From contig JBFMGG010000006.1 in the NCBI GenBank assembly GCA_040752835.1, positions 62,001 through 126,000 on the forward strand: a stretch of DNA of 64,000 nucleotides, in the 5' to 3' direction. Origin of the DNA: Campylobacterota bacterium (GTDB lineage: Bacteria > Campylobacterota > Campylobacteria > Campylobacterales > Sulfurimonadaceae). Positions 1 to 64,000 of the stretch are shown piece by piece; position 1 is the first letter of the stretch; each line of letters starts with the position of its first letter. Both the position numbers and the translations under genes were made by a program. The notes beneath the pieces are model-generated. The model did no database searches, was not told the DNA's origin, and saw only the letters and a list, made by a program, of their open reading frames with translations.

Positions 1-23
1 GGTCAATATTTCAAGGACTTTCC

Positions 24-1055
24 ATGTCATTAACCATCAAACGTCAAAACCACCGTATCCACCCCTGCGACGCTGCCCGTAAAAACGAACTTCTTTCCCA
101 TCTGGCCGCGCGTTACGGGAACAAAAAAATCCTCGTCGTTACTGCCGGCAGCACCGATGCCGTCGTCCTTCCCGAAGCGGCGAATATCGCATTGCTCAAT
201 GATGCGGCACTCGCAGCCTCAGGCGCCGGCGAATACGATCTCCTCATCAGTTACGATCTCCCCGAAAAAGCCCTCGTGTACATGGCGCGTATCCCCAAAA
301 CACGTGAATTCGCCCTCGTGCTGATGGACGCCGAAGAGCAAAAACGTCTCTATCCCATCGAAACGCTGCTGGGACGGACGATCATCCAGGAGGTGATCGA
401 AGGGTTTGAACCCTCTTTCGGCATCGCCGCGGAAAAAAAGGAGAAAGAAGAGGCCAAAACCCGACGTGCCGCACGCGATGAAGAAAACGCAAAACGCGAT
501 GCACGCCCCAAACGGGATTTCAAACCGCGTTCGGAGAAGTCCCGAGAGGATAAGAGAGGGTTTAAAAACGACCAACCGAGCGATCGGTGGGCCCCCAAAG
601 ACAAAAAACCGCGATTCCTGGGCAAAGACGAAAACGGCAAAGCGATTTTCGAGGGGAAAACCCGCGATCGCAACCACTACATCGACGGTACGCCCCGGAC
701 CGAAGCGGAAAAAGCCTATAAAACCCCCTACGGAAGCAAACCGAAGTTTTACGGAAAAGAAGCAAAAAGTGCCGATAAAACGGCCTCGGCCAAAGAGAAA
801 AAAGAGTTCGTCAAAGGGGAAAAGAAACCTTTTGGAGACAAAAAGCCTTATGGCGACAAAAAGCCCTACGCGGAGAAAAAATCTTTCGGGGAGAAAAAAC
901 CCTACGGAGACAAAAAGGGGTTCAGTGACAAAAAACCCTACGGCGGTAAAAAACCCGCCGGCGACAAACCGTCTTCCTCATCTCCCGCAGAGCCAAAACG
1001 CCCTCCCCGCCGCATTACCGTCAAATCTCTCAAACCCGCGGAAGGGAAAGAGTAG
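24..1055 (+). CDS. Degenerate helicase-C-like protein with lysine-rich repeat tail
   Basis: 343 residues. Residues about 60-140 resemble the C-terminal RecA-like lobe of DEAD-box RNA helicases (ISYDLPEKALVYMARI, compare the family pattern around motifs V and VI), but the arginine-rich HRIGRTGR motif is missing and there is no N-terminal ATPase lobe, so it should not be an active helicase. The second half is extremely basic; residues about 270-325 are tandem FGDKKPYGDKK-type units, similar to the RNA-binding tails of bacterial DEAD-box proteins. An RNA-binding role is inference only. An AAGGA-like ribosome-binding site precedes the ATG. It converges on ycaO. Confidence 0.75.
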   Translation: MSLTIKRQNHRIHPCDAARKNELLSHLAARYGNKKILVVTAGSTDAVVLPEAANIALLNDAALAASGAGEYDLLISYDLPEKALVYMARIPKTREFALVLMDAEEQKRLYPIETLLGRTIIQEVIEGFEPSFGIAAEKKEKEEAKTRRAARDEENAKRDARPKRDFKPRSEKSREDKRGFKNDQPSDRWAPKDKKPRFLGKDENGKAIFEGKTRDRNHYIDGTPRTEAEKAYKTPYGSKPKFYGKEAKSADKTASAKEKKEFVKGEKKPFGDKKPYGDKKPYAEKKSFGEKKPYGDKKGFSDKKPYGGKKPAGDKPSSSSPAEPKRPPRRITVKSLKPAEGKE

Positions 1056-1063
1056 GCTCTTTC

Positions 1064-2686
1064 CTAACGAACCATCAGCGCTTTTTTCGCTTCGAGGCGG
1101 TCATACAGCCCGAGCATGTTGTGATAATGCTCGTGCAGCGTGACGTCGATCAGCGTGGACTCCCCGTTCAGGATACGGACCGCTTCGATCACCCGATCGC
1201 GTCCGAAAACGTTGAAAAGCGCTTCTTCATAGTCTTCCCACGCCTCGTCGCGCGAGCGCATCCGGATCAGCTCGGCGACGAGATGGCCCGTTTTGTTACC
1301 CGCAAATTCGAGCAGGGCAATCGCCTCTTCGTCGTTCCCCGCCAGAAGGTGCATCTGCGCTTTGAATTCGGCCATCGTGAAGTTACGTCGGAAAATTACT
1401 CCGATGTATTTCTCGACGTTGAGAGTGTCTTCGAGCGATTCGACGTTTTCAAGTACCTCTTCGGGATCGAACGCTTCGAAATCGAGCACCATCCGGCGGA
1501 TTTTTTTGCCGCTGTTTTTGTTGTTGTAGACCATGTCCTCGATCGGATAGACCTCCGAGAATCCCGGAACGACGATCTGGCACGAATAAAACCCGAGGTA
1601 ATCGTATTCGCGGACGTAGATCTCTTTGCCCTCCTCGCGGAGTATCCCGCACAGGTAGGCGTACTCTTCCTCGCTCGAGCCTCCCGTGTAATTCCACGGT
1701 GTGAAAGCGAAACTTTTTTTCGCACTCAAAAAGGGGAAGCCGAGTTTGCCGTTCGAATCGATAAAATGGGATTCGAGGTTGAAACTGTCGGCGACCAAGC
1801 TCATATCGAACGTCGGAACCTCGAACGCATCGAGTTCGGCAAGGGTCCGCCCCTGCATCAGTTCGGTCATCGTCCGCTCCAGCGACACCTGCAAAATCGG
1901 ATGGGAACCGAACGAAACGAACAGAGTCGAATTGGACGGGTTAATCAGCGAGATCGCGGTTACGGGGAACCGCCCCCCCAGTGACGCATCCAGTACCTCG
2001 ACGACGTACCCTTTTTCCCTCAGCGCACAGACGTCGCCATACAACCGGTCGAATCCTTTGATAATCTCGTCGGGAAACCTCGGCAGGGCATACCCCTCGC
2101 GGATGATCTCGATTTTGGCATGGCGTTCGCAGATCTCGCTGAGGGCCTGCACCTGCGCCTCAAGCGGGGTATTCCCGGTAGCCAGGCCGTTGCTCGCGTA
2201 CAGGTTGCTTAACACATTCAAAGGGATATACACTTTCTCGCCGGAGCTTTGTTTGACAAACGGCAGCGAAACGATTTTATCCTCATAGTCGCTGTTATAG
2301 TCGATCCAGTCCTCGTCGTCCATCTCTCCATGGGGGTCGTAGACGGCACGCAGGGAGTCGTCCAGGTAAGGTTCGTCGAAACCGAATGCCACCTCATCGG
2401 GGTAATAGCGCCGCTGAGGGAGATGAAAATCGATGAAAAAATTGTTGGTCTGGAGCCGTTCGATGTATTCTCCCAGCGCACTGGCGACCGAGGCGTCGGA
2501 GAGGACACCCTTTCCGTTGGAGTAAATATGATTCGGCGCTTCGGTGGAAGCCAGGTTGACCGAATAGCAGTGTTCAAGAGGGTGTTTCTCCTGCGAAAAC
2601 ACCAGTCCGCATCCCACCGCTTCGAGCGTCGAGCGCATACGCCCGATCGATTCTTCCAGCGGGGCGTTTTTCGATAACAGGTTCAT
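1064..2686 (-). CDS. ycaO: YcaO, ATP-dependent cyclodehydratase-family protein
   Basis: 540 residues, close to E. coli YcaO (586). The N-terminus matches the E. coli protein in pattern: a PLEESIGRM start, then SNGKG, ALGEYIERLQTNNFF, and later LSEICERHAKIE, where the glutamates and arginines of the family's nucleotide-binding site lie. The family uses ATP to activate amide backbones; E. coli YcaO is linked to RimO methylthiolation of ribosomal protein S12. No azole-type precursor peptide or partner E1-like gene is seen nearby, so a housekeeping role fits better than RiPP biosynthesis. The last 120 residues look helical and TPR-like. Transcribed divergently from the ParA-like gene. Confidence 0.85.
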   Translation of the reverse strand: MNLLSKNAPLEESIGRMRSTLEAVGCGLVFSQEKHPLEHCYSVNLASTEAPNHIYSNGKGVLSDASVASALGEYIERLQTNNFFIDFHLPQRRYYPDEVAFGFDEPYLDDSLRAVYDPHGEMDDEDWIDYNSDYEDKIVSLPFVKQSSGEKVYIPLNVLSNLYASNGLATGNTPLEAQVQALSEICERHAKIEIIREGYALPRFPDEIIKGFDRLYGDVCALREKGYVVEVLDASLGGRFPVTAISLINPSNSTLFVSFGSHPILQVSLERTMTELMQGRTLAELDAFEVPTFDMSLVADSFNLESHFIDSNGKLGFPFLSAKKSFAFTPWNYTGGSSEEEYAYLCGILREEGKEIYVREYDYLGFYSCQIVVPGFSEVYPIEDMVYNNKNSGKKIRRMVLDFEAFDPEEVLENVESLEDTLNVEKYIGVIFRRNFTMAEFKAQMHLLAGNDEEAIALLEFAGNKTGHLVAELIRMRSRDEAWEDYEEALFNVFGRDRVIEAVRILNGESTLIDVTLHEHYHNMLGLYDRLEAKKALMVR

Positions 2687-2800
2687 GATCCGTGCCTTTT
2701 GTTTGGTTCAAGCGTTAAAAAGCGTCAGTATAGCCTAAAGATGGCAATATACGTTCTTCTTATGCTACTATTTCATCCAATAAACGATTCAAAGGGTCCC

Positions 2801-3388
2801 ATGGCTATCATCTCCATCGCATCGACCAAAGGGGGAGTCGGCAAAACCTCGCTTGCGTTTTCCCTCGCCAAAGATCTGGGCTACCGCTACGCCACGAACG
2901 ACATGTCGGTCGCACTGAACAAATACCGCAACGCCCGCTATTACCCGAATAAAATCCCCCTCTATCCCGACACCGTCTACGATTTCGGCGGATTCGAGAG
3001 CCCGCACGTCGAGGAGATACTCCATCAGTCCGACATCATCCTCCTCCCCACGACCAACGATGCGAACTCGATCATGAAAAGCCTCGTGTTCATCAAAAAA
3101 TTCCGCGAGAAAACGATCCTCGTCTTTGCCAACATGCTCGAAAACCCCAACGACGCGCTGGCGATCCGCGAAAAAATCCACGAACATTTTCCGGGGATGG
3201 CGTTTACCTACCTGCGCCGTACCAAACTGCTCAAAAACGCTCTCGAAACAGGCCAGAGCGCCACGGAACTTTATGAGAGCAACAACCACACCCAGCACCT
3301 CTACCGACAGGCGTACGGCGAATACCGCAAAATCCTGAAACTCTTTACCACCGAAGGGGAATACTTCCAGCGTTCGCAGACTTCCTGA
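2801..3388 (+). CDS. Small ParA/MinD-like P-loop ATPase (host)
   Basis: 195 residues from the ATG at 2801, which has an AAAGGG ribosome-binding site; an upstream in-frame ATG would add a non-conserved hydrophobic stretch and is not favoured. A deviant Walker A motif, TKGGVGKTS, lies at residues 8-16, followed by a DFGGFE segment in the Walker A' region and an LLPTTND strand. Short ParA-like ATPases without an HTH domain position plasmids, chemoreceptor arrays or other cargo. No ParB partner is adjacent, so the cargo is unknown. It is a different gene from the prophage parA at 62.3 kb. Confidence 0.8.
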   Translation: MAIISIASTKGGVGKTSLAFSLAKDLGYRYATNDMSVALNKYRNARYYPNKIPLYPDTVYDFGGFESPHVEEILHQSDIILLPTTNDANSIMKSLVFIKKFREKTILVFANMLENPNDALAIREKIHEHFPGMAFTYLRRTKLLKNALETGQSATELYESNNHTQHLYRQAYGEYRKILKLFTTEGEYFQRSQTS

Positions 3389-3477
3389 AAGTAAACAAAC
3401 GATAAGGTTATAATTGCTTTGTTCTCGGGCACTGAGCAAATGGATCATACGCCCCTATTGCAGTACAAGGAGACTTA

Positions 3478-5109
3478 GTGACCTCGGTGATGATTGAAGC
3501 GTTCGCTTCCCTTGGACTGTTCATGTTCGGGATGATTTATCTCGAAGATTCTCTCAAAAAAGCGGCGGGTTCTTCCTTCAAAAAATGGGTGAAGATTTCC
3601 ACCGATACCGATGCCAAAGCCGTTTTCGTAGGAGCCTCGGCGACGGCTTTGCTTCAAAGCTCTTCAGTGATCACCCTGATGGCGTTGTCGTTGACCGGGG
3701 CGGGGCTGATGAGTCTGCAGGGCGCTATCGGGGTGATCTTCGGTTCCAATATCGGCACAACCGCAACCGGATGGATCATCGCGCTGATCGGCTTTAAATT
3801 CGACATCAAACTGATCGCTTTCGTCATGGTCGGATTCGGAGGGATCGGCAGCGTTTTGTTCGGCGAAGGCAAAACGCGCTACATTTTCGGGGGCTTTACC
3901 GGCTTCGGCCTTATTTTTCTGGGGCTTGAAGGGCTCAAAGAGAGTTTTTCATCATTGGCCCACACCATCGACATCGCTTCTTTGGGCGAATACAACCCGC
4001 TCATTTTTCTCGTTGCGGGATTGGCACTGACCGCGCTCATCCAAAGCAGCTCCGCGTCCGTGGCGATCGCCCAAAGCGCATTGTTCACCGGTATTTTGGG
4101 GTTTGAGCATGCGGCGGCGTTCGTCATCGGCGCCAATGTCGGCACGACGGCCACCGCGATTATCGGTGCGGCGGGGGGGTCAAGCGACAAAAAGCGTACC
4201 GCGGTGGCGCACGTGCTCTTCAATCTCTTTACCGGCATCATCGCCTTTCTCCTGCTTACGCCCTTGACGTGGTCGGTCACCCATGTCGGGCTCGATCAGA
4301 GCGTCGAAGCGCTGGCGCTTTTCCATACCCTTTTCAATGTGCTGGGGGTTGTCATATGGTTCCCGCTGATCCCGCAGCTGACGCAATGGCTGCAAACGAA
4401 ATTCCTAGTCGTCAAACCGGTCATGACGCTCTACATCCACAACGTATCCCGCACGATCCCGGCATTGGAGCACGAAGCCCTGCGTCAGGAGGTGAACCAT
4501 CTGGGGCACAAGGTGTGCGCTTTTGCCGTCGCGGCGATCCATATCCCTCCCGAGGAGGGGTTGAAACATCACGGCTCGATTGCCAAAATTCTCGAAACCT
4601 ACAAACAGCCGCTCTCCCCGTCACCGCTTGAACGTTATCACGATCTGCAGCATCTGCAGGGGGAGATTCTCGATTACGCCAGCGCGCTATCGGTACGCAT
4701 TCAACTTCCCGAAATTCGCAAAGAGTTTGATCAAACCCTCTATATGGCAACACAACTGATCGGGGCATCGAAATCCATCCGGGATATTTTGCACGATATC
4801 GAGATGCTCAGCGAATCCGACAGCAGAGAAATGGAAGCGTTTTTTCATGAGCTGCGCTATCAGATTCTCGCCCTTTGTATGCACTACACCGACTGGCTAA
4901 ACGGCGACGCCGAAGCGCATGCCAAGCTCGAAGCGCTTTTTACGAAACTCGATACCAGCTACAAAAACAGTCTCGCGATCTTGAACGATATGATCGTCAA
5001 TTACAAAATTTCCAAACAGATGACGGCCATTTTCATGAACATCACCCACATCACCCGCAATTTTTCAAAAGCGCTGTACAAAAGCATGTCATCCCAAAAC
5101 GAGGGATAA
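3478..5109 (+). CDS. Na+/phosphate cotransporter family protein (NptA/PhoU-like)
   Basis: 543 residues from a GTG start with AAGGAGA seven bases upstream. The first 310 residues are the Na/Pi cotransporter fold: two inverted repeats with the QSSSVITLM and QSSSASVAIAQ signatures and the paired GSNIGTTATG / GANVGTTATA loops. Residues about 340-540 are a helical PhoU-like cytoplasmic domain. Sodium-coupled phosphate uptake is the family role, though some homologues carry other anions. The next gene, an antiporter, follows after 90 bases. Confidence 0.88.
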   Translation: MTSVMIEAFASLGLFMFGMIYLEDSLKKAAGSSFKKWVKISTDTDAKAVFVGASATALLQSSSVITLMALSLTGAGLMSLQGAIGVIFGSNIGTTATGWIIALIGFKFDIKLIAFVMVGFGGIGSVLFGEGKTRYIFGGFTGFGLIFLGLEGLKESFSSLAHTIDIASLGEYNPLIFLVAGLALTALIQSSSASVAIAQSALFTGILGFEHAAAFVIGANVGTTATAIIGAAGGSSDKKRTAVAHVLFNLFTGIIAFLLLTPLTWSVTHVGLDQSVEALALFHTLFNVLGVVIWFPLIPQLTQWLQTKFLVVKPVMTLYIHNVSRTIPALEHEALRQEVNHLGHKVCAFAVAAIHIPPEEGLKHHGSIAKILETYKQPLSPSPLERYHDLQHLQGEILDYASALSVRIQLPEIRKEFDQTLYMATQLIGASKSIRDILHDIEMLSESDSREMEAFFHELRYQILALCMHYTDWLNGDAEAHAKLEALFTKLDTSYKNSLAILNDMIVNYKISKQMTAIFMNITHITRNFSKALYKSMSSQNEG

Positions 5110-5199
5110 TCAAACGCCACAGCCCCTTAACGGAGAGTCAGTTGAGCGTTTACTATTTGCCTATATAATCGTCTCAACGCTGCAAGAGGATCGGGAACG

Positions 5200-6903
5200 A
5201 TGAACGAACTTACTCAGATTTTGATGCTGCTCGGAATCGGGGTGGCGGTCATCGTCGTTTTCCAGCAATTCCGAATCCCCACGAGTCTGGGGTATCTCCT
5301 CGTCGGAGCCATCCTCAGCCCCTACACAATCGGCCCCACCCTTAATGTTCCCGAGCTCAAAGTCATCGCCGAATTCGGGGTCGTCTTCCTCCTTTTCACG
5401 ATCGGTCTGAACTACTCGCTGCCCCAGCTGCATGCCCTGCGCCACCAGGTTTTGGGACTGGGGACCGCACAGGTGGTCCTATCCACCGTAATCGTGGGAG
5501 GTTTGCTGTGGGCTTTCGGCCTCCCCCCCGCCGTCGCTTTCGTCATCGGTGCCGTGTTTGCACAGTCTTCCTCCACCATCATCGCCAGCCAGCTGGCCGA
5601 GCAAAATGAAGAAAACACGGCTCACGGACGGCTGGGGATCGCCATGTCGGTCTTTCAGGACGTCACCGCCGTCCCTTTTCTCGTCATCATTCCGGTCCTT
5701 GGTATGGCGGTTACCGCCGATGTTCTGGGGATGGCGCTAGGGTGGGCTTTTGCCAAAGCAATCCTCGCCTTTGCGCTTGTGTTTATCGCCGGGCGATGGC
5801 TCCTTCGCCCCCTGTTTCACCTCGTCGCTACCCGCCAGTCTCCAGAGGTATTTACCCTCACGGTACTGCTCGTGGCGCTGGTGGCCGCGTGGTCGTCCAA
5901 CAGTCTGGGCCTCTCGCTCGCATTCGGTGCGTTTCTGGCAGGTATGATGCTGGGAGAAACGGAGTTCCGCCATCAGGTCGAATCAAGCATCCGCCCCTTT
6001 CGGGATGTGTTGCTGGGGCTTTTCTTCGTCGGAATCGGGATGCTTTTCAACCCTGCGGCAATTCCCCATATCTGGTATTGGGCGGTGCTGGGGGCGCTGC
6101 TGATCCTGATCAGTAAAATCCTCATCGTCGCCGTACTGGTCAAAAAAAGCGGCATGGACCTCTCCGACGCCTGGAGAACCGGGCTACTGCTTTCGGTGGG
6201 AGGAGAGTTCGGTTTCGCCCTCCTCGCGATCGCCCTGGATTCGCGCGTGATCGATACCGATCTGGGACAGATCGTCCTGACATCGGTCCTTTTTTCGCTC
6301 ATCGGGGGTTCACTGCTGATCCGCTACAATGAAGCCATCGCCAAATTGCTATCCGGCCACCGCACTCTGCCGCATCCCCTCCCCGAGTCGCTGATCGATT
6401 CGAGCGAACAGGTCCTCATCGGAGGTTACGGCCGGGTCGGGCACACCGTGGCGGTGCTTATGCAGGAACGGGGGATCGAGTTCAAAGCGTTCGATACCGA
6501 TCCCGAACGGGTTGCCGAAGGGCTCGCCGAAGGGCATCCCGTCGCCTACGGCGATATTTCCGATCCTGAACTCCTCTCAGCCATTCGCGCCGAACGCGCT
6601 TCATTGGTCGTAATGACCGTTGATGATTCCAAACAGGCCCTCAGAGCGGTTTCGTTTTTGCGAAAAATATCTCCCGATTTGCCGATCATCGTCCGAGCCA
6701 AAGATGCCGAAGCGAGTATGAAACTGCTCGAAGAAGGTGCGACGCATGCCTATCCCGAAGCGATCGAAGCGAGCCTGAGCCTGGGGGCAACCGCCTTGCA
6801 GATGCTTGACGTTGCAAGTGAAGAGGTAGAACAGCTGATCCAAAGCGTACGGGATCGCAATTACAAACCGATACTCGAACAGCGCTCATCCCGACCCGTA
6901 TGA
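5200..6903 (+). CDS. Monovalent cation:proton antiporter, CPA2 (KefB/KefC type) with TrkA-N domain
   Basis: 567 residues. About 12 membrane segments fill residues 1-385, with the family signatures QSSSTIIASQ and GRLGIAMSVFQD. A Rossmann nucleotide-binding TrkA-N/RCK domain starts at about residue 405 (VLIGGYGRVGHTVA) with the acidic residue that binds the NAD(H) ribose in AFDTD. Such proteins move K+ or Na+ out in exchange for protons and are gated by ligands on the RCK domain. It precedes a universal stress protein gene by 19 bases and probably shares its transcript, suggesting a pH or electrophile stress role (inference). Confidence 0.88.
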   Translation: MNELTQILMLLGIGVAVIVVFQQFRIPTSLGYLLVGAILSPYTIGPTLNVPELKVIAEFGVVFLLFTIGLNYSLPQLHALRHQVLGLGTAQVVLSTVIVGGLLWAFGLPPAVAFVIGAVFAQSSSTIIASQLAEQNEENTAHGRLGIAMSVFQDVTAVPFLVIIPVLGMAVTADVLGMALGWAFAKAILAFALVFIAGRWLLRPLFHLVATRQSPEVFTLTVLLVALVAAWSSNSLGLSLAFGAFLAGMMLGETEFRHQVESSIRPFRDVLLGLFFVGIGMLFNPAAIPHIWYWAVLGALLILISKILIVAVLVKKSGMDLSDAWRTGLLLSVGGEFGFALLAIALDSRVIDTDLGQIVLTSVLFSLIGGSLLIRYNEAIAKLLSGHRTLPHPLPESLIDSSEQVLIGGYGRVGHTVAVLMQERGIEFKAFDTDPERVAEGLAEGHPVAYGDISDPELLSAIRAERASLVVMTVDDSKQALRAVSFLRKISPDLPIIVRAKDAEASMKLLEEGATHAYPEAIEASLSLGATALQMLDVASEEVEQLIQSVRDRNYKPILEQRSSRPV

Positions 6904-6922
6904 AACCATCCAAGGAGCAATA

Positions 6923-7750
6923 ATGAAAAAAATGACGATTTTGGTAGCTACCGACTTCTCCGAAACCGGCCTGACGGTGGTGCGCAAAGCGCTCTCACTC
7001 GCCCAATCCCACGGTGCCGATCTGCATGTGGTCCACGTCATCGAAGAATCGTGGTTTGCCCTCAAACAGGAGATCAAATCGATCCGCGAACACAGCTGGA
7101 GTGCTTTAAGTACACAGTTCCCGCATCTGAACAAAAAATTCTTTCACTGCATGCAAGGCAACGTCGTCCGCGAAATCGCCGAAATCGCCGAGCAGATCGG
7201 AGCGACGCTTCTCGTGATCGGCAGCAGCGGCGAGACCTATATGTTCAAAGAGCTTCTGGTAGGATCGACAACCAAAAGCATCATCCGCAACTCTTCGATT
7301 CCCGTGCTGGTCATCAAAAACGATCTTCCGCTGAACCCGCGCCGCATTTTGATCCCGACCAATTTTTCCGATCACTCCAGGACCGCAATTCTCGCAACGG
7401 CGGACCTTTTCCCCAATGCCGAGCTTTCACTGCTCAATATCTACAACCTCCCTTTCGAAGGCCGGCTAAAAACGTACGGTTTTACCGAAGAGGATATCCT
7501 CGAATATCAGATGCAGATCAGCCAAAACGAAGAGCTCGCTGCCGAGACGTTCGCCGCATCCCTGCACCTCTTGCCCGAAAAGGTTCAGATGCTCACCCGC
7601 AAAGGACCGCTTAACCCTCCCCTTTTCATGGAGATATCGGGATCTTACGGAACCGATCTCATCAGCATCCACACATCCGGTTCGTTCAGCTTTTTCGCAT
7701 TCGATCTTCTCGAAGAAGCCGACCACGACGTTCTGATCTTCAAATTTTAA
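6923..7750 (+). CDS. Tandem universal stress protein (two UspA domains)
   Basis: 275 residues comprising two UspA folds. The first begins TILVATDFSETGLTVVRKAL and ends LVIGSSGETYMFKELLVGSTTKSIIRNSSIPVLVIK, which is the G-2x-G-9x-G-S/T ATP-binding pattern. The second begins RRILIPTNFSDHSRTAIL and is shorter and lacks a clean glycine-rich loop, so only the first domain is likely to bind ATP. Located 19 bases behind the antiporter gene. Its last four bases overlap the end of the convergent ppsA gene. Confidence 0.85.
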   Translation: MKKMTILVATDFSETGLTVVRKALSLAQSHGADLHVVHVIEESWFALKQEIKSIREHSWSALSTQFPHLNKKFFHCMQGNVVREIAEIAEQIGATLLVIGSSGETYMFKELLVGSTTKSIIRNSSIPVLVIKNDLPLNPRRILIPTNFSDHSRTAILATADLFPNAELSLLNIYNLPFEGRLKTYGFTEEDILEYQMQISQNEELAAETFAASLHLLPEKVQMLTRKGPLNPPLFMEISGSYGTDLISIHTSGSFSFFAFDLLEEADHDVLIFKF

Positions 7751-10137
7751 CGCTCGAATTCGCTGACGACCTGCCGCATTTTCAGGAGCGAATCGGGATT
7801 GAGCGAGATCGAATCGATCCCCTGCTGAACGAGAAAACGGGTGATTTCGGGGTAATCGGAGGGGGCCTGACCGCAGATGCCGATGTATTTTCCCCGCTCT
7901 TTGCACGCACGGATCGCCATACTGAGCATCCGCGTGACCGCTTCGTTACGTTCGTCGAATACCGACGATACCAGCGCGCTGTCGCGATCGACTCCCAGCA
8001 CAAGCTGCGTCAGATCATTACTACCGATGCTGTAGCCGTCGAAGATTTCCAAAAACTGATCCACCAGAATGACGTTGGCGGGAATCTCGCACATTGCATA
8101 GACCTCCAGAGCGTTCTCCCCCTGCACGAGCCCCGCTTCGTTCATCACCGTAATCGCTTTTTTCCCCTCTTCGGGAGTCCGGACGAAAGGGAGCATCACT
8201 TTGACGTTGGTAAGGCCCATCTCGTCGCGTACCCGCTTCAGCGCCTCGCATTCCCACAGGAACGCTTCGCGGTACTCCTGCGAATAATAACGGCTCGCCC
8301 CCCGAAACCCGATCATCGGGTTCTCTTCGTCGCGCTCGTACGCAAATCCGCCGCTCATGTGCTTGTATTCATTCGATTTAAAGTCCGTGGTTCGGACGAT
8401 GACCGGCTTGGGATAAAATGCCGCGGCGATCATCCCGACCCCTTCGGCGACCTTGTCGACAAAAAACCGTTTGGGATCGTCGTATCCCCTCATCGCTTCG
8501 ACAACCGCGTCTTCGTCGCTGAGCGTTTTTCCCTTCGCCTTGTCAACCAGCGCCATCGGGTGGGCTTTGACGTACTGGGTGACGATAAACTCCATCCGCG
8601 CCAGCCCTACCCCGTCGTTGGGCAGCTTGGCGACTTTAAACGCGATTTCGGGGTTCCCCACGTTCATGTAAAGTTTGGTTTTGGTCGGCGGGAGCGTCCC
8701 CAGATCGGTTTTTTTGATCTCAAAATCCAGCAGACCCGCATAGACGTTCCCGTTTTCCCCTTCGGCGCAACTGACGGTCACTTCGTCCCCTTCGCTGAGC
8801 ACTTCCGTCGCATTCCCCGTCCCCACGATCGCGGGAACGCCGATCTCGCGCGCGACGATCGCGGCATGGCAGGTACGCCCGCCGCGGTTGGTGATGACGG
8901 CGGACGCTTTTTTCATGATCGGTTCCCAATCAGGATCGGTGATGTCGGCAACGAGCACTTCCCCTTCGTTGAAACGGTCGCTTTCGTGGGGTGAACGGAT
9001 GATTTTCACTTTGCCCGCCCCGATCTTCTCCCCGATCGCTTTTCCGCTGGCCAAAACATTTCGTGTTTTGGTTGTGTTGATGTGGTATTGCTCAAGAATA
9101 TTCTCACCCATCCGGCGGCTCTGAACCGTCTCGGGGCGGGCCTGCACGATAAACAGCTCGCCGCTCTGACCGTCTTTGGCCCATTCGATGTCCATCGGAC
9201 GGTATTCTCCCGCCTGCGTCGTATAGTGCTCTTCGATAATCATCGCGTAGCGGGCGAGCACCGCGACTTCGTCATCGGTAATCGAAAAACGTTCCTGCAG
9301 TTTTTTGGGCGTGGCCAGATTCACGGTATGGTGACGCTCGTCATAGCGCATTGTAAGGGCTTTGGAACCGAGCTGACGTTTGAGGATCGATACTTTGCCC
9401 TCCCGCAGCGTGGGTTTGAAAACGTAAAACTCATCGGGGTTGACCCTCCCGCCGACGATGTTCTCGCCCAGTCCGTAAATCGAGTTGATGAGGATCAGGT
9501 TTTCCGAGCCGTTTTCCGTGTCGATGGTAAACATGACGCCGCTGCTGGCCAGATCGCTGCGTACCATCTTCTGAACGCCGACGGAGAGGGCAACCGCGAA
9601 ATGGTCATACCCCCGGCTGTGACGGTAGCTGATCGCGCGGTCGGTGAAGAGGGATGCGAAACAGCGTTTGACGTGTTCGACGAGCATGGTCTCGCCGCGC
9701 ACGTTGAGATAGCTCTCCTGCTGCCCCGCGAAACTCGCATCGGGCAGATCTTCCGCCGTGGCAGAGGAGCGGACGGCTACGTCCACCGAGGACATCGCAT
9801 ACTCTTTTTCCATCTCGTGGTAGGCGGCGGCGATCTCGTTTTTAAGTTCTTCGGGCATCTCGCCCGAGAGCATCAGCGTCCGCACCGCTTCCCCGCAGCG
9901 GGAGAGCTCTTCGATGTCGGCGATGTCTACCCCCTCGAACAATGCGCGGATTTTGGGTTCGAACCCGTTATGGTTCACGAAAACACGGTACCCATCGGCC
10001 GTAACGGCAAACCCCTCGGGTACCTTGACCCCGAGTTTTTTAAGCGAACCGATCATTTCTCCGAGCGAAGCGTTTTTACCCCCGACCAAAGCGATATCAT
10101 GAATATTCAGCGAATCAAAACGGCGAATGTAGCGCAT
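7747..10137 (-). CDS. ppsA: Phosphoenolpyruvate synthase
   Basis: 796 residues, the normal length for the family. Order of domains: N-terminal PEP/pyruvate-binding ATP-grasp (GGKNASLGEMIG at residue 20, RSSATAEDLPDASFAGQQES), central phosphohistidine swivel domain (GGRTCHAAIVAREIGVPAIVG, with the catalytic His), and C-terminal PEP-binding TIM barrel ending with CGQAPSDYPE, the active-site Cys. Converts pyruvate plus ATP to PEP, AMP and Pi. In autotrophic Campylobacterota using the reductive TCA cycle this is the step from fixed pyruvate to gluconeogenesis (family knowledge applied by inference). Transcribed alone, divergent from the radical SAM gene. Confidence 0.96.
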   Translation of the reverse strand: MRYIRRFDSLNIHDIALVGGKNASLGEMIGSLKKLGVKVPEGFAVTADGYRVFVNHNGFEPKIRALFEGVDIADIEELSRCGEAVRTLMLSGEMPEELKNEIAAAYHEMEKEYAMSSVDVAVRSSATAEDLPDASFAGQQESYLNVRGETMLVEHVKRCFASLFTDRAISYRHSRGYDHFAVALSVGVQKMVRSDLASSGVMFTIDTENGSENLILINSIYGLGENIVGGRVNPDEFYVFKPTLREGKVSILKRQLGSKALTMRYDERHHTVNLATPKKLQERFSITDDEVAVLARYAMIIEEHYTTQAGEYRPMDIEWAKDGQSGELFIVQARPETVQSRRMGENILEQYHINTTKTRNVLASGKAIGEKIGAGKVKIIRSPHESDRFNEGEVLVADITDPDWEPIMKKASAVITNRGGRTCHAAIVAREIGVPAIVGTGNATEVLSEGDEVTVSCAEGENGNVYAGLLDFEIKKTDLGTLPPTKTKLYMNVGNPEIAFKVAKLPNDGVGLARMEFIVTQYVKAHPMALVDKAKGKTLSDEDAVVEAMRGYDDPKRFFVDKVAEGVGMIAAAFYPKPVIVRTTDFKSNEYKHMSGGFAYERDEENPMIGFRGASRYYSQEYREAFLWECEALKRVRDEMGLTNVKVMLPFVRTPEEGKKAITVMNEAGLVQGENALEVYAMCEIPANVILVDQFLEIFDGYSIGSNDLTQLVLGVDRDSALVSSVFDERNEAVTRMLSMAIRACKERGKYIGICGQAPSDYPEITRFLVQQGIDSISLNPDSLLKMRQVVSEFER

Positions 10138-10210
10138 AATGTTTCCTTTGTCATTATTATGAGTCTATATAGAATACCATATAATACGTTTATCTTTTAC
10201 CGGAACGCCC

Positions 10211-11713
10211 ATGCACCCTATCATCCTCACGACCCTCAATGCCCGATACGCCCACAGCGCCCTCGGGCTGCGCTATCTCTATGCCAACCTGCGCGAGCTG
10301 CAAAGCGACGCTGCGATTCTGGAATTTACGATCAACGAGCAGGTTCAAAGTATCGCTGAGAGGCTGCTCGAACACTCCCCCCGCATCATCGGCATAGGCG
10401 TCTACATCTGGAACGCCTCCGAAACGGCGGAACTGATCGGGGTCCTGAAAAAAGTCTCCCCTCAAACCTTCATCGTCCTCGGCGGCCCCGAAGCGGGCCA
10501 TCTTCCCCACCGCGTCGATTTTTCCAAAGCCGACTGCATCATCGGCGGCGAGGGGGAAATCGCCTTTTACGAAGTATGCCGCAGTGTCCTGAACGCTCAA
10601 GCTCCCGCAGAACGGTTCATCAAAGCCCCGCTTCCCGATCTTACATCGATCGCGCTCCCCTACTCCGCCTACGCTGACGAAGACGTGGCCCACCGATACA
10701 TCTACGTCGAAGCCTCGCGCGGCTGCCCGTTCGAATGCGAGTTTTGCCTCTCCTCGATCGACGAAAAGGTGCGCAATTTTCCGCTCGAAACGTTGCTTGA
10801 AGAGTTCGAAACCCTCTGGCAGCGCGGCGCGCGCAGTTTCAAATTCATCGACCGCACCTTTAACCTCAATATGACCTTCGCCAATGCGATCCTCGATTTC
10901 TTTTTGTCCAAGGAACCACCCTATTTCGCCCATTTCGAAGTGATCCCCGACCATTTCCCCGAATCGCTCCGTCACAAAATCTCCCTTTTCCCTCCCGGAT
11001 CGCTCCAACTGGAAATCGGAATACAGACCCTCGACCCCCTCATCGCCAAAGGGATCAACCGTCCCCTGCGGCTTGAAAAGATTATCGACAACCTGCGGTT
11101 CCTCGAAAGCTGCACCTCGGCGCATCTGCACCTCGATCTCATCGTAGGCCTTCCGGGTGAGAGTCTCGAAGGATTCGGACGGAACCTCGACACCCTCGTC
11201 TCTCTCACCCGCAGCGAAATCCAGATCGGGATTCTCAAAAACCTCTCCGGCACCACCCTCTCGCGCCACGATGCCGCGCACGGGATGCTCTATGCCGACA
11301 CACCTCCCTATGACATTTTGCAAAACGATCTCCTCAGCTTCACACAGATACAGAAGATGAAACGGTTCGCCCGGTTTTGGGACATCTATTACAACAGCGG
11401 AAATTTCGATTCGACGGTACGATTGCTTTGGGAGGGGAAAAGCGTATTCGAGTCGTTTTACGCCTTCAGCGAGTGGATCTATGCCCGTACCCTCTCAACC
11501 TGGAAAATTTCACTGGAGCGCCAAAGCGCCCTGATCTACGAATACCTCTGCACGCTCCGGGATACCGATACGGTACGTTCCACACTGCTCGAAGATATCG
11601 CCAAGTCCGAAGGAAGGACGTTACCGCACTATCTGAAACACGAGACGAACAACCGGGATGAAAGTAAAAAAAGCGTAGTCCCCAAGCGGCAGGCCAAACG
11701 GATGGATGAGTAA
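10211..11713 (+). CDS. B12-binding domain radical SAM protein (DUF4080 type)
   Basis: 500 residues. An N-terminal cobalamin-binding-like Rossmann domain (residues 1-130, GGPEAGH, GGEGE) is followed by a radical SAM core with the CxxxCxxC motif at Cys172, Cys176 and Cys179 (GCPFECEFC). The C-terminal part matches the DUF4080 pattern in spirit (LLSFTQIQKMKRFARFWDIYYNSG). The family resembles methylthiotransferase and anaerobic B12-dependent methyltransferase enzymes; the substrate is not known. The start was chosen at the ATG 14 bases after a purine-rich stretch, divergent from ppsA. Confidence 0.85.
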   Translation: MHPIILTTLNARYAHSALGLRYLYANLRELQSDAAILEFTINEQVQSIAERLLEHSPRIIGIGVYIWNASETAELIGVLKKVSPQTFIVLGGPEAGHLPHRVDFSKADCIIGGEGEIAFYEVCRSVLNAQAPAERFIKAPLPDLTSIALPYSAYADEDVAHRYIYVEASRGCPFECEFCLSSIDEKVRNFPLETLLEEFETLWQRGARSFKFIDRTFNLNMTFANAILDFFLSKEPPYFAHFEVIPDHFPESLRHKISLFPPGSLQLEIGIQTLDPLIAKGINRPLRLEKIIDNLRFLESCTSAHLHLDLIVGLPGESLEGFGRNLDTLVSLTRSEIQIGILKNLSGTTLSRHDAAHGMLYADTPPYDILQNDLLSFTQIQKMKRFARFWDIYYNSGNFDSTVRLLWEGKSVFESFYAFSEWIYARTLSTWKISLERQSALIYEYLCTLRDTDTVRSTLLEDIAKSEGRTLPHYLKHETNNRDESKKSVVPKRQAKRMDE

Positions 11714-11724
11714 GAAAAAGGGAG

Positions 11725-11758
11725 ATTAAAAATGCCCGCAGGTGACGAATCTGCGGGC
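11725..11758 (-). terminator. Intrinsic terminator downstream of the porin gene
   Basis: An 8-bp perfect stem, GCCCGCAG / CTGCGGGC (11734-11741 with 11751-11758), is followed on the minus strand by ATTTTTAATC. It lies 88 bases after the porin stop codon and is convergent with the radical SAM gene. Confidence 0.7.
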
Positions 11759-11815
11759 GGAGTGTGCGCGGGGTGACGAATCCCACGCGGCAAACTTAAC
11801 ATAAGGAGAATTGAA

Positions 11816-11831
11816 AGGGCCCGAAGGCCCT
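11816..11831 (-). terminator. Short GC hairpin just after the porin stop codon
   Basis: A 6-bp stem, AGGGCC / GGCCCT, with a CGAA tetraloop sits 15 bases past the porin stop. Only a TTTC tract follows, so it may protect the mRNA 3' end or act as a weak first terminator ahead of the stronger hairpin at 11,734. Confidence 0.4.
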
Positions 11832-11845
11832 GAAGAAATGACTTC

Positions 11846-13084
11846 TTAGAATTTCAAAGAAGCGATGATACGGAGAGTATCGGTATCGATTGTTTTTGCA
11901 CCAGTATTATCTTCTTTATCATACTGTGTGTAGATAGCGGTCAAACCAAGTGGTCCAACTTTACCGGATGCAATAACATCCCATGCACTGTATTCAGCTT
12001 TGTTTGCAGCATTGTTGTTACCGTCTGTTTCGGCTTCACCGTAGCTAGCTGACAAAGTGACACCCGGGATCATTTTGGTTGACGCACCGATTTTCCACGC
12101 ATCTGTATCAGATTTCGTAGTGTGCTCGCCATCCATGTAGATGCTTCCCAGCGCAGTGTAAATCATTGATTTATCGCCCGTTGCAACGTTAGAAAAGTTA
12201 TCCGCTTGTGCGATACCGTTCCCGTTGTTGTCGCTTGCAGACGAATACGCTGCATAGATGTTTGAGTTAGCAACGTTTACACCCAGTTTCACTGCATAGA
12301 TATCAGTGTCGCTGTAGTTAACGTATTTTTTATCCATGTTTGCGTACTGAAGACCAAGTTCGACCATGTCGCCCATCAGTTTGGCATCAGCCTGCAACCA
12401 GTATGCATCCGCAACGCTCTGAACGTCGTAGTACCACGCCTGAACCGTTGTGTTAGGAATTGATTTATTGATCGCACCCGCAGCGTAAGCACCGGTAGCA
12501 CCGAACGTCGAGAATTTACCGCCGTTGTTGACAGTTGTGTTGCTGGCGGCACCGTTGTCTTTACCGACCCATGCACCGACGAGTGTCGTGTCCGGAAGAT
12601 CGTTGTTCAATACAACCGCAGCATCGAAAGTATTGTCAACAACGTTCCATTTTTCCGTGAACGCAAGCGGAGTATTCAGTTCCTGGCGACCGACTTTGAG
12701 CGTCGTTTTGCCGGCAGTGTAGGCAAGGTACAATTCGCGGGCCCATGACTGGTCGTCCAGCGCACCTGACGCGGCTGTACCATCTGGATTCAAACGTGCG
12801 GTAGGAACCTGTCCGACGAGGTTGTTCTCAAGACCGAGTGTTGTCAACGCGTACGCGCTGGCACCCATGCTGAGGTTTGGAGCAAGGTCCATCGTTGCAC
12901 CGACCAACAATGATACTTCCGCCAACGAGTTTGTCCCGTGGTCGAACATATCCAGGTTGCTTCCCAGTGTTTCGGATGTTTGATACCAAACTTTTGCTTC
13001 ACCGTTTACTTTGACGTTGTCGATCGCAAACGCGCTTGTTCCCAGAGCCATTACGGCTACAAGACTCAGTTTTCCTAATTTCAT
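11846..13084 (-). CDS. Outer membrane porin (Campylobacterota type)
   Basis: 412 residues. The N-terminal signal peptide (MKLGKLSLVAVMALGTSAFA, cleavage after AFA) leads into IDNVKVNGEAKVWYQTSE, the usual start of Campylobacterota porins. The mature part is rich in alternating aromatic/polar strands, glycine and asparagine and ends in a C-terminal Phe (IIASLKF), the beta-barrel insertion signal. A general diffusion or anion channel in the outer membrane is expected. It is flanked by two terminator hairpins downstream and a long AT-rich region upstream. Codon usage differs slightly from neighbours (many A/T-ending codons), as is common for highly expressed porins. Confidence 0.88.
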   Translation of the reverse strand: MKLGKLSLVAVMALGTSAFAIDNVKVNGEAKVWYQTSETLGSNLDMFDHGTNSLAEVSLLVGATMDLAPNLSMGASAYALTTLGLENNLVGQVPTARLNPDGTAASGALDDQSWARELYLAYTAGKTTLKVGRQELNTPLAFTEKWNVVDNTFDAAVVLNNDLPDTTLVGAWVGKDNGAASNTTVNNGGKFSTFGATGAYAAGAINKSIPNTTVQAWYYDVQSVADAYWLQADAKLMGDMVELGLQYANMDKKYVNYSDTDIYAVKLGVNVANSNIYAAYSSASDNNGNGIAQADNFSNVATGDKSMIYTALGSIYMDGEHTTKSDTDAWKIGASTKMIPGVTLSASYGEAETDGNNNAANKAEYSAWDVIASGKVGPLGLTAIYTQYDKEDNTGAKTIDTDTLRIIASLKF

Positions 13085-13355
13085 TCATTCTCCTTCAAGA
13101 AACCGTCCGTAATAAGATAATCTTATTTGGATCTCGAGACTCAGTTTAAAGGTCTTTATCTTAAATAAATCTTTAAAACTATAATTTTTTTTGATGGAGT
13201 TACAAATTTGTAAGCTTTTGAGACAAAAATGTGATAAAAAGAAAAAATTATACTTTTCGGCGCAGCGGATCGGGATTTTGAATCAGAAAATCAAATATTT
13301 GATTTCATAACTTTAATTATCATATTTAATACAGAATAAAAAGGTTTAGAGATAG
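13085..13355. promoter_or_regulatory. AT-rich control region of the porin gene with 17-bp palindrome
   Basis: No credible gene lies here. At 13111-13127, 27 bases upstream of the porin ATG, is a perfect palindrome AATAAGAT-A-ATCTTATT. Further upstream are an imperfect inverted repeat AGTTTAAAG / CTTTAAAACT around 13144-13182 and long A/T tracts. The palindrome is in the leader or core promoter of the porin gene and is a candidate operator. Which regulator binds it is unknown. Confidence 0.5.
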
Positions 13356-13383
13356 AAAAAGAGTCCCGCCCCACACAGGGCGG
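13356..13383 (-). terminator. Intrinsic terminator of the sulfide dehydrogenase/Rieske/cytochrome operon
   Basis: Stem CCGCCC / GGGCGG (13366-13371 with 13378-13383) with a 6-base loop, followed on the minus strand by GACTCTTTTTC. It lies 19 bases after the cytochrome stop codon. Confidence 0.75.
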
Positions 13384-13401
13384 AGAAGAGCCGAAAAAGG
13401 A

Positions 13402-13815
13402 TTACCAGTTACGGATGCGGATATGGCACGACGTACACTGCTTGAGCAACTGGGTATAGTCCTCGAGCGCGTTGTCCATGCGGCCCGCTTCGACCGACGC
13501 AATCAGATCGTCCGAATAGAGACGAAGCATGTGAGCCGTTTTCTGGGCGAATTTATAGGCGTAGACCTGGTCTTTGGGAAGAATCGCTTTGACCTCTTCG
13601 CTTTCGAGCGATTTGAGCGTCCCCTGAAGTCTTTTGACCCCCATTTTCATCTCGTCACCCGAACTGTACAGGCCTCCACGCTGGATCTGTTCCATCGCGT
13701 CCATCATCGTACGCATCTCTTTCATCAGTTCCAGTCGCGGATCGGCTTTTTCAGCCGCGTTCAACGATCCGGCGAGAAACACTCCCACTGCCAGTGACGC
13801 TAAAGCTTTTTTCAT
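13402..13815 (-). CDS. Periplasmic c-type cytochrome with C-terminal haem motif
   Basis: 137 residues. A signal peptide (MKKALASLAVGVFLAGSLNA) is followed by a mainly helical domain and a single CTSCH haem-binding motif at Cys127-His131, seven residues from the C-terminus. A C-terminal haem motif on a four-helix scaffold is the layout of class II (cytochrome c'-like) proteins. It follows the Rieske gene by 12 bases and probably accepts electrons from the sulfide dehydrogenase/Rieske pair (inference from operon). It is not a typical dihaem FccA subunit. Confidence 0.8.
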   Translation of the reverse strand: MKKALASLAVGVFLAGSLNAAEKADPRLELMKEMRTMMDAMEQIQRGGLYSSGDEMKMGVKRLQGTLKSLESEEVKAILPKDQVYAYKFAQKTAHMLRLYSDDLIASVEAGRMDNALEDYTQLLKQCTSCHIRIRNW

Positions 13816-13827
13816 CGGTTGCCCCTT

Positions 13828-14556
13828 TTAATATTGGATAATTTCTTTCGAAAACTCGCTGAGTTTGACGGTCTTGGCCGAAATGGAAACGAGCTTTTTC
13901 GACTCTGCCGGTTTCCCGTAAAACTCTTTGATCTCCGGACGGAACGCCTGGAAATAGTCGTGGAATTTGTCCTGACCCAAAATCCCGACAGCCCACAGGG
14001 TATCGTCGGCCGCGTGTTCGAGCACCACCGCATTCAAAGGTTGCGTCGCCGCCCCGCCGAGAACTTTGGCACCCGAACCGGCATCGAACGCCGAGAGGTG
14101 AGACGAACAGACGATTACGCCGCTTTTATCGTACGCCATCGTTTTTTTGTTGGTCGGGACGTATCCGATGAAACTGTCGTTCGGAGTCGGGTGAGTCAGC
14201 TGGTGGGTACAGATCGCCACGTATGCGACCAGCGTACGCTCTTTGCCGACGCCGCTTTTCCAGACGTATTTCTCACCGGTTTCGGAGGTAAGCTGAACGT
14301 CCGTCGCCGTCGGTTTGGGGAGGTTGATCAACATACACGGAGTCGAAGCGTACGGATAATTGAAGATATACGTCACTTCCTTGGCCAGACTTGAGGCCTT
14401 GATCGGTTTACCGGCCGCATCAACCAGCTGTGCCTTCTCATACGCTTTGAAAAGGGCGCCGTCTGCGGCATACAAATTTCCGCGGATCAGCGATGGGCTG
14501 ACCGCAACAACCGTTGCACCTGCGGCAACAACTTTCAAAAAATTTCTTCTATCCAT
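13828..14556 (-). CDS. Tat-exported Rieske [2Fe-2S] protein
   Basis: 242 residues. The N-terminus MDRRNFLKVVAAGATVVAVS is a twin-arginine signal. The two cluster-binding boxes are CTHQLTH (Cys116, His118) and CSSHLSAFD (Cys150, His153), giving the two-Cys two-His ligand set of Rieske proteins. The second box is close to the classical CPCHGS but has serine for the proline, cysteine and glycine positions, so the disulfide found in bc1-type Rieske proteins is absent, as in low-potential or arsenite-oxidase-like types. It sits between the flavoprotein and the cytochrome gene and may relay electrons between them (inference). Confidence 0.85.
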   Translation of the reverse strand: MDRRNFLKVVAAGATVVAVSPSLIRGNLYAADGALFKAYEKAQLVDAAGKPIKASSLAKEVTYIFNYPYASTPCMLINLPKPTATDVQLTSETGEKYVWKSGVGKERTLVAYVAICTHQLTHPTPNDSFIGYVPTNKKTMAYDKSGVIVCSSHLSAFDAGSGAKVLGGAATQPLNAVVLEHAADDTLWAVGILGQDKFHDYFQAFRPEIKEFYGKPAESKKLVSISAKTVKLSEFSKEIIQY

Positions 14557-14614
14557 GATAATGTCCGTGTTGAATGATTTTGCGGTGATTAGTGTAGCAG
14601 ATATTGCATTTAAA

Positions 14615-14640
14615 TTTCCCCCCGGGCGGGGAGAAAAAGG
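14615..14640 (-). terminator. GC-rich hairpin between flavoprotein and Rieske genes
   Basis: A C6/G4-rich inverted repeat (TCCCC at 14617-14621 with GGGGA at 14628-14632) lies 10 bases after the sulfide dehydrogenase stop and 59 bases before the Rieske start. Only a short AAATTT tract follows on the minus strand. It could be a partial terminator or mRNA processing hairpin that sets different levels within one operon. Confidence 0.35.
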
Positions 14641-14649
14641 GGGAAAGCA

Positions 14650-16047
14650 TCAACCGAAAAGGTCGCGCATCGCCCCTTTGTACCAGTCGCGGGTTGCTTT
14701 CGCAAGGCCTGTCGTACGGAATTTGCCCGTTTTTTCGTCTTTTGGAACGCTTCCTTTAGAACCGATAACCGGACCGGAAACCATGAACTCATGATTAACC
14801 ATGATCGCTTCTTCGGGATTACTTCCAACCATAGAGTAACAAACGTTCGCGCTTTTGTACGGAAGAGCCGACGCAACGCTGTAGCTTTTGCCGTGAAGGA
14901 CGTGTGCGATCTCTTTCGCGCACTCTTTACCTGACCAGATAGCAGTTTGTCCGCTTGGCGGAACCGCATGCCCGACAACGTCACCGACAGCGTAAACGTT
15001 TTTATCTGTAGCCGTCTGGAACGATACCGGCTTTTCAGGGCTTGTCGCCATTTTGACTTTTTTGAACGAATCGGGAGTCGTTGCGACGCCCGCCATGTCG
15101 ATGACCGGGTTGGACATGTTGTGCGGGATAAGGTTGAACACGCCGTATTTGATCGTGTGGGTCGCTTTTGTCCCTTCGGTATCGTCTTTGTCTTTGAAAG
15201 TCGTCTGAACGTAAGTGATCTCTTTTTTATCGAAATCAACATCTACGATCTTACAATGATCGCGGTGTTCTACCATGCCATTGTTTACTTCTTTCCATGC
15301 TTCTTTGAATGCCGCACCTTTGGCGATTTCAGCCGTTTCGTTGAGGATGATGACTTTACCCTCAATTCCTTCGTTTTTCATGTAGTTGGCAATCATGCTC
15401 GCACGTTCGAACGGTGCGGGAGGACAACGGTATTTTCCTTTTGGAACGGTAATAACGACATCACCGCCTTCAAGATTTTTGACCAAACGGTCAAGCGCTA
15501 CGTGCTCGCCGCCGGGTACGAGAGCCGCAGGGGCAAGACGTTTTGCTTTGGCGACTTTGGCCGCATCCCATGCGGGGAACGAACTTTTATAGTTATAGTC
15601 GATACCCGGTGCGAGAACGAGGATATCGTAACCGACCGAACCTTTTGCCGTATGGACGACTTTGGCCTCACGGTCGATGCCGGTCACTTCGGCCTGAAGC
15701 ATTCCGTAACCGAAGTTTTCAACCGCTTTGGAATAGTCGTGCATCAAAACGTTCAGATTGACGCCTTCGATTCCGCCGAGGTTGCAGTTTGAAAACGGAC
15801 AAGACATGAAGCTGTCGTTTTTCTCGATGATTGCCACATCGAATTTAGGATCGATTTTTTTGAGCTCTTTGGCAACGGTCAGACCGCCCCATCCGCCACC
15901 GATAATAACGACCTGGTGTTTACCGAGCATTTTGCCTGATGCCGCCGATCCCGGCGCCGCGCCTGCAGCGGCCGTACAACCTGAAACAGCGGCAGCAGCG
16001 GCGCTGATACCGGCAAACTTGAGTAAGTCACGTCTTGAAAGTTTCAT
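14650..16047 (-). CDS. fccB: Sulfide dehydrogenase, flavocytochrome c flavoprotein subunit (FccB/SoxF type)
   Basis: 465 residues. A twin-arginine signal (SRRDLLKFAG) contains a cysteine-bearing segment (VSGCTA). The FAD-binding Rossmann motif VVIIGGGWGGL is at residues 46-56, and a second FAD motif, YAVGDVVG, at 352-359. The redox-active cysteine motif RCPPAPFER holds Cys208, and the partner region NVCYSMVG holds Cys403, both characteristic of flavocytochrome c sulfide dehydrogenases. It oxidises sulfide to sulfur or polysulfide in the periplasm and passes electrons to cytochrome c. No dihaem FccA gene is adjacent; a Rieske and a single-haem cytochrome follow instead. Transcribed from an AT-rich 236-base intergenic region shared with the chorismate mutase gene. 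Confidence 0.9.
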   Translation of the reverse strand: MKLSRRDLLKFAGISAAAAAVSGCTAAAGAAPGSAASGKMLGKHQVVIIGGGWGGLTVAKELKKIDPKFDVAIIEKNDSFMSCPFSNCNLGGIEGVNLNVLMHDYSKAVENFGYGMLQAEVTGIDREAKVVHTAKGSVGYDILVLAPGIDYNYKSSFPAWDAAKVAKAKRLAPAALVPGGEHVALDRLVKNLEGGDVVITVPKGKYRCPPAPFERASMIANYMKNEGIEGKVIILNETAEIAKGAAFKEAWKEVNNGMVEHRDHCKIVDVDFDKKEITYVQTTFKDKDDTEGTKATHTIKYGVFNLIPHNMSNPVIDMAGVATTPDSFKKVKMATSPEKPVSFQTATDKNVYAVGDVVGHAVPPSGQTAIWSGKECAKEIAHVLHGKSYSVASALPYKSANVCYSMVGSNPEEAIMVNHEFMVSGPVIGSKGSVPKDEKTGKFRTTGLAKATRDWYKGAMRDLFG

Positions 16048-16283
16048 ACTTAGGGTTCTCCTCTTCTTCGATTAGCTTCGAGTGCGAAAACAATAACAAA
16101 TTCGTCATCGCTTGAGGAGTATCATAGGTATTTAATTCTTAAAGATTTATAACTATATATAAAATATCAAAAAAAATACCAAATAAGTTAATTTTATATC
16201 AATCAGTGTGATAACTATGTGATATTTTCCAAATTACCGCATTCATGCTATGATAACGCCAACCCATTCCCCAAAGGAAAAGC

Positions 16284-16583
16284 ATGCAAGCCGCAGAGTG
16301 CCACAGTTTAGAAGAAGTACGCCAGTATATCGACCGTCTGGACGATCAGATCGTCGAACTGATCGCCGCGCGCAACGCTTACGTCAAGCAGGCTGCCCAG
16401 TTCAAACATTCGATCGAGGAGATTAAAGGTGAAGAGAGAATGGAAGCGGTCATGGACCGCGTCCGGCTCAAGGCGATGGAGTCGGGGGTATCCCCCAATC
16501 TCCTCTCGAAACTCTATAAAATAATGATAGACGAAATGGTCGAAGCGGAAATTTCGGAATTCCGCAACGCCAAGTCATTGTAA
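16284..16583 (+). CDS. Chorismate mutase, AroQ type (PchB-like)
   Basis: 99 residues, all helical, the size of a stand-alone AroQ domain. It has the N-terminal helix EVRQYIDRLDDQIVELIAARNAYVKQAAQFK with the family's spaced Arg and Lys, and a C-terminal helix LYKIMIDEMVEAE. The ERMEAVMDRVRLKA segment fits the second active-site helix. It converts chorismate to prephenate. PchB-like isochorismate-pyruvate lyase activity cannot be excluded from sequence. No other aromatic amino acid gene is beside it. GGAAAAGC upstream is a weak ribosome-binding site. Confidence 0.82.
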   Translation: MQAAECHSLEEVRQYIDRLDDQIVELIAARNAYVKQAAQFKHSIEEIKGEERMEAVMDRVRLKAMESGVSPNLLSKLYKIMIDEMVEAEISEFRNAKSL

Positions 16584-16632
16584 TGCAACACGCTTCCGGA
16601 TCCGCGAGGAATCACCGTTCCGGATGCCGTAC

Positions 16633-17853
16633 TCATTCAAACCGCGTTACTTCGCCGCGGCAGAGCGCCGCCACCACTTTTCCCCGAAGCATTTCGTTTT
16701 TGTAGAGACTGTGATGGTGCGATACGGAGGTTGTCCCTTCGGGATCGAACACGATCACGTCCCCTTTTGCGCCGAGCGCGATTTCACCGCTTTCGATCCC
16801 GATATGGCTCCCCGGAACGCGCGACGCGACTTCGGCGAAGCGGGATACGGAGATCGTACCCGGTCGAATCAGGTAGGTATAGCACAGCGGAAGGTACTCT
16901 TCGATCGCAGTCGTACCGAACTGCGCGTCGTAAAACGTAATGTCTTTGTGAACGTCCGAATTAGGCTGGTGAAGGGCGCTGAGCGAAGCGATCGCGCCGT
17001 TTCGGAGCGCTTCGAGCAGCGCGAGGCGTTTGGCCTCGTTCACCAGCGGCGGATTGATTTTGGCGTCGGTATCAAATCCCAGGCACGCCGAATCGTTTTT
17101 CAGCAGGTGGTGCAGCGAGACCTCGCACGATACGTCGACCCCCTCTGAACGGGCGTTGGAAACCATTTCCACCGTTCGGGGCTCCGTGACGCTTTTGAAG
17201 ACGATCCGTATGCCGAAATGGCGGGCGATCTCGATCATCGAGGCGACGTGTACCACTTCCGAAAGGGGGGAAATTCCCGGAAGTCCGAGCTGCGAAGCGA
17301 TTTCGCCGTCGCTCATGACGCCGCTCTCGTGCAGACTTTTATCGGTCGCTTTGTAAAACAGCGTCCTGTCCGCCATTTTCAGATACTGGGCGATACGGCT
17401 GATGCGGTTGTAATCGTCGATCGTATCGGTATGAACGGCGACCGAACCTTTTTTGAGCATGATCGCGATATTGCTGAGGCTCCCCTCTTCGTTCAGGGCA
17501 CTGAGGGTTGATTCGATGGTCGCACCGTGTGCGAGATGGCGGTGCTGCTGTACGAACTCGAGGGTGATTTCGTCATCGATGCGCGGCGTGCAATCGCTGG
17601 CCAGTACCGCCGTCGTAACGCCGCCGCGAAGTGCGCGGCGGGAGAGTTTTTCGAGGTTGGTCCGGTTGAGCTGCGCGTCTTTTAACCGAACGTCGGTATC
17701 GACCAGTCCGGGGAACAGATAACACCCCTTTGCGTCAATCGTTTCGTCTCCGTGCAAATCGTCGCCGATTTCGGTGACGATCCCCTCTTCGATCCGGACA
17801 TCCTTTCTCCGTTCCCCGTGAATATCGCAAATAACCGCACCCGAAATGATCAT
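16633..17853 (-). CDS. Dihydroorotase homologue lacking the HxH metal motif
   Basis: 406 residues, an amidohydrolase-family composite domain followed by a TIM barrel. The metal-binding DxHxH signature that should follow the first strand (normally LVDMHVHLRD-like) reads LVDTDVRLKD, so both histidines are gone. Other family features remain (GGVTT, SCEVSLHHLL, NPPLV, GAIASLSALHQPN). This matches inactive dihydroorotase-like proteins, such as Pseudomonas PyrC', which serve as structural partners of aspartate transcarbamoylase. No pyrB gene is seen in the window. A role in pyrimidine synthesis as a non-catalytic subunit is inference. Confidence 0.8.
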   Translation of the reverse strand: MIISGAVICDIHGERRKDVRIEEGIVTEIGDDLHGDETIDAKGCYLFPGLVDTDVRLKDAQLNRTNLEKLSRRALRGGVTTAVLASDCTPRIDDEITLEFVQQHRHLAHGATIESTLSALNEEGSLSNIAIMLKKGSVAVHTDTIDDYNRISRIAQYLKMADRTLFYKATDKSLHESGVMSDGEIASQLGLPGISPLSEVVHVASMIEIARHFGIRIVFKSVTEPRTVEMVSNARSEGVDVSCEVSLHHLLKNDSACLGFDTDAKINPPLVNEAKRLALLEALRNGAIASLSALHQPNSDVHKDITFYDAQFGTTAIEEYLPLCYTYLIRPGTISVSRFAEVASRVPGSHIGIESGEIALGAKGDVIVFDPEGTTSVSHHHSLYKNEMLRGKVVAALCRGEVTRFE

Positions 17854-17917
17854 AGTTGCTCCCGTTCGCTATAATTACGTTATTGTAGACTATGAATGGT
17901 TAAAGGCACCTCTAAAA

Positions 17918-18274
17918 ATGGCGAAAATGTTGTTATTTTTGTTTCCGATGATCCTTTTCGCGGCCGGAGATCTCTACACGCAGGGGAAAAAACTCTATTT
18001 TTCCAAAGGGTGCAACGGCTGCCACGGCATTTCGGCCGCCGGCTCCGCCCAGTACCCCGCGCTGGCGTATCGGCGCAAAGCATTTCTGGCACACAAACTC
18101 AAAGAGTACCGCGCCAAAAAAGGTTCCACCCAGCTTTCCCAGATGATGATCCCTTTTGCCATGGGGCTCAGCGACCGCGAAATCGACGCGCTCACCACCT
18201 TTTTGGGCGAATACCGCGAGGGGAAAAGCACCTATACGCCCGATATGAGCAACCGGGGAGACGGAGGATCATGA
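17918..18274 (+). CDS. Small periplasmic cytochrome c
   Basis: 118 residues from the ATG at 17918; a longer reading from 17846 would add 24 non-conserved residues before the signal peptide MAKMLLFLFPMILFAAG and overlaps the divergent gene. One class I haem motif, GCNGCHG, is near the N-terminus of the mature protein and a methionine-containing stretch (SQMMIPFAMGLSDREIDALTTFL) supplies the distal Met ligand. It fits small cytochrome c553-type electron carriers. Its stop overlaps the lpxB start (ATGA), so translation is coupled to an unrelated pathway gene. Confidence 0.85.
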   Translation: MAKMLLFLFPMILFAAGDLYTQGKKLYFSKGCNGCHGISAAGSAQYPALAYRRKAFLAHKLKEYRAKKGSTQLSQMMIPFAMGLSDREIDALTTFLGEYREGKSTYTPDMSNRGDGGS

Positions 18275-19317
18275 AGCTACTCGTCAGCGCCCTGGAGCAT
18301 TCCGCAAACGTCCATTTACGCTATCTAGTCCGGGAATTGGGCGAGGAGGTCGAATTGTGCGGCATTTTCGACTCGTCGCTGGGAGAGAGTATCGTCGATC
18401 TGCGTTCGACCTCCGTCATGGGGTTCGTTGACGCGCTCAAAAAACTCCCGTTTTTCTTCCGCCTCAAAGACCGGATGCTCGAACTCGCCGCGACGGCCGA
18501 CAAAGTGCTGCTGATCGATTCCTCAGGATTCAATCTTCCGCTGGCCAAAGCAATCCGGAAACGGTATCCCGAAAAAGAGATCGTCTATTACATCCTCCCC
18601 CAGGCATGGGCATGGAAGAAAAAACGGATCCCGGTACTGGAGCGAACCATCACCCGGCTTTGTTCCATCCTCCCCTTCGAGCCCTCGTATTATTCGAAGG
18701 AGGCCCCGATCGAATACGTCGGACATCCGCTGCTCGACGAGATCTCCCTGCGCAAGCCGGACCTCACCCACAGCGGCAAAATCACGTTCATGCCCGGCAG
18801 CCGCCCCGGAGAGATCAAACGGCTCATGCCGGTTTTCCGGGAGCTTCGGCCGATGCTCGAATGCACCGCGCAGCTCGTCATCCCTCCCCACTTTACCGCC
18901 GGGCAGGTAGAAGAACTTTACGGCGACATCGCCGGATTCGAAGTGGTCCATGACGCCCACCGAAGCCTCGTCGAATCCGATTTCGCTTTTATCTGCAGCG
19001 GTACCGCAACCCTTGAAGCCGCACTGATCGGTACGCCGTTTGTCCTGGTCTACATCGCCAAAGCGCTCGACTACGCGATTGCCAGACGGCTCGTGAAACT
19101 CGATTACGTCGGGCTTGGGAATATCCTTTTTTCCCATGCTTTCGGCCGCCCGCTGCATCTTGAACTACTGCAAAACGAAGTGTATGCCCAAAACCTGTAT
19201 AATGCCTACCGTCAAACGGATACGGCCGCTTTTTTCAGCGATGCCGAACGCCTGCGGGGGCTTCTGGGACACGGAAGCGCCAAACGCGTCAGCGAAATTA
19301 TCAAGGATTCGAAATGA
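18271..19317 (+). CDS. lpxB: Lipid-A-disaccharide synthase
   Basis: 348 residues from the ATG at 18271, which overlaps the stop of the cytochrome gene. Family segments are visible: an SALEHSANVHLRYLVREL start, LLIDSSGFNLPLAKAIRK, YYILPQAWAWKKKR, YVGHPLLDE, MPGSRPGEIKRLMPVF and CSGTATLEAALIGTPFVLVY. It joins UDP-diacylglucosamine to lipid X in lipid A synthesis at the inner membrane. Somewhat shorter than the E. coli enzyme (382), as usual in Campylobacterota. Confidence 0.92.
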   Translation: MKLLVSALEHSANVHLRYLVRELGEEVELCGIFDSSLGESIVDLRSTSVMGFVDALKKLPFFFRLKDRMLELAATADKVLLIDSSGFNLPLAKAIRKRYPEKEIVYYILPQAWAWKKKRIPVLERTITRLCSILPFEPSYYSKEAPIEYVGHPLLDEISLRKPDLTHSGKITFMPGSRPGEIKRLMPVFRELRPMLECTAQLVIPPHFTAGQVEELYGDIAGFEVVHDAHRSLVESDFAFICSGTATLEAALIGTPFVLVYIAKALDYAIARRLVKLDYVGLGNILFSHAFGRPLHLELLQNEVYAQNLYNAYRQTDTAAFFSDAERLRGLLGHGSAKRVSEIIKDSK

Positions 19318-19844
19318 TTAGACTCTTTTCATGGATGAAAACATCCCTCAAACGCTTCAAAGACGAAAAAATCGTCCCTTACATGTTTACGCTCAGCGAC
19401 GATCCGATGCTGTTTCGGGATATGCTCAACACGAACAAAATGTACCAGGACGGACTGAAGCTCGAAGGAAAAATCCCCGGATTCCGTCTGAGCATCGGAC
19501 GAAGCTACGTCGTCTTTATCGCGCTCTGGCACCTGATTCTCTTTCCCGCGTCGGCGATCTTTCATTCGGTACTGGCCAAAATCGACTGTCATCTCCTGAT
19601 CCTGATGGCGGTACTGTTTACGGGGATGTTTTTCGCGACGTACGCGATGTTCAAAGAGTACATGATCGACACGGTCGCGCTGCGGATTATCAAAAAAGCG
19701 TGGGAGAACCATTTTCCCCATTTCGACTACGCTCTTCACGCCAAAGAGGTGGCGAAAATCTATTCCGAAGCACTCGACAAAGAGATACCGCACAAAAACC
19801 TGCAGCTCTACATTCTCGACCGGCTCGTCGAGGGAAAACGGTAA
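19314..19844 (+). CDS. Hypothetical inner membrane protein
   Basis: 176 residues. Two hydrophobic segments (about residues 63-85 and 93-112) are flanked by a basic N-terminal part and a charged C-terminal helix ending VEGKR. No known family is recognised. The start overlaps the lpxB stop (ATGA), so it is translationally coupled with lpxB and the upstream cytochrome, which may point to an envelope role. Confidence 0.7.
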   Translation: MIRLFSWMKTSLKRFKDEKIVPYMFTLSDDPMLFRDMLNTNKMYQDGLKLEGKIPGFRLSIGRSYVVFIALWHLILFPASAIFHSVLAKIDCHLLILMAVLFTGMFFATYAMFKEYMIDTVALRIIKKAWENHFPHFDYALHAKEVAKIYSEALDKEIPHKNLQLYILDRLVEGKR

Positions 19845-19847
19845 AAA

Positions 19848-20231
19848 TTATTTTTTATACTTGTTCAAAATCCCCATAAACGTGGGGATATTCGCGGCAC
19901 CGTCGTGGCGTCCGATTTTTTTGCCCGAGGCGTTCAGAAAATGGAACGTCGGCGTACCGATGTACGAAAGCCCTTCGGGGACGAAGTCTTTGTGAATGTC
20001 GATGTGGACGGGGACATAATATTTATGCACCTCCGCGCTGATCGCCTTCTCTTCGAATACCACGTCGTTCATGTATTCACACGCGGGGCACTCTTCGCGC
20101 GAGAGCATCACCATCACGTTCTTCTTCTCTTTTTTCGCCTGAGAAAGCGCCGCGTCGTACGACGAAGCCCATTTGAGTTCGGCAAACGCGCACGAGGCAA
20201 CGAGGGACAAAGCGAGTACGATTTTTTTCAT
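19848..20231 (-). CDS. Periplasmic thioredoxin-fold protein
   Basis: 127 residues. A signal peptide (MKKIVLALSLVASCAFA) is followed by a thioredoxin fold of the Thioredoxin_7/DUF255-like type: KKNVMVMLSREECPACEYMND contains the CPAC redox motif and YIGTPTFHFLNASGKKIGR contains the cis-proline loop. Its start codon overlaps the last base of dsbD, so the two are co-expressed. It probably receives electrons from DsbD to reduce periplasmic disulfides, for example on apocytochromes (inference). Confidence 0.82.
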   Translation of the reverse strand: MKKIVLALSLVASCAFAELKWASSYDAALSQAKKEKKNVMVMLSREECPACEYMNDVVFEEKAISAEVHKYYVPVHIDIHKDFVPEGLSYIGTPTFHFLNASGKKIGRHDGAANIPTFMGILNKYKK

Positions 20232-22036
20232 CAGAGTTTCCCTAAATGATCTAAAAATTCTCCGGGTTCTTTAAACCCGACAATATCGGCACTTTTCATC
20301 CGCGTGCCGTTCTCGTCGAAAAACAAAATGGCCGGAGGTCCGAAAATGCCGTATTTGGCGCTGATCGCTTTGGCCGCATCGTCGTTGGAAGTGAGATCGA
20401 CTTTGACGAGAACGAATCGGTCCATCGCGGTTTTGACCCCTTCGTCGCTGAACGTTTTTTCTTCCAGCTCCTTGCATGCGGTACACCAGTCGGCATAGAA
20501 ATCGACCAGAACCCGCTTCCCTTTGTTTTCGGCGAGGATCGCTTCGAGTTCCTCGATGGAGGTGATCTTTTCAAACGTTTTATGCTGTGCGGCTTCGACG
20601 TTCACCGTCCCTTTTGCGGGGAGGAACGGATCGAGGGGATGGAGCGGGTCTTTGGCCCCGCTCATGCCTCCGAGCAACAGCGACATCCCGTAAAGGAACA
20701 AGATGATCCCGAGCGCTTTTTTGTTCGCACGGTGGCAGCGGATGCAGCGTCCCCGGATCGGTTCGAGGGCCCCGATATTGACCGCTACGAACACCGCGAG
20801 GGCTCCCCAGAGCATCATCGAAATGTTTTCATCGAGAATCCGGCTGATCATCCAGATCGATACCCCGATGAGCATGACGCCGAAAATCGATTTGACGGTA
20901 TCCATCCACGGTCCGGGTTTGGGCATGAATTTGCCCGCGCTGGTCCCTACCGCAATCAGCGGAATCCCCATCCCGATGCTCAGCGCGAACAATGCGACGC
21001 CTCCGAGCAGCGCATCCCCGGTCTGACCGATGTAGATCAGTGCTCCGGCAAGCGGTGCCGCGACGCAGGGGCCGACGATCAGGGCGGAGAGGAATCCCAT
21101 CACGGCAACGCCGAGAATACCGCTGCGGCGACCACTGATCTGGGTGATGCGCGACTGGATCGCGTTGGGGATCTGGAGTTCGAAGAGATCGAACATCGAC
21201 ATTGCCAGAATGACGAAAATCAGCGCGAAAAGGGTGATGATCCACGGCGTCTGGAAGGCGGCCTGAAGATTGGCGCCGAACAACCCCGCGAGCACGCCGG
21301 CGATCGTGTAGGCGACCGCCATCGCCAACACGTAGACGACCGAAAGCCAAAACGCCCGTTTGGTCCCGAGCCCTTCGCCCTGGGCGACGATGACCGAGGA
21401 GATGATGGGGACCATCGGAAAGACGCACGGCGTCAGGGCGAGCAAAAGGCCGAATCCGAAAAAGCTCAGGAGGATAAACCAAAGGCTACCCCCCTCGATC
21501 ACCTGTGCGATCCGATCGGTTTCGGATTTTTCTTCGACGGCGGGCTTGGGCGCCGGGGCCAGATCGATCTCGCCGGAAGTGACCGCAGGGGCTTTGAGGA
21601 TCGACGAGCCGTCTGCGGGAAGAAGCTTGGTAGCATCAACTTTGACGTTAAGGACGACCTCTTGGGGTTCGTAACACAGCCCTGCGGCCGAACATCCCTG
21701 ATAGGATAGTTTGACTTTGAATTCTTTTTCCCCTTCAACCTCGCCGCTGCGGGCCAAAGCGATCCGGATCGCGGGAGAGTTTTCGAACACTTGCTCCCCT
21801 TCATGATCGACCGGATCGGCCATGGTGACGGCTTTGAAACCGATACCGTCTTTGGGATCAGCATCTTCGACCTTCACTTTGTCGGCGTACAGATAAATCT
21901 GGTCGCCAAGCTCGATCTCGATTGCCGCCGTCTGATCGTCGGCCATCGAAATTTTGGGTTTAAATGCCTCTTCGGGCTGTAAGAACCCTACCCCGTACAG
22001 GGCGAAAGGAAGAAGGAACAACCATAGGAAACGCAT
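20231..22036 (-). CDS. dsbD: Thiol:disulfide interchange protein DsbD
   Basis: 601 residues with the three DsbD modules. The signal peptide and periplasmic alpha domain (residues 1-165) carry CSAAGLCYEP. The membrane domain (about 185-430) has eight segments and the redox cysteines in LALTPCVFPMVPII and LIVGPCVAAPLAG. The C-terminal thioredoxin domain has the WCTACKELEEKTF motif. It transfers reducing equivalents from cytoplasmic thioredoxin to the periplasm, needed for cytochrome c maturation. The abundance of haem proteins nearby gives it an obvious use. First gene of a two-gene operon with the thioredoxin-fold gene. Confidence 0.93.
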   Translation of the reverse strand: MRFLWLFLLPFALYGVGFLQPEEAFKPKISMADDQTAAIEIELGDQIYLYADKVKVEDADPKDGIGFKAVTMADPVDHEGEQVFENSPAIRIALARSGEVEGEKEFKVKLSYQGCSAAGLCYEPQEVVLNVKVDATKLLPADGSSILKAPAVTSGEIDLAPAPKPAVEEKSETDRIAQVIEGGSLWFILLSFFGFGLLLALTPCVFPMVPIISSVIVAQGEGLGTKRAFWLSVVYVLAMAVAYTIAGVLAGLFGANLQAAFQTPWIITLFALIFVILAMSMFDLFELQIPNAIQSRITQISGRRSGILGVAVMGFLSALIVGPCVAAPLAGALIYIGQTGDALLGGVALFALSIGMGIPLIAVGTSAGKFMPKPGPWMDTVKSIFGVMLIGVSIWMISRILDENISMMLWGALAVFVAVNIGALEPIRGRCIRCHRANKKALGIILFLYGMSLLLGGMSGAKDPLHPLDPFLPAKGTVNVEAAQHKTFEKITSIEELEAILAENKGKRVLVDFYADWCTACKELEEKTFSDEGVKTAMDRFVLVKVDLTSNDDAAKAISAKYGIFGPPAILFFDENGTRMKSADIVGFKEPGEFLDHLGKL

Positions 22037-22178
22037 AGCAAAACCTTATTCTGAATATCTTGCAAATTGTACCGCATAAAGCTGTAGCAAAGCCTTTTGA
22101 GCAACATTGTTAATATTTTTCAGCTTTCTCATAGCATCGGGTGTTACACTAGCGCAACTTTATCACCGGGAAACGAAC

Positions 22179-24095
22179 ATGTCCAACCGCCTGGCCCACG
22201 AAGACTCCCCATATCTGCAGCAACACAAAGACAACCCGTTCGACTGGTATCCGTGGTGCGACGAAGCGTTTGAACGCGCGCGAAGCGAAAACAGACCGAT
22301 CTTCATCAGTATCGGCTACAGCAGTTGCCACTGGTGCCACGTGATGGAGCGCGAAGTATTCGAAAACGACGCAATTGCCGAGTTCGTCAACCGCCATTTC
22401 ATCTGCATCAAGGTCGACCGGGAAGAGCGCCCCGACATCGACAAACACTATCAGGAACTGCACATGCTCCTCAACCGCCGGAGCGGCGGATGGCCCCTCT
22501 CGGTTTTCTGCACCCCCGGCAACAAGCCGTTCTACGCCGCAACCTATATCCCACCGTACAACCGGGACCGGATGATGGGATTTAGCGAACTCTCGGAAAT
22601 CATTGCGGCCAAAGTGGCCGAAAATGACGAAAAGCTGTTTGCAAACGCCGACGAAATCGCTTCGTTCCTCCGTCCGGACGATACGCCCCCTCAGGCCACC
22701 CCGCTCACCGAAAAAATCGCCCAACTCTACCTCAAACAGGCCCGCCACAATTTCGACGAGACCAACGGCGGGTTTTCGGCCGCTCCGAAATTCCCCCATG
22801 TTTCGACGCTGCGGACCCTGTTGCGGCTGGAGCGTCTCTATGGCGATCCGATACCGGGGGAGATGGTACGCCGCTCCCTGCATCAGATGGCGCTGGGAGG
22901 GATGTACGACCTCATCGACGGAGGATTCTGCCGCTACAGCACCGATGCGTCGTGGCTCGTTCCCCATTTTGAAAAAATGACCTACGACAACGCATTGCTG
23001 TGCGCCCTCTACGCCGAAGCTGCCGAGGTTTACGGCGAACCCCGTTTCATGGCCGTAGCCCGCGAAATCGCCGATTTCATGATGGCGTTCATGTCCGAAC
23101 AAGACCTTTTTTACAGCGCCAGCGATGCCGACAGCGACGGCGAAGAGGGAAAATACTTCGTTTACGCCTACGACGAAATCCTCGACGCGCTCCACGCGTG
23201 CGGCGTTGCCGATCCCGAACACGCGGCGCACCTTATCGGCCCCGGGCCCGAGGGAAATTTTGAAGGGCACTGCATCGTCCGTCTCGCCTCACCTGAGCGC
23301 CCCGAATGGTTCGACGCGGTGCGCGGGTACCTCGCTTCGTTGCGCAAAGGGCGGAACTATCCGTTTGTCGACCGCAAAGTGATCACCGCATGGAACGCGA
23401 TGATGATCCGCGCCCTTTTTGTCCTGGGGCGAACGGAAGAACGCTACCTCTCCCAAGCCAAACGGAGCCTTGAAAAACTCCTCGCCTCCATGGGCGAAGG
23501 GGATCTTTTCAAACACTCCGCACTCATCGGCAAAACCGCCAAAATCGACGGTTTTCTGGAAGACTACGCCTATCTTTGCGCCGCGTTGCTCGAAGGGTAC
23601 CGCACCACCTTGTACGAACCCTATCTCGTCGATGCCCAGCGTTACGCCAACAAAGCCCTCGAACTTTTTTACCGGGAAGGAAAATGGTATTTCAGCCGCG
23701 GGGCGTTCACGACCGAAGCCGAACTCGACGACGGCACCTACCCCGGTTCCATGGCGGTGATGGTCGAAGCGCTGATGGATCTGGGGACGCTGATCGATCC
23801 CAAATACCGCCGCTTCGCGTTCAAAAGCCTCGAATTCGCTTCGCTTAAACTGATGAAAACGCCGATCTATTTTCCGACGCTTACCCTTCAGGCCATACGA
23901 TGGCTTCATCCCGACCGCCTGGTCAAGGGCCCTGCTCACCGGCTCACCGCCTTGGAAAAAGCCCCGGTTTACCCCTTCGTACTGTACCGAAACGACGAAA
24001 CGCTTTCTGCGTACCTGGTGTGCGGGGAAAACGCGTGCTATGAGACGACCGCCGACGCCGCGTCCCTTGACGGGATCATCCGCTCGACGTTATAA
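22179..24095 (+). CDS. DUF255 thioredoxin-domain protein (YyaL/spermatogenesis-associated 20 family)
   Basis: 638 residues from the ATG at 22179; an upstream in-frame ATG would add a hydrophobic stretch not typical of the family. The N-terminus [24 protein letters not shown] and the [15 protein letters not shown] motif define DUF255. Beyond residue 190 is an alpha/alpha toroid of the glycosidase-like type ([48 protein letters not shown]). The family is widely conserved but its substrate is not established. Shorter than most members (about 670-700) by a trimmed C-terminus. Confidence 0.85.
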
Positions 24096-24117
24096 TAGCC
24101 AAAACACAGGAGCGAGG

Positions 24118-25047
24118 ATGGGAGCAAAACACTCGATGGCCACCGCGGAGATCGCCGCAGCCGATAAAATCGAGGACATCGTCCACGAAGACCGGCGCAA
24201 ATCACAAAACCCGAAGCCCGTCAAAGAAAAGCGGCACAAAGGGGACCAAGAGGAAAGACTTCCCGTCTGGGTCAAAAAATCGGTCCTCGAATACGAACAG
24301 GAACTCAAAAAACTCCAGATCGAGCTTCTCAAACTCCAAAACCATGTCAAAGAAAAAGGGCTGAAAATCCTCGTCATCTTCGAAGGGCGCGACGCGGCGG
24401 GAAAAGGGGGAACGATCAAACGGATCACCGAGCACCTCAATCCGCGCGGTGCACGGATCGTGGCGCTCGAAAAACCTTCCGACGTCGAAAAAACCCAATG
24501 GTATTTCCAGCGCTACGTCGCCCATCTGCCCAGCGCGGGGGAGATGGTGTTTTTCGACCGCAGCTGGTACAACCGCGCGGGGGTCGAACCGGTCATGGGA
24601 TTTTGTACCAAAGCCGAGCACAAAGAGTTTCTTGATCACGTCGCCGAATTCGAGCGGATGCTCGTCAACTCCGGGATCATCCTCTTTAAATTCTATTTCT
24701 CGGTTTCGAAAGAAGAACAGGCCCGCCGTTTCAAAGAACGCAAGACCGATCCGCTCAAGCAGTTCAAGCTTTCACCCGTCGATGCCGCTTCCCAGGAACT
24801 GTGGGACAAATACACCGAAGCCAAATACCAGATGCTCCGAGCCTCCCATACGGGAATCGCCCCCTGGGTCATCGTCCGTTCCGACAACAAGAAAAAGGCG
24901 CGGCTCAACTGCATCCGGCATATTCTTTCCAGCATCGAATATCCCAGCAAAAATCCGCCGGACCTGAGCGTATCCAAAAAAATCGTCGTGTGGGGGGCCG
25001 AAGAGATCAACCGGCTCGAAACCGCGCTCTCGAAAAAAGAGAAATAA
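24118..25047 (+). CDS. ppk2: Polyphosphate kinase 2
   Basis: 309 residues from the ATG at 24118 with AGGAGCGAGG upstream. The PPK2 core starts at about residue 80: LVIFEGRDAAGKGGTIKRITEHLNPRG carries the Walker A-like loop, FFDRSWYNRAGVEPVMGFC the Walker B and lid Arg region, and FKLSPVDAASQELWDKYTEAK the conserved lid. It transfers phosphate between polyphosphate and nucleoside diphosphates or monophosphates. A charged, low-complexity N-terminal extension of about 60 residues is typical of class I members. Starts 22 bases after the DUF255 gene. Confidence 0.92.
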   Translation: MGAKHSMATAEIAAADKIEDIVHEDRRKSQNPKPVKEKRHKGDQEERLPVWVKKSVLEYEQELKKLQIELLKLQNHVKEKGLKILVIFEGRDAAGKGGTIKRITEHLNPRGARIVALEKPSDVEKTQWYFQRYVAHLPSAGEMVFFDRSWYNRAGVEPVMGFCTKAEHKEFLDHVAEFERMLVNSGIILFKFYFSVSKEEQARRFKERKTDPLKQFKLSPVDAASQELWDKYTEAKYQMLRASHTGIAPWVIVRSDNKKKARLNCIRHILSSIEYPSKNPPDLSVSKKIVVWGAEEINRLETALSKKEK

Positions 25048-25068
25048 AAAAACTCCCGCCCGAGGCGG
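25044..25068 (-). terminator. Intrinsic terminator of thrC
   Basis: Stem CCGCC / GGCGG (25056-25060 with 25064-25068) followed on the minus strand by GAGTTTTTTTATTTC, 12 bases after the thrC stop. It may serve both convergent genes, but the T-run is on the thrC side. Confidence 0.75.
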
Positions 25069-25080
25069 AAGGGAAGCGGA

Positions 25081-26553
25081 TCAGTTCAAGAAGGAGAGGA
25101 TTTCGTTTTCGATGTTTTCTTTATCGATCACGGTCGCCTGGGTGATGGGTTTGGTGAAGAGCCCTTTGATCATCGCGGGGATCGGGGTGGAAGCGGTTTT
25201 GGAAATCGCTTCGAGGGCGTCGATATCACGTGCGCCCGTTTCTCCGGTGAGCGCATTGGCGATCGTCGGAGAAAACTTCGTCCACTCGGCGGTCGAATAG
25301 ACGATCGTTTTGATCGGTTTGGTCGCGCAGCAGTCATACGCTTTGAAACAGGTCGCCGTATGCGGATCCATCAGGTATCCGCCGTCAAACGCCTCCTTGA
25401 TGTACCCTTTGCCTTCGGCACCGTTGCAGTAATCCGCGGCGAACAGCGACTGAAGCTTCATCGTCTCGTCGTCGCTCAGGGCATAGAAACGTTCGCTCTC
25501 AAGCCCCTTCATCAACTCTTTGGTCCGATCGGCTCCGAAGAGATCGAACAAAATCCGCTCGACGTTGCTCGAAATGAGGATGTCCATCGCCGGAGAGGTG
25601 GTCGGTACGACCTTCTCGCCGCGCAGATCGTAACGTCCGGTGTTGATGAGGCGGGTCAACACGTTGTTTTCGTTCGAAGCGATGATGATTTTCTCGACCG
25701 GAAGTCCCATTTTGAACGCGTAGTATCCCCCCAGAGCATTCCCGAAATTTCCGCTCGGAACGTCGAGATAGACTTTTTCGCCCATGGCGATGACGTTCTG
25801 GCGCACCAGTTCGAGGTAACTGTGGATGTGGTAGATGATCTGGAAAATGATCCGCCCGAAGTTAACCGAATTGGCTGCAGAAAGGGAGATATGTTTCGTT
25901 TTGAGGGTCTCTTTGAACGTTTGTGAGCCCAACAGCCGTTTCAGCGCACTCTGGGCGTCGTCGAAATCCCCTTTAATCCCGATCACTTTGAGGTTGGGGG
26001 CATCCTCGGTCACCATCTGGAGCCGCTGTACGTCCGAGGTTCCGCCATCGGGGTAGAGGCAGGCGACGCGGACGTTGGGACGGTTTTTGAACGTCTCCAG
26101 CGCCGCAGGACCCGTATCGCCGCTTGTTGCCGCCAAAATCAGATACTCTTCGCCCCGTTTTTGCGCGATGGAGCTAAGCACTACGCCGAAGGGCTGAAGC
26201 GCCATATCCTTGAACGCACGGGTCGGACCGTGATAAAGTTCGCTCACAAAGAGGTCTTCGCGGACTTTGACCACCGGAACCGGATTGGCGGGGTCATCGA
26301 ATTTGTCGTACAGCGAAAGCGCTTCGTCGATCACCGAAGATTCGATGTCGATCGCCAAAGTGGCGAGCAAATCTTTGGCCAATTCTTTGTACGAGGAGTT
26401 CAGATGCTTGTTCAAAAAAGATTCCCCAAGATCGGGGAGCTCTTTGGGAACGTACAATCCGCCAAACGAAGCGATAGGGCTCAAAATCGCTTCGGAGAAG
26501 GTGATTTCCAGGGGGTGATTTCCGTCGTTTCCGCGTGTTTCAATAAATTTCAT
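25081..26553 (-). CDS. thrC: Threonine synthase
   Basis: 490 residues, the long bacterial/yeast form. The N-terminus MKFIETRGNDGNHPLEITFSEAI... fits the family, the PLP-binding lysine is in GPTRAFKDMALQPFG, and the phosphate-binding/PLP region includes AATSGDTGPAAL and DVPSGNFGNALGGYYAFKMG. It converts O-phosphohomoserine to threonine. Transcribed alone with its own terminator, upstream region about 165 bases before the next divergent gene. Confidence 0.95.
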   Translation of the reverse strand: MKFIETRGNDGNHPLEITFSEAILSPIASFGGLYVPKELPDLGESFLNKHLNSSYKELAKDLLATLAIDIESSVIDEALSLYDKFDDPANPVPVVKVREDLFVSELYHGPTRAFKDMALQPFGVVLSSIAQKRGEEYLILAATSGDTGPAALETFKNRPNVRVACLYPDGGTSDVQRLQMVTEDAPNLKVIGIKGDFDDAQSALKRLLGSQTFKETLKTKHISLSAANSVNFGRIIFQIIYHIHSYLELVRQNVIAMGEKVYLDVPSGNFGNALGGYYAFKMGLPVEKIIIASNENNVLTRLINTGRYDLRGEKVVPTTSPAMDILISSNVERILFDLFGADRTKELMKGLESERFYALSDDETMKLQSLFAADYCNGAEGKGYIKEAFDGGYLMDPHTATCFKAYDCCATKPIKTIVYSTAEWTKFSPTIANALTGETGARDIDALEAISKTASTPIPAMIKGLFTKPITQATVIDKENIENEILSFLN

Positions 26554-26720
26554 CGTGCCACTTTTAAAATTTTTGGGTGATTATAACAAAGAGGCTCTCA
26601 CGGATGGCTTAGGGCGCAGCGTAATCGGTTGATTCGTCGACTGGATCGCGAAATGCATCGCGACAAGGGTTAATACAGTGTCCGTCCGCTAAAATATCAA
26701 AAAAATATCAAAGGAGCACG

Positions 26721-28721
26721 ATGCACTCGATCAGCATTATCAACCGGCTACGCCTATTGCTGTCGGTTCCGATGTTCCTGATCGTGCTGGCCTCCCTGGC
26801 CTACGGATATTATCTGTTCAACCAGATGAATACGCTGCAGACGCTGCATAAAAGAGTCGATCAGATCAAGTACGTCGCGGTGCTGATCCATGAATTGCAA
26901 TCCGAACGTTCCCTCAGCACGGCGGCCCTGACCCGCAGCGGTGGAGAAACGGAACCGGCGTTGCAGCTCCAGCGCGGCAAAGTCGATCGCGCGCTTCGAA
27001 ACCTTAAAAGCGCCTCCGACAGCGAAACGACCGCTTTCAAATCCTCCTGCGCGACGTTCGACACCCTCCAGCGCCATCGGGGCAACGTCGATAAGCGTTC
27101 GGTACGCCCGATCGATTCGTTCGACTACTATACCCGCCTCATCAGCCAGATGCGTTCGGATTACCTCGCCATCGTCCTCACCGTCAGCGACGTATCGCTG
27201 CGAAACGACTTTCAGGCCTACACCAACCTCATGGCCATCAAAGAGACCCTCAGCCAGATGCAGTCTCTGCTGAACACCTCTTTCTCCCAAAAGCGGATGG
27301 GGCATGACCTCTACGTCCGACTGATCCTCTCCAAAGGAGAGCACGATACCGCCGCGGGACGTTTCGAAACGCTTGCCTCCGAACGGTTCCGCTCCATGTA
27401 CCGTAAAACCTTCACAGGGCCCGACATCAACACCACCTACCGGATGATCGACCTCTCGATACGTTCCCGGCACGAATCGCCCGCTATGGCTCCCGCCGAA
27501 TGGCTCCGCATCTCCGCCCTGTCCCTCGAAAAACTCCGCCTGAGCGAAAAACACAATTTCGCGGTTATCGAAGACAAACTTCATACCCGCATCTTCGAAG
27601 CACGCGAGTATCTCGTCATCGTCATCGCCCTCCTTTCACTGACCATCGGACTGATCCTGTGGCTGGGGTACCGGATCGCCGACAACATCCGCAAAAACTT
27701 CAAACTCCTCGACGAATACAAAAACGCCGTCGACCGCAGCAGCATCGTTTCCAAAACCGATAAAAAAGGGCGGATCACCTACGCCAACGAAAAATTTTGC
27801 GCCATTTCGGGATTCAGCCACGACGAGCTGATCGGTAAACCGCACAGCATGGTCCGGCACAAAGACATGCCCAAACAAACCTTCAAAGAGATGTGGGCGA
27901 CGATTATCAAAGGGGACCCCTGGCACGGCGTCGTCAAAAACCGGACCAAAGAGGGGTCGTATTACTGGGTTGACGCGACGATCAATCCGATCCTCGACCA
28001 CAAAGGGAACATCGAGGAATTCATCGCGATCCGCAGCGACATCACCGAAACGATCCGATTGCACGAAGAACTCGAACAGACCCAGCAGGAGATGATCTCC
28101 CGCATCGGGGAGATCGGCGAAACCCGCAGCCGCGAAACCGGCTACCACGTCCGGCGCGTGGCGGAATACTCCCGATTGCTCGCGCAGAAATACGGCCTGA
28201 GCGAAGAAGAAACGACCGTCCTGTCCAACGCCAGCCCGATGCACGACATCGGCAAAGTGGGAATCCCCGACCACATCCTGAACAAACCCGGCCCGCTGAC
28301 CTCCGAGGAGTGGGAAATCATGCGTACCCACTGCCGCATCGGCTACGACCTCTTCCGCGATTCGTCCAAGCCGCTGCTCAAGGCCGCCTCGATCATCGCC
28401 TACGAACACCATGAAAAATACGACGGCTCGGGATACCCCAGAGGACTGAAAGCCGAAGAGATCCATATTTTCGGACGGATTACCGCGGTAGCCGACGTTT
28501 TCGATGCTTTGGGAAGTGACCGCTGCTATAAAAAAGCATGGGAACTCGACGACATTCTCGCCCTGCTTAGAAGCCAGCGCGGAACCCATTTCGATCCGGT
28601 GCTGATCGATATCTTTTTCGACCATCTGGACGAATTCCTCGCGATCCGGGACGCCTACAGCGAAAAAAATCATTACCCGCAGCAGAACGTTCCGGAATCG
28701 GCCGCAACGGAGAAATCATAA
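26721..28721 (+). CDS. NIT-PAS-HD-GYP signalling protein (c-di-GMP phosphodiesterase)
   Basis: 666 residues. A first membrane helix (residues 12-32) precedes a nitrate/nitrite-sensing-like (NIT) domain with the LIHELQSERSLSTAALTRSG signature; a second membrane helix is at about 295-315. A PAS domain follows (SSIVSKTDKKGRITYANEKFCAISGFS) and then an HD-GYP domain with HDIGKVGIPDHIL and HHEKYDGSGYPRGL. The HD pair and GYP motif are intact, so c-di-GMP hydrolysis is expected. The sensory input may be nitrate, relevant for a denitrifying sulfur oxidiser (inference). Two direct AAATATCAAA repeats lie just upstream. Confidence 0.88.
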   Translation: MHSISIINRLRLLLSVPMFLIVLASLAYGYYLFNQMNTLQTLHKRVDQIKYVAVLIHELQSERSLSTAALTRSGGETEPALQLQRGKVDRALRNLKSASDSETTAFKSSCATFDTLQRHRGNVDKRSVRPIDSFDYYTRLISQMRSDYLAIVLTVSDVSLRNDFQAYTNLMAIKETLSQMQSLLNTSFSQKRMGHDLYVRLILSKGEHDTAAGRFETLASERFRSMYRKTFTGPDINTTYRMIDLSIRSRHESPAMAPAEWLRISALSLEKLRLSEKHNFAVIEDKLHTRIFEAREYLVIVIALLSLTIGLILWLGYRIADNIRKNFKLLDEYKNAVDRSSIVSKTDKKGRITYANEKFCAISGFSHDELIGKPHSMVRHKDMPKQTFKEMWATIIKGDPWHGVVKNRTKEGSYYWVDATINPILDHKGNIEEFIAIRSDITETIRLHEELEQTQQEMISRIGEIGETRSRETGYHVRRVAEYSRLLAQKYGLSEEETTVLSNASPMHDIGKVGIPDHILNKPGPLTSEEWEIMRTHCRIGYDLFRDSSKPLLKAASIIAYEHHEKYDGSGYPRGLKAEEIHIFGRITAVADVFDALGSDRCYKKAWELDDILALLRSQRGTHFDPVLIDIFFDHLDEFLAIRDAYSEKNHYPQQNVPESAATEKS

Positions 28722-28818
28722 TTAAGTCAAATTTTTATAAAAAGTCTATATTATACAAAACAAACCGGGCTCCTTTCAGAAAGCCCGAAAGATTCAATTC
28801 TAAGACGTGAGAGCATCC

Positions 28819-29988
28819 ATGAAAAACGTGACCATCCTCGGCGGCGGAATCGCCGGAATCGAAGCCGCCATCTACTATCGCAAAGAAGGTTTCCAAGTCG
28901 AACTCATCAGTGACCGCAGCTATCTGTTCGTTTATCCTATCGCGATCTGGATTCCCGTCCACCTCAACCGCTTCGACGACGCCACCCTTTCACTGGACCG
29001 GCTCGCCGCACGGCACGGATTCACACTGACCATCGACCGCGTTAGCGCACTCAACGCCGCAACCCGTACCATCACCCTCCAAGAAGGGGGCGAACGCACG
29101 GTAGAACACCTCGTCATCGCGATCGGGGCGGGCAAGATGAAACACGAAGGGATCGCCCATACCCTCTCGATCTGCGGTGCACCCGAACAATCGCTCCAGC
29201 TCAAAGAAAAGATCGACGCCCTCATCGCCCGAGGCAGCGGCAAAATCGCCTTCGGCTTCGGCGGCAACCCCAACGATCCCAGCGGAGTGCGCGGGGGACC
29301 GGGATTCGAACTCTTTTTCAACCTCCATCACCGTCTCAAAAAACTCGGCATTCGCGAAAATTTCGAAATGACTTTTTTCGCACCGATGCCCTCTCCCGGC
29401 GCCCGGATGGGGAATAAAGCCCTGTGCATGATGGATACGATGTTCAAGCGCAACCGTTTCGCGACCCGTTACGGCAAAAAAATAAAGCGATTCGAAGCCG
29501 GGGAAATCGTGTTCGAAGACGACAGTACCCTCGCAAGTGACCTGACGATGTTTATCCCCGCCGGAGACGGTTCCGAACTGGTCAGAAACTCCGATCTGCC
29601 GCAAAACGCGGCCGGGTTCATCCGCATCGACGGCCACTGTGAAATCGAAGGGGTGGAAGGGTGGTACGCCATCGGCGACGCCGCCGCGCTAGAAGGCCCC
29701 GACTGGAAAGCCAAACAGGGGCACATCGCCGAAATCATGGCCCGCAACGCGGCCCACAACAGTGCGGTCTCTTTCGGCCTCAAGCGCGAAGCGAAAAAAA
29801 CCTATCACGGCCATCTCAACATCCTGTGCCTGATGGATATGGGCAACGGGGCGGGCTTCGTCTACCGCGACGACGTCAAAGCCCGTCTTATTCCGATGCC
29901 GTTCTTCGGACACTGGCTCAAAATCGGGTGGGGATGGTATTACAAACTGTCCAAAATGGGCTATATCCCCAGATTGCCGGGGCTGTAA
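28819..29988 (+). CDS. SQR/NDH-2-like FAD-dependent pyridine nucleotide-disulfide oxidoreductase
   Basis: 389 residues from the ATG at 28819; a GTG four codons earlier is possible. Residues 4-15 form the dinucleotide-binding motif VTILGGGIAGIEA, a second FAD motif is GWYAIGDAAAL near 285-295, and a C-terminal amphipathic stretch (FFGHWLKIGWGWYYKL) could anchor it to the membrane. The overall pattern fits sulfide:quinone oxidoreductases. Cysteines occur in LSICGAPEQ, ALCMMD, GHCEIEG and NILCLMDM, but the canonical three-Cys arrangement is not clear, so sulfide as the substrate is uncertain. Last host gene before the prophage. Confidence 0.8.
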   Translation: MKNVTILGGGIAGIEAAIYYRKEGFQVELISDRSYLFVYPIAIWIPVHLNRFDDATLSLDRLAARHGFTLTIDRVSALNAATRTITLQEGGERTVEHLVIAIGAGKMKHEGIAHTLSICGAPEQSLQLKEKIDALIARGSGKIAFGFGGNPNDPSGVRGGPGFELFFNLHHRLKKLGIRENFEMTFFAPMPSPGARMGNKALCMMDTMFKRNRFATRYGKKIKRFEAGEIVFEDDSTLASDLTMFIPAGDGSELVRNSDLPQNAAGFIRIDGHCEIEGVEGWYAIGDAAALEGPDWKAKQGHIAEIMARNAAHNSAVSFGLKREAKKTYHGHLNILCLMDMGNGAGFVYRDDVKARLIPMPFFGHWLKIGWGWYYKLSKMGYIPRLPGL

Positions 29989-30254
29989 GAAACAAGGGGG
30001 CATACAGAAAGAGCCCCATAAAATAAGTGTTTCCGCTCCGTTTTACTGTTACGATTTGAAGGATATGCGAAAAACCTATTTACGGGATATGGAACTTTAT
30101 ACGATATGGCATCAAAATGGCATCAAAAAAAATAATGGTTGGATTGTTTGTGGATACGTTGATGCGTTTTGGAAGCGTTGGATAACGGACACAATTCGGT
30201 AACACAGATAAATCAGCTTTGAAGAATGGCTTAAACAGGGATTTTCAAGAGGGA
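29989..30254. other. Host intergenic region left of the prophage
   Basis: No credible gene. It contains a tandem TGGCATCAAAA repeat at about 30104-30127 and a 36-codon open frame from the ATG at 30089 (starting MELYTIWHQNGIK) with no recognised homology and no ribosome-binding site. It is the sequence downstream of the interrupted tRNA gene. Confidence 0.5.
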
Positions 30255-30311
30255 TGGTGCGGTCGAGAGGACTTGAACCTCCACGACATTTCTGCCACTA
30301 GAACCTGAATC
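30255..30311 (-). other. Left attachment site: 3' half of tRNA-Leu(CAG)
   Basis: Read on the minus strand, this is a tRNA-Leu 3' half. It begins in the anticodon stem with GATTCAGGTTCTAG (anticodon CAG), and continues through the long variable arm, the GGTTCAAGTCC T-loop, the acceptor strand CGACCGC, discriminator A and an encoded CCA. The 5' half (D-arm and 5' acceptor strand) is missing: to the right the sequence turns AT-rich. The fragment is therefore not a functional tRNA but the product of integrase crossover. The rebuilt tRNA should be at the right end of the prophage. Confidence 0.88.
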
Positions 30312-30450
30312 GAGGATTCAAACTATTCTTAATTGAGCATTTTGCCTATATTGCGGTATTTCTTTTGCCTAATATCTATTCCTAACGTATCCTTTTTGGG
30401 TACAATCATTCCTCAAAAGTTGCACCCCAAATTGCACCCGAGGAATAGAA
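30312..30450. promoter_or_regulatory. Probable attP arm region and integrase promoter
   Basis: Between the attachment core and the integrase start are two pairs of direct repeats: TTTTGCCTATAT / TTTTGCCTAATAT (around 30338 and 30364) and TTGCACCC at 30420-30427 and 30432-30439. Short direct repeats beside the core are the usual arm-type integrase binding sites, but this assignment is inference. Confidence 0.4.
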
Positions 30451-31608
30451 ATGGCCCAACGTCTCATCAAAGTAAATCTCAGGGGATACCAATGCCGCGG
30501 CATCTATTTTGAAGACTCGCAAAACCTCTTCGAATCCTCCGAAATCGACGACTCCTATCCTCATCAAAAAATCAAACCACCTTTTAAAATCATCCTACGT
30601 ACTACAGTCATGAAGCGCGGGAAAAAAGTCACTTCTAAAAAAACATTCTCGTTCACTGATAAGGGTATTACTTTCAAACGCGCAGTTGAGAAAGTGTCTG
30701 GACTACGAGACAGCTTCCGCGACGATCTCACTTTTAAACGCAAAGAAGAGGTGAAAAAAAACGTGACGCTCAGAGAGGCGTGGGATCAGTACATCTCGGA
30801 GCGAGATGCGAATGGAAAGTTATCGAAACAAAACATCGACATTCAAAAGCTGGTATTTGACAAATACATGGAAGAGATAGAGCATCTCCCCGTTTCGCAG
30901 ATAGAGACTGAAGACCTGCAGCAGATCGTGAACTCTATTCTGGCATCAGGGAAAAAACCCCGCACGGCAAAACTGATCCAGGACTATCTCAGGCCTTTTT
31001 TCAAAGCGGCGAAGATATATCCTAACCCAGCTACGGATATTGAGCTACCTACATTCGACAATACGGTCCGTTTCGAATTATCGAAGCCAAAAGCAAAAGC
31101 TCTGGTGCAGGCAATGTCATCTTACCCAGAGCCAACAATCCGGGGGGTAATGTCTTTTTTGCTGGACGGCAGACGTCTTGGAGAGATTCTGCTCATGGAG
31201 TGGACATCGGTCAATATTCCAAGCCGATCGTACACGGTTCAGTCATTCACCACGAAGAACCGCAAAACAGCCCAGTATCAGCTCAGAGATGACACGGCGG
31301 AAGTATTGGACGCAATCCCGAAGATATCGAAGTACATCTTCCCGGCACGGATCGACACGAACAGACCGATGAGCAAGGAGACGTTCCGGAATCACTGGGT
31401 CAAGATTCTGCAAAAGCTGGACATCAATATGAGAATCCACGATATCAGGCACCTTATCGGCGGCACCCTGGTAAACTCAGGGGCGACGCTGGAACAGATC
31501 GCCGCGGTGCTTGGACATAGCTCTACGACGATCACAAAACGGTACTCAAAAGTCAAAAAAGAGACGGCAGCAAATGCGCTGAACCAGTTTCACAATGCTA
31601 TGAAATAA
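30451..31608 (+). CDS. int: Tyrosine recombinase, phage integrase
   Basis: 385 residues. An N-terminal arm/SAM-like core-binding region (residues about 95-200) is followed by the catalytic domain. The catalytic residues are seen as LDGRRLGEILLMEW (first Arg), HDIRHLIGG (His-x-x-Arg), LGHSSTTITKRYSKV (His and the nucleophilic Tyr). It carries out integration into, and with a helper excision from, the tRNA-Leu site directly upstream. Transcribed into the prophage, away from the attachment site. No excisionase is recognised. Confidence 0.93.
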   Translation: MAQRLIKVNLRGYQCRGIYFEDSQNLFESSEIDDSYPHQKIKPPFKIILRTTVMKRGKKVTSKKTFSFTDKGITFKRAVEKVSGLRDSFRDDLTFKRKEEVKKNVTLREAWDQYISERDANGKLSKQNIDIQKLVFDKYMEEIEHLPVSQIETEDLQQIVNSILASGKKPRTAKLIQDYLRPFFKAAKIYPNPATDIELPTFDNTVRFELSKPKAKALVQAMSSYPEPTIRGVMSFLLDGRRLGEILLMEWTSVNIPSRSYTVQSFTTKNRKTAQYQLRDDTAEVLDAIPKISKYIFPARIDTNRPMSKETFRNHWVKILQKLDINMRIHDIRHLIGGTLVNSGATLEQIAAVLGHSSTTITKRYSKVKKETAANALNQFHNAMK

Positions 31609-31617
31609 TATAGATAC

Positions 31618-31669
31618 GTTTAGATAATCTAAACATTTTAAACACTATTTAAGTTTAGATAATCTAAAC
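31618..31669. repeat. Two identical 17-bp palindromes, candidate operators
   Basis: GTTTAGAT-A-ATCTAAAC occurs perfectly at 31618-31634 and again at 31653-31669, 35 bp apart centre to centre. They sit after the integrase stop and 33-68 bases before the next start codon. Two perfect copies of an operator-like palindrome upstream of an operon whose second gene encodes an HTH protein suggest autoregulation (inference). Confidence 0.65.
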
Positions 31670-31701
31670 TTTCGGTATATCAATCGAAAGAAGGGGATCG
31701 G

Positions 31702-32256
31702 ATGAACTGGCAATCAATGACAATGAAAGACCTGGAAGCTGCCGTAGAAGTTTTAAAAGAGCTTCCGTACAAAAACCTTGCGATCGGGCGGGCATATTCT
31801 CGCGGCTTGTTCGGACTGGCCTACGACTCCATAGGGGAACTTATGGGGGAAATGGAGAGTTTGACAGAGTTCGACACGATCGAAGAATATCGCTCGCATC
31901 TCGAAGATGTTTTTTATATCTCGGATGACGAGGATGAGGACGATGATCGTGAGTACGTGGCTGAGTGTATAGCCAATGCAGAGAAGACCGGTGCTCCGTT
32001 TGCCGTGTATAGTAACGGCCGCGAAGAGATTTACACGAAAGATGGAGACCGAGAGGTGATCAATGAATACCTCTCGGACGCGATGAACGGCCACAGCTTC
32101 TCCGGAACCAAAGAGGAAGCTATCGAGCTGATCGAGGAGCAGATCGCCACAGGCTCTATACTTCCAATGCGAAAAGATGTCGCCGAAATCGTATCTTTCG
32201 TCGCCGAAAGATTCGAAGACGAGTTTGATGCCGCAAGATCAGAGGATGCAGAATGA
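31702..32256 (+). CDS. Phage hypothetical protein, acidic
   Basis: 184 residues, strongly acidic, with an Asp/Glu run in the middle (SDDEDEDDDREY, about residues 74-85). Secondary structure appears mostly helical. No family recognised. An AAGGGGAT ribosome-binding site precedes the ATG. It overlaps the downstream HTH gene by four bases and lies directly behind the twin palindromes, so it is probably a regulated early or lysogenic gene. Its charge could suggest a DNA mimic or an inhibitor that binds a basic partner, but nothing in the sequence proves it. Confidence 0.7.
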   Translation: MNWQSMTMKDLEAAVEVLKELPYKNLAIGRAYSRGLFGLAYDSIGELMGEMESLTEFDTIEEYRSHLEDVFYISDDEDEDDDREYVAECIANAEKTGAPFAVYSNGREEIYTKDGDREVINEYLSDAMNGHSFSGTKEEAIELIEEQIATGSILPMRKDVAEIVSFVAERFEDEFDAARSEDAE

Positions 32257-32603
32257 AGGTCTGCATCACCTATTACCGGGATATCCCGATGACAAAAAAA
32301 GATTACGCCGCGCACATCGGCGGGGCAGTTCAAGGCGCATTTGAAAGCGGAGATGAGATTGAATCGGTGACCTTCATCCCCTTTGACAAATCCGATTACG
32401 CAGCATGGCTTGGTGATCGAAGCGACACGCAGGACAATCGGGCGATATGGGCAGGCGAAAAATTGCAGGTAAGGCCTACGACTCAACAGGAGCTGGCGGA
32501 TTATCTCGGGGTTACAAAAGGTGCTGTATCCCAGTATGATCCGAAGAAAAGAAAGCTCATGCTGCTCGGGCTAGCTGTGTTAAAAATGAATGAATCTGTT
32601 TAG
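32253..32603 (+). CDS. Small protein with C-terminal Cro-like HTH
   Basis: 116 residues. The C-terminal segment TTQQELADYLGVTKGAVSQYDPKKRKLMLLGL is a helix-turn-helix of the Cro/XRE type, while the N-terminal 80 residues are unrecognised. Its start overlaps the preceding stop (ATGA). A likely regulator of its own operon through the palindromes at 31618-31669 (inference). It converges on the end of the late operon with only 11 bases between. Confidence 0.68.
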   Translation: MKVCITYYRDIPMTKKDYAAHIGGAVQGAFESGDEIESVTFIPFDKSDYAAWLGDRSDTQDNRAIWAGEKLQVRPTTQQELADYLGVTKGAVSQYDPKKRKLMLLGLAVLKMNESV

Positions 32604-32614
32604 CGGATTCTAAA

Positions 32615-32848
32615 TTACAAGCACTTCTCTAGCGCCGCCTTCAGATCATAAATAAGCCCGTCTTTCTTCGCACTGTTTTCCAGTTCGGCTTTCAACCATG
32701 AAGCATCACTCCCATCGTGCTGGCTCCACTTCGGATCTGCTGGCATCTTCGTCTCGCACTTCTTTGTGATCGTGATCGGTTCGCACGGTTTCGGCTCGGC
32801 GCACCCTATCAGCACCAGCGGAAGTGCCGCCATTCTCAACAGCTTCAT
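32615..32848 (-). CDS. Outer-membrane spanin-like lipoprotein (Rz1-like)
   Basis: 77 residues from the ATG at 32848. The signal MKLLRMAALPLVLIGC ends in a lipobox (LIGC) and the mature part is short and Cys- and Pro-containing near its start (AEPKPCEPITITKKCETK). It overlaps the preceding membrane protein by four bases, the arrangement of i-spanin/o-spanin pairs that fuse inner and outer membranes at lysis. Last gene of the late operon. Confidence 0.7.
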   Translation of the reverse strand: MKLLRMAALPLVLIGCAEPKPCEPITITKKCETKMPADPKWSQHDGSDASWLKAELENSAKKDGLIYDLKAALEKCL

Positions 32849-33192
32849 CGTGTCGCCTCCTGATTCAATCGTGCTTCGCTGATGATACCCTGAAAATCGG
32901 CGCACTTCTCCCCGGTAGGAACGTATTTAATCTGGGTGACGTACTTCGGCTTGGCAGCCATAGTACGGTTGTATTCGGCATCTTTTGCCTGGGCGTCGAG
33001 TTTATCGCGGGCCATCCACGCTTTGAGATACTCGATCTCCCTTTTTGATCCGGACAGCTCCGCCTCTTTTGTCGAGACTGCCTGTTCGAAGAAGTTGCGC
33101 TCGCCTGTTGTCTTGAGCACATACGCGCCAGCTACAACTACTGCTATTGTGAGCCCGAGGATGATCAGCTCCCGCCAGTATAGCAGCACCAT
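32845..33192 (-). CDS. Inner-membrane spanin-like protein (Rz-like)
   Basis: 115 residues from the ATG at 33192 (a GTG one codon earlier is possible). One N-terminal membrane helix (LIILGLTIAVVVAGAYVL), then a charged helical coiled-coil region (EQAVSTKEAELSGSKREIEYLKAWMARDKL) and a C-terminal part with one Cys. This is the type II i-spanin layout. Translationally coupled at both ends with the holin-like and lipoprotein genes. Confidence 0.7.
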   Translation of the reverse strand: MVLLYWRELIILGLTIAVVVAGAYVLKTTGERNFFEQAVSTKEAELSGSKREIEYLKAWMARDKLDAQAKDAEYNRTMAAKPKYVTQIKYVPTGEKCADFQGIISEARLNQEATR

Positions 33193-33407
33193 CACTTATC
33201 CTTCATAGACTTGGTCGTTACGGTACGAAGGTACCACCCCATCACCCCGATCGCGACGATGAAAAACCCGTAGTTATCATCACCGACGAGGGATCTAAAC
33301 TCCCCCGTGTTCGCCTCTATCAGCCCCACCGCGACGAGCATCGCGTTGAATACCTGCGTTTTTGATTTCCACCAGTTGCTGAAAATTTTACGGATGATGT
33401 TACGCAT
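33192..33407 (-). CDS. Holin-like small membrane protein
   Basis: 71 residues with two hydrophobic segments (FNAMLVAVGLIEA, residues about 20-32, and YGFFIVAIGVMGWYLRTV, about 46-63) and basic ends. It lies between the endolysin and the spanin genes, so a holin that releases the endolysin is the natural guess. The first segment is short, so a one-TM or pinholin form is possible. Confidence 0.6.
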   Translation of the reverse strand: MRNIIRKIFSNWWKSKTQVFNAMLVAVGLIEANTGEFRSLVGDDNYGFFIVAIGVMGWYLRTVTTKSMKDK

Positions 33408-33966
33408 TTTGAGCCCTCTCGATCCAGCCGTCCAGAAACACCCCCTGACTCGGATCGCGTCGCACGATCTCGCGCACCATCTTGACCCGCTCGGTACGCA
33501 GCAGCGTTTGGAGTGATTCCTGTGCTGGGTATGCGTTAATCTTCGCGGCAGTTGCCGGGCCTATATCTCCGTCTATTTTCGCCCCAACTATCCGCTGCAC
33601 CGATTTGGCCGGTGAACCCTCTCCGCTGTTGACGGCCCAGTCGTAGAGAATGTTCGCTACTTCCTGCGACTTGATCCGGTCCCCCTCGATGTCGTCCCAA
33701 AAATTGACCAGGTAGAAGCGGCGCACAAGCTCTTTGAGACGTGGCTCTGCTTCGAGTATTTTGTCCACCTTACGCCAGCTCGATGGGGAGTGAATTTCGC
33801 GCGGGAATTTCGAGCGGTGCGCGTCGATTAGTTCCCACCCCTTCCACATCGGCCAGTATTTCCGGGCGATGCCGTGAAATGTCTCTCCACCACGGTCTCC
33901 GATGTGGTTCGCATAGCCCCCCTCATTCTCTGCAGTACGCGCATAGGCGATTGAAAAATCAGCCAT
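33400..33966 (-). CDS. Endolysin, glycosyl hydrolase family 108 type
   Basis: 188 residues from the ATG at 33966 (ribosome-binding site AGGAGGAAG; an earlier ATG adds 20 unlikely residues). The GH108 N-terminus is visible: ARTAENEGGYANHIGDRGGETFHGIARKY, where the Glu of ENEGGY is the expected catalytic acid. The C-terminal half (VGAKIDGDIGPATAAKINA) is a peptidoglycan-binding-like domain of the PG_binding_3 type. It cleaves the murein glycan at lysis. A 59-residue partial paralogue lies immediately upstream. Confidence 0.88.
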   Translation of the reverse strand: MADFSIAYARTAENEGGYANHIGDRGGETFHGIARKYWPMWKGWELIDAHRSKFPREIHSPSSWRKVDKILEAEPRLKELVRRFYLVNFWDDIEGDRIKSQEVANILYDWAVNSGEGSPAKSVQRIVGAKIDGDIGPATAAKINAYPAQESLQTLLRTERVKMVREIVRRDPSQGVFLDGWIERAQNA

Positions 33967-34138
33967 TTTTTCTTCCTCCTTCGTAAAATTGAGCGACCAG
34001 CTCATGGAGCTGAACATTGTTTTCACAGAGCTGAATCAGCGTCAGTTCGTCCGATGCGAACTTCGCGTAGTCGGCGATGATCTTCCAGCCCTGCCATGCC
34101 GGGAACTCGTCGCGGCTGATTCCTTTGTAATCTTCCAT
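33959..34138 (-). CDS. 59-residue partial paralogue of the endolysin
   Basis: This small gene starts at the ATG at 34138 and its stop overlaps the endolysin start. Its residues 6-26, GISRDEFPAWQGWKIIADY and following, align with the endolysin segment GIARKYWPMWKGWELIDAH, and LHELVAQFY aligns with LKELVRRFY. The catalytic EGGY region and the C-terminal binding domain are absent. It is translationally coupled to the endolysin. Either a decayed duplication or a dedicated partner/inhibitor of the enzyme. Confidence 0.65.
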   Translation of the reverse strand: MEDYKGISRDEFPAWQGWKIIADYAKFASDELTLIQLCENNVQLHELVAQFYEGGRKNG

Positions 34139-34141
34139 CCG

Positions 34142-34489
34142 CTACCCCCTCTTCCCGTTCTCAAGGTAACCGAGGATCTTCCCCACTCCGGTTTCGATCG
34201 TATCAAACCGCCCGTCGATGTGTTTCTCGAACTGCCGGAACAGCTCTTTGGATACGTACTTGTCATCGCACTCCCGCGCCGTGATCGACGCGCTCTGTTT
34301 TGTCAGCAGTTCCACGATCGATTCGCCGTGTCCGTCGATCCTTCCCCCCAGCCCGTTGACCGAGTTCTTCAGCGACTCAATCTCCTTGCTGTGCCGCTCA
34401 CCCTGTGCCTTCATCATGGCCCATGCTCCGGCAACCGACGCGATGATCCCGCCTCCACTTATGATCAGGCTCGTTTCTACAACCATCAT
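34142..34489 (-). CDS. Membrane-anchored coiled-coil protein of the lysis region
   Basis: 115 residues from the first of two adjacent ATGs, with AAGGGGGG upstream. One N-terminal membrane helix (TSLIISGGGIIASVAGAWAMM), then a long amphipathic helix (ERHSKEIESLKNSVNGLGGRIDGHGESIVELL) typical of coiled coils. Similar small proteins beside phage lysis genes are annotated as holins or as accessory membrane proteins. No specific family identified. Confidence 0.6.
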   Translation of the reverse strand: MMVVETSLIISGGGIIASVAGAWAMMKAQGERHSKEIESLKNSVNGLGGRIDGHGESIVELLTKQSASITARECDDKYVSKELFRQFEKHIDGRFDTIETGVGKILGYLENGKRG

Positions 34490-34749
34490 TCCCCCCTTGA
34501 CAGATAACAGTGATTGTATTCGAGCTTGGAAAGGCAGCAGCACACGACGTTATCTAACCGTGTTGCGATCCCTTTTTCTTTGCGGCGATGGATGTGTGAG
34601 CTGATCGTTTCGTCCTGCGATCCGTTCCAGATCAGAACGTTGAAGAACTGATCGATGGCGAGAGCGAGACGAAATCGGCGAGAGCGCTTCTTCATATCGG
34701 ATTCAAATTTGTCATACAGCGTGGCGAGCTGTTCAGGCGTGCGTTCCAT
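34486..34749 (-). CDS. Phage hypothetical protein, Cys-rich C-terminus
   Basis: 87 residues. A basic helical N-terminal half (DKFESDMKKRSRRFRLALAIDQFFNVLIWNGSQDETISSHIHRRKEKG) is followed by VCCCLSKLEYNHCYLSRGE. The NVLIWNGSQDETISS segment recalls a family of small phage proteins found near tail fibre and lysis genes, whose function is not known to me. Overlaps the genes on both sides by a few bases. Confidence 0.6.
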   Translation of the reverse strand: MERTPEQLATLYDKFESDMKKRSRRFRLALAIDQFFNVLIWNGSQDETISSHIHRRKEKGIATRLDNVVCCCLSKLEYNHCYLSRGE

Positions 34750-35123
34750 CAGATCACCACCGCGTTGATAGCTGCCTCAGTGGTGCAGGCGGCGATCTCC
34801 TGCCCTTTCGCCCACTTCCACTGATACAGATCAAGCCCGTGCTGTTTGATCGCGGCGATTACCAGATCATAATCACCGGCTGTTGCTGGATGATCCGCGC
34901 CATCAGCATCTTTGATGAATTGGAGTCCGAACTCTTGCCCAATCTCAAAATTTCTAAGATCAGCATATGATCCGTCTACATAATACCCAAGCCCAGTATC
35001 GACTCTCGGTCTGAGGCTTTTGGAGTTGAAAGCATCTCTCAACTCCTGCAGCTTGTCATCTTTCAACTGATCGAGCGTTTTCGGCGCAGGAAGAACCATA
35101 TCGGTCGTAATTTTGATTTCCAT
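34749..35123 (-). CDS. Tail-fibre-associated protein (DUF4376-like)
   Basis: 124 residues. The segment LKDDKLQELRDAFNSKSLRPRVDTGLGYYVDGSYADLRNFEIG followed by KWAKGQEIAACTTEAAI matches the general pattern of DUF4376 domains, found at the C-termini of tail fibres or in tail fibre assembly proteins. Located directly after the fibre gene. Likely a fibre component or assembly factor. Confidence 0.6.
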   Translation of the reverse strand: MEIKITTDMVLPAPKTLDQLKDDKLQELRDAFNSKSLRPRVDTGLGYYVDGSYADLRNFEIGQEFGLQFIKDADGADHPATAGDYDLVIAAIKQHGLDLYQWKWAKGQEIAACTTEAAINAVVI

Positions 35124-35125
35124 GT

Positions 35126-35983
35126 TTATACATCCCCCCGGTAAATTCTGATTTTTGCACCCACTGGAATAGCCCCAGCTACTCCGGAAGCCAATGATAT
35201 GCTTGTGACGTTTTGCACAGTTGAGGCCGTCATCCAGCCGGCCGACATGTCAAATGAGATATTCGAGTTTTTAGTCTTGGCGAACCAGTTCACGAATCCG
35301 TTAGCCAGCCTGATGTCGAGCGATGCCAAGATAGGAGCAGTATTTGACAACCCCCCGATATTTGGGGAGTTGTAAGTGGCTGTGGAAATAGCCCCACCGC
35401 TGCTGTTGGTGCGCTGGCAATAATAGTGCGTCAGCGTATTTACATTGTTAAAAAATACATACAGATACGCTGATGAAACTGGACTTAATGGGCTTTCAAA
35501 TTCGACGCGATAACTTTTATGCGTGTTGATGTCGAGACCGCTGATGTCGATTGATGTGACCGCTGCTCCGGTCACCGTGTACTCGACCAGCAAAGTTTTC
35601 GCGTCATAGTAGGTATCGAAGTACGTTTTCAGCTTCGCGGCAAATCCGGACAGACTCACTCTCCGCAGCAATCCGGTCAGGCTATCGTAAAAACCGAACT
35701 CATCGGTGTCACCCGGTTCTTCTGATATTGCGGCGTGGATAGATGAGGCCATCACTCCAGAAAGCGTATCTTCGGTTACCACTGTCTTCCAGCCATCGTT
35801 GGCCGAATTCCTGAATTTCATTTTGTTGAGTAAACCGTCAAACCACGTTTTACCTTTTACGACTTCATTTGTCGGTTCCGTATCGCCTGCATTATTTGAG
35901 TTCAGCGTAGCCAATGCTTTATTGGCATTAGCTAGAAAAGTTACCCCGTTGCTATCGGGCAATACCGTTGAATCTTGCGCCAT
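35126..35983 (-). CDS. Putative tail fibre / receptor-binding protein
   Basis: 285 residues. The N-terminal part (MAQDSTVLPDSNGVTFLANANKALATLNSNNAGDTEPT) is a common attachment module of phage fibre proteins; the middle has a short coiled region (LSGFAAKLKTYFDTYYDAK) and the C-terminal 150 residues are beta-rich with many Ser, Thr, Asn and aromatic residues. It probably sits at the tail tip, with the C-terminus contacting the host surface (inference). Located directly downstream of the J-like gene. Confidence 0.65.
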   Translation of the reverse strand: MAQDSTVLPDSNGVTFLANANKALATLNSNNAGDTEPTNEVVKGKTWFDGLLNKMKFRNSANDGWKTVVTEDTLSGVMASSIHAAISEEPGDTDEFGFYDSLTGLLRRVSLSGFAAKLKTYFDTYYDAKTLLVEYTVTGAAVTSIDISGLDINTHKSYRVEFESPLSPVSSAYLYVFFNNVNTLTHYYCQRTNSSGGAISTATYNSPNIGGLSNTAPILASLDIRLANGFVNWFAKTKNSNISFDMSAGWMTASTVQNVTSISLASGVAGAIPVGAKIRIYRGDV

Positions 35984-35995
35984 TTGTTTCTCCTT

Positions 35996-38900
35996 TTAAT
36001 AAGATTGACTCATCCAGTTGATTGATCGAAGCACCCCTACGCCTCCGTTTTTGATTTGAACTGTGAACCCATTCAATGTTTGATCGCTCAGATGAACGTC
36101 GTCGTTTTCCTGAGCTGACAGAATCGTGATCTGGGTATTAGGTATTCCGAGGAACGGTCTGCTATAGGCAACCGTTATTCCTTCTGCAGGAACCGATAGT
36201 GCGTTTCCGCGTTCAGTACGATCCGGTACGTCTACCGCCCAGCTGAACGTATCGACTTTGATCGATATGTTTTGGTTTTTTGACTCAAAAAGGAGCCTCA
36301 TTTTAAACATTCTACCTACATATTCAGTAGGTATAAATGCTCTCCAATCCCCAAATATTCCATCATTACCCGCGATTGCTATTTGTGGAAAAATAGACCA
36401 TTCTGCCCCTGCATTGCCAATGATTGACGGCATCGAAGATATAAGCGGCCAGTTGCTCACTAGATCGATGACGTTAAACCCATATGCCAAATACGAACAT
36501 GTGACGCTACATAGCTGCGCACTTCCGATATCAACGATATGCTCATCAGGGATGATATATTCACCTGACGGCATTACTCCGCCTGCGTACATGATGGAAG
36601 GAATGGTAGAGATCATTGGCCATTGTGATACATTCAGAGTACCTGACAATACCAAGCTTCCCCCATTGACCCACAGTCCTAACATATCGCCCGACCACAA
36701 CTCGTGTTCATCAAACTGTGCAACATAATTTTTGACGATCTCAACCCCGGCGATTGTTATCCCTGAAGCCGATTCAGAATAGATATACTCGTTTAGGCTG
36801 CTGTCGTAATACCGTGCTTTGAACCAGTACGATCCTACATTTTGAGGGGTAAACTCATTAGACACCGATGCCCCGTATGATTGCCCGTTTTCCCATGAGT
36901 TTCCGTAGCGTACTTCGTACTCGATAGGCTTCCTGATATCTGTAACGTTATCCCATCGCAGAGTGACGCTCGATCCGTTGAAATAGTCGGTAAGGTTTTG
37001 AATATCGGGGAGCGGCACTACAGCTACCGACAAACTTATTTCTATCGTTTTATCACCGACTTGAAATCCGTACGTTCCGGCCGGAAGGTCCCGAATCTGG
37101 TAGTAGTTGTTTTTCGTATTTTCAATCAGTTCCCAGCCGGCACCATAAGAAATGTAGATATCCCATGATATAGCCTGACCTGCCCATATGAGGGTAACCA
37201 CGTTTATGCTGCGGCCACTGGAATTCAGTTCTGTGTCTGAGGTTACAATAAGATATGAAACTTCTGCAAGATCGGATATATTGTTGACTTCGATGGTGTC
37301 AGTAGTGTCGTTATAAACTTCAGGGATGTACTCTATAGCATTGATCTTTCGTCTTTGATCCGACGATCTGTTGATTGTTATAACCCTGAACATTTTTGAC
37401 ACCCTGTTGGTGGTACCGAATGCATACAGGTCGTAACGCTGGGCATCAATCGAATTTGGCATAGGTAGAATGTCGGTTTCTGTAAAGGTATCGGTTGAGA
37501 TTGATACGGTGTATCGACTGTCGTCTTTGAGCCTGACTGCTATTCCATATTCGACTCCAGGTAGAAGCGTTACGATACGATCTATCTGCATGAGCCGCGT
37601 GTTTAATACGGAGGCGATTACCCCATTGACCGTTGTGCTTTGGATAAACGCCCAGCTCATATCGTCGACCAATGAAGCTTTCAAAAAACGCCCTGAATAC
37701 CCCCATTGAGGTACGTCATGCGATACGTCTATAATGTCTCCGATAGTACATGCGATAGCATCCACATCGGCTTCAAAACTGACGGTATTGGTTAGATATC
37801 TGTTTTTATTTAGCTGAAATCTGCCATGCCGAATGGCCTGAGCTCGTGAAGTACACCCGTACAAAGCGATCGAGGCTTTGCGTACTGTATCGGTGCTTTC
37901 ATCAAATCCGTGCTGGTACAATTCAACGCTCTGGCGTTCATACTCGAGAGATGCGTCGTAATAGGTAATTTCGACAACATTGGATCGATCAGACAGAGGC
38001 AGATAGTCTTCCCTGAAACTGTCCTGGATGATATTGCCCATCGTGAATAAAAATCGCTGCACAGGAAGTATTTCTTCTTTTTCGATGAGCGGAGTAAATT
38101 CTGATCCGATTTGGATGATATTGGCTCGGCCGAGAAGCCCGACCATATTCAATGCATCACGGACATTTACTTCGCTATCGAAAACAATGTTGCATTCTAG
38201 ATTTTCAGAGGTACACCATTGAGACCAAGCATCGAAAGCACCCTGGTTTATTTCCCCCCCTATGGTTGTCAGGATATTCTGAGCGGCTACGGATGGATTT
38301 GACGTATTAGCACCGCGATTAACTACACACGAAATCGTTGGCATCGAGCCTGATAGTTGGTCAGTTGCCAGAGCACGTATCGAAAGCAGGGCGGTGTTTG
38401 GATAGGTAAAATCATCATAGATTACCTCGGTGAACGATTCGAAAAAAACTTTATCCTGCATGCGCGACGAAGTGCTTTCCGTAGAAATTCTCTTCACGCT
38501 GATTTCATACTGTCCCTGCGGAAGATTGTCGACAGAAAAAGTGGATCTTAATGGTGATGTAGAAGCTCCACATACAACAGTGTTTGATGCGTACCCGGTC
38601 AAAACATTTGTTTCAACATACTCGCCCAACGCTTCATCCCAAACAACCTGAGTTTCATATACCGGGGAGTATTGCGTCAGACTTATCCATGCCGATGATC
38701 CGACCATGCGGTACTTAATGTCAAGCTCTACTTTCACATAGTCCAGGCCGCCTGTATTATTCGCATAGTACATCCCTGCCGGTGCTGCAACGACAACTGT
38801 AAAAGCGGACACATTGTTATATGACGTGCGTCTTATCGTTTCCGAAGTGCCAAGCTTTGACCCAACAGACGTATCGACTCTGGTATTGTCAAAAGATGGT

Positions 38901-39616
38901 ATCAGTGATTGGTTATTGGTGCCGAGCCGAACATCATACGATACCTCTGAATAAAAACCTATGGGATTTCCGTTGATGTAAATATCACTGACGGATGCAA
39001 TCTCACCATCATTGAGAGCGTACAACACATTGAGGTATTGCTTGTTTCCGCTTGTCTCTACATACTGGCTTATTACCGGAGGTACAAGCTTGGCTTTCCC
39101 ATAAATGATCGGGAGAGGAACACCTTCATTATTCTGGTTTCGAGCGCTTTCCCATCCATACGTAGGAGAAGAACTCATATCTTCGATAGACCCTACAGAT
39201 TGGGCCGAAGGTGCGAGTAGCGAGTTGATAAGCATCCCGCCAACCATTGCTACCGCCATACCGGCAACTGCGCCACCTACTGCAGCTGCAGTTGCCCCAT
39301 ACCCTGCTGCGGTAAGTGCTCCTGATGCGGCTGAACTTGCCCCCGCTGTAGCTACTGCCAACGCTATAGCGGCCACTACCATCATCGGATTTTTACCTCC
39401 TCCTTTTCCAGGAACAGCCACAAAACCGATATGATCTTCCGGTTTGATGACATACTCATAGTCGTGGGTGATTGTCCCGTTCAGGGATACGACGACATCG
39501 AATTGGCAGTAGAACCCGTCGATGACGGCATAGATCGGTTTGCCAGATGGCACCTCTTTGATCTCACGGCTTCCGATCGGGTCGAACGGGTTGTGTACTG
39601 TGGTCAGGAGCGCCAT
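35996..39616 (-). CDS. Tail tip protein, host specificity protein J-like
   Basis: 1206 residues, near lambda gpJ (1132). The N-terminal 200 residues contain the conserved baseplate hub region, including an Ala/Gly-rich hydrophobic stretch (AAIALAVATAGASSAASGAL) and a YGWESARNQNNEGVPLPIIYGKAKL segment. The middle holds the hub/tail-3-like fold (VEITYYDASLEYERQ, IGDIIDVSHDVPQWGYSGR). A fibronectin III-like domain begins near residue 870 (VTLRWDNVTDIRKPIEYEVRYG). The C-terminal region is beta-rich and probably carries receptor specificity. Overlaps K by 13 bases, with no gpI homologue between them. Confidence 0.88.
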   Translation of the reverse strand: MALLTTVHNPFDPIGSREIKEVPSGKPIYAVIDGFYCQFDVVVSLNGTITHDYEYVIKPEDHIGFVAVPGKGGGKNPMMVVAAIALAVATAGASSAASGALTAAGYGATAAAVGGAVAGMAVAMVGGMLINSLLAPSAQSVGSIEDMSSSPTYGWESARNQNNEGVPLPIIYGKAKLVPPVISQYVETSGNKQYLNVLYALNDGEIASVSDIYINGNPIGFYSEVSYDVRLGTNNQSLIPSFDNTRVDTSVGSKLGTSETIRRTSYNNVSAFTVVVAAPAGMYYANNTGGLDYVKVELDIKYRMVGSSAWISLTQYSPVYETQVVWDEALGEYVETNVLTGYASNTVVCGASTSPLRSTFSVDNLPQGQYEISVKRISTESTSSRMQDKVFFESFTEVIYDDFTYPNTALLSIRALATDQLSGSMPTISCVVNRGANTSNPSVAAQNILTTIGGEINQGAFDAWSQWCTSENLECNIVFDSEVNVRDALNMVGLLGRANIIQIGSEFTPLIEKEEILPVQRFLFTMGNIIQDSFREDYLPLSDRSNVVEITYYDASLEYERQSVELYQHGFDESTDTVRKASIALYGCTSRAQAIRHGRFQLNKNRYLTNTVSFEADVDAIACTIGDIIDVSHDVPQWGYSGRFLKASLVDDMSWAFIQSTTVNGVIASVLNTRLMQIDRIVTLLPGVEYGIAVRLKDDSRYTVSISTDTFTETDILPMPNSIDAQRYDLYAFGTTNRVSKMFRVITINRSSDQRRKINAIEYIPEVYNDTTDTIEVNNISDLAEVSYLIVTSDTELNSSGRSINVVTLIWAGQAISWDIYISYGAGWELIENTKNNYYQIRDLPAGTYGFQVGDKTIEISLSVAVVPLPDIQNLTDYFNGSSVTLRWDNVTDIRKPIEYEVRYGNSWENGQSYGASVSNEFTPQNVGSYWFKARYYDSSLNEYIYSESASGITIAGVEIVKNYVAQFDEHELWSGDMLGLWVNGGSLVLSGTLNVSQWPMISTIPSIMYAGGVMPSGEYIIPDEHIVDIGSAQLCSVTCSYLAYGFNVIDLVSNWPLISSMPSIIGNAGAEWSIFPQIAIAGNDGIFGDWRAFIPTEYVGRMFKMRLLFESKNQNISIKVDTFSWAVDVPDRTERGNALSVPAEGITVAYSRPFLGIPNTQITILSAQENDDVHLSDQTLNGFTVQIKNGGVGVLRSINWMSQSY

Positions 39617-39990
39617 CGGTGATATCCTCTCACGGAGTATTTGACACTCTCAAGGGTGACGATGTGTGAATGGATCTTGTTCAGCGTGTGGAGCACTTTG
39701 CCATCACCGACATAGACCCCGACATGCTGAACGATGCGCGGATGAGAGATATCCTGCGCCATCGCCACGACGTCGCCGAACTGCGGTTCTTCTACACGGT
39801 CCCACCGCTCACTGATCTCGCGCAGGTACGTTGCCCATACGCGGTTCGAGTGATCGGAGTGGACGCGAAGATCCGGGATCTCAACTCCGAGGTGTTCGCG
39901 GTAAAAGAGCCGAACAAGACCGTAACAATTCGCACCACTAAACGATGGCTCACCGTCGCCAAACGGTATCCCGATGAACCGCGCGATCAT
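39604..39990 (-). CDS. NlpC/P60 tail assembly protein, K-like
   Basis: 128 residues, only the NlpC/P60 peptidase domain: catalytic Cys in GANCYGLVRLFY, His in VQHVGVYVGDG and a polar residue in KVLHTLNKIHSH. The JAB metalloprotease half seen in some K proteins is missing. In lambda-type tails K acts in tip assembly and may help penetrate the cell wall. Coupled by four-base overlap with the L-like gene. Confidence 0.82.
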   Translation of the reverse strand: MIARFIGIPFGDGEPSFSGANCYGLVRLFYREHLGVEIPDLRVHSDHSNRVWATYLREISERWDRVEEPQFGDVVAMAQDISHPRIVQHVGVYVGDGKVLHTLNKIHSHIVTLESVKYSVRGYHRWRS

Positions 39991-40619
39991 GAGAACACCT
40001 TTTCGAGCTTGCCGCCGACGGACGGATACCCTCCGAAACGGATAGAGTTGGCATGGCGTCTGCAGTCGGAGAGCGTTTTATTGCACGTCTTGCCTGCCGA
40101 GTTCACACCGCACTCTACTGAGCCGAATTTGAAGTGGCATTTGCGGGTAATCGCGTTGGGCGGCCAGCGTTTGACGTAGAGGTTTTTTTGAGTCAGGTTG
40201 AACACCATCGCCTGAGCGGTGGAGTTGAACGAGCTGATCTCGAAGCTCATAGAGCGGATCGAGTCGGTATTTGCTAGATCAGCTGTGCTGATGATGTGGA
40301 TCGTGGCGACGATCGGCTGATGCGGATTCTCTTTGAGCCATGCGTCGTATTGTGTGACGTAGAGTTCCATTACCCGCGATGCGTTCGCCAGGGTGATCGC
40401 GATCGACGGTACCTCGTTGGTCGACGTCTCGCTGATCTCGTCGATCGAGAACGGGAACGCCTGCCATGTGATGCCGCGCCAGGTGATATTCTCGTTGTTG
40501 CGGATCAGGTAGATGGGAGATTCGAGCGACGGGATCGACAGCTCCAGGGCGATCAGGAACGCTTCATTGGAAGCGAGATCGTTTTTATGGTCGATGACTA
40601 TGGAAGAGAGGGGTATCAT
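39987..40619 (-). CDS. Minor tail protein L-like (Fe-S-binding type)
   Basis: 210 residues. The C-terminal domain carries four cysteines in KCHFKFGSVECGVNSAG and KTCNKTLSDCRRH, the same kind of arrangement that binds an Fe-S cluster in lambda gpL. The N-terminal beta domain (IPSLESPIYLIRNNENITWRG) is the tail-tip scaffold. Lies between M and K in lambda order with ATGA overlaps. Confidence 0.85.
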   Translation of the reverse strand: MIPLSSIVIDHKNDLASNEAFLIALELSIPSLESPIYLIRNNENITWRGITWQAFPFSIDEISETSTNEVPSIAITLANASRVMELYVTQYDAWLKENPHQPIVATIHIISTADLANTDSIRSMSFEISSFNSTAQAMVFNLTQKNLYVKRWPPNAITRKCHFKFGSVECGVNSAGKTCNKTLSDCRRHANSIRFGGYPSVGGKLEKVFS

Positions 40620-40954
40620 GCTTCCACCAACGTAATCGATGTGTTTTTTCGGCTGTTAGAGATGTATTTGTAGTTCATTTTTCCATCGACAAATTTGACC
40701 GTGTGAGTCACTGATGTTTCCGGGTGTACGAATAGAAAACTTGACCCTACATTGGCATCAAAGAATGCTTCGAGCGTGTTATATTCAGCAAAAGTGATCG
40801 CATCGTAATTGAGTTCAAACGTGCGAATCCCCCTTGTGGCACCCCGTCTTGTTTGGGAAAAATTATTCTCGAACTTTGATTCGATAATGAGGAACTCTTT
40901 TGATCCACCTGTGCCGTTGATACGCGGTTTAGGGTTAGATGGGAATATGTTCAT
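40616..40954 (-). CDS. Minor tail protein M-like
   Basis: 112 residues, the size of lambda gpM (109). The pattern SKFENNFSQTRRGATRGIRTFELNYDAITFAEYNTLEAFFDANVGSS and FLFVHPETS fits the family. It joins the tape measure complex to the tail tip. Overlaps the tape-measure stop (TAATG). Confidence 0.85.
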   Translation of the reverse strand: MNIFPSNPKPRINGTGGSKEFLIIESKFENNFSQTRRGATRGIRTFELNYDAITFAEYNTLEAFFDANVGSSFLFVHPETSVTHTVKFVDGKMNYKYISNSRKNTSITLVEA

Positions 40955-43524
40955 TATCGCACCCCTCTTATGGTGTCTCTCATACCGCCTTTATTCCGCG
41001 TGATCGCATCGAGTACGACGTTGACGATCATCGTCCCGCCGTCGAATGACGTGGATACGTTATCCTCTGATACTGGTGTGCCGCTGTTATTCTGAATATT
41101 GACGACAACGTTGGACGGAGTGGCCTTCACACCGAGCGATGAACCGATGCGGGTCAACGGCATAATTGCCTCTGGACCGGCTTCTCCAAACAGCGACATC
41201 GGTGCCATAGTCGGAGAAGATACGACCTGATTCGTAAACGCACCCCCGTTGGCGAAGGCGTAGACCGGCGCACCTCGGTTAAAGGCGTTTCCGTTCGCAG
41301 ATGCGAACATGCCTGAAAACATCCCTGAAAAATCGATGCTGCCGATCGCAGTGGTCAAAGGCTGAGTGATCGAGTTGCGGATCTGCATCCGGATGATCCC
41401 CTCGATGATAGAATTGAAAAAATCTTCCGCTTTGAATTTTCCGGTCATGAACATATCAACCATCGAATCTTCCATCGATTTGAATGCGTCTTCGAAGACG
41501 GTGTTTAACTTTATGGTAGCGTCTTTGGTTTTTTCGAGCGATTTACGGAATGTCTCCTGATCCGCTTCGAGTACTCCGATCAGCTCTTCATTGGACAAAA
41601 GACCTGCTTCTGCAAGACGGGCGATCTTGTCAGACTCCTCGATATAAAACGCCGAAGTCTCATCGCCTACGGATTTGTAATAGTCAAGCATTGCGCTTTT
41701 TCCGCTTTCCCAACGCTGCAGTATCTTTTGCGTATCTTCGGCATCAGCAGTTGCGAATGCTTCCTCTGTGATTTTTCTGGATTCTTTCATCATACTTCCA
41801 AGCTCATCAAGCTCTTTACGGTTCAACGCCGATTTTGCTTCAGATACGTATCTGGCAATTTCTATCTCAGGCATTTTCTGATCACGCCACGCCTTTGCCT
41901 GGTCCTCGATAGATTTGATCGCTTTGTCATGATCAGATGCACTGATATTGAAGATAGTATCTTGAAGCGATTTGTAATTTTTGGCGTACTCTTCTGCGGA
42001 TTTGGCTGCTGCTTTTAGCTCTTTATCGGTGGGTATGTAAGGCTTATTTGCCCCTCCACCAGATGGTTTAGCATTCGCGACTTCATGTAATTTTTGAAGC
42101 TGTTTTCCATATGTTTTGAGTTCATTCTCAATCTGAACTCTGCGGTGAAGCGCAATCCTTTCATTCCCAAAAAGTGATTGCATTATCGAAGGATTATTGA
42201 TTGATTCATTTACCTTGTCAAGCTCGATAGTTCCATATGTAATCTTTGCCTGCAGTGCTTTTGCGCTCAGGTTTTCTACATCCACAGCGGTTCTTCTCAC
42301 TGAATCACGCAGTTCATCTGCCTGATTTTTAAGAACTATACCTACGCCAACAATCGCTGCACCAGCGATAGCATATGGATTTAATGCAACTATTTTATTC
42401 CAACCGGACATGGCCACATTAGCAGCAACTTGTCTAGCAGTTAATGTCGTAACAGCCCCAGCACTTTTACCTACTGCCATACTATATGCAGTAGTAGTTA
42501 CGGTAGATGCAGCAAGATAAGCATCATGAAGTTTTTGAGCTCCAGATAATGCAATAGTCCCAATTTTCCATGCCAAAATAGTTGTTACAGCTGTACCAAC
42601 ATACCCGACATAGTCTCCGATCTCTCCACTATGATCAGACAATACCACCGTTACCCCTGATATCGCTTCCGCAATACCGGTAGTTACCCCATGCATCTGA
42701 TCGAACTCATGGATAGTGAGCCCGATTTGGTTTTGAAGATTAACAAGCGACTGACCGACTGTCTTTGGCATCTGGTCAAACTCTTCTTCGATAGCTTTTT
42801 TTTGCGTTAGGATCGCTTCATAAACCTTTTCAGCGGTAAGCTTCCCTTCCTCGCCAAGCTTTTTAAGTTGCCCTACACTTACTCCCATCCCATCTGCAAT
42901 AGCCTCCGCCAGTCTCGGTGCCTGTTCTAACACAGAGTTGAGCTCCTCACCGCGGAGTACTCCGGATGCAAACCCTTGCCCCAACTGGATTACTGCCGCT
43001 TTTGCACTTTCAGCGGCAGCCCCTGAAACTATAAATGATTTACTGATGGCCTCCGTTACGTCGAGCGTTTCATATTGACTTTTGTTCATATCCTGCGTAG
43101 CCCGTGCAATACGAGCATACAGATCGGCGTTGCTCTCGAAGCTGGTCCGGCTTTCCTGCGCAATATCGAACAGATCGGCCTGCACCGATACGAGCTGCTG
43201 TGTGGAATCTGTGACAAGGCGTAAACGTCCCTCTAACAGGTTCCATGTGTCTGCCTGAGCGATGGCATCTCTGGCGAGATCACTCATATAGGACGATCCA
43301 GCCATAACGGCCTGGAAGCCAACATAAGCGTGTCCCATAAACCCGATGCGTTCAGACAGGTTATCTACCGATTTTGCTGCATCTGAAGTTGCCGACGAAA
43401 CAGATCGCTGTGCCGATACGGCGCGCATCGATTCGCGCTCCATTTCGGAGAAACTTCGCTTAACGCTTTCTATCCCTTTGAGGTCAGATACGGTATTAAG
43501 TTTGATTCTAAGCTCTTTTTCCAT
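40954..43524 (-). CDS. Tail tape measure protein (H-like)
   Basis: 856 residues, nearly the lambda gpH length (853), implying a tail of similar length. The N-terminal tape measure domain is recognisable (LEGRLRLVTDSTQQLVSVQADLFDIAQESRTSFESNADLYARI, GEELNSVLEQAPRLAEAIADGMG), followed by hydrophobic segments around residues 290-400 (AVGKSAGAVTTL, YAIAGAAIVGVGIVL) and a long helical region. The C-terminus contains the SMEDSMVDMFMTGKFKAEDFFNSIIEGI motif of lambda-type tape measures. Ribosome-binding site AGGAGG. Confidence 0.92.
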   Translation of the reverse strand: MEKELRIKLNTVSDLKGIESVKRSFSEMERESMRAVSAQRSVSSATSDAAKSVDNLSERIGFMGHAYVGFQAVMAGSSYMSDLARDAIAQADTWNLLEGRLRLVTDSTQQLVSVQADLFDIAQESRTSFESNADLYARIARATQDMNKSQYETLDVTEAISKSFIVSGAAAESAKAAVIQLGQGFASGVLRGEELNSVLEQAPRLAEAIADGMGVSVGQLKKLGEEGKLTAEKVYEAILTQKKAIEEEFDQMPKTVGQSLVNLQNQIGLTIHEFDQMHGVTTGIAEAISGVTVVLSDHSGEIGDYVGYVGTAVTTILAWKIGTIALSGAQKLHDAYLAASTVTTTAYSMAVGKSAGAVTTLTARQVAANVAMSGWNKIVALNPYAIAGAAIVGVGIVLKNQADELRDSVRRTAVDVENLSAKALQAKITYGTIELDKVNESINNPSIMQSLFGNERIALHRRVQIENELKTYGKQLQKLHEVANAKPSGGGANKPYIPTDKELKAAAKSAEEYAKNYKSLQDTIFNISASDHDKAIKSIEDQAKAWRDQKMPEIEIARYVSEAKSALNRKELDELGSMMKESRKITEEAFATADAEDTQKILQRWESGKSAMLDYYKSVGDETSAFYIEESDKIARLAEAGLLSNEELIGVLEADQETFRKSLEKTKDATIKLNTVFEDAFKSMEDSMVDMFMTGKFKAEDFFNSIIEGIIRMQIRNSITQPLTTAIGSIDFSGMFSGMFASANGNAFNRGAPVYAFANGGAFTNQVVSSPTMAPMSLFGEAGPEAIMPLTRIGSSLGVKATPSNVVVNIQNNSGTPVSEDNVSTSFDGGTMIVNVVLDAITRNKGGMRDTIRGVR

Positions 43525-43624
43525 ATACTGCCTCCTATGAAATATTTATCTTCTCTTTTTAGAACAGCCGTGATCGGTTTTACGGCACCTTTTTTGATTG
43601 CAATTACGCTTATTTGGATATTTT

Positions 43625-44346
43625 TTACCCGTTAAGCTCAAATAGCATAACCCTCATTATTCGATAAACTTCGATTGGATCGTCATCTATCTTGGTTGCG
43701 TAATCTTTGACAATCTCATAATTGATCTCTGGACTTTTGAAGCCACTTTTAAGCGACAACGTAAAGCAATCGATCAGCATCTCCTCAGACTCACACTCAG
43801 GGATAAACACGGCATCTTCATCCAAACGGTGCAGATCATCCGCAAGATCAAAGCAGCTTTGACCTTTGCCGTACTCACGCGCAAACCGTTTGAGTCGCTC
43901 TACTTTCCCTTGCGAGCCTCATTAACGAGCTTTTCAATCTCTTTTACAAGTGTCATGTAACCGACATTATGTTCGTCAACATAATTTTTAAGTCGTTGTT
44001 TATCATCCCCCGAAACAGTCATCAAAAATCGAGACTCATACATATCGTTGAGCATTTTTTCGGTTTCTTCGATATTTTTTGGAGAAATAAGTGCTTCAGC
44101 ATCTTCGATTTTGTCAAGAAGTTGCAGAGCCTCTTTATTCTGACTGTCCGCTTTGAGAAGCTGGTACCGCTCGATCATTCGACCGAGTTTTGTCTCGATT
44201 TCGCTCTGTTCTTTGACCTCAGATTCGAATGAACCGTACTTCTCTTTCAGCGTATCCTGCTGCTCTTTTTTCAAATTTGAAACCGTGACATTGAATGTGA
44301 TCTCATCGATCTCCAATGCGATTGTTATAGTTGTGAACAAAGCCAT
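43625..44346 (-). CDS. Tail assembly chaperone GT made by -1 programmed frameshift
   Basis: Ribosomes that slip at GGGAAAG continue in the -1 frame with VERLKRFAREYGKG and run to a stop at 43625. The result is a fusion of about 240 residues: the 148 G residues plus a 92-residue T extension rich in Asp, Glu and Cys. The T part has no credible start codon of its own (only a TTG at 43825 well inside it), while the -1 frame is open from just before the slip site, which supports frameshifting. Lambda GT recruits tail tube subunits onto the tape measure; the same position just upstream of H argues for the same role. Confidence 0.8.
43900..44346 (-). CDS. Tail assembly chaperone G
   Basis: 148 residues (lambda gpG 140). 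An N-terminal beta region (MALFTTITIALEIDEITFNVTVSNLKKEQQ) is followed by charged helices (ETKLGRMIERYQLLKADSQNKEALQLLDKIEDAEAL). It ends ...NEARKGK at a TAG stop directly after the slippery GGGAAAG heptamer. It wraps the tape measure protein during tail assembly. Separated from the major tail gene by 90 bases holding two palindromes. Confidence 0.82.
   Translation of the reverse strand: MALFTTITIALEIDEITFNVTVSNLKKEQQDTLKEKYGSFESEVKEQSEIETKLGRMIERYQLLKADSQNKEALQLLDKIEDAEALISPKNIEETEKMLNDMYESRFLMTVSGDDKQRLKNYVDEHNVGYMTLVKEIEKLVNEARKGK
43903..43909 (-). other. Slippery heptamer G-GGA-AAG for -1 frameshifting
   Basis: On the minus strand the heptamer GGGAAAG occurs in the frame G GGA AAG directly before the TAG stop of gene G. 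It is the same heptamer used in lambda G/GT. After a one-base slip the next codons (GTA GAG CGA CTC) are open to 43625. Confidence 0.85.
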
Positions 44347-44366
44347 TTTTTTGCCTTTTTATGGAT

Positions 44367-44380
44367 TTTCCCGCAGGAAA
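44367..44380. repeat. Candidate parS-like palindrome, copy 1 (one mismatch)
   Basis: TTTCCCGCAGGAAA differs at one base from the perfect copies elsewhere in the prophage. It lies in the 90-base gap between the major tail gene and gene G, next to an additional perfect 16-bp palindrome TTTTTTGATCAAAAAA at 44381-44396. See the parAB entries. Confidence 0.5.
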
Positions 44381-44436
44381 TTTTTTGATCAAAAAATTCA
44401 TTGCCTTTTTGATGAGGGGATGGCTAACCCCTTGGA

Positions 44437-45351
44437 TCACTTGTAGGTGATCGTGTAATTGTCGTTCCCGGCAGATGCCTGAGCGCGGAAGGTGCGGGAA
44501 ATTTTGACGTTTCCGGCATCGTCGCTCTCGCTGACATCTTTGAGGATTGCATAGGGGATCGAGAGCTCGATCTGTGACCCAGCTTCACCAACTTGGATGA
44601 TGATCTCCCGTACTGTTCCCGCTGCGAAATCGGTCCATGCAGCTTCATCGGTTCCTTTGATCTTGACCGCAGTGACAGTGATCGTAGGGTCGAAATCCTG
44701 CATGTAGTATTCGGCCATATTGATCGCGTAAATCTCATTGATCTGGTTGCCGAGATCAAAATCGAAGCTGTCTGCATTGAGCGTCGCACCCCCTACGGTC
44801 AGAACCGAAACTTTGGTTACCAGCGGAGCCGTATTAGTATCGAGCGTAACAATAGGGTTTTCTTCCGCAGTAGCGGCTGCATCAGCCATAAACCCTTTGA
44901 CCGATACCGTAGCCGACAATGGCTCACCTACTTTCCCGCTGATTTTCAGATTTCCTGCCACACCGGTGAGAGCACGGACATACCCGTCGGTATAAACCTT
45001 GATCTGTCCTGTACCTGCACCGGTTCCGCCCGGCTTGTACTCGACCTTTGTCGCTGCTGTGACCGTTTCTGCAAGTCCGCAGATTTTGAGCAGCTCGTCG
45101 ATGCTGGGGGCTATTCCTAGTGCAGACGCTTTTTTCATCTGTACAGGAATGTCAAACTCTGCATTGACCCAGTTGGGGTCAATGAATGTTTTGGTAGCAC
45201 CCATCATCCCGTTACCCATGTCTTTGTAATCTCCGGATTTCACCTTCGGATTGACAAAAACGAGCCCGTTGGTTGTGATGACATCATCAGCAACCGGTGC
45301 GCCTCCTGATTTTGCCAGGACAACATTTTTAAGCGTCAGCTGATTCGACAT
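44437..45351 (-). CDS. Major tail tube protein (V-like)
   Basis: 304 residues. Beta-rich, with the pattern of phage tail tube proteins: an N-terminal LTLKNVVLAKSGG strand, GNGMMGATKTFIDPNWVNAEFDIPVQMKK, and a C-terminal domain (about residues 180-304) with DPTITVTAVKIKGTDEAAW. Longer than lambda gpV (246). Position two genes upstream of the tape measure and just before G is the canonical place for V. Expected to be one of the most expressed late genes. Confidence 0.82.
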   Translation of the reverse strand: MSNQLTLKNVVLAKSGGAPVADDVITTNGLVFVNPKVKSGDYKDMGNGMMGATKTFIDPNWVNAEFDIPVQMKKASALGIAPSIDELLKICGLAETVTAATKVEYKPGGTGAGTGQIKVYTDGYVRALTGVAGNLKISGKVGEPLSATVSVKGFMADAAATAEENPIVTLDTNTAPLVTKVSVLTVGGATLNADSFDFDLGNQINEIYAINMAEYYMQDFDPTITVTAVKIKGTDEAAWTDFAAGTVREIIIQVGEAGSQIELSIPYAILKDVSESDDAGNVKISRTFRAQASAGNDNYTITYK

Positions 45352-45496
45352 AATCTTTTACCTTTCCTGTTTGTTTCAGAGCTTCGGCGGTGGCCGCATT
45401 GACCGTTACCTCTCCGCTGTATTCCAGATCGCTGAGGACCACCACCGTATTGTCCTCGATGACAAGCGTCACCGTTTCATCTTTGGCTCTTGCCAT
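45329..45496 (-). CDS. Small phage protein between U-like and V-like genes
   Basis: 55 residues from the ATG at 45496. Mostly short beta strands (DETVTLVIEDNTVVVLSDLEYSGEVTV) and a helix. It overlaps the V-like gene by 23 bases. No known family recognised; in lambda there is no gene at this position. Possibly a tail completion factor. Confidence 0.55.
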   Translation of the reverse strand: MARAKDETVTLVIEDNTVVVLSDLEYSGEVTVNAATAEALKQTGKVKDYVESADA

Positions 45497-45497
45497 A

Positions 45498-45806
45498 TCA
45501 CACTCCAGACCAAAGCGTCGCTTTGACCATAAAATATTCGTGTTCCAATCCCTCGTTAAAATCGAGGGTACTTTCGGCAAACTCGATCTTCTCAGGATGG
45601 TTTAGATCACCCGCGTTGCCTATCGTCATCAATGCATTGACCATCGATTCACCGATATCAGCATCGCGCTTGACCTTTACTGCGAATACAACCTCTTTGA
45701 GCGTTGACGCGGTAGGAGTGCGTCGGAATACGAAAACATCCGCCGTCTTTACGATAGGACGAACCGCATCCGAAATCCGTATTTTTACGTCAGCTTCACT
45801 CATCAT
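45498..45806 (-). CDS. Tail terminator-like protein (U position)
   Basis: 102 residues. An alpha/beta pattern (MSEADVKIRISDAVRPIVKTADVFVFRRTPTAS...EVVFAVKVKRDADIGESMVNALMTIG) consistent with tail terminator or head-tail joining proteins. The assignment rests mainly on order: it lies between the FII-like and V-like genes. Overlaps its upstream neighbour by four bases. Confidence 0.55.
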   Translation of the reverse strand: MMSEADVKIRISDAVRPIVKTADVFVFRRTPTASTLKEVVFAVKVKRDADIGESMVNALMTIGNAGDLNHPEKIEFAESTLDFNEGLEHEYFMVKATLWSGV

Positions 45807-46084
45807 AAAGGCGTACCCAAAACGACCGTTTTTGATCCAAAACCGTCATCGTGCGGACCGCTTGCAACACCGTATGTTTTACCGTTTGCAACGATCACCG
45901 AATCAGCACTGATCACTACGCTCGACGCAACTTTAAGCACATTGACCAACTCTTCCATTTCGCCGGATTGCTCCAGCAAAAACCCAGATATCACTACCCC
46001 ATCGATCGTTAACGAATTGGCAAGCTCTTCGGAGTTCATGAACACGTTTTCCATGTCAGCGGCAAGTTGGTCTTTGAGGCTCAT
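45803..46084 (-). CDS. Head-tail joining protein (FII-like)
   Basis: 93 residues. The DGVVISGFLLEQSGEMEELVNVLKVASSVVISADSVIVANGKTYGVASGPHDDGFGSKTVVLGTPL segment has the beta-barrel pattern of the Phage_attach/FII family, in which the N-terminal residues are flexible. Size near lambda gpFII (117). It would complete the head before tail joining. Confidence 0.65.
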   Translation of the reverse strand: MSLKDQLAADMENVFMNSEELANSLTIDGVVISGFLLEQSGEMEELVNVLKVASSVVISADSVIVANGKTYGVASGPHDDGFGSKTVVLGTPL

Positions 46085-46086
46085 CG

Positions 46087-46548
46087 TTACTCTCCGATGC
46101 TCGTCGCAATGATTTTACGGATAGTCTCGATATCCGAATCGTCTGGGAGCGTAATCCCTTCCTCTTCAGCCAGCTCGCGCAGAGCGTCTTCATCCATTTC
46201 GTCGATGTCGACAATGCCGCGATGATCTTCGATCAGCGCGATCAGCTCTTTTTTGTTCATACCGCTGTATTTTTCGAGACCGAGGTATTCACATACTTTT
46301 TTCAGGTCGTCAACTTTGAGCTGACTCAGATCATCCAGTACCGCCATCTCTTCAACAGAGAGTTCATCACCCTTTGGAGATGGTTGTGTAGATGAAGGTT
46401 TGAATGTCTCTTCTGCAGCACCGTGAGCCACCAGATACTCAGCATCTTTAACATCGATGTCTTTCCCGTTACCGACTACAAGCACCGCTTTGGCCTTATG
46501 CAGTTTTCCGCCTACTTTGGCGGAATTCATGAGTTTAATCGCTTCCAT
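46087..46548 (-). CDS. FI-position protein with tandem SAP/Rho-N-like motifs
   Basis: 153 residues. An N-terminal beta domain (KAKAVLVVGNGKDIDVKDAEYLVAHGAAEE) is followed by a linker with Ser, Pro and Thr and then two short helix-extended-helix motifs (LSQLKVDDLKKVCEYLGLEKYSGMNKKELIALI and MDEDALRELAEEEGITLPDDSDIETIRKII) that resemble Rho-N/SAP nucleic-acid-binding motifs. Lambda FI helps terminase engage the prohead. The position right after the capsid gene matches FI, but the domain make-up differs. Confidence 0.65.
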   Translation of the reverse strand: MEAIKLMNSAKVGGKLHKAKAVLVVGNGKDIDVKDAEYLVAHGAAEETFKPSSTQPSPKGDELSVEEMAVLDDLSQLKVDDLKKVCEYLGLEKYSGMNKKELIALIEDHRGIVDIDEMDEDALRELAEEEGITLPDDSDIETIRKIIATSIGE

Positions 46549-47579
46549 TAGTACACCTTCATAGAGACGATCGCATCGATCTCATGCGCGGCAGGAAGCG
46601 GAGCAGACTGAACCATCAGCCACGTTGCATCAGGATCCTCTTCGTCCCATGTCTTAGGGAACCGCGGGATAGCTGCGAATCCGGCTTTTTTGTCCTTGAT
46701 CGCACCGTAGTGACGACGGAAATCTGCTTTTGTCGACGTGATGACGACCTGGCCGTCAGGGATCATCGGCTGCTCTACGCCGTTATCGTCGATGTACCAG
46801 TTATCGTAACCGTAAAGATCGAGCTGTTTTCCATTGACCGTGACATACCCGTAGTACGACACACCATCACCCATGTCTTCGGGCTTGATCATCCCAAGAT
46901 CGATACGGCGTGTATTGAGAGTGTTTTGGACTTTTGCATGGTTCACGTACACATCCATAGTGGTCGTGTTCCCAATCATGACGTTTGCAGATTTTCCGGC
47001 ATCTTTTGAGATCAGCTGTACGGCAGTTCCGATATCGCTGTTCGGATTTGACCCGGCATCGGTCCAGATGTCTGTTCCGGTTAACGTGATTTTATGATCT
47101 GCATCCATCAGCAGATCGATCCGGTAGTTCACGCCGTCGCCGACGACATCGACATACCCGTTTACAATTTGCTGACACGCCATCCACTCTTCGCGACGGA
47201 TGATCATATCCTCAAGATCAGTGAGCTCTTCGGCAAGCTTCATACGGGCACGTTCTTCCGGAGACTGAAGTGCATACACCGATTCGCCGGCAGCACGGTT
47301 ATTAACGATATCAGCAGATTCGAGCACTTTTTTAGGCTTGATATATGCCGGTTTATAGCTGTTGGTTGTAAATCCGAGTTTCTCGACCAGTTTACCTTCG
47401 ACGCGCGGGGACTGGAACGGTGCCATACGGCGCTTGCCCTTGATGATGTCGATATCCACCGTCTCGCTTGTGACTGGTTCGGTTTTTGAGAACAAAAGGT
47501 CAAGTATGAACGACCCGGTCTTCTTTTCCTGGCGCATTGCCGCCGCCATAGCTCGTGATGCAAAAATACTGATTGCCAT
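46548..47579 (-). CDS. Major capsid protein E-like
   Basis: 343 residues, versus 341 for lambda gpE. The N-terminal arm (SIFASRAMAAAMRQEKKTGSFILDLLF), the E-loop/linker KGKRRMAPFQSPRVEGKLVEKLGFTTNSYKPAYIKPKK, and VMIGNTTTMDVYVNHAKVQNTL in the central domain match the phage major capsid E family (HK97 fold). Starts one codon before its downstream neighbour's end. Confidence 0.92.
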   Translation of the reverse strand: MAISIFASRAMAAAMRQEKKTGSFILDLLFSKTEPVTSETVDIDIIKGKRRMAPFQSPRVEGKLVEKLGFTTNSYKPAYIKPKKVLESADIVNNRAAGESVYALQSPEERARMKLAEELTDLEDMIIRREEWMACQQIVNGYVDVVGDGVNYRIDLLMDADHKITLTGTDIWTDAGSNPNSDIGTAVQLISKDAGKSANVMIGNTTTMDVYVNHAKVQNTLNTRRIDLGMIKPEDMGDGVSYYGYVTVNGKQLDLYGYDNWYIDDNGVEQPMIPDGQVVITSTKADFRRHYGAIKDKKAGFAAIPRFPKTWDEEDPDATWLMVQSAPLPAAHEIDAIVSMKVY

Positions 47580-47589
47580 CGTTTACCCC

Positions 47590-47949
47590 TTATGCCGTTA
47601 CGGCTGTTTTGATATAGATTCCGCCATCACGAAGCGCATCTTTTACCGACGCGGACGTATGCCCGGTTCCGAAGCTCAATGCGTTTGCGTTGAACTCTCC
47701 TTTGATGTAGACAGCGACATTGGTCACGTCCGCCAAGCTCGGATCGCAATCCTCTGCCAGAATAGCACTCGGTATTTGACTACCATCGACTGCAGCAGAT
47801 GCAGACAGTATAAGTTTCCCTGTTGCAGTCACTTTTCCCAATACCGCACCGCGTTTGAGCGCTGTGCCTCCTGATGCGATCGTTACGATGTCGCAAACCG
47901 TCCGTGTCTCCCCGGCAATCAGATTGTCCGGTGTATATGTTTCAGCCAT
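47590..47949 (-). CDS. Head decoration protein D-like
   Basis: 119 residues (lambda gpD 110). TPDNLIAGETRTVCDIVTIASGGTALKRGAVLGKVTATGKLILSASAAVDGSQIPSAILAEDCD fits the HDPD trimer family that stabilises the expanded capsid. Located just upstream of the capsid gene in transcription order, as in lambda. Confidence 0.9.
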   Translation of the reverse strand: MAETYTPDNLIAGETRTVCDIVTIASGGTALKRGAVLGKVTATGKLILSASAAVDGSQIPSAILAEDCDPSLADVTNVAVYIKGEFNANALSFGTGHTSASVKDALRDGGIYIKTAVTA

Positions 47950-48464
47950 TACATTTCTCCTCTTGCTTTTTTACCGGCTTCGGCCATCGCCGCAACCGCT
48001 TTTTCATCATCCGACGTATTTGCATCCGCTCCGTCGGCTGAACCTCCACCCAATTCGACCAGATCTTTCCCGAGCGATTCGCCATCAGCGCTGTGTGCTG
48101 ACGCCGTTTCGGTACGTTTTGAGTTCATCGCATCGAACATCTTGATCTTCACCTGCTCAGGAGTTACTTTGGTATCCGAAAGAGCCTCTCTGATGATGCT
48201 CTCATACCCTGGACGAGAAAGCGCCTGAATATCAGCGATCCGTTTTTGTTCGGCCGCTACTGCTGTGGCTACCGCCTCTGATTGATTGGCTGTAGCCCCG
48301 GCCATGATTTCAGCCACTACGTCCGGGTGAGTTTCCCGAAGCGAAGCCGCCGTAATCGTAATTCCTGTTTCGGCGCTTGCCGATGCAACAATCTCAGCAG
48401 CGACACTCGGGAATTTATCCTGAATCATCGCGGCGGTGATTTCGCTGTCTTTGTACATTGCCAT
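47949..48464 (-). CDS. Putative capsid scaffold protein (Nu3 position)
   Basis: 171 residues, helical, Ala- and Glu-rich, with a low-complexity Gly/Ser/Asp tail (ELGGGSADGADANTSDDEKA). In lambda the scaffold Nu3 is nested inside gene C; here it is a separate gene after the protease, so the protease and scaffold functions are split. It is probably cleaved and lost during head maturation (inference). Overlaps the D gene by one base. Confidence 0.68.
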   Translation of the reverse strand: MAMYKDSEITAAMIQDKFPSVAAEIVASASAETGITITAASLRETHPDVVAEIMAGATANQSEAVATAVAAEQKRIADIQALSRPGYESIIREALSDTKVTPEQVKIKMFDAMNSKRTETASAHSADGESLGKDLVELGGGSADGADANTSDDEKAVAAMAEAGKKARGEM

Positions 48465-48477
48465 TGATGCTCCTTGT

Positions 48478-49272
48478 TTAAGATTGAAGCTCTGTGATCA
48501 GAGCCTCGAATGTTGTGATCTCATCGATCATCCCGGCATCGAGCGCGTCGCTGCCGATGAGTAGATCCCCCTGACCAAAGCGCTGAAGCACTTCATCGAC
48601 GGAGACGCCTCTGTTCGCGGCCACATCCTCGACAAAAATTTCGCCGAGCTTGTCCGCCCACGCCTGAATCTGGCTTTTCCCTTCATCAGTTCGGATGTCG
48701 GGACGCTTTTTCGGACTTACTGACGAGACGATCTCGATCTTCTCGCTGCCGTCGGCATATAGCCGAAACGAATACACTGCACCGATACTCCCAACCATAG
48801 CCGTTTTGGACGCGGCGATATGGTTACACGCACTGGCGAGCCAATACCCGGCCGATGCGGCGAGATCATCCACATAGGCGATTACAGGTTTCTTTTTGCT
48901 GACCATACGAATCAGTTCTGCATTTTCAGCGATAGCAGCAGCTTGACCGCCCGGGGTGTCGAAATTGAGCACGATATGGCTCACCGATCGGTTGTCCCCC
49001 GCCGCGATGATGTCTTTGGCGAGCACTTCCGTTGAAGTACCACCGCAAAACTCGGTAAAAAGGTTTGCGTATCGGTAAATCCCTCCGATGACGGGGATCA
49101 CGGCGATACTCCCGCGCATCTCTACGGTACGAGTATTGTCCAGCTTCGACCCGACACGGGCCGCAAGCGCTTCAACGTCGTGTTCGCGTTTGGCTATTTT
49201 TGCCATCATTTCCAGACGGTCCGGCATCATTAACCACGGCTGATTTGCCATCGCATTTAAAATTGCGCTCAT
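48478..49272 (-). CDS. Prohead protease, S49 family (C-like)
   Basis: 264 residues. The signature ASAGYWLASACNHIAASKTAMVGSIGAVYSF, with the nucleophilic Ser in DDLAASAGYW, and the NFDTPGGQAAAIAENAELIR segment define phage S49 peptidases. The C-terminal scaffold half of lambda gpC (439 residues) is absent and replaced by the separate downstream gene. Overlaps the portal gene by four bases. Confidence 0.9.
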   Translation of the reverse strand: MSAILNAMANQPWLMMPDRLEMMAKIAKREHDVEALAARVGSKLDNTRTVEMRGSIAVIPVIGGIYRYANLFTEFCGGTSTEVLAKDIIAAGDNRSVSHIVLNFDTPGGQAAAIAENAELIRMVSKKKPVIAYVDDLAASAGYWLASACNHIAASKTAMVGSIGAVYSFRLYADGSEKIEIVSSVSPKKRPDIRTDEGKSQIQAWADKLGEIFVEDVAANRGVSVDEVLQRFGQGDLLIGSDALDAGMIDEITTFEALITELQS

Positions 49273-50852
49273 TGTTCGTTCCCCTGATCAATTTTCGCCT
49301 GCTCAATAGAGGCGGTCGTGTATTTCATTTCAAACAGTCCGGATTCTTTCATCTGCCGCGTCTCGACAGTAGCTCGTTTGATGTTCTGATCGAAATCGCT
49401 CCCGTTCATCTCCGCCGCTTCGGCGGCGCGTGTGCTGTACCCTGATTCAACCCTCATGTCTGCGGCCTTTGTCTCGTTGACCGGGTTTAGCTGCCCCTGC
49501 GCAGGTCCTTTCCACGATGCCTGACAATACGCTCTACGGACCATCGGATCTTCTAGAAAACCGGGAGCATCGAGCCGACCGATCAGCACCGCTTCGGTGA
49601 GCACCGCCTCATAGATGGGTTGACAGAATTTTTTCGAAAACCATGTGCGGCGGGAACGGAACATCTTCCATGCTTCCAGAAGAGCGGCACGGCTTGCTGA
49701 GTATGAAGCGCTGAAATGTTTCATTAGCACTTCAAACGGGATATTTAGCGCAGCGCCGATCTGTTTCAGGATCGCCTGAGTAAACGGGTCAAACGCCGTG
49801 TTCGGTCGGTTCGGGTTTGCGGTAGTCACCTTTTCACCAGGGGCAAGCCCGAGGATGGCACCGGCTGATAGGTTCAACTCATCGGCATCTACATTTGACC
49901 CGCTGCCGCCGTTTTCATCTTCCATATCCAGATTGACACCGCCCGATTCGCTCTCGATAAACACCGTAAACAGTCCGCTTACCACCGCAGCTGTCAATTC
50001 AGCATGGGTGTAATCGGTGAATTGCTTGAGCGGTTCGATGATCGGGGCGAGGATAGAGACGCCGCGCTTCTGCCCGGGGCGGAGTTTTTCATACACGTGC
50101 AGGATATTTCTGCGACCACTATTTCCGAATGCTGGAATCCGTTTCCACTCGTTCGATAACCGCAGTCCCCCTGGATGGTATTTTGTAAAATGGTAGTGGG
50201 TGGGGGCGCCAAGCGCGTCTACTTCTACCCCTCCGGCGATTTTGTCGGTATCCATGCTACTGTTCGGGTTGGAACAGCGGTCTGCTTCTATCAGTTGGAC
50301 GATAAGTGAGAACGGAGTACCCTCACGTTTGACATATGGAAGCGCTGCAAAGATATCCCCGCTGATCAGCGCACCCATCAGCGCGATCGTCTGCAATTCA
50401 TAAAAATTTGACGTTCGCTCTGCGTCGCTGCTCTCCGAATCTGCCCAGAACCGGAACAGCCGCTCTGCGTTCTGCTCCCATTTGCGCGCCGCTTCCTCAT
50501 CCATCCCCAAAAATTCGCGGTCGATATCTGACTGGACGGTCAGCCCGGAACCGATGACATTAAACCGGATCGTATCCCCTGCCCCGTGTACGATCGGAGC
50601 GTTGCGGTACATATCACGGGCGATGGCACGAAGTTTTTCGAGAGATGGGAGGTCATCGGTGTCGGATGATCCGATAGTTGTATTTGCCGAACGCATGGAC
50701 CGGCGCGACGTATCGGCACCGATATAGCCACCCATAGCCAGTGACTCATACTTCATGCGCGACTTGATGCGTGATATGCCCCATTGCGGGGCTATGAACA
50801 TGACAGTTTTATCGATGATATTTGGGGTTACGGTCGGTTTTTTCATCACCAT
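49269..50852 (-). CDS. Portal protein (B-like)
   Basis: 527 residues, near lambda gpB (533). Lambda-family portal segments include RDMYRNAPIVHGAGDTIRFNVIGSGLTVQSDID, FYELQTIALMGALISGDIFAALPYV, HVYEKLRPGQKRGVSILAPIIEPLKQFTDYTHAEL and AALNIPFEVLMKHFSASYSASRAALLEAWKMF. It forms the dodecameric ring at one capsid vertex through which DNA is packed. Overlaps gpW by seven bases. Confidence 0.93.
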   Translation of the reverse strand: MVMKKPTVTPNIIDKTVMFIAPQWGISRIKSRMKYESLAMGGYIGADTSRRSMRSANTTIGSSDTDDLPSLEKLRAIARDMYRNAPIVHGAGDTIRFNVIGSGLTVQSDIDREFLGMDEEAARKWEQNAERLFRFWADSESSDAERTSNFYELQTIALMGALISGDIFAALPYVKREGTPFSLIVQLIEADRCSNPNSSMDTDKIAGGVEVDALGAPTHYHFTKYHPGGLRLSNEWKRIPAFGNSGRRNILHVYEKLRPGQKRGVSILAPIIEPLKQFTDYTHAELTAAVVSGLFTVFIESESGGVNLDMEDENGGSGSNVDADELNLSAGAILGLAPGEKVTTANPNRPNTAFDPFTQAILKQIGAALNIPFEVLMKHFSASYSASRAALLEAWKMFRSRRTWFSKKFCQPIYEAVLTEAVLIGRLDAPGFLEDPMVRRAYCQASWKGPAQGQLNPVNETKAADMRVESGYSTRAAEAAEMNGSDFDQNIKRATVETRQMKESGLFEMKYTTASIEQAKIDQGNEQ

Positions 50853-51082
50853 ACCGCCTTTTTGACACGCGGACCGCGGCGAGGAGTGATCTGCTCTTGG
50901 GTAATATCGTAATTCGGACCGTATTTGCGGATTTTTTCTTCGAGGCGTTCTTCACGAGCCTGCAGCATCTCAAGATCAGCGCGGGTGAGTTTACGCCCAT
51001 CCATCTCATAGCTCTGAGACGTGAGGACGGCTTCAATCGCCATTTGTACCGATTCGAGTTGTTGAATGAGTGTTTTTGCCAA
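50846..51082 (-). CDS. Head-tail joining protein W
   Basis: 78 residues (lambda gpW 68). Two helices with a hairpin between (LESVQMAIEAVLTSQSYEMDGRKLTRADLEMLQAREERLEEKIRKYG) fit the gpW family, which plugs the portal after packaging. Preceded by a terminator-like hairpin and an AAGG-like ribosome-binding site. Confidence 0.85.
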   Translation of the reverse strand: MAKTLIQQLESVQMAIEAVLTSQSYEMDGRKLTRADLEMLQAREERLEEKIRKYGPNYDITQEQITPRRGPRVKKAVW

Positions 51083-51131
51083 GGTTAAATCCGATAAATT
51101 TTAATCTTGACGACATTTTCACAGAAGCAGA

Positions 51132-51161
51132 AAAAATAAAAAAGGACCCAAAAAAGGGGTC
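51132..51161 (-). terminator. Terminator-like hairpin inside the head operon
   Basis: On the minus strand, stem GACCC / GGGTC (51157-51161 with 51145-51149) with a T-rich loop is followed by CTTTTTTATTTTTTC. It lies between the small gene at 51191 and gpW, so it should reduce read-through from terminase into head genes, or requires antitermination. No obvious new promoter was identified after it. Confidence 0.65.
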
Positions 51162-51190
51162 TTGACTTTATAAAAGTGTTTTTGGTATTT

Positions 51191-51385
51191 TTAGGCAGTT
51201 TTACCGAATAATCTCATGATTTCTTCGTATTTTTGGGCGAATGTTGGGCTTTCAAGAAGCAACATTTTTAAAAGTGACCCTGTTTCTTCCGTATTTTTTT
51301 CAGCTTTTAGCATCTCGATTGTATTAAGAACATTCACATCCATGCTCACTTTCATGCGTGCTTTATACTCTTTTTCTGCCATCAT
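51191..51385 (-). CDS. Small phage protein between terminase and W
   Basis: 64 residues from an ATG pair, overlapping the terminase stop by four bases. Helical, with an N-terminal MAEKEYKARMKVSMDVNVLNTIEMLKAEKN that could form a ribbon-helix-helix, but this is not certain. No counterpart in lambda at this position. A terminator hairpin follows it. Confidence 0.55.
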   Translation of the reverse strand: MMAEKEYKARMKVSMDVNVLNTIEMLKAEKNTEETGSLLKMLLLESPTFAQKYEEIMRLFGKTA

Positions 51386-53238
51386 CGCCCCCTTGAAATG
51401 ATTCTTCTTCCGGATTTTTTCCCGCGGGAAATTTTTTCAACGCTATCTTTTGGTTGAATTGATACGATCCCAATCCGTCTCCCTATATTCAGTATCTGTT
51501 CATCGACTCCTGCGAGCTGTAGCGCGGCATTGGCATAGTTGCGGCAGTCTATCGCCTCATTACGGTGCCGATACTTGACCCATCCACCAGTTTTTTTATC
51601 CCGCTTCTCTGCAGTGAGCTGCTTGAAATACTGATCGTCATAGATGTCATAATCAGGGAAGTGCATATAGTTCGGGCCAGGCTCTTTGACTTCGATGTTT
51701 GCGTAAATTTCATCCTTTCCTGCATTTACACCTACAAGAAACAGGTTTACTTTGCCCTCGTTTTTCGTACTGGCCCGCTTGTTGATAAACGGTGCTCCGA
51801 TGGTGCTTGATCCCTTCAGCGCATATACACGCTGGCTGTACCGTGGTTTACAAAACGCATACGCCGCTTTCGTTCTGTGCCCTCCGGTATCAACCCCTTT
51901 GGAGTATATTTTCATACGTGCTCCGTCCTCGCACTCAAATGTACGGTTCAGATACGATGCAAGCTGTTTTCTCGTCTCTATGTCAGCAGGATCTCCATGA
52001 ATGATGTTGTAATCGATGCTCCATGTCTCACCGTCTTTTCCATACCCTACAACTTCGATTTCAAATCGGTCGTTCTGCGTATCGATTCCAGCAGATAACA
52101 CAAGAACTCCATCAGGCACTTCAGCGGTATAATGTTCTTTGCGTGATGGGAGATCATCGGCTTTTACCGTCTCCATATCGCCTTCCCATACCTTCGCATC
52201 ACGGGTATTTACCCATGTTTTCATTTTTCGGATGTCGCCGCGCTTCATGGTCATTTTTGCCAGTAGAAACTCTCTGAAAATTTCGTTCCAGCTAACAAAC
52301 CCTATCGGTGATAGATAGGCTGGAGCATAAAACCCGGCATGAGGATGGCCAGGATTATGTGGTACCCATTTTGCACCGTTTTTGAGGTCCATCATCCATG
52401 TCTTGTGATATTCTTCGATCAATGATCCGCAGTGGTTGCAAGCAAACTTGACATCTCCGATCAATGTGTAAGTCTCTTTGTTATACTCAAATACAAACCC
52501 GTCTTTTTCAAATGTCACAAGTCCGTTGCAATATGGGCAAGGCATATAAAAATGTCTCTGATCGGAATCTTCGAATTCAGGGTCTATGTTTGAGTTTTCA
52601 GCTTCTGCAGGCGTGGAGTTGATATATATTTTTCGCAGTATCCCAAATGAGTCGGTACGTTTTTTCCCAAGATCCATCGGATCACCCTCATCTCCAACAT
52701 CACGTACAAACCCTTCAACGTCATCCATTACTACTACACGGCATGATAGGGAGCGATAGTTTGCCGATGAACCAGACCACCCTATCGACAATGACCCGCC
52801 TGAATAGTTTTTTTCAAACGTTGACCCGATATCTGATTTGGTTTTGCCGGCATGAATCTTTTCGGCAAGGCTTGGCATCGCACGAAGAGAAGGTTCCAGT
52901 TTTTTATCATGATGACGTTTTGCCAGCGTTTCCGTTGGTAGAATCATCAGCTGTGATGTAGGAACTACGTCCATGTAATACATCAAAACATTATTTGAAA
53001 CTTCTGTAAAACCTAGCTGAGTCCCTTTTTTGACCTTTACCTGCTGTACCGGACTTTGCGGGCTGAGTTCGAACATAACCTCTCTGAGATACGGCATACG
53101 GTCAGTGCTATACTGTCCCGCCTCGGCACTGGCCCCTTTTGGGAGCTGTCTATACTTGTCTGCCCACTCATCGATGGTGATATATGGATCAGGCGCAAAC
53201 CCAAGAGCAAAAGCATCATAAACAGGATTACAGCTCAC
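51382..53238 (-). CDS. Terminase large subunit (A-like)
   Basis: 618 residues (lambda gpA 641). The GpA ATPase region is visible: EWADKYRQLPKGASAEAGQY, VKVKKGTQLGFTEVSNNVLMYYMD (Walker A-like), CRVVVMDDVEGF (Walker B). The C-terminal nuclease domain includes LSAGIDTQNDRFEIEVVGYG with its acidic residues. The extreme C-terminus, encoding KISRGKKSGRR, contains a perfect TTTCCCGCGGGAAA palindrome at 51418-51431. It translocates DNA and cuts cos. Confidence 0.94.
   Translation of the reverse strand: MSCNPVYDAFALGFAPDPYITIDEWADKYRQLPKGASAEAGQYSTDRMPYLREVMFELSPQSPVQQVKVKKGTQLGFTEVSNNVLMYYMDVVPTSQLMILPTETLAKRHHDKKLEPSLRAMPSLAEKIHAGKTKSDIGSTFEKNYSGGSLSIGWSGSSANYRSLSCRVVVMDDVEGFVRDVGDEGDPMDLGKKRTDSFGILRKIYINSTPAEAENSNIDPEFEDSDQRHFYMPCPYCNGLVTFEKDGFVFEYNKETYTLIGDVKFACNHCGSLIEEYHKTWMMDLKNGAKWVPHNPGHPHAGFYAPAYLSPIGFVSWNEIFREFLLAKMTMKRGDIRKMKTWVNTRDAKVWEGDMETVKADDLPSRKEHYTAEVPDGVLVLSAGIDTQNDRFEIEVVGYGKDGETWSIDYNIIHGDPADIETRKQLASYLNRTFECEDGARMKIYSKGVDTGGHRTKAAYAFCKPRYSQRVYALKGSSTIGAPFINKRASTKNEGKVNLFLVGVNAGKDEIYANIEVKEPGPNYMHFPDYDIYDDQYFKQLTAEKRDKKTGGWVKYRHRNEAIDCRNYANAALQLAGVDEQILNIGRRIGIVSIQPKDSVEKISRGKKSGRRIISRGR
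51418..51431. repeat. Candidate parS-like palindrome, copy 2 (perfect, inside terL)
   Basis: TTTCCCGCGGGAAA, here embedded in the 3' end of the large terminase gene where it encodes basic residues. Flanking A/T tracts extend on both sides. See parAB. Confidence 0.55.
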
Positions 53239-53869
53239 GGAACGCCTCGCTTAGATTTTCTAGTTGTCGGTGTATCTCCTGCTCCATCATTGTCCGGCAC
53301 TTATGCGGATCAGTCTCTGCGGCAATCCGTGCCGCCAAACGAGCCGGTATCCCAAGTAGCCCATCTCTGACAATGCGCGATGCAGCAAAAACACTATTAC
53401 GAACTTCATCGATAGGCACGGACATTTTTTCACTCTCATCAGCCTTTGCCCGTTTGATCCTAAGATCCTGTTTTAAAATGGCGATATTGAGCTGCTTGAC
53501 ATTCATCGATTCTATGTCACCGATGTTTTCGTCATCTTCACCGATATCGTGTGCCTGATTTTGCAAATTTCGAAGCGTCTGCTTCAACTGCTCTCGCACG
53601 ATCTCACGTTCCTCATCGGTCATATCGGCCTGTGACGGGTAACTTCCTGCCATAGACAATAAATCATCTCCTGAACGCTTGGCGGCATTCGCTTCACGCT
53701 GACCATCACGGCGCGGGTCCTCATGCTCTTTCATCAGGCGCTCCGCTTCCTCCATGTCCACCCTTCCTTTGTCGTGGGCTGGGATAATCCCTTTTTGGAC
53801 GAGTTTGTTGATGTACTGGCGGCTTCGTTTCATCTTTCGTGCAAAAGCAGCCTGTGTCATCAACATCAT
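53228..53869 (-). CDS. Terminase small subunit (Nu1-like)
   Basis: 213 residues. The N-terminal TQAAFARKMKRSRQYINKLVQKGIIPAHDKGRVDMEEAERLMKEH is a winged HTH of the Nu1/DUF1441 type that recognises cos, followed by a long helical region for oligomerisation and contact with the large subunit. Its stop overlaps the large subunit start by 11 bases. The cos-like site lies directly upstream. Confidence 0.82.
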   Translation of the reverse strand: MMLMTQAAFARKMKRSRQYINKLVQKGIIPAHDKGRVDMEEAERLMKEHEDPRRDGQREANAAKRSGDDLLSMAGSYPSQADMTDEEREIVREQLKQTLRNLQNQAHDIGEDDENIGDIESMNVKQLNIAILKQDLRIKRAKADESEKMSVPIDEVRNSVFAASRIVRDGLLGIPARLAARIAAETDPHKCRTMMEQEIHRQLENLSEAFREL

Positions 53870-53892
53870 CTAACTCCGTTGGTGCCGATATT

Positions 53893-54000
53893 TGTCAACG
53901 TTGACACACTCGAAGTTGTCAACCAAGTAAAAAGTCCACAAACTACGGAACGATCGAGGTGGCGCGTACCCCCGAAGGATATTTTCCCAGAAGGACCCGT
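53893..54000 (-). other. cos-like packaging site (cosQ, cosN, cosB parts)
   Basis: Read on the minus strand, ACGGGTCCTT (54000-53991) is identical to the first ten bases around lambda cosQ. About 19 bases on comes GGGTACGCGCCACCTCG (53973-53957), GC-rich with partial dyad symmetry and similar in place to the lambda cosN cohesive end. Further on are the 14-bp palindrome TGTCAACGTTGACA (53893-53906) and a second TTGTCAAC (53916-53923), candidate cosB sites for the small terminase. Order cosQ-cosN-cosB-terS is the lambda order. The exact nick positions are not known. Confidence 0.62.
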
Positions 54001-54593
54001 CAATTTTTCATAGATACCCATGCTTTGTCAATCCCTTCACTAAGATATTTTTGCGCATTACGGTCGTAAACCTTTTTACCGATCTCATAGAAGTCATACA
54101 CCTTTTTGATTTTTGCCTGTTTTTCCAACCAATACAGAATCACCAACCGAGAACGTTTGCCTCTACCTTTTCGAACTGCAATAGCATCTCCCTTGCTCGT
54201 GTGAACAAGAAACGATCCTTTGATATTGCGGGGTCGATTCGATCGTGTGATCATGTCGCGTTTACTACGTTTCACTTCTGCAGTCGGGATAGCAATACGA
54301 CCACGTGCAGTCTTGATTCCTCCCTCTGCATGAAGTACCAACCAGTCCGCTCTGGTATAGACAGAAGCATTTAAATCGTTCTTCTTGGCAAACTGAACAT
54401 TGAACCCGAAACGAGAGCGAGGTTCATACCATCTTCCGCGAAGTGTCAAAGCATTCTTGGCACCGGCCAACTCAGAGTCGCGCATATGCGTGGCAAGGTT
54501 GTTCAAACCAACCGAAGCTCCGTAGTTGAGCTGCTTTGGAAGTGATCCGATAAAGCGGTTCATCTCTTTGAAGTTCGCATCGATGTTGATCAC
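54000..54593 (-). CDS. Minor tail protein Z-like
   Basis: 197 residues (lambda gpZ 192). Basic, with the pattern of the GPZ family: LNYGASVGLNNLATHMRDSELAGAKNALTLRGRWY early, an RGRIAIPTAEVKRSKRDM segment and a C-terminal EIGKKVYDRNAQKYLSEGIDKAW. In lambda Z lies between FII and U, but here it is on the other side of cos, upstream of terminase and coupled to replication genes. Its stop codon abuts the cosQ-like sequence. Confidence 0.6.
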   Translation of the reverse strand: MINIDANFKEMNRFIGSLPKQLNYGASVGLNNLATHMRDSELAGAKNALTLRGRWYEPRSRFGFNVQFAKKNDLNASVYTRADWLVLHAEGGIKTARGRIAIPTAEVKRSKRDMITRSNRPRNIKGSFLVHTSKGDAIAVRKGRGKRSRLVILYWLEKQAKIKKVYDFYEIGKKVYDRNAQKYLSEGIDKAWVSMKN

Positions 54594-55192
54594 GACACCC
54601 TCACTTGCTTGCTCAACCCGATCAGCGCTTCGTTGACCGACCGCGCAGGATTCAGAGCAGGAACGATTACCGGAGCATGCACGACATATCCGGCTTTCAC
54701 CATCGGGATCACGTTCGCTTTCCCGTTCTCACGTTCCGCAATCCCGATCAGGTGTGTCGGGTGATCTTCACGCTTCGAGTGGATCGAGTACAGCTTGACA
54801 AACTCTTTTTTCAGCCACTTCATCTCGCTGATGTCCTGAGAGCAGACGAACACCCACCCGCCCAGCGCATCGATGACGGAGTTGACGACGCGGTCCTCGA
54901 ACGACACCGATTCATATTTCCCGGCTTTGTAGATCGCACGCTCCACATCCGACCACGCGATAGTCGCAATCGATTCCAGATCCGGTTTGGCGAAGTCGAG
55001 GATTTCGGCAGGCTTCGGTAACGATGCGAACTTCCGGCCGGACAGGATCGCTTTGATCGATCCGACGAACTCCTCGTCGCTCATATCGCACAGCACCATC
55101 CAGTAACCGTCCAGCAAAGCGTCGGTGATCTTTTTGTCATACATCTCGCCGAGCATTGTCATCTTGGCGAGGAACATGTTTTCGTTAAGCAT
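54590..55192 (-). CDS. Putative replication protein, P position (DUF6475-like)
   Basis: 200 residues. The N-terminal part (MLGEMYDKKITDALLDGYWMVLCDMSDEEFVGSIKAILSGRKFASLPKPAEILDFA) resembles the N-terminus of phage helicase-loader proteins, followed by an unclassified domain (WSDVERAIYKAGKYESVSFEDRVVNSVIDALGGW). The position immediately after the O-like initiator matches lambda P, which delivers host DnaB to the origin. Function is inferred from order and weak resemblance. Overlaps both neighbours. Confidence 0.6.
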   Translation of the reverse strand: MLNENMFLAKMTMLGEMYDKKITDALLDGYWMVLCDMSDEEFVGSIKAILSGRKFASLPKPAEILDFAKPDLESIATIAWSDVERAIYKAGKYESVSFEDRVVNSVIDALGGWVFVCSQDISEMKWLKKEFVKLYSIHSKREDHPTHLIGIAERENGKANVIPMVKAGYVVHAPVIVPALNPARSVNEALIGLSKQVRVS

Positions 55193-56006
55193 TCTTCGGA
55201 CTCCATCTTTGGGCTACTTCGATGTTGTGAGCGGTGACGTCGCTGATCGTACCGGATGCCGCCAGCACCTGCGCAGTGCTGACACGCTCGTTGAGATATC
55301 CTTCGAACTTCGTACCGAACAGCGTCTCTGGTCTGAGATATGCCGACATCTTCGGATCGTTCTTCCACATCGCCGTTTTTTTGTCGATGACAGTTTTGAA
55401 ATCTTCGACGGTGAAGCCCTCTTTGATACGTGCGTTGATGAGCTCTTTGGTTTTTGACGTGTTCGGTCGATAGTTCGATCCGGTGTTTTCGTTCAGGTAG
55501 GTGACGATTTCGGCGTATGGTTTCGCATCGTTTTTTTCAACGGGGGGTTTAGGGGTCTTAACTGACGGTTCTAACTGACGGTTATATGACGGTTCATATA
55601 GGTGTTCAGATTCTGAACTTTGGGGGTTCAAATTCTGAACTCCGCCCAGTTCAGATTCTGAACTCCGCCCCCCGTCGTTCTGGTGTTCAGATTCTGAACT
55701 TTGCCCCTTGCTTTGGTGGTGTTCAAATCTTGAACTCCGCTTATTTTGGAGAATAAAATACCCGTTCGACGCATCGCTTCCGGAATCTCTTTTTCGTGAT
55801 TCTCTGGCGATGTACCCGCCTTCCTCCAACCGGTTCAAAACGCTCGAAAGAGTCCCCCGAGATACTTTCGTCTTTGACATGATCGATTGCCATGATGGCC
55901 AGCAATACCCCTCGTCGGATGCGTTATCTGCAAGCGCTATCAGCACCAATAAATCATTCCCCTTGAGAGGAGAATCCCAAGCCTGCTGAATCAGTTTGAT
56001 ACTCAC
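55185..56006 (-). CDS. Replication initiator, O-like, with embedded origin
   Basis: 273 residues. An N-terminal winged HTH (SPLKGNDLLVLIALADNASDEGYCWPSWQSIMSKTKVSRGTLSSVLNRLEEGGYI) is followed by a low-complexity Ser/Glu/His linker (residues about 90-135) encoded by the iterons, and a C-terminal phage replication domain (AEIVTYLNENTGSNYRPNTSKTKELINARIKEGFTVEDFKTVIDKKTAMWKND) seen in many O/DnaD-like initiators. The layout, with the origin inside the gene between DNA-binding and loader-binding domains, is that of lambda O. Confidence 0.82.
   Translation of the reverse strand: MSIKLIQQAWDSPLKGNDLLVLIALADNASDEGYCWPSWQSIMSKTKVSRGTLSSVLNRLEEGGYIARESRKRDSGSDASNGYFILQNKRSSRFEHHQSKGQSSESEHQNDGGRSSESELGGVQNLNPQSSESEHLYEPSYNRQLEPSVKTPKPPVEKNDAKPYAEIVTYLNENTGSNYRPNTSKTKELINARIKEGFTVEDFKTVIDKKTAMWKNDPKMSAYLRPETLFGTKFEGYLNERVSTAQVLAASGTISDVTAHNIEVAQRWSPKNA
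55563..55594. repeat. Three direct TGACGGTT repeats beside the iterons
   Basis: TGACGGTT occurs at 55563-55570, 55576-55583 and 55587-55594. Placed next to the iteron cluster, they could be part of the origin, for example helicase or initiator accessory sites. The function is inference. Confidence 0.45.
55604..55735. repeat. Five palindromic iterons: probable phage replication origin
   Basis: GTTCAGA-T-TCTGAAC is repeated perfectly at 55604, 55649 and 55685; GTTCAAATTCTGAAC is at 55626 and GTTCAAATCTTGAAC at 55721. Start-to-start spacings are 22, 23, 36 and 36 bases. Each is a 15-bp palindrome with 7-bp arms. Because the cluster is within the initiator gene, it fits lambda ori, where O binds four palindromic iterons. 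Confidence 0.8.
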
Positions 56007-56356
56007 GCGGCGTCCTTACTTTTGAACTCATACTCAACCGTATACGATCGCTTTGGTCCAGTACCTAACACACCTGGAAGTGCGAACGCTGACGGCTGGA
56101 TCTTGTTGTTGAAACACCACCGTATCAGTCTATCCATAGCCTCTTCACGGTTCAGTGGGCAGAACAGGTTCACGACCTTGTCCAGCCCGCCCAGTGTTGC
56201 GATCAGGCGGTTATAAACGCTCGGGAGAGATTCTCCGCCGGATGTGATGGCGAATGTGTCGGTATCGCGCTTGGGATCGTATACGCTCGACAGCCTCATG
56301 ATACAGGTGAACGCGGATTCGAACTGGCTTCGCTCGTATTGGGACAGGACGCGCAT
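56003..56356 (-). CDS. Phage hypothetical protein of the early operon
   Basis: 117 residues from the ATG at 56356, chosen because a GGTGA ribosome-binding site is five bases upstream and it starts one base after the preceding stop; a longer start at 56443 would overlap that gene by 86 bases. The middle has MRLSSVYDPKRDTDTFAITSGGESLPSVYNRLIATLGGLDKVVNLFCPLNREEAMDRLIRWCFNNKIQPSAFALPG. No known family. Four-base overlap with the O-like gene suggests a replication-linked role. Confidence 0.62.
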   Translation of the reverse strand: MRVLSQYERSQFESAFTCIMRLSSVYDPKRDTDTFAITSGGESLPSVYNRLIATLGGLDKVVNLFCPLNREEAMDRLIRWCFNNKIQPSAFALPGVLGTGPKRSYTVEYEFKSKDAA

Positions 56357-56357
56357 G

Positions 56358-56657
56358 TCATTCACCGTACGCTTTCGCTTCCGGATCGTTCTCGTGCGGA
56401 CATCCGAACCCGCGGTAGAAATAGCGACGATGTGACCTTTCATCGTATTCGTTTGGCTCGTCGATGTACATCAGTGGGCATACGGCGTTCGCTTCCTCAA
56501 ATTTCAACTGCAGATCCTTGATCCGCTGGGGCAGGTTTCGAATCCGTTCTCCGCATTTCCCGTCGTAGGCTTCGTCGTGTGTTAGCGATCCGCCGGACAT
56601 GAAGTGTTCATGCAGCGTATACGGTGTCGAACCGATTTTAAAAACAATCTTCGCCAT
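56358..56657 (-). CDS. Phage hypothetical protein, early operon
   Basis: 99 residues, starting IVFKIGSTPYTLHEHFMSGG after the initial MAK. A helix (RIRNLPQRIKDLQLKFEEANAV) is followed by CPLMYIDEPNEYDERSHRRYFYRGFGCPHENDPEA. No known family. Starts immediately after the CII-like gene. Confidence 0.58.
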   Translation of the reverse strand: MAKIVFKIGSTPYTLHEHFMSGGSLTHDEAYDGKCGERIRNLPQRIKDLQLKFEEANAVCPLMYIDEPNEYDERSHRRYFYRGFGCPHENDPEAKAYGE

Positions 56658-57179
56658 CTACTCCTCCTTAACCCGCAATTTGCATTTTTCGACCATTTCC
56701 TCGAACGTCTTAATACGCTGTCTGGCTTTGTAAGCGATGTGCATCAGTTCATCGGCCTCTGCATCATCGATCATCCCGTCGTCGTTGTGATGTTCGAGGA
56801 ATTTGGCCGACAGGTTCCCGGCGAATGAAGAGATCAACAGCAGCTCATCTTTAATTGATTCAGGAGCCGTGTTTTCGGCATCTGCACTGAAAACGAATAC
56901 ACCGTCGTACTGCTTTGCTATCGCGTCCAGGATGATTTTTCGGTCATCCCCAAGTTCATCCAGAAGAACTACGAGCTGATCGGATGACAACGGCTTTGGT
57001 GCTGCAGGGTTATAAGTGGTATAATTGAGAATCGTCGAAAACTGTATGTCTCCGTTCGATCCGGTAAGACCTATCATAGGTGCGAAGTGTTGGCGCTCTG
57101 TAATATGGTGTCGTTTTCCGAACGATGCTATCGCTTTGGATACGGCACGATATAGCCATGGTGTTTTTGGAATTGCCAT
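56658..57179 (-). CDS. First early-operon gene, possible CII/CP76-like regulator
   Basis: 173 residues. An N-terminal basic part (AVSKAIASFGKRHHITERQHFAPMIGLTGSNGDIQFSTILNYTT) followed by helices with PLSSDQLVVLLDELGDDRKIILDAIAKQYDGVFVFS, which recalls the CP76 (phage regulatory protein CII) family; this is a weak resemblance. It is transcribed from the leftward consensus promoter at 57,268-57,297 through a leader that can mask its ribosome-binding site. Confidence 0.6.
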   Translation of the reverse strand: MAIPKTPWLYRAVSKAIASFGKRHHITERQHFAPMIGLTGSNGDIQFSTILNYTTYNPAAPKPLSSDQLVVLLDELGDDRKIILDAIAKQYDGVFVFSADAENTAPESIKDELLLISSFAGNLSAKFLEHHNDDGMIDDAEADELMHIAYKARQRIKTFEEMVEKCKLRVKEE

Positions 57180-57186
57180 ATGGAAT

Positions 57187-57250
57187 CCTTTTGGGAACTC
57201 ATCTGAAGAGCGAACGGGCCCAAAAGGTCAAACCCCCGCTGCTCAGATGA
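57187..57250 (-). promoter_or_regulatory. Leader RNA with two interleaved stems masking the ribosome-binding site
   Basis: CCTTTTGGG (57187-57195) and CCCAAAAGG (57219-57227) are perfect 9-bp complements; TCATCTGA (57199-57206) and TCAGATGA (57243-57250) are perfect 8-bp complements. In the leftward mRNA the order is A, B, A', B', so the stems cross: they form a pseudoknot or two alternative hairpins. B' contains the AAAGGA Shine-Dalgarno region eight bases before the start codon, so pairing would block translation. Confidence 0.55.
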
Positions 57251-57267
57251 ATCTGGTTTGAACCGTC

Positions 57268-57297
57268 ATTATACATTCGTTTTGAATGTATTGTCAA
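57268..57297 (-). promoter_or_regulatory. Leftward early promoter with overlapping operator
   Basis: On the minus strand, TTGACA (57292-57297), an 18-base spacer and TATAAT (57268-57273) form a full sigma-70 consensus. The spacer contains the operator TACATTC-GTTTT-GAATGTA (57272-57290), identical to the one beside cI. Repressor binding would cover the promoter. Confidence 0.82.
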
Positions 57298-57333
57298 GTA
57301 TTTGAAAGTTTATATTATTTTTGGAGGAAGTGG

Positions 57334-58428
57334 ATGTTTTGGGAGGCGGTAGCAATTGCGTTTGTGGGAGGAACCATATATCAGTGGGCAAAAAAACAGG
57401 GAGAAGAGATCAAAAAAAACGCACAGCAGTACCCAAACAGCTCAAAAGCTCCACCAGGATTTCCACAGCGAACGCCAACAAATGTAGGCAATAGCGACGC
57501 TGTTTCCAGTTTCGAAACAGGATTTACAAAAAAACAAAACAATCGTAAAAAACTGCTCAAGCAAGGAGAAGTGGAGCTGTCCATATCGCTTGACATTAAA
57601 AACGAAGATGATTACCGAAAAGCCGAAGACAAGCTCGATGAACTGAATGACTATCTTGAAATCGTTGATGATAAAACAAGGCCGATACTGGAAGATGCGA
57701 TAGATCAGCTCGAAAATGCAATATGGGAATATGAATCAGATATTGATTCGGATGAAGCTTGGGAGAAAGAGGTAGACCGTGGTTACGATCCGTTCGAAGG
57801 TACCATCTATGACGCCGCAGATTTTTTGCACCTACGCATAAAAGCTAGAATCGTCTATGAGGACAGAAATGGAAATGAGACGCTCAGGGATATTGACGTA
57901 ACTGGTTTTGGAACCGCAGGAAACGGGAAGGCAGTATATGCATATTGTCACCTGCGTAATGCTAACAGGACGTTCATCATTAAAAATATCAAAGAGTTTA
58001 TCGACCTCGAAACAGGGGAAGTGATTGAATACATTCTGCCGTATCTGGAGAAAAAATATCAGGCATCTCCACGAAAATCGTTTGACGATTTCATGGAAAA
58101 ACATTCCAATATCATGGAAATTCTGTTCTATGTGGGCAAGGCGGATACACAACTCAGGAGAGAAGAACGGGTAATCATCTGTAATGCAGTTCGAAGAATC
58201 GGAAAAGATGACCGAATCACGGATGAAATGATCAATGAAGTCATGGATCGTATGTACCCTATCAGCGAGAGAACATTCAAAGTCAGGATCGGAAGGATGT
58301 CGGATTACACGCAGGATATTAAAAGAGATATTATTGAAACAATGTCGGCAATTGTCAATACTCAAAAAACGATCCATCCGTCAGAACAGACAGCGCTAGA
58401 CTATGCAACTAAAAAATTGGGGATATAA
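57334..58428 (+). CDS. Membrane-anchored WYL-like/TerB-like accessory protein
   Basis: 364 residues from the ATG at 57334 with GGAGG seven bases upstream. One N-terminal membrane helix (MFWEAVAIAFVGGTIYQWA), a linker with coiled segments (EDKLDELNDYLEIVDDKTRPILEDAIDQLENAI), a WYL-like domain (LRIKARIVYEDRNGNETLRDIDVTGFG...AYCHLRNANRTFIIKNIKEFID) and a C-terminal TerB-like helical domain (FDDFMEKHSNIMEILFYVGKADTQLRREERVIICNAVRRIG). Opposite in direction to the early operon and flanked by the operator at 57,272. An accessory gene expressed in the lysogen, possibly defence or exclusion (inference). More AT-rich than surrounding genes. Confidence 0.7.
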   Translation: MFWEAVAIAFVGGTIYQWAKKQGEEIKKNAQQYPNSSKAPPGFPQRTPTNVGNSDAVSSFETGFTKKQNNRKKLLKQGEVELSISLDIKNEDDYRKAEDKLDELNDYLEIVDDKTRPILEDAIDQLENAIWEYESDIDSDEAWEKEVDRGYDPFEGTIYDAADFLHLRIKARIVYEDRNGNETLRDIDVTGFGTAGNGKAVYAYCHLRNANRTFIIKNIKEFIDLETGEVIEYILPYLEKKYQASPRKSFDDFMEKHSNIMEILFYVGKADTQLRREERVIICNAVRRIGKDDRITDEMINEVMDRMYPISERTFKVRIGRMSDYTQDIKRDIIETMSAIVNTQKTIHPSEQTALDYATKKLGI

Positions 58429-58481
58429 TTTTGGGTCTCTTTAAAATGTGCTGGAAAAAATGGTGAAGATGTAAGCCTGTA

Positions 58482-58499
58482 ATTTTCCCGCGGGAAAAT
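58482..58499. repeat. Candidate parS-like palindrome, copy 3 (perfect, extended)
   Basis: ATTTTCCCGCGGGAAAAT, an 18-bp perfect palindrome containing the TTTCCCGCGGGAAA core at 58484-58497, in the noncoding gap after the WYL/TerB gene. Confidence 0.6.
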
Positions 58500-58646
58500 A
58501 AGCGCACAATTTTGGAATGATCTTTGCAATCATGTTTGCGATAAGAGTGAAGATGTTACTAAAGGTAAAAAGTAGCAATATATTTCCGCTAAATTGCAAC
58601 TTATTTCCGATTTGACGATATACTTGGTAGTTATTCAATAAAAAGT

Positions 58647-58667
58647 ATGTTCATAAGTAGTGAACAT
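58647..58667. promoter_or_regulatory. Inverted repeat ATGTTCA-N7-TGAACAT, candidate operator
   Basis: Perfect 7-bp arms with a 7-base spacer, about 50 bases upstream of the next rightward start. It differs from the CI-type operators, so a different protein would bind it. Confidence 0.45.
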
Positions 58668-58715
58668 TTTAAAGCGGTTTCAGATATAATCCCGCAATTT
58701 TTCAGGAGGTGGCAG

Positions 58716-58919
58716 ATGAGCGAAAAGCTGAGAGCTTTTGTCGTTGGTTTTACCAATGCATTCACCCCGGTTGACTATTCGGAAATCAATAAGATTGGGG
58801 ATATTTCCAGACGTATTGATCGAAAAATGAATCCACACAGGAGATTTACACGTGAGCAGATTGACGAAATCACAGCGCAAAGTGGTAAATCAAAAATTAG
58901 CAGAACATCTGCATCATAG
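58716..58919 (+). CDS. Small phage protein upstream of membrane protein
   Basis: 67 residues from the ATG at 58716 with AGGAGG eight bases upstream. MSEKLRAFVVGFTNAFTPVDYSEINKIGDISRRIDRKMNPHRRFTREQIDEIT is a mixed basic protein without recognised family. It overlaps the next gene by 68 bases in another frame, so the two are tightly coupled. Confidence 0.6.
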   Translation: MSEKLRAFVVGFTNAFTPVDYSEINKIGDISRRIDRKMNPHRRFTREQIDEITAQSGKSKISRTSAS

Positions 58920-59313
58920 TGAACATAACTCTTTAACTCTTCAGCAAAATAATTTCCACATGGGAGCATCTGAAATAGATGCTCTCCACCGCATGCAAGA
59001 ATCTCACCCAGAACTAGTAGATCGTATTCTTGGGTTTAGGCAACAAGAGTTAGATATACAAAAAGACGTCGTAGAAACAGAAAAAAAAGAACAAACAATG
59101 CGCGAGAAGGAAATGCCGTATGTGAGAGCATACGCATTTATTGGACAGTTTATGGCGTTTTTTATAGGAGGAGCTTCTTTAGCAGGAGGGGCTTATTTTG
59201 GGTATTACCATGATCCGATCACTGCAGGATTATTTTTGACATCGACAGTGGGAATAGCTTTTGCCCAATTCTTCAAATTCAAAACAGCAAAATCGAAAGA
59301 AGAAGATGCTTGA
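58852..59313 (+). CDS. Small membrane protein, DUF2335-like
   Basis: 153 residues from a GTG with AGGAG eight bases upstream. An N-terminal helical region (QKLAEHLHHSEHNSLTLQQNNFHMGASEIDALHRMQESHPELVDRILGFRQQELDIQKDVVETEKKEQ) is followed by two membrane helices (FIGQFMAFFIGGASLAGGAYFGYY and AGLFLTSTVGIAFAQFFKF). The layout, a soluble coiled helix then two C-terminal membrane segments, is that of DUF2335 proteins, whose function is unknown but which recur in phages. Confidence 0.68.
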   Translation: MSRLTKSQRKVVNQKLAEHLHHSEHNSLTLQQNNFHMGASEIDALHRMQESHPELVDRILGFRQQELDIQKDVVETEKKEQTMREKEMPYVRAYAFIGQFMAFFIGGASLAGGAYFGYYHDPITAGLFLTSTVGIAFAQFFKFKTAKSKEEDA

Positions 59314-59334
59314 CAATCTTCGATGAAACTTTTT

Positions 59335-59835
59335 CTATCTTAACTTCACATAGATCGAAAAGGCATCAAATAGTTCTCTCGCCCCACCAATACTGAAAAA
59401 AGAAATCTTGTACCGCTCTCTACCAAACGTAGTGATATAAACATCCCTACCTTTCCAGTGCATCTCATGTATATCCCTAAAATCGATACTTTCCCCACCT
59501 GTACGGCTAAGTTTATTCCACCATATTGTCCCAAGTAAGAAAGGATATTTCATTGGTAAAAAATACCATATTATAGCCATGCTAATCGCGCCATAGATCA
59601 TAAAGGTACCTAGATATTCCTTGGCATAAAAAGTTAATGCAACCATTCCAAAAAAGTAGGTCATAAACATCGGAAATTCTACATAGTCACTTAATAGTCT
59701 GTAAACTGTAGGTGAAGACTCCATCGCCATTGCAGCAGCATGGCTATTTTTATTAACTTCAAATTGTCTGCTGACAGTAATGGTATTACCGTCTCCAAAA
59801 ACTTGGACATTGTCATTCCCATCGATGTTTTGCAC
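59335..59835 (-). CDS. Membrane protein co-transcribed with cI
   Basis: 166 residues. The N-terminus MQNIDGNDNVQVFGDGNTITVSR has a repetitive GDGN-type motif, two membrane segments lie at about residues 55-95 (FMTYFFGMVALTFYA, YGAISMAIIWYFLPM), and the C-terminal half is soluble. It starts 9 bases after the cI stop and should be expressed with the repressor in the lysogen, like lambda rex genes. Superinfection exclusion or another lysogen-benefit role is plausible but unproven. Confidence 0.68.
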   Translation of the reverse strand: MQNIDGNDNVQVFGDGNTITVSRQFEVNKNSHAAAMAMESSPTVYRLLSDYVEFPMFMTYFFGMVALTFYAKEYLGTFMIYGAISMAIIWYFLPMKYPFLLGTIWWNKLSRTGGESIDFRDIHEMHWKGRDVYITTFGRERYKISFFSIGGARELFDAFSIYVKLR

Positions 59836-59844
59836 GATTACCCC

Positions 59845-60606
59845 TTATAATTTATCAAAATGTCCTACTACACGCCCGATGATCTTGCATCCGTCGAAAT
59901 CATCCCCTTTGATGATAATGTCATCTACTTCTCTGTTGTCGCTGACAAGCTTCATCTCTTTGGTGATCGGGTTGGTCCTGATCCTCTTCACGAAAACCGA
60001 ATCGGAGCATATGATGACGTAGATCGCACCGTCTTTGATCTTGCAGTCCTCGTTCTCGTACGGGTTTACCATCAGCAGCTCACCGGCCGCGATCGTAGGT
60101 TCCATACTGTTGCCGGTCGCACTGATGACATGGATCCCGCCAAATCGGTCTACCCTCAAAAAGTCTTTTAGAAATGCACTTGAAAATTTTATGAAGCTGT
60201 TCTCGATGTCATGAGGGATAACCGCACCTCCGCCAGCCGATGCCACTACATCGTGCAGGTACGGGATATTGATCATCTCATCTTCTTCCTGATAATCTGC
60301 GACATCCTCTTTTTGAGCTGATATTCCTGAGATGCTGTTATTTGAACCATTGACTTGGTTATTGCCATTACCAACCATGGATTGAGAAACCATTGTCCCA
60401 CTACTTTTGCCAGTGAGCAAGAACTGATAATCAGCACCTAACCGATCCGCAATCATATGTAGTTTTTTAAATGGGATACTGTTTCTGTTTTTCCACGTAT
60501 CTAGCGTAGGATATTTTAAAAAGTCTATTTTTTCGCATAGCTCAACGTCTGTTTTTACATTTGCAGCCTTACGAATCCGCACTAAAATCTGTTCTATTTC
60601 TTTCAT
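59845..60606 (-). CDS. CI-type repressor with S24 peptidase domain
   Basis: 253 residues from the ATG at 60606; a longer upstream reading adds 30 residues overlapping the promoter and is rejected. An N-terminal phage CI HTH (VELCEKIDFLKYPTLDTWKNRNSIPFKKLHMIADRLG) is followed by an Asn/Gly/Ser linker and a C-terminal LexA/S24 domain with the catalytic Ser in ISATGNSMEPTIAAGELL and Lys in VFVKRI. RecA-stimulated self-cleavage (at an Ala-Gly such as VVASAGGG) would induce the prophage. It probably binds the operators at 60,639 and 57,272. Confidence 0.9.
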   Translation of the reverse strand: MKEIEQILVRIRKAANVKTDVELCEKIDFLKYPTLDTWKNRNSIPFKKLHMIADRLGADYQFLLTGKSSGTMVSQSMVGNGNNQVNGSNNSISGISAQKEDVADYQEEDEMINIPYLHDVVASAGGGAVIPHDIENSFIKFSSAFLKDFLRVDRFGGIHVISATGNSMEPTIAAGELLMVNPYENEDCKIKDGAIYVIICSDSVFVKRIRTNPITKEMKLVSDNREVDDIIIKGDDFDGCKIIGRVVGHFDKL

Positions 60607-60631
60607 ACTTTCAAAAACCTTCAAAATATAC

Positions 60632-60661
60632 TTGACAATACATTCGTTTTGAATGTACAAT
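60632..60661 (+). promoter_or_regulatory. Rightward early promoter with overlapping operator
   Basis: TTGACA (60632-60637), an 18-base spacer and TACAAT (60656-60661). The spacer contains TACATTC-GTTTT-GAATGTA (60639-60657), identical to the leftward operator. It drives the small HTH gene and probably the genes beyond. It lies between cI and the HTH gene, the OR position of lambda. A short palindrome TCGCC-N5-GGCGA follows at 60708-60722. Confidence 0.82.
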
Positions 60662-60737
60662 ACCTTCAATCGTTTACGTTTACAAAACATAAACAATTAT
60701 AACACACTCGCCAAATAGGCGAAAAGGTTTGACAAAT

Positions 60738-60989
60738 ATGACGTTTAATCCGCAAATTTCGCTTTACCAGAATGTCAAGATGGGCCTCATGGTAAAAGGG
60801 TCCTCATTCGAAAAAGCGTGTGAGGCTATCGGTGCGAAACCTTCCTCTGTAAAAGAGCGCCTACACAAGCGTTTGATCCGTGACGGAAAAAGCACACCGT
60901 TGGATAAACAGATTTTCAAATACATGCAAACACATTGCAGCGGGTTCAAAGAACACTGCGAAACAAACGGCATCAACATAGTTTCATAG
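60738..60989 (+). CDS. Small HTH protein, Cro position
   Basis: 83 residues from the ATG at 60738 (a TTG three codons earlier is possible). The segment SFEKACEAIGAKPSSVKERLHKRLIRDG is a likely HTH of the phage Cro/excisionase type, followed by a Cys-containing tail. First gene from the rightward promoter, divergent from cI, so probably a Cro-like or early regulatory protein. Confidence 0.68.
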   Translation: MTFNPQISLYQNVKMGLMVKGSSFEKACEAIGAKPSSVKERLHKRLIRDGKSTPLDKQIFKYMQTHCSGFKEHCETNGINIVS

Positions 60990-61240
60990 ATCGTACATCG
61001 GTACGGTCAATTGAGCCTATGCTCAACGAAGCGGAGAGTAATCTCTGAGGGAGTCGGATCATGTCGATCCGGCAAGCAGCGGTAACGGCGTCTGCGGGAG
61101 GCTGGTGAGCGCGCCACGTGCAGCGACACCATCCTATAGCCCCCAATGGTACGAAGTCAGGGGCGAAGCAACGAGTGCTTAATGAAGCGCAGGATGTTGG
61201 GATTCCATCACGTCTGCGTTTCACAGATCACTCATAGGAT
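60990..61240 (+). ncRNA. Gene-free, hairpin-rich region: candidate structured RNA
   Basis: About 250 GC-rich bases with no credible coding frame. Local stems include GATCGTAC/GTACGGTC (about 60989-61008), TTGAGC/GCTCAA (61011-61026), CGGATC/GATCCG (61055-61071), GCCCC/GGGGC (61139-61164), AAGCA/TGCTT and CGCAG-GATG/CATC-CTGCG (61188-61218). The string of stable stems in a rightward early transcript is unlike the surrounding AT-richer spacers. Start and end are approximate; the identity is unknown to me. Confidence 0.5.
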
Positions 61241-61246
61241 GCAACG

Positions 61247-61504
61247 ATGGTCCCTTTCGATGAAATTAAGGCCGCTGTGGAAGTATCGAACAATATATCA
61301 ATGGCGGAATCAGACCTGTTTCACTGCCTTAGACCGCTCGGCAAATACTACAGCTACAACGGCATCAACAAAATCGACAAACTCAATATGTTCGATAAAA
61401 AGATGATGAGGATCAGAGACGAGATCATCCAGTTTCGCAAAGAGCTCGAAGCGTCTTTTTTGATCACGGAATGTGAGGAATGTTTCCAGCCTCAGCCAGC
61501 CTGA
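61247..61504 (+). CDS. Phage hypothetical protein
   Basis: 85 residues. MVPFDEIKAAVEVSNNISMAESDLFHCLRPLGKYYSYNGINKIDKLNMFDKKMMRIRDEIIQFRKELEASF, then a Cys-rich end (ITECEECFQPQPA). Possibly a small DNA-binding or protein-interaction module; no family recognised. An AGGATG upstream is a weak ribosome-binding site. Its 3' end overlaps the convergent gene by 41 bases. Confidence 0.6.
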   Translation: MVPFDEIKAAVEVSNNISMAESDLFHCLRPLGKYYSYNGINKIDKLNMFDKKMMRIRDEIIQFRKELEASFLITECEECFQPQPA

Positions 61505-61736
61505 AGCGCTTGTCATCGACGTCGCTGATCTCTATGCACTGAACCAGTGCCGAGAACTTGCCGTTGTCATCACGGGCGTGCGTGATCTCGATGATGACGA
61601 ACAGCCCGGTGCAGCTGTGGCTTCTCAGATAGCTGTTTTCGATCATTTCCCCTACTCTTGGCAGATATTCCATCGTGTCGGTAAACCCGAGATTCACCCC
61701 GCTGTGCCCTTGGTATCGAACAGTAATTTCCATCAT
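61464..61736 (-). CDS. Phage hypothetical protein, antisense-oriented
   Basis: 90 residues from the first of two ATGs at 61736, with AAGGGC upstream. Beta-rich (MMEITVRYQGHSGVNLGFTDTMEYLPRVGEMIENSYLRSHSCTGLFVIIEITHARDDNGKFSALVQCIEISDVDDKRFR). No recognised family. It points against the rightward genes and its own promoter would lie in the structured region to the right. Confidence 0.55.
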   Translation of the reverse strand: MMEITVRYQGHSGVNLGFTDTMEYLPRVGEMIENSYLRSHSCTGLFVIIEITHARDDNGKFSALVQCIEISDVDDKRFRLAEAGNIPHIP

Positions 61737-61894
61737 GAAGCCCTTTGTGTTGATGTTTGTGTGAGAACTCACATTATACCAAAGGGTTTCACCGTGGAAA
61801 ACACTCTCCATGAAGCCCTCTAAAGTCATCCGATTGCATGAGGTTCTACGACCTTCTCCTGAAAATAGACATTACGGAAATTTAACGGTAGGGG

Positions 61895-61980
61895 ATTAGC
61901 CGTGAGGGCTTCACCGAGAGCGTTGCGCTGGGTATAGGTTCCCTTTGCGGTTCACTATCCCTATATCCAGTGGAACGCTC
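61895..61980 (+). ncRNA. Long imperfect hairpin upstream of the par operon
   Basis: GAGCGTT (61918-61924) pairs with AACGCTC (61974-61980); after a 3x3 internal loop, CTGGGTATAGG (61928-61938) pairs with CCTATATCCAG (61960-61970), one G-U pair, giving 18 paired positions around a 21-base loop. A small hairpin GTGA/TCAC (61901-61914) precedes it. It is immediately upstream of a parS-like palindrome and 40 bases before the first gene of the par operon. It could be a leader RNA element or part of a DNA site. Confidence 0.5.
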
Positions 61981-61984
61981 AAAA

Positions 61985-61998
61985 TTTCCCGCGGGAAA
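61985..61998. repeat. Candidate parS-like palindrome, copy 4 (perfect, upstream of par operon)
   Basis: TTTCCCGCGGGAAA in the leader just 23 bases before the first ATG of the operon containing parA and parB. In this position it could also serve as an operator for ParB autoregulation. Confidence 0.62.
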
Positions 61999-62020
61999 AT
62001 TCAATCAAAAAGGTCAAACG

Positions 62021-62275
62021 ATGAATGCATTGGAAATTTTGCAAAAGACACGATTACAGATAGAAGACGACCACAAGTTCGCTCAAGTGTACGATGCGGC
62101 GATAGCCGAAGTTGAAGAACTCACAAAGCCAAAAACGTGTGAAACGTGTGAATATTCGGGGTATTTTTCCCCACATGATTCACTTGAATGTTTAAATATT
62201 GATTGCAATTTCTATAGCTGTGATGTTGATTTAAATGATGGGTGCAATAAATACAAATCGAAGGGCCCCAAATGA
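62021..62275 (+). CDS. Small Cys-rich protein, first gene of the par operon
   Basis: 84 residues from the ATG at 62021. The helical N-terminal half (MNALEILQKTRLQIEDDHKFAQVYDAAIAEVEEL) is followed by seven cysteines in KTCETCEYSGYFSP, LECLNIDCNFYSCDVD and GCNKYK, a probable zinc ribbon. Overlaps parA (ATGA). Not a known partition component. Could be a phage-specific regulator. Confidence 0.6.
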   Translation: MNALEILQKTRLQIEDDHKFAQVYDAAIAEVEELTKPKTCETCEYSGYFSPHDSLECLNIDCNFYSCDVDLNDGCNKYKSKGPK

Positions 62276-62886
62276 ACATCACCCTCGCACACACCAAAGG
62301 CGGTGTCGGAAAATCGACCGCCGCATGGCATCTGGCCCATGCATTCAGTCTGATCGGTCCGGTCGAGATCGTCGACATGGACTTCAACCAGACGCTCCAT
62401 TACGTCAACATCATGGCGGGTCGACCGTTCACCGTCCATCAGCCGCGCAGCGTCGCAGAGCTGTACGACCTGATCGCCCGCACCACGCACGATGTGACGC
62501 TCATCATGGATATCGGAGGCTTCGACAGCGATCTGAACCGTGCGGCGATCCGGCACAGCGACCACGTCGTGATCCCAATCACCCCAGACCGCGTGACCGA
62601 GGTGCTCGGGTTCCGGACGTTTGACGCGATCCTCTCCGAACTGGACACCGTCGATACGCATTTCCACGTACTGTTCAACAACGTCCACGCCGCTACCCGC
62701 AACTTCGACAAATTCAAAAAAGCGGTCAAGGGATCGCGCTTCACCATCCTGGACAGCGCCATCCGCTCGCGCAAAATCTACTACACCACGATGGGCAACG
62801 GTCAGAGCGTTTTCAGCAGCATTGGAAACGCTCTGGCCCAAACCGAAATACTGGAGCTTAGAGATGAACTTAGACGCACTCGATAA
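62272..62886 (+). CDS. parA: Plasmid-type partition ATPase ParA
   Basis: 204 residues, without an N-terminal HTH. The deviant Walker A motif HTKGGVGKSTAAWHLAHAF is at residues 7-25 with the signature Lys, Walker A' VDMDFNQ, Walker B LIMDIGGFDSD and VIPITPDRVTEV. ParA ATPases bind DNA nonspecifically and move the ParB-parS complex. It is coupled to parB, which starts 23 bases before its stop, so they form one unit. Short for a type Ia plasmid ParA. Confidence 0.88.
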   Translation: MNITLAHTKGGVGKSTAAWHLAHAFSLIGPVEIVDMDFNQTLHYVNIMAGRPFTVHQPRSVAELYDLIARTTHDVTLIMDIGGFDSDLNRAAIRHSDHVVIPITPDRVTEVLGFRTFDAILSELDTVDTHFHVLFNNVHAATRNFDKFKKAVKGSRFTILDSAIRSRKIYYTTMGNGQSVFSSIGNALAQTEILELRDELRRTR

Positions 62887-63679
62887 CGCGGTCAGCGAAT
62901 CCAAGCCCCGCACTTCCGGCATTACCGATCTGATGGAGATCGAGGTATCGAAGATATACCCAAACCCAGACCAGCCCCGCAAGAACTTCGATCCCGAATC
63001 GCTCGCCGAACTGGCCGAATCGATACGGGGCAAAGGGCTGATGCAGCCGATCGTAGTCGTGCGAAGAAACGGGGGGTGCTACATGATTGTAGCCGGGGAG
63101 CGTCGATATCGCGCACACCTGCTCAACAAGGCAATTACAATCCGAGCGATCGTGTCGGAGCGTGGTGAACTCGACGTTGACGAAATCGCCCTGATCGAAA
63201 ACATCCAGCGCGAGGACCTAACCGACTACGAAATCGCGATGGCGGTCGTGCGGCTGTGGGAAACCGGCAAGTACGATAAAAAACAGGATCTAGCCCGCGC
63301 GATATCCAAACCGCGCTCGTATCTCTCCAAAGCGTTCGGCCTCCTCAACCTCGACCCGGAGATCAGAGCCGACATCGAGGAGAACAAACGCGACACCGGA
63401 CTCTCCGTGCTCGAAGAACTGAGCCGAGTCGAGCCGGAAAAACAGCGCGAGGTCTATGACCGCTACAACGCCGGAGAGATCAAGAGGGATGAGTTCAAAG
63501 AGGCGGCGAAGCCGAAAGCAGAAAAGCCGATCGAACCTAAAAAAATAAAAGTCCAAAAAGAGGTTGCTGTCACACAAGGTGATGGTCGTTTGCTTTTTGG
63601 CGGGGATGATTTTCACCTGTTATTCCGGGAAGTGCAACCGTGGAAGAGATACAAAATCACCATCGAGGAGATCGGATGA
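62864..63679 (+). CDS. parB: Centromere-binding CTPase ParB
   Basis: 271 residues from the ATG at 62864 (GGAG upstream). ParB/Srx-fold N-terminus: VSKIYPNPDQPRKNFDPESLAELAESIRGKGLMQPIVV, the CTP-binding GERRYRAH (C-motif region) and IENIQREDLTDYE. The HTH follows (YDKKQDLARAISKPRSYLSKAFGLLNL), then a charged linker and an unusual C-terminal end (GGDDFHLLFREVQPWKRYKITIEEIG) in place of a typical dimerisation tail. It should bind a palindromic parS; TTTCCCGCGGGAAA is the candidate. Confidence 0.9.
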   Translation: MNLDALDNAVSESKPRTSGITDLMEIEVSKIYPNPDQPRKNFDPESLAELAESIRGKGLMQPIVVVRRNGGCYMIVAGERRYRAHLLNKAITIRAIVSERGELDVDEIALIENIQREDLTDYEIAMAVVRLWETGKYDKKQDLARAISKPRSYLSKAFGLLNLDPEIRADIEENKRDTGLSVLEELSRVEPEKQREVYDRYNAGEIKRDEFKEAAKPKAEKPIEPKKIKVQKEVAVTQGDGRLLFGGDDFHLLFREVQPWKRYKITIEEIG

Positions 63680-63831
63680 AGTACAGATCTATCAGCATCG
63701 GTGAAGCGGTGCGAATCCTCGAAGAAATAGAAAAGGAGAAACGATGTTTATTGCTTGGCAAGTCATTGAAACCAATTTTGAGAAGCTCCTCGATTGGTGT
63801 GAAAAATACGATCTCATGTAAGGCGGCGTAG
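63676..63831 (+). CDS. Small gene after parB (uncertain)
   Basis: 51 residues; its ATG overlaps the parB stop. The first 23 residues, MKYRSISIGEAVRILEEIEKE, look like a real helix; beyond that the composition is poor and another small gene overlaps in a different frame. Coding status is uncertain. Confidence 0.4.
   Translation: MKYRSISIGEAVRILEEIEKEKRCLLLGKSLKPILRSSSIGVKNTISCKAA
63744..63821 (+). CDS. Possible 25-residue small protein
   Basis: MFIAWQVIETNFEKLLDWCE and five more residues, preceded by a strong AAAGGAGA ribosome-binding site five bases before the ATG. It lies in a different frame inside the previous small gene. Amphipathic helix by composition. Function unknown. Confidence 0.4.
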   Translation: MFIAWQVIETNFEKLLDWCEKYDLM

Positions 63832-63993
63832 ATGGATGAGTTTGTGTCTGTTGCGGAAATGATCGAGCGGATCAAAGATATCACTTGCAAACACAAGAGT
63901 GGTGTTTTTTTTGACAATGACGTCGCCAATTTGTTAAATATGAGGGGTAATGCTCTCGCATCTGCAAAAAAACGAAATCACCCCCCCCCTTAA
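63832..63993 (+). CDS. Truncated second CI-type repressor N-terminus, broken in a poly-C tract
   Basis: 53 residues as written. FVSVAEMIERIKDITCKHKSGVFFDNDVANLLNMRGNALASAKKRN aligns in pattern with the phage CI repressor HTH, including the KKRN segment that matches KNRN in the prophage's own repressor at 59,845. A run of nine C residues (63981-63989) gives HPPPL and then a stop. With eight C residues the frame would read on as HPPLKQI, matching the SIPFKKL of the other repressor, beyond the window end. It starts directly after a stop codon. Confidence 0.6.
   Translation: MDEFVSVAEMIERIKDITCKHKSGVFFDNDVANLLNMRGNALASAKKRNHPPP
63981..63989 (+). repeat. C9 homopolymer that decides the reading frame
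   Basis: Nine consecutive C residues inside the HTH of the second repressor gene. Removing one C opens the frame to the edge of the window. Tracts of this length undergo slipped-strand mutation in Campylobacter and relatives; they are also common sequencing-error sites. Confidence 0.7.
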
Positions 63994-64000
63994 ACAAATC

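Follow-up and report, generated by a model that had tools for sequence, protein, structure and literature searches.

Genomic context of the RNA

The window analysed here is a 64,000-nucleotide (64-kb) stretch of a 298.7-kb contig, part of a 2.13-Mb genome of the genus Sulfuricurvum. A prophage occupies the right part of the window and apparently ends near L008:12800, ahead of a chromosomal argB-like gene (argB read from the translation). The prophage features that bear on the analysis are:

30451: integrase gene of the prophage
59848-60606, minus strand: CI-type repressor with peptidase S24 domain
60632-60661, plus strand: predicted early promoter, TTGACA-18-TACAAT, 11/12 consensus positions; predicted start about 320 nt upstream of the RNA
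60729-60989, plus strand: Cro-position gene, 86 aa; its stop codon overlaps the first bases of the RNA
60986-61246, plus strand: structured RNA, full extent by homology (model R1), limits approximate
61247-61504, plus strand: small ORF, 85 aa, next after the RNA

A preliminary description had reported a structured RNA of no recognised kind in the rightward early transcript, between a Cro-position gene and another small gene, and these two neighbours are the genes at 60729-60989 and 61247-61504. The 86-aa Cro-position protein matched no Pfam family. Further 3' of the RNA, the prophage carries small cargo genes and then ParA/ParB genes (62272 and 62864). A small gene at 61464-61829 on the minus strand runs against the early transcript; relatives have other opposing genes in the matching stretch, which looks like a cargo slot.

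Folding, coding potential and database searches

The stretch 60990-61240 has a GC content of 0.55, compared with 0.51 for the whole window, and stop-free runs on its sense strand reach at most 46 aa. The two closest homologues, the window RNA and that of G036, differ by alignment gaps of 2, 1 and 14 nt, lengths that rule out a conserved reading frame, so the GC-rich stretch indeed lacks a conserved ORF. The predicted minimum free energy (MFE) was -97 kcal/mol versus -81.7 ± 4.9 in dinucleotide shuffles (z -3.1), with about eight or more successive stems where at least six had been proposed, and the Sulfuricurvum homologue folded with a z of -4.2. Since the fold was also significant with DNA parameters (z -4.0) and likewise for the minus-strand RNA, energy alone does not identify the molecule or the strand.

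Neither the window RNA nor any of five relatives reached the gathering threshold of an Rfam 15 family, with relaxed searches returning chance-level matches only, and ARAGORN matched no tRNA or tmRNA; the preliminary description had likewise not recognised it as a tRNA, tmRNA, group I/II intron core or known riboswitch. No relatives emerged when collections of phages and plasmids were searched with the RNA by BLAST; one 79.7% match over 63 nt was seen in a Paraclostridium plasmid (E 4e-3). The RNA occurs once in the 2.13-Mb genome, both by sequence and by covariance model.

A family of thirteen RNAs

Covariance searches identified 12 relatives, giving a family of 13 members with the window: seven relatives follow the same Cro-position gene, one lies behind a promoter (L194), three follow a Lin1244-type gene and one is weaker (G557). 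The first of these, G036, belongs to the same genus, has the same arrangement and carries an RNA 71% identical to that of the window. A model built from these two sequences (R1) found G011 and, in a set of loci selected by a hairpin pattern, four viral contigs. Aligned Cro-position proteins led to a fifth viral contig with the RNA: a query alignment of six sequences succeeded where one or two sequences had returned nothing. An initial DNA pattern picked out 38 contigs that all lacked the RNA, and the HP2 motif by itself also matches by chance; one locus (L180) was discarded as the hairpin pattern had matched inside an apparent coding sequence.

A second model, R2, was built from four members with the window excluded. 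It matched the window at 44.6 bits (E 1.9e-11 in its genome), where the HP1-HP2-HP3 head and P9 are both present, and independently recovered G036 (E 2.6e-14). R2 also added G114, G117 and G213, from another genus of the same taxonomic family (1e-28 to 1e-31), while L194 was added through a core pattern search. G557, from another family, was a weak first match to R2 (18.7 bits, E 0.004) and has the GCGAAGCAGC hairpin as well as the shared motifs ACCTGACAAG, GGTTTGGGATGAGTT and GACTGAG; its score with a third model, R3, is not independent because G557 was in the R3 alignment. Two genomes of further genera, G048 and G072, have the HP1-HP2 head alone after distant Cro-position relatives; the remainder differs, and the G072 fold is not significant. 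Overall, the family is sparse: 6 of the 228 genomes searched in the taxonomic family have a match, as do 4 of 397 in a class-level sample, three of those four being among the six. These covariance models and 13 members define an RNA family that is absent from Rfam 15.

Architecture and covariation

Stems of the window RNA, all on the plus strand, are:

60989-61008: HP1, GATCGTAC ATCG GTACGGTC; 2 of 8 pairs covary over eight sequences
61011-61026: HP2, TTGAGC CTAT GCTCAA; present in ten phages
61032-61047: HP3, CGGAGA GTAA TCTCTG, then AGG; 5 of 6 pairs covary in the fitted alignment
61053-61073: P4 of the window-type middle, GTCGGATC...GATCCGGC; 4 of 8 pairs changed on both sides relative to G036
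61076-61135: P5 (61076-61095) and P6 (61099-61135) of the window-type middle; compensatory changes relative to G036
61139-61170: P7, GCCCC...GGGGC, then GAAGCA; C-G to U-A change relative to G036
61173-61233: terminal stem P9, GAGTG..TAATGAAGCGCA...TGCGTTTCACA..CACTC; 7 of 16 pairs covary over eight sequences

HP1, HP2, HP3 and the terminal P9, with its conserved internal loop, are common to the eight Cro-type members. HP2 shows the highest sequence conservation of the hairpins, and HP1 pairing is possible even in the diverged G048 and G072. Six of the eight Cro-type members, together with the other elements, have a common core with near-invariant loops (GAGT of HP3, a TGA loop and AGCA), the motif GGATGAGTT...GACTGA and highly conserved unpaired stretches (GTGAAAAGTAA, TTGA and AGCA). 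The window RNA and G036 instead carry a distinct middle of four stems, including an inner stem and the loop CACGTGCA within P6, and model R3, built on the core middle with GGGATGAGTT...GACTGAG and a GNAGCA loop, did not find the window RNA. This difference suggests that the middle domain has been exchanged. The GAAGCA that follows P7 is the motif that caps a hairpin in other members, a GNAGCA-type loop being found in all core members. Across the family, RNA size ranges from about 183 to 260 nt, with 6-9 stems.

Covariation strongly supports this structure. The separately predicted MFE folds of the window and G036 have 55 pairs in common; in 14 of them both partners differ and in 4 just one does, pairing being kept throughout. 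Among the eight Cro-type members, 27 of 64 pairs changed on both sides versus 10.9 ± 2.2 in shuffles, in an alignment fitted to the covariance model, which favours its count; none of 500 shuffles scored as high, and at most six pairs were counted when the partner was slid by 1 to 3 columns. An 11-sequence core aligned by MAFFT, with structure not used, gave 12 of 30 covarying pairs (shuffles, 4.1 ± 1.4; at most two when slid). In a hand alignment, 24 pairs covary, a count that is one too low because a single stem (P6Ao) was wrongly set. In the same alignment, where 3 of the 6 HP3 pairs covary, 45 G-U cells stood against 3 A-C cells, an excess that identifies the plus strand as the folding strand. 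Two core stem positions hold an invariant G-U pair (11/11), which favours RNA over single-stranded DNA. The element is thus a conserved, covarying RNA on the sense strand, and 60986-61246 is almost certainly a genuine structured RNA, as the preliminary description had proposed.

Placement in phages and integrative elements

In eight phages the RNA starts where the Cro-position gene ends, at its stop codon, and the last codons of that gene are near-invariant at the DNA level too (ATAGTTTCATAG). A promoter with 11-12 of 12 consensus positions and a predicted start 318-320 nt upstream of the RNA was found in seven of these eight members (the window and six relatives); the eighth, G011, has a 10/12 promoter and a different upstream gene. 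On the phage contig L194, no Cro-position gene intervenes, and a weaker predicted promoter lies 34 nt upstream of the RNA. In both L194 and G557, the gene upstream points away from the RNA; the proteins encoded by the divergent genes at L194:9646-10329 and L189:1801-2520 look alike by eye, one of them having weak Pfam matches alone (MmcB-like, DUF5018). Elsewhere, the RNA lies 3' of a Lin1244_N gene (G114 and G117; G213 is similarly arranged, by reading), a type of gene that we take to be related to replication proteins. The G114 RNA opens a co-directional block that extends to a TrwC relaxase and a TrwB coupling protein, with the integrase on the other side.

The RNA is always oriented in the sense of a downstream operon. 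The genes directly 3' of it vary, even among Cro-type phages (G036 has an opposing gene in place of the next co-directional gene), and no protein neighbour is common to all contexts, so a gene-specific UTR is unlikely. No promoter lies directly in front of the window RNA and no terminator directly behind it, and no strong sense-strand intrinsic terminator was found in the 9 kb that follow, with few predicted in other members. Behind the G557 RNA, a long interrupted stem ending in TTTTT (L189:1480-1570, minus strand) could be a terminator.

Two other recurrent elements were seen in the prophage. The palindrome TTTCCCGCGGGAAA lies at 51418-51431, 58484-58497 and 61985-61998, with a one-mismatch copy at 44367; the exact form occurs three times in the 2.13-Mb genome, always inside the prophage. 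Cro-type relatives carry it one to several times as TTTCCC-NN-GGGAAA, and it is absent from the examined stretches of L194, G114, G117 and G557. It is similar to sites of the Noc/ParB type, and the phage ParB may use it as a centromere. The other element (61918-61980, plus strand), also conserved and structured, lies in the leader of the ParA/ParB genes. Its long stem has one sequence in the window type and another in the remaining phages, and is topped by the motif AGGTTCCCTTTGYGGTTCRCT. It is also found in G036, G011, L174-L178 and L194, often with the palindrome directly after it.

Possible functions

The position at the head of an operon is kept while neighbours change and across unrelated elements, which points to action on the transcription complex or on the whole transcript. 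We tentatively prefer a cis-acting leader RNA that controls elongation in early operons of Campylobacterota mobile elements, a reading by analogy with systems compared below. RNA polymerase starting at the early promoter would transcribe the RNA, which would fold and act on the transcribing polymerase, directly or via Nus-type host factors, and transcription would continue through the long operon. Alternatively, the RNA might deprive Rho of a loading site at the end of the translated Cro-position gene; Rho-dependent termination, or protection against Rho at that point, may play a part. The main weakness of a cis role is the scarcity downstream of predicted sense-strand intrinsic terminators, which classic antitermination would lead one to expect; to this may be added the single copy per genome, the TTTTT-ended stem of G557 and a window middle unlike the shared core. 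Of the three functions first offered for the RNA, an antitermination site best fits the placement, although it stays unproven, whereas a regulatory decoy found no specific support. With greater reserve, we suggest that the RNAs may form a modular antiterminator family with exchangeable domains, common to temperate phages and integrative elements of Campylobacterota, that converts RNA polymerase at the heads of long operons without a dedicated protein.

The main rival, which we consider somewhat less likely, is a trans-acting small RNA, processed from the early transcript or made from its own promoter, that targets host RNA or protein. Discrete conserved limits, the very conserved unpaired core stretches, the terminator-like end in G557 and the predicted promoter just upstream in L194 would all suit such a molecule, but the window RNA has neither an adjoining promoter nor a terminator, and the family always lies in the sense of the downstream operon. 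Elongation control in cis is favoured over it because the placement matches that of HK022 put and Tn916 canT.

A regulatory 5' leader controlling the next gene, as an attenuator or ligand sensor, is improbable: a small ORF does start just after the RNA in the window (61247), L174, L176 and L194, but members vary in which gene comes next, an opposing gene takes that place in G036, and no Rfam riboswitch matched. Still less probable is a DNA-level element, such as a single-strand origin or primosome site folding as single-stranded DNA. The significant fold with DNA parameters and the position after Lin1244_N genes in G114-type elements (a presumed link to replication) would fit it, yet the invariant G-U stem pairs are more natural in RNA and no replication gene was recognised beside the RNA in Cro-type phages. 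The idea that GC-rich DNA folds locally by chance here, with no function, has the moderate z-score and nothing else in its favour; it is refuted by the covariation, along with the conserved place in 13 members, and its probability is negligible.

Comparison with known systems

In the rightward early transcript of phage lambda, nutR with tR1 sits after the Cro gene; the short nut site consists of boxA and boxB and serves the N protein. The present RNA occupies the same genomic slot, after the Cro-position gene, but no boxA-like YGCTCTTWA was found in the window, and no N-like gene was recognised, boxB and N having been looked for by reading only.

Closer parallels come from RNAs that act on transcription themselves. 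The put sites of phage HK022 are about 70 nt long with two stem-loops, occur as two copies per genome (putL and putR, the latter about 270 nt from its start site; PMC9378689) and need no phage protein to suppress termination, acting through the beta' zinc-binding domain. Like put, the RNA described here is a structured element of a phage early transcript, in the sense direction and a few hundred nucleotides behind the early promoter (about 320 here), and starts with closely spaced hairpins. Unlike put, it is about 183-260 nt long with 6-9 stems and present in one copy, and any contact with RNA polymerase is suggested by analogy. The canT RNA of Tn916 is a multi-stem RNA with active fragments of 341-452 nt that is required for the long Tn916 operon and is thought to act in cis on RNA polymerase (PMC11658703). 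By description rather than sequence, both are large multi-stem noncoding RNAs serving a long operon of an integrative element, whereas canT comes from another host phylum and has experimental support and known terminators to overcome. The eps-associated RNA (EAR) of Bacillales is likewise an antiterminator that serves a long operon, and no protein partner is known for it (PMC11658703), but it belongs to a non-phage operon of Firmicutes, whereas the present setting is a mobile element and no Rfam family matched.

The RNA thus resembles put and canT in its proposed working and is not a member of any catalogued family; whatever its function, the family is new to Rfam 15. Few RNA-only antiterminators are known, and those described in PMC9378689 and PMC11658703 come from a lambdoid phage and Firmicutes. 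A structured RNA of this size with a near-invariant core, which recurs at this position both in phages and in an integrative element from a different phylum, is a concrete, testable candidate to join them.
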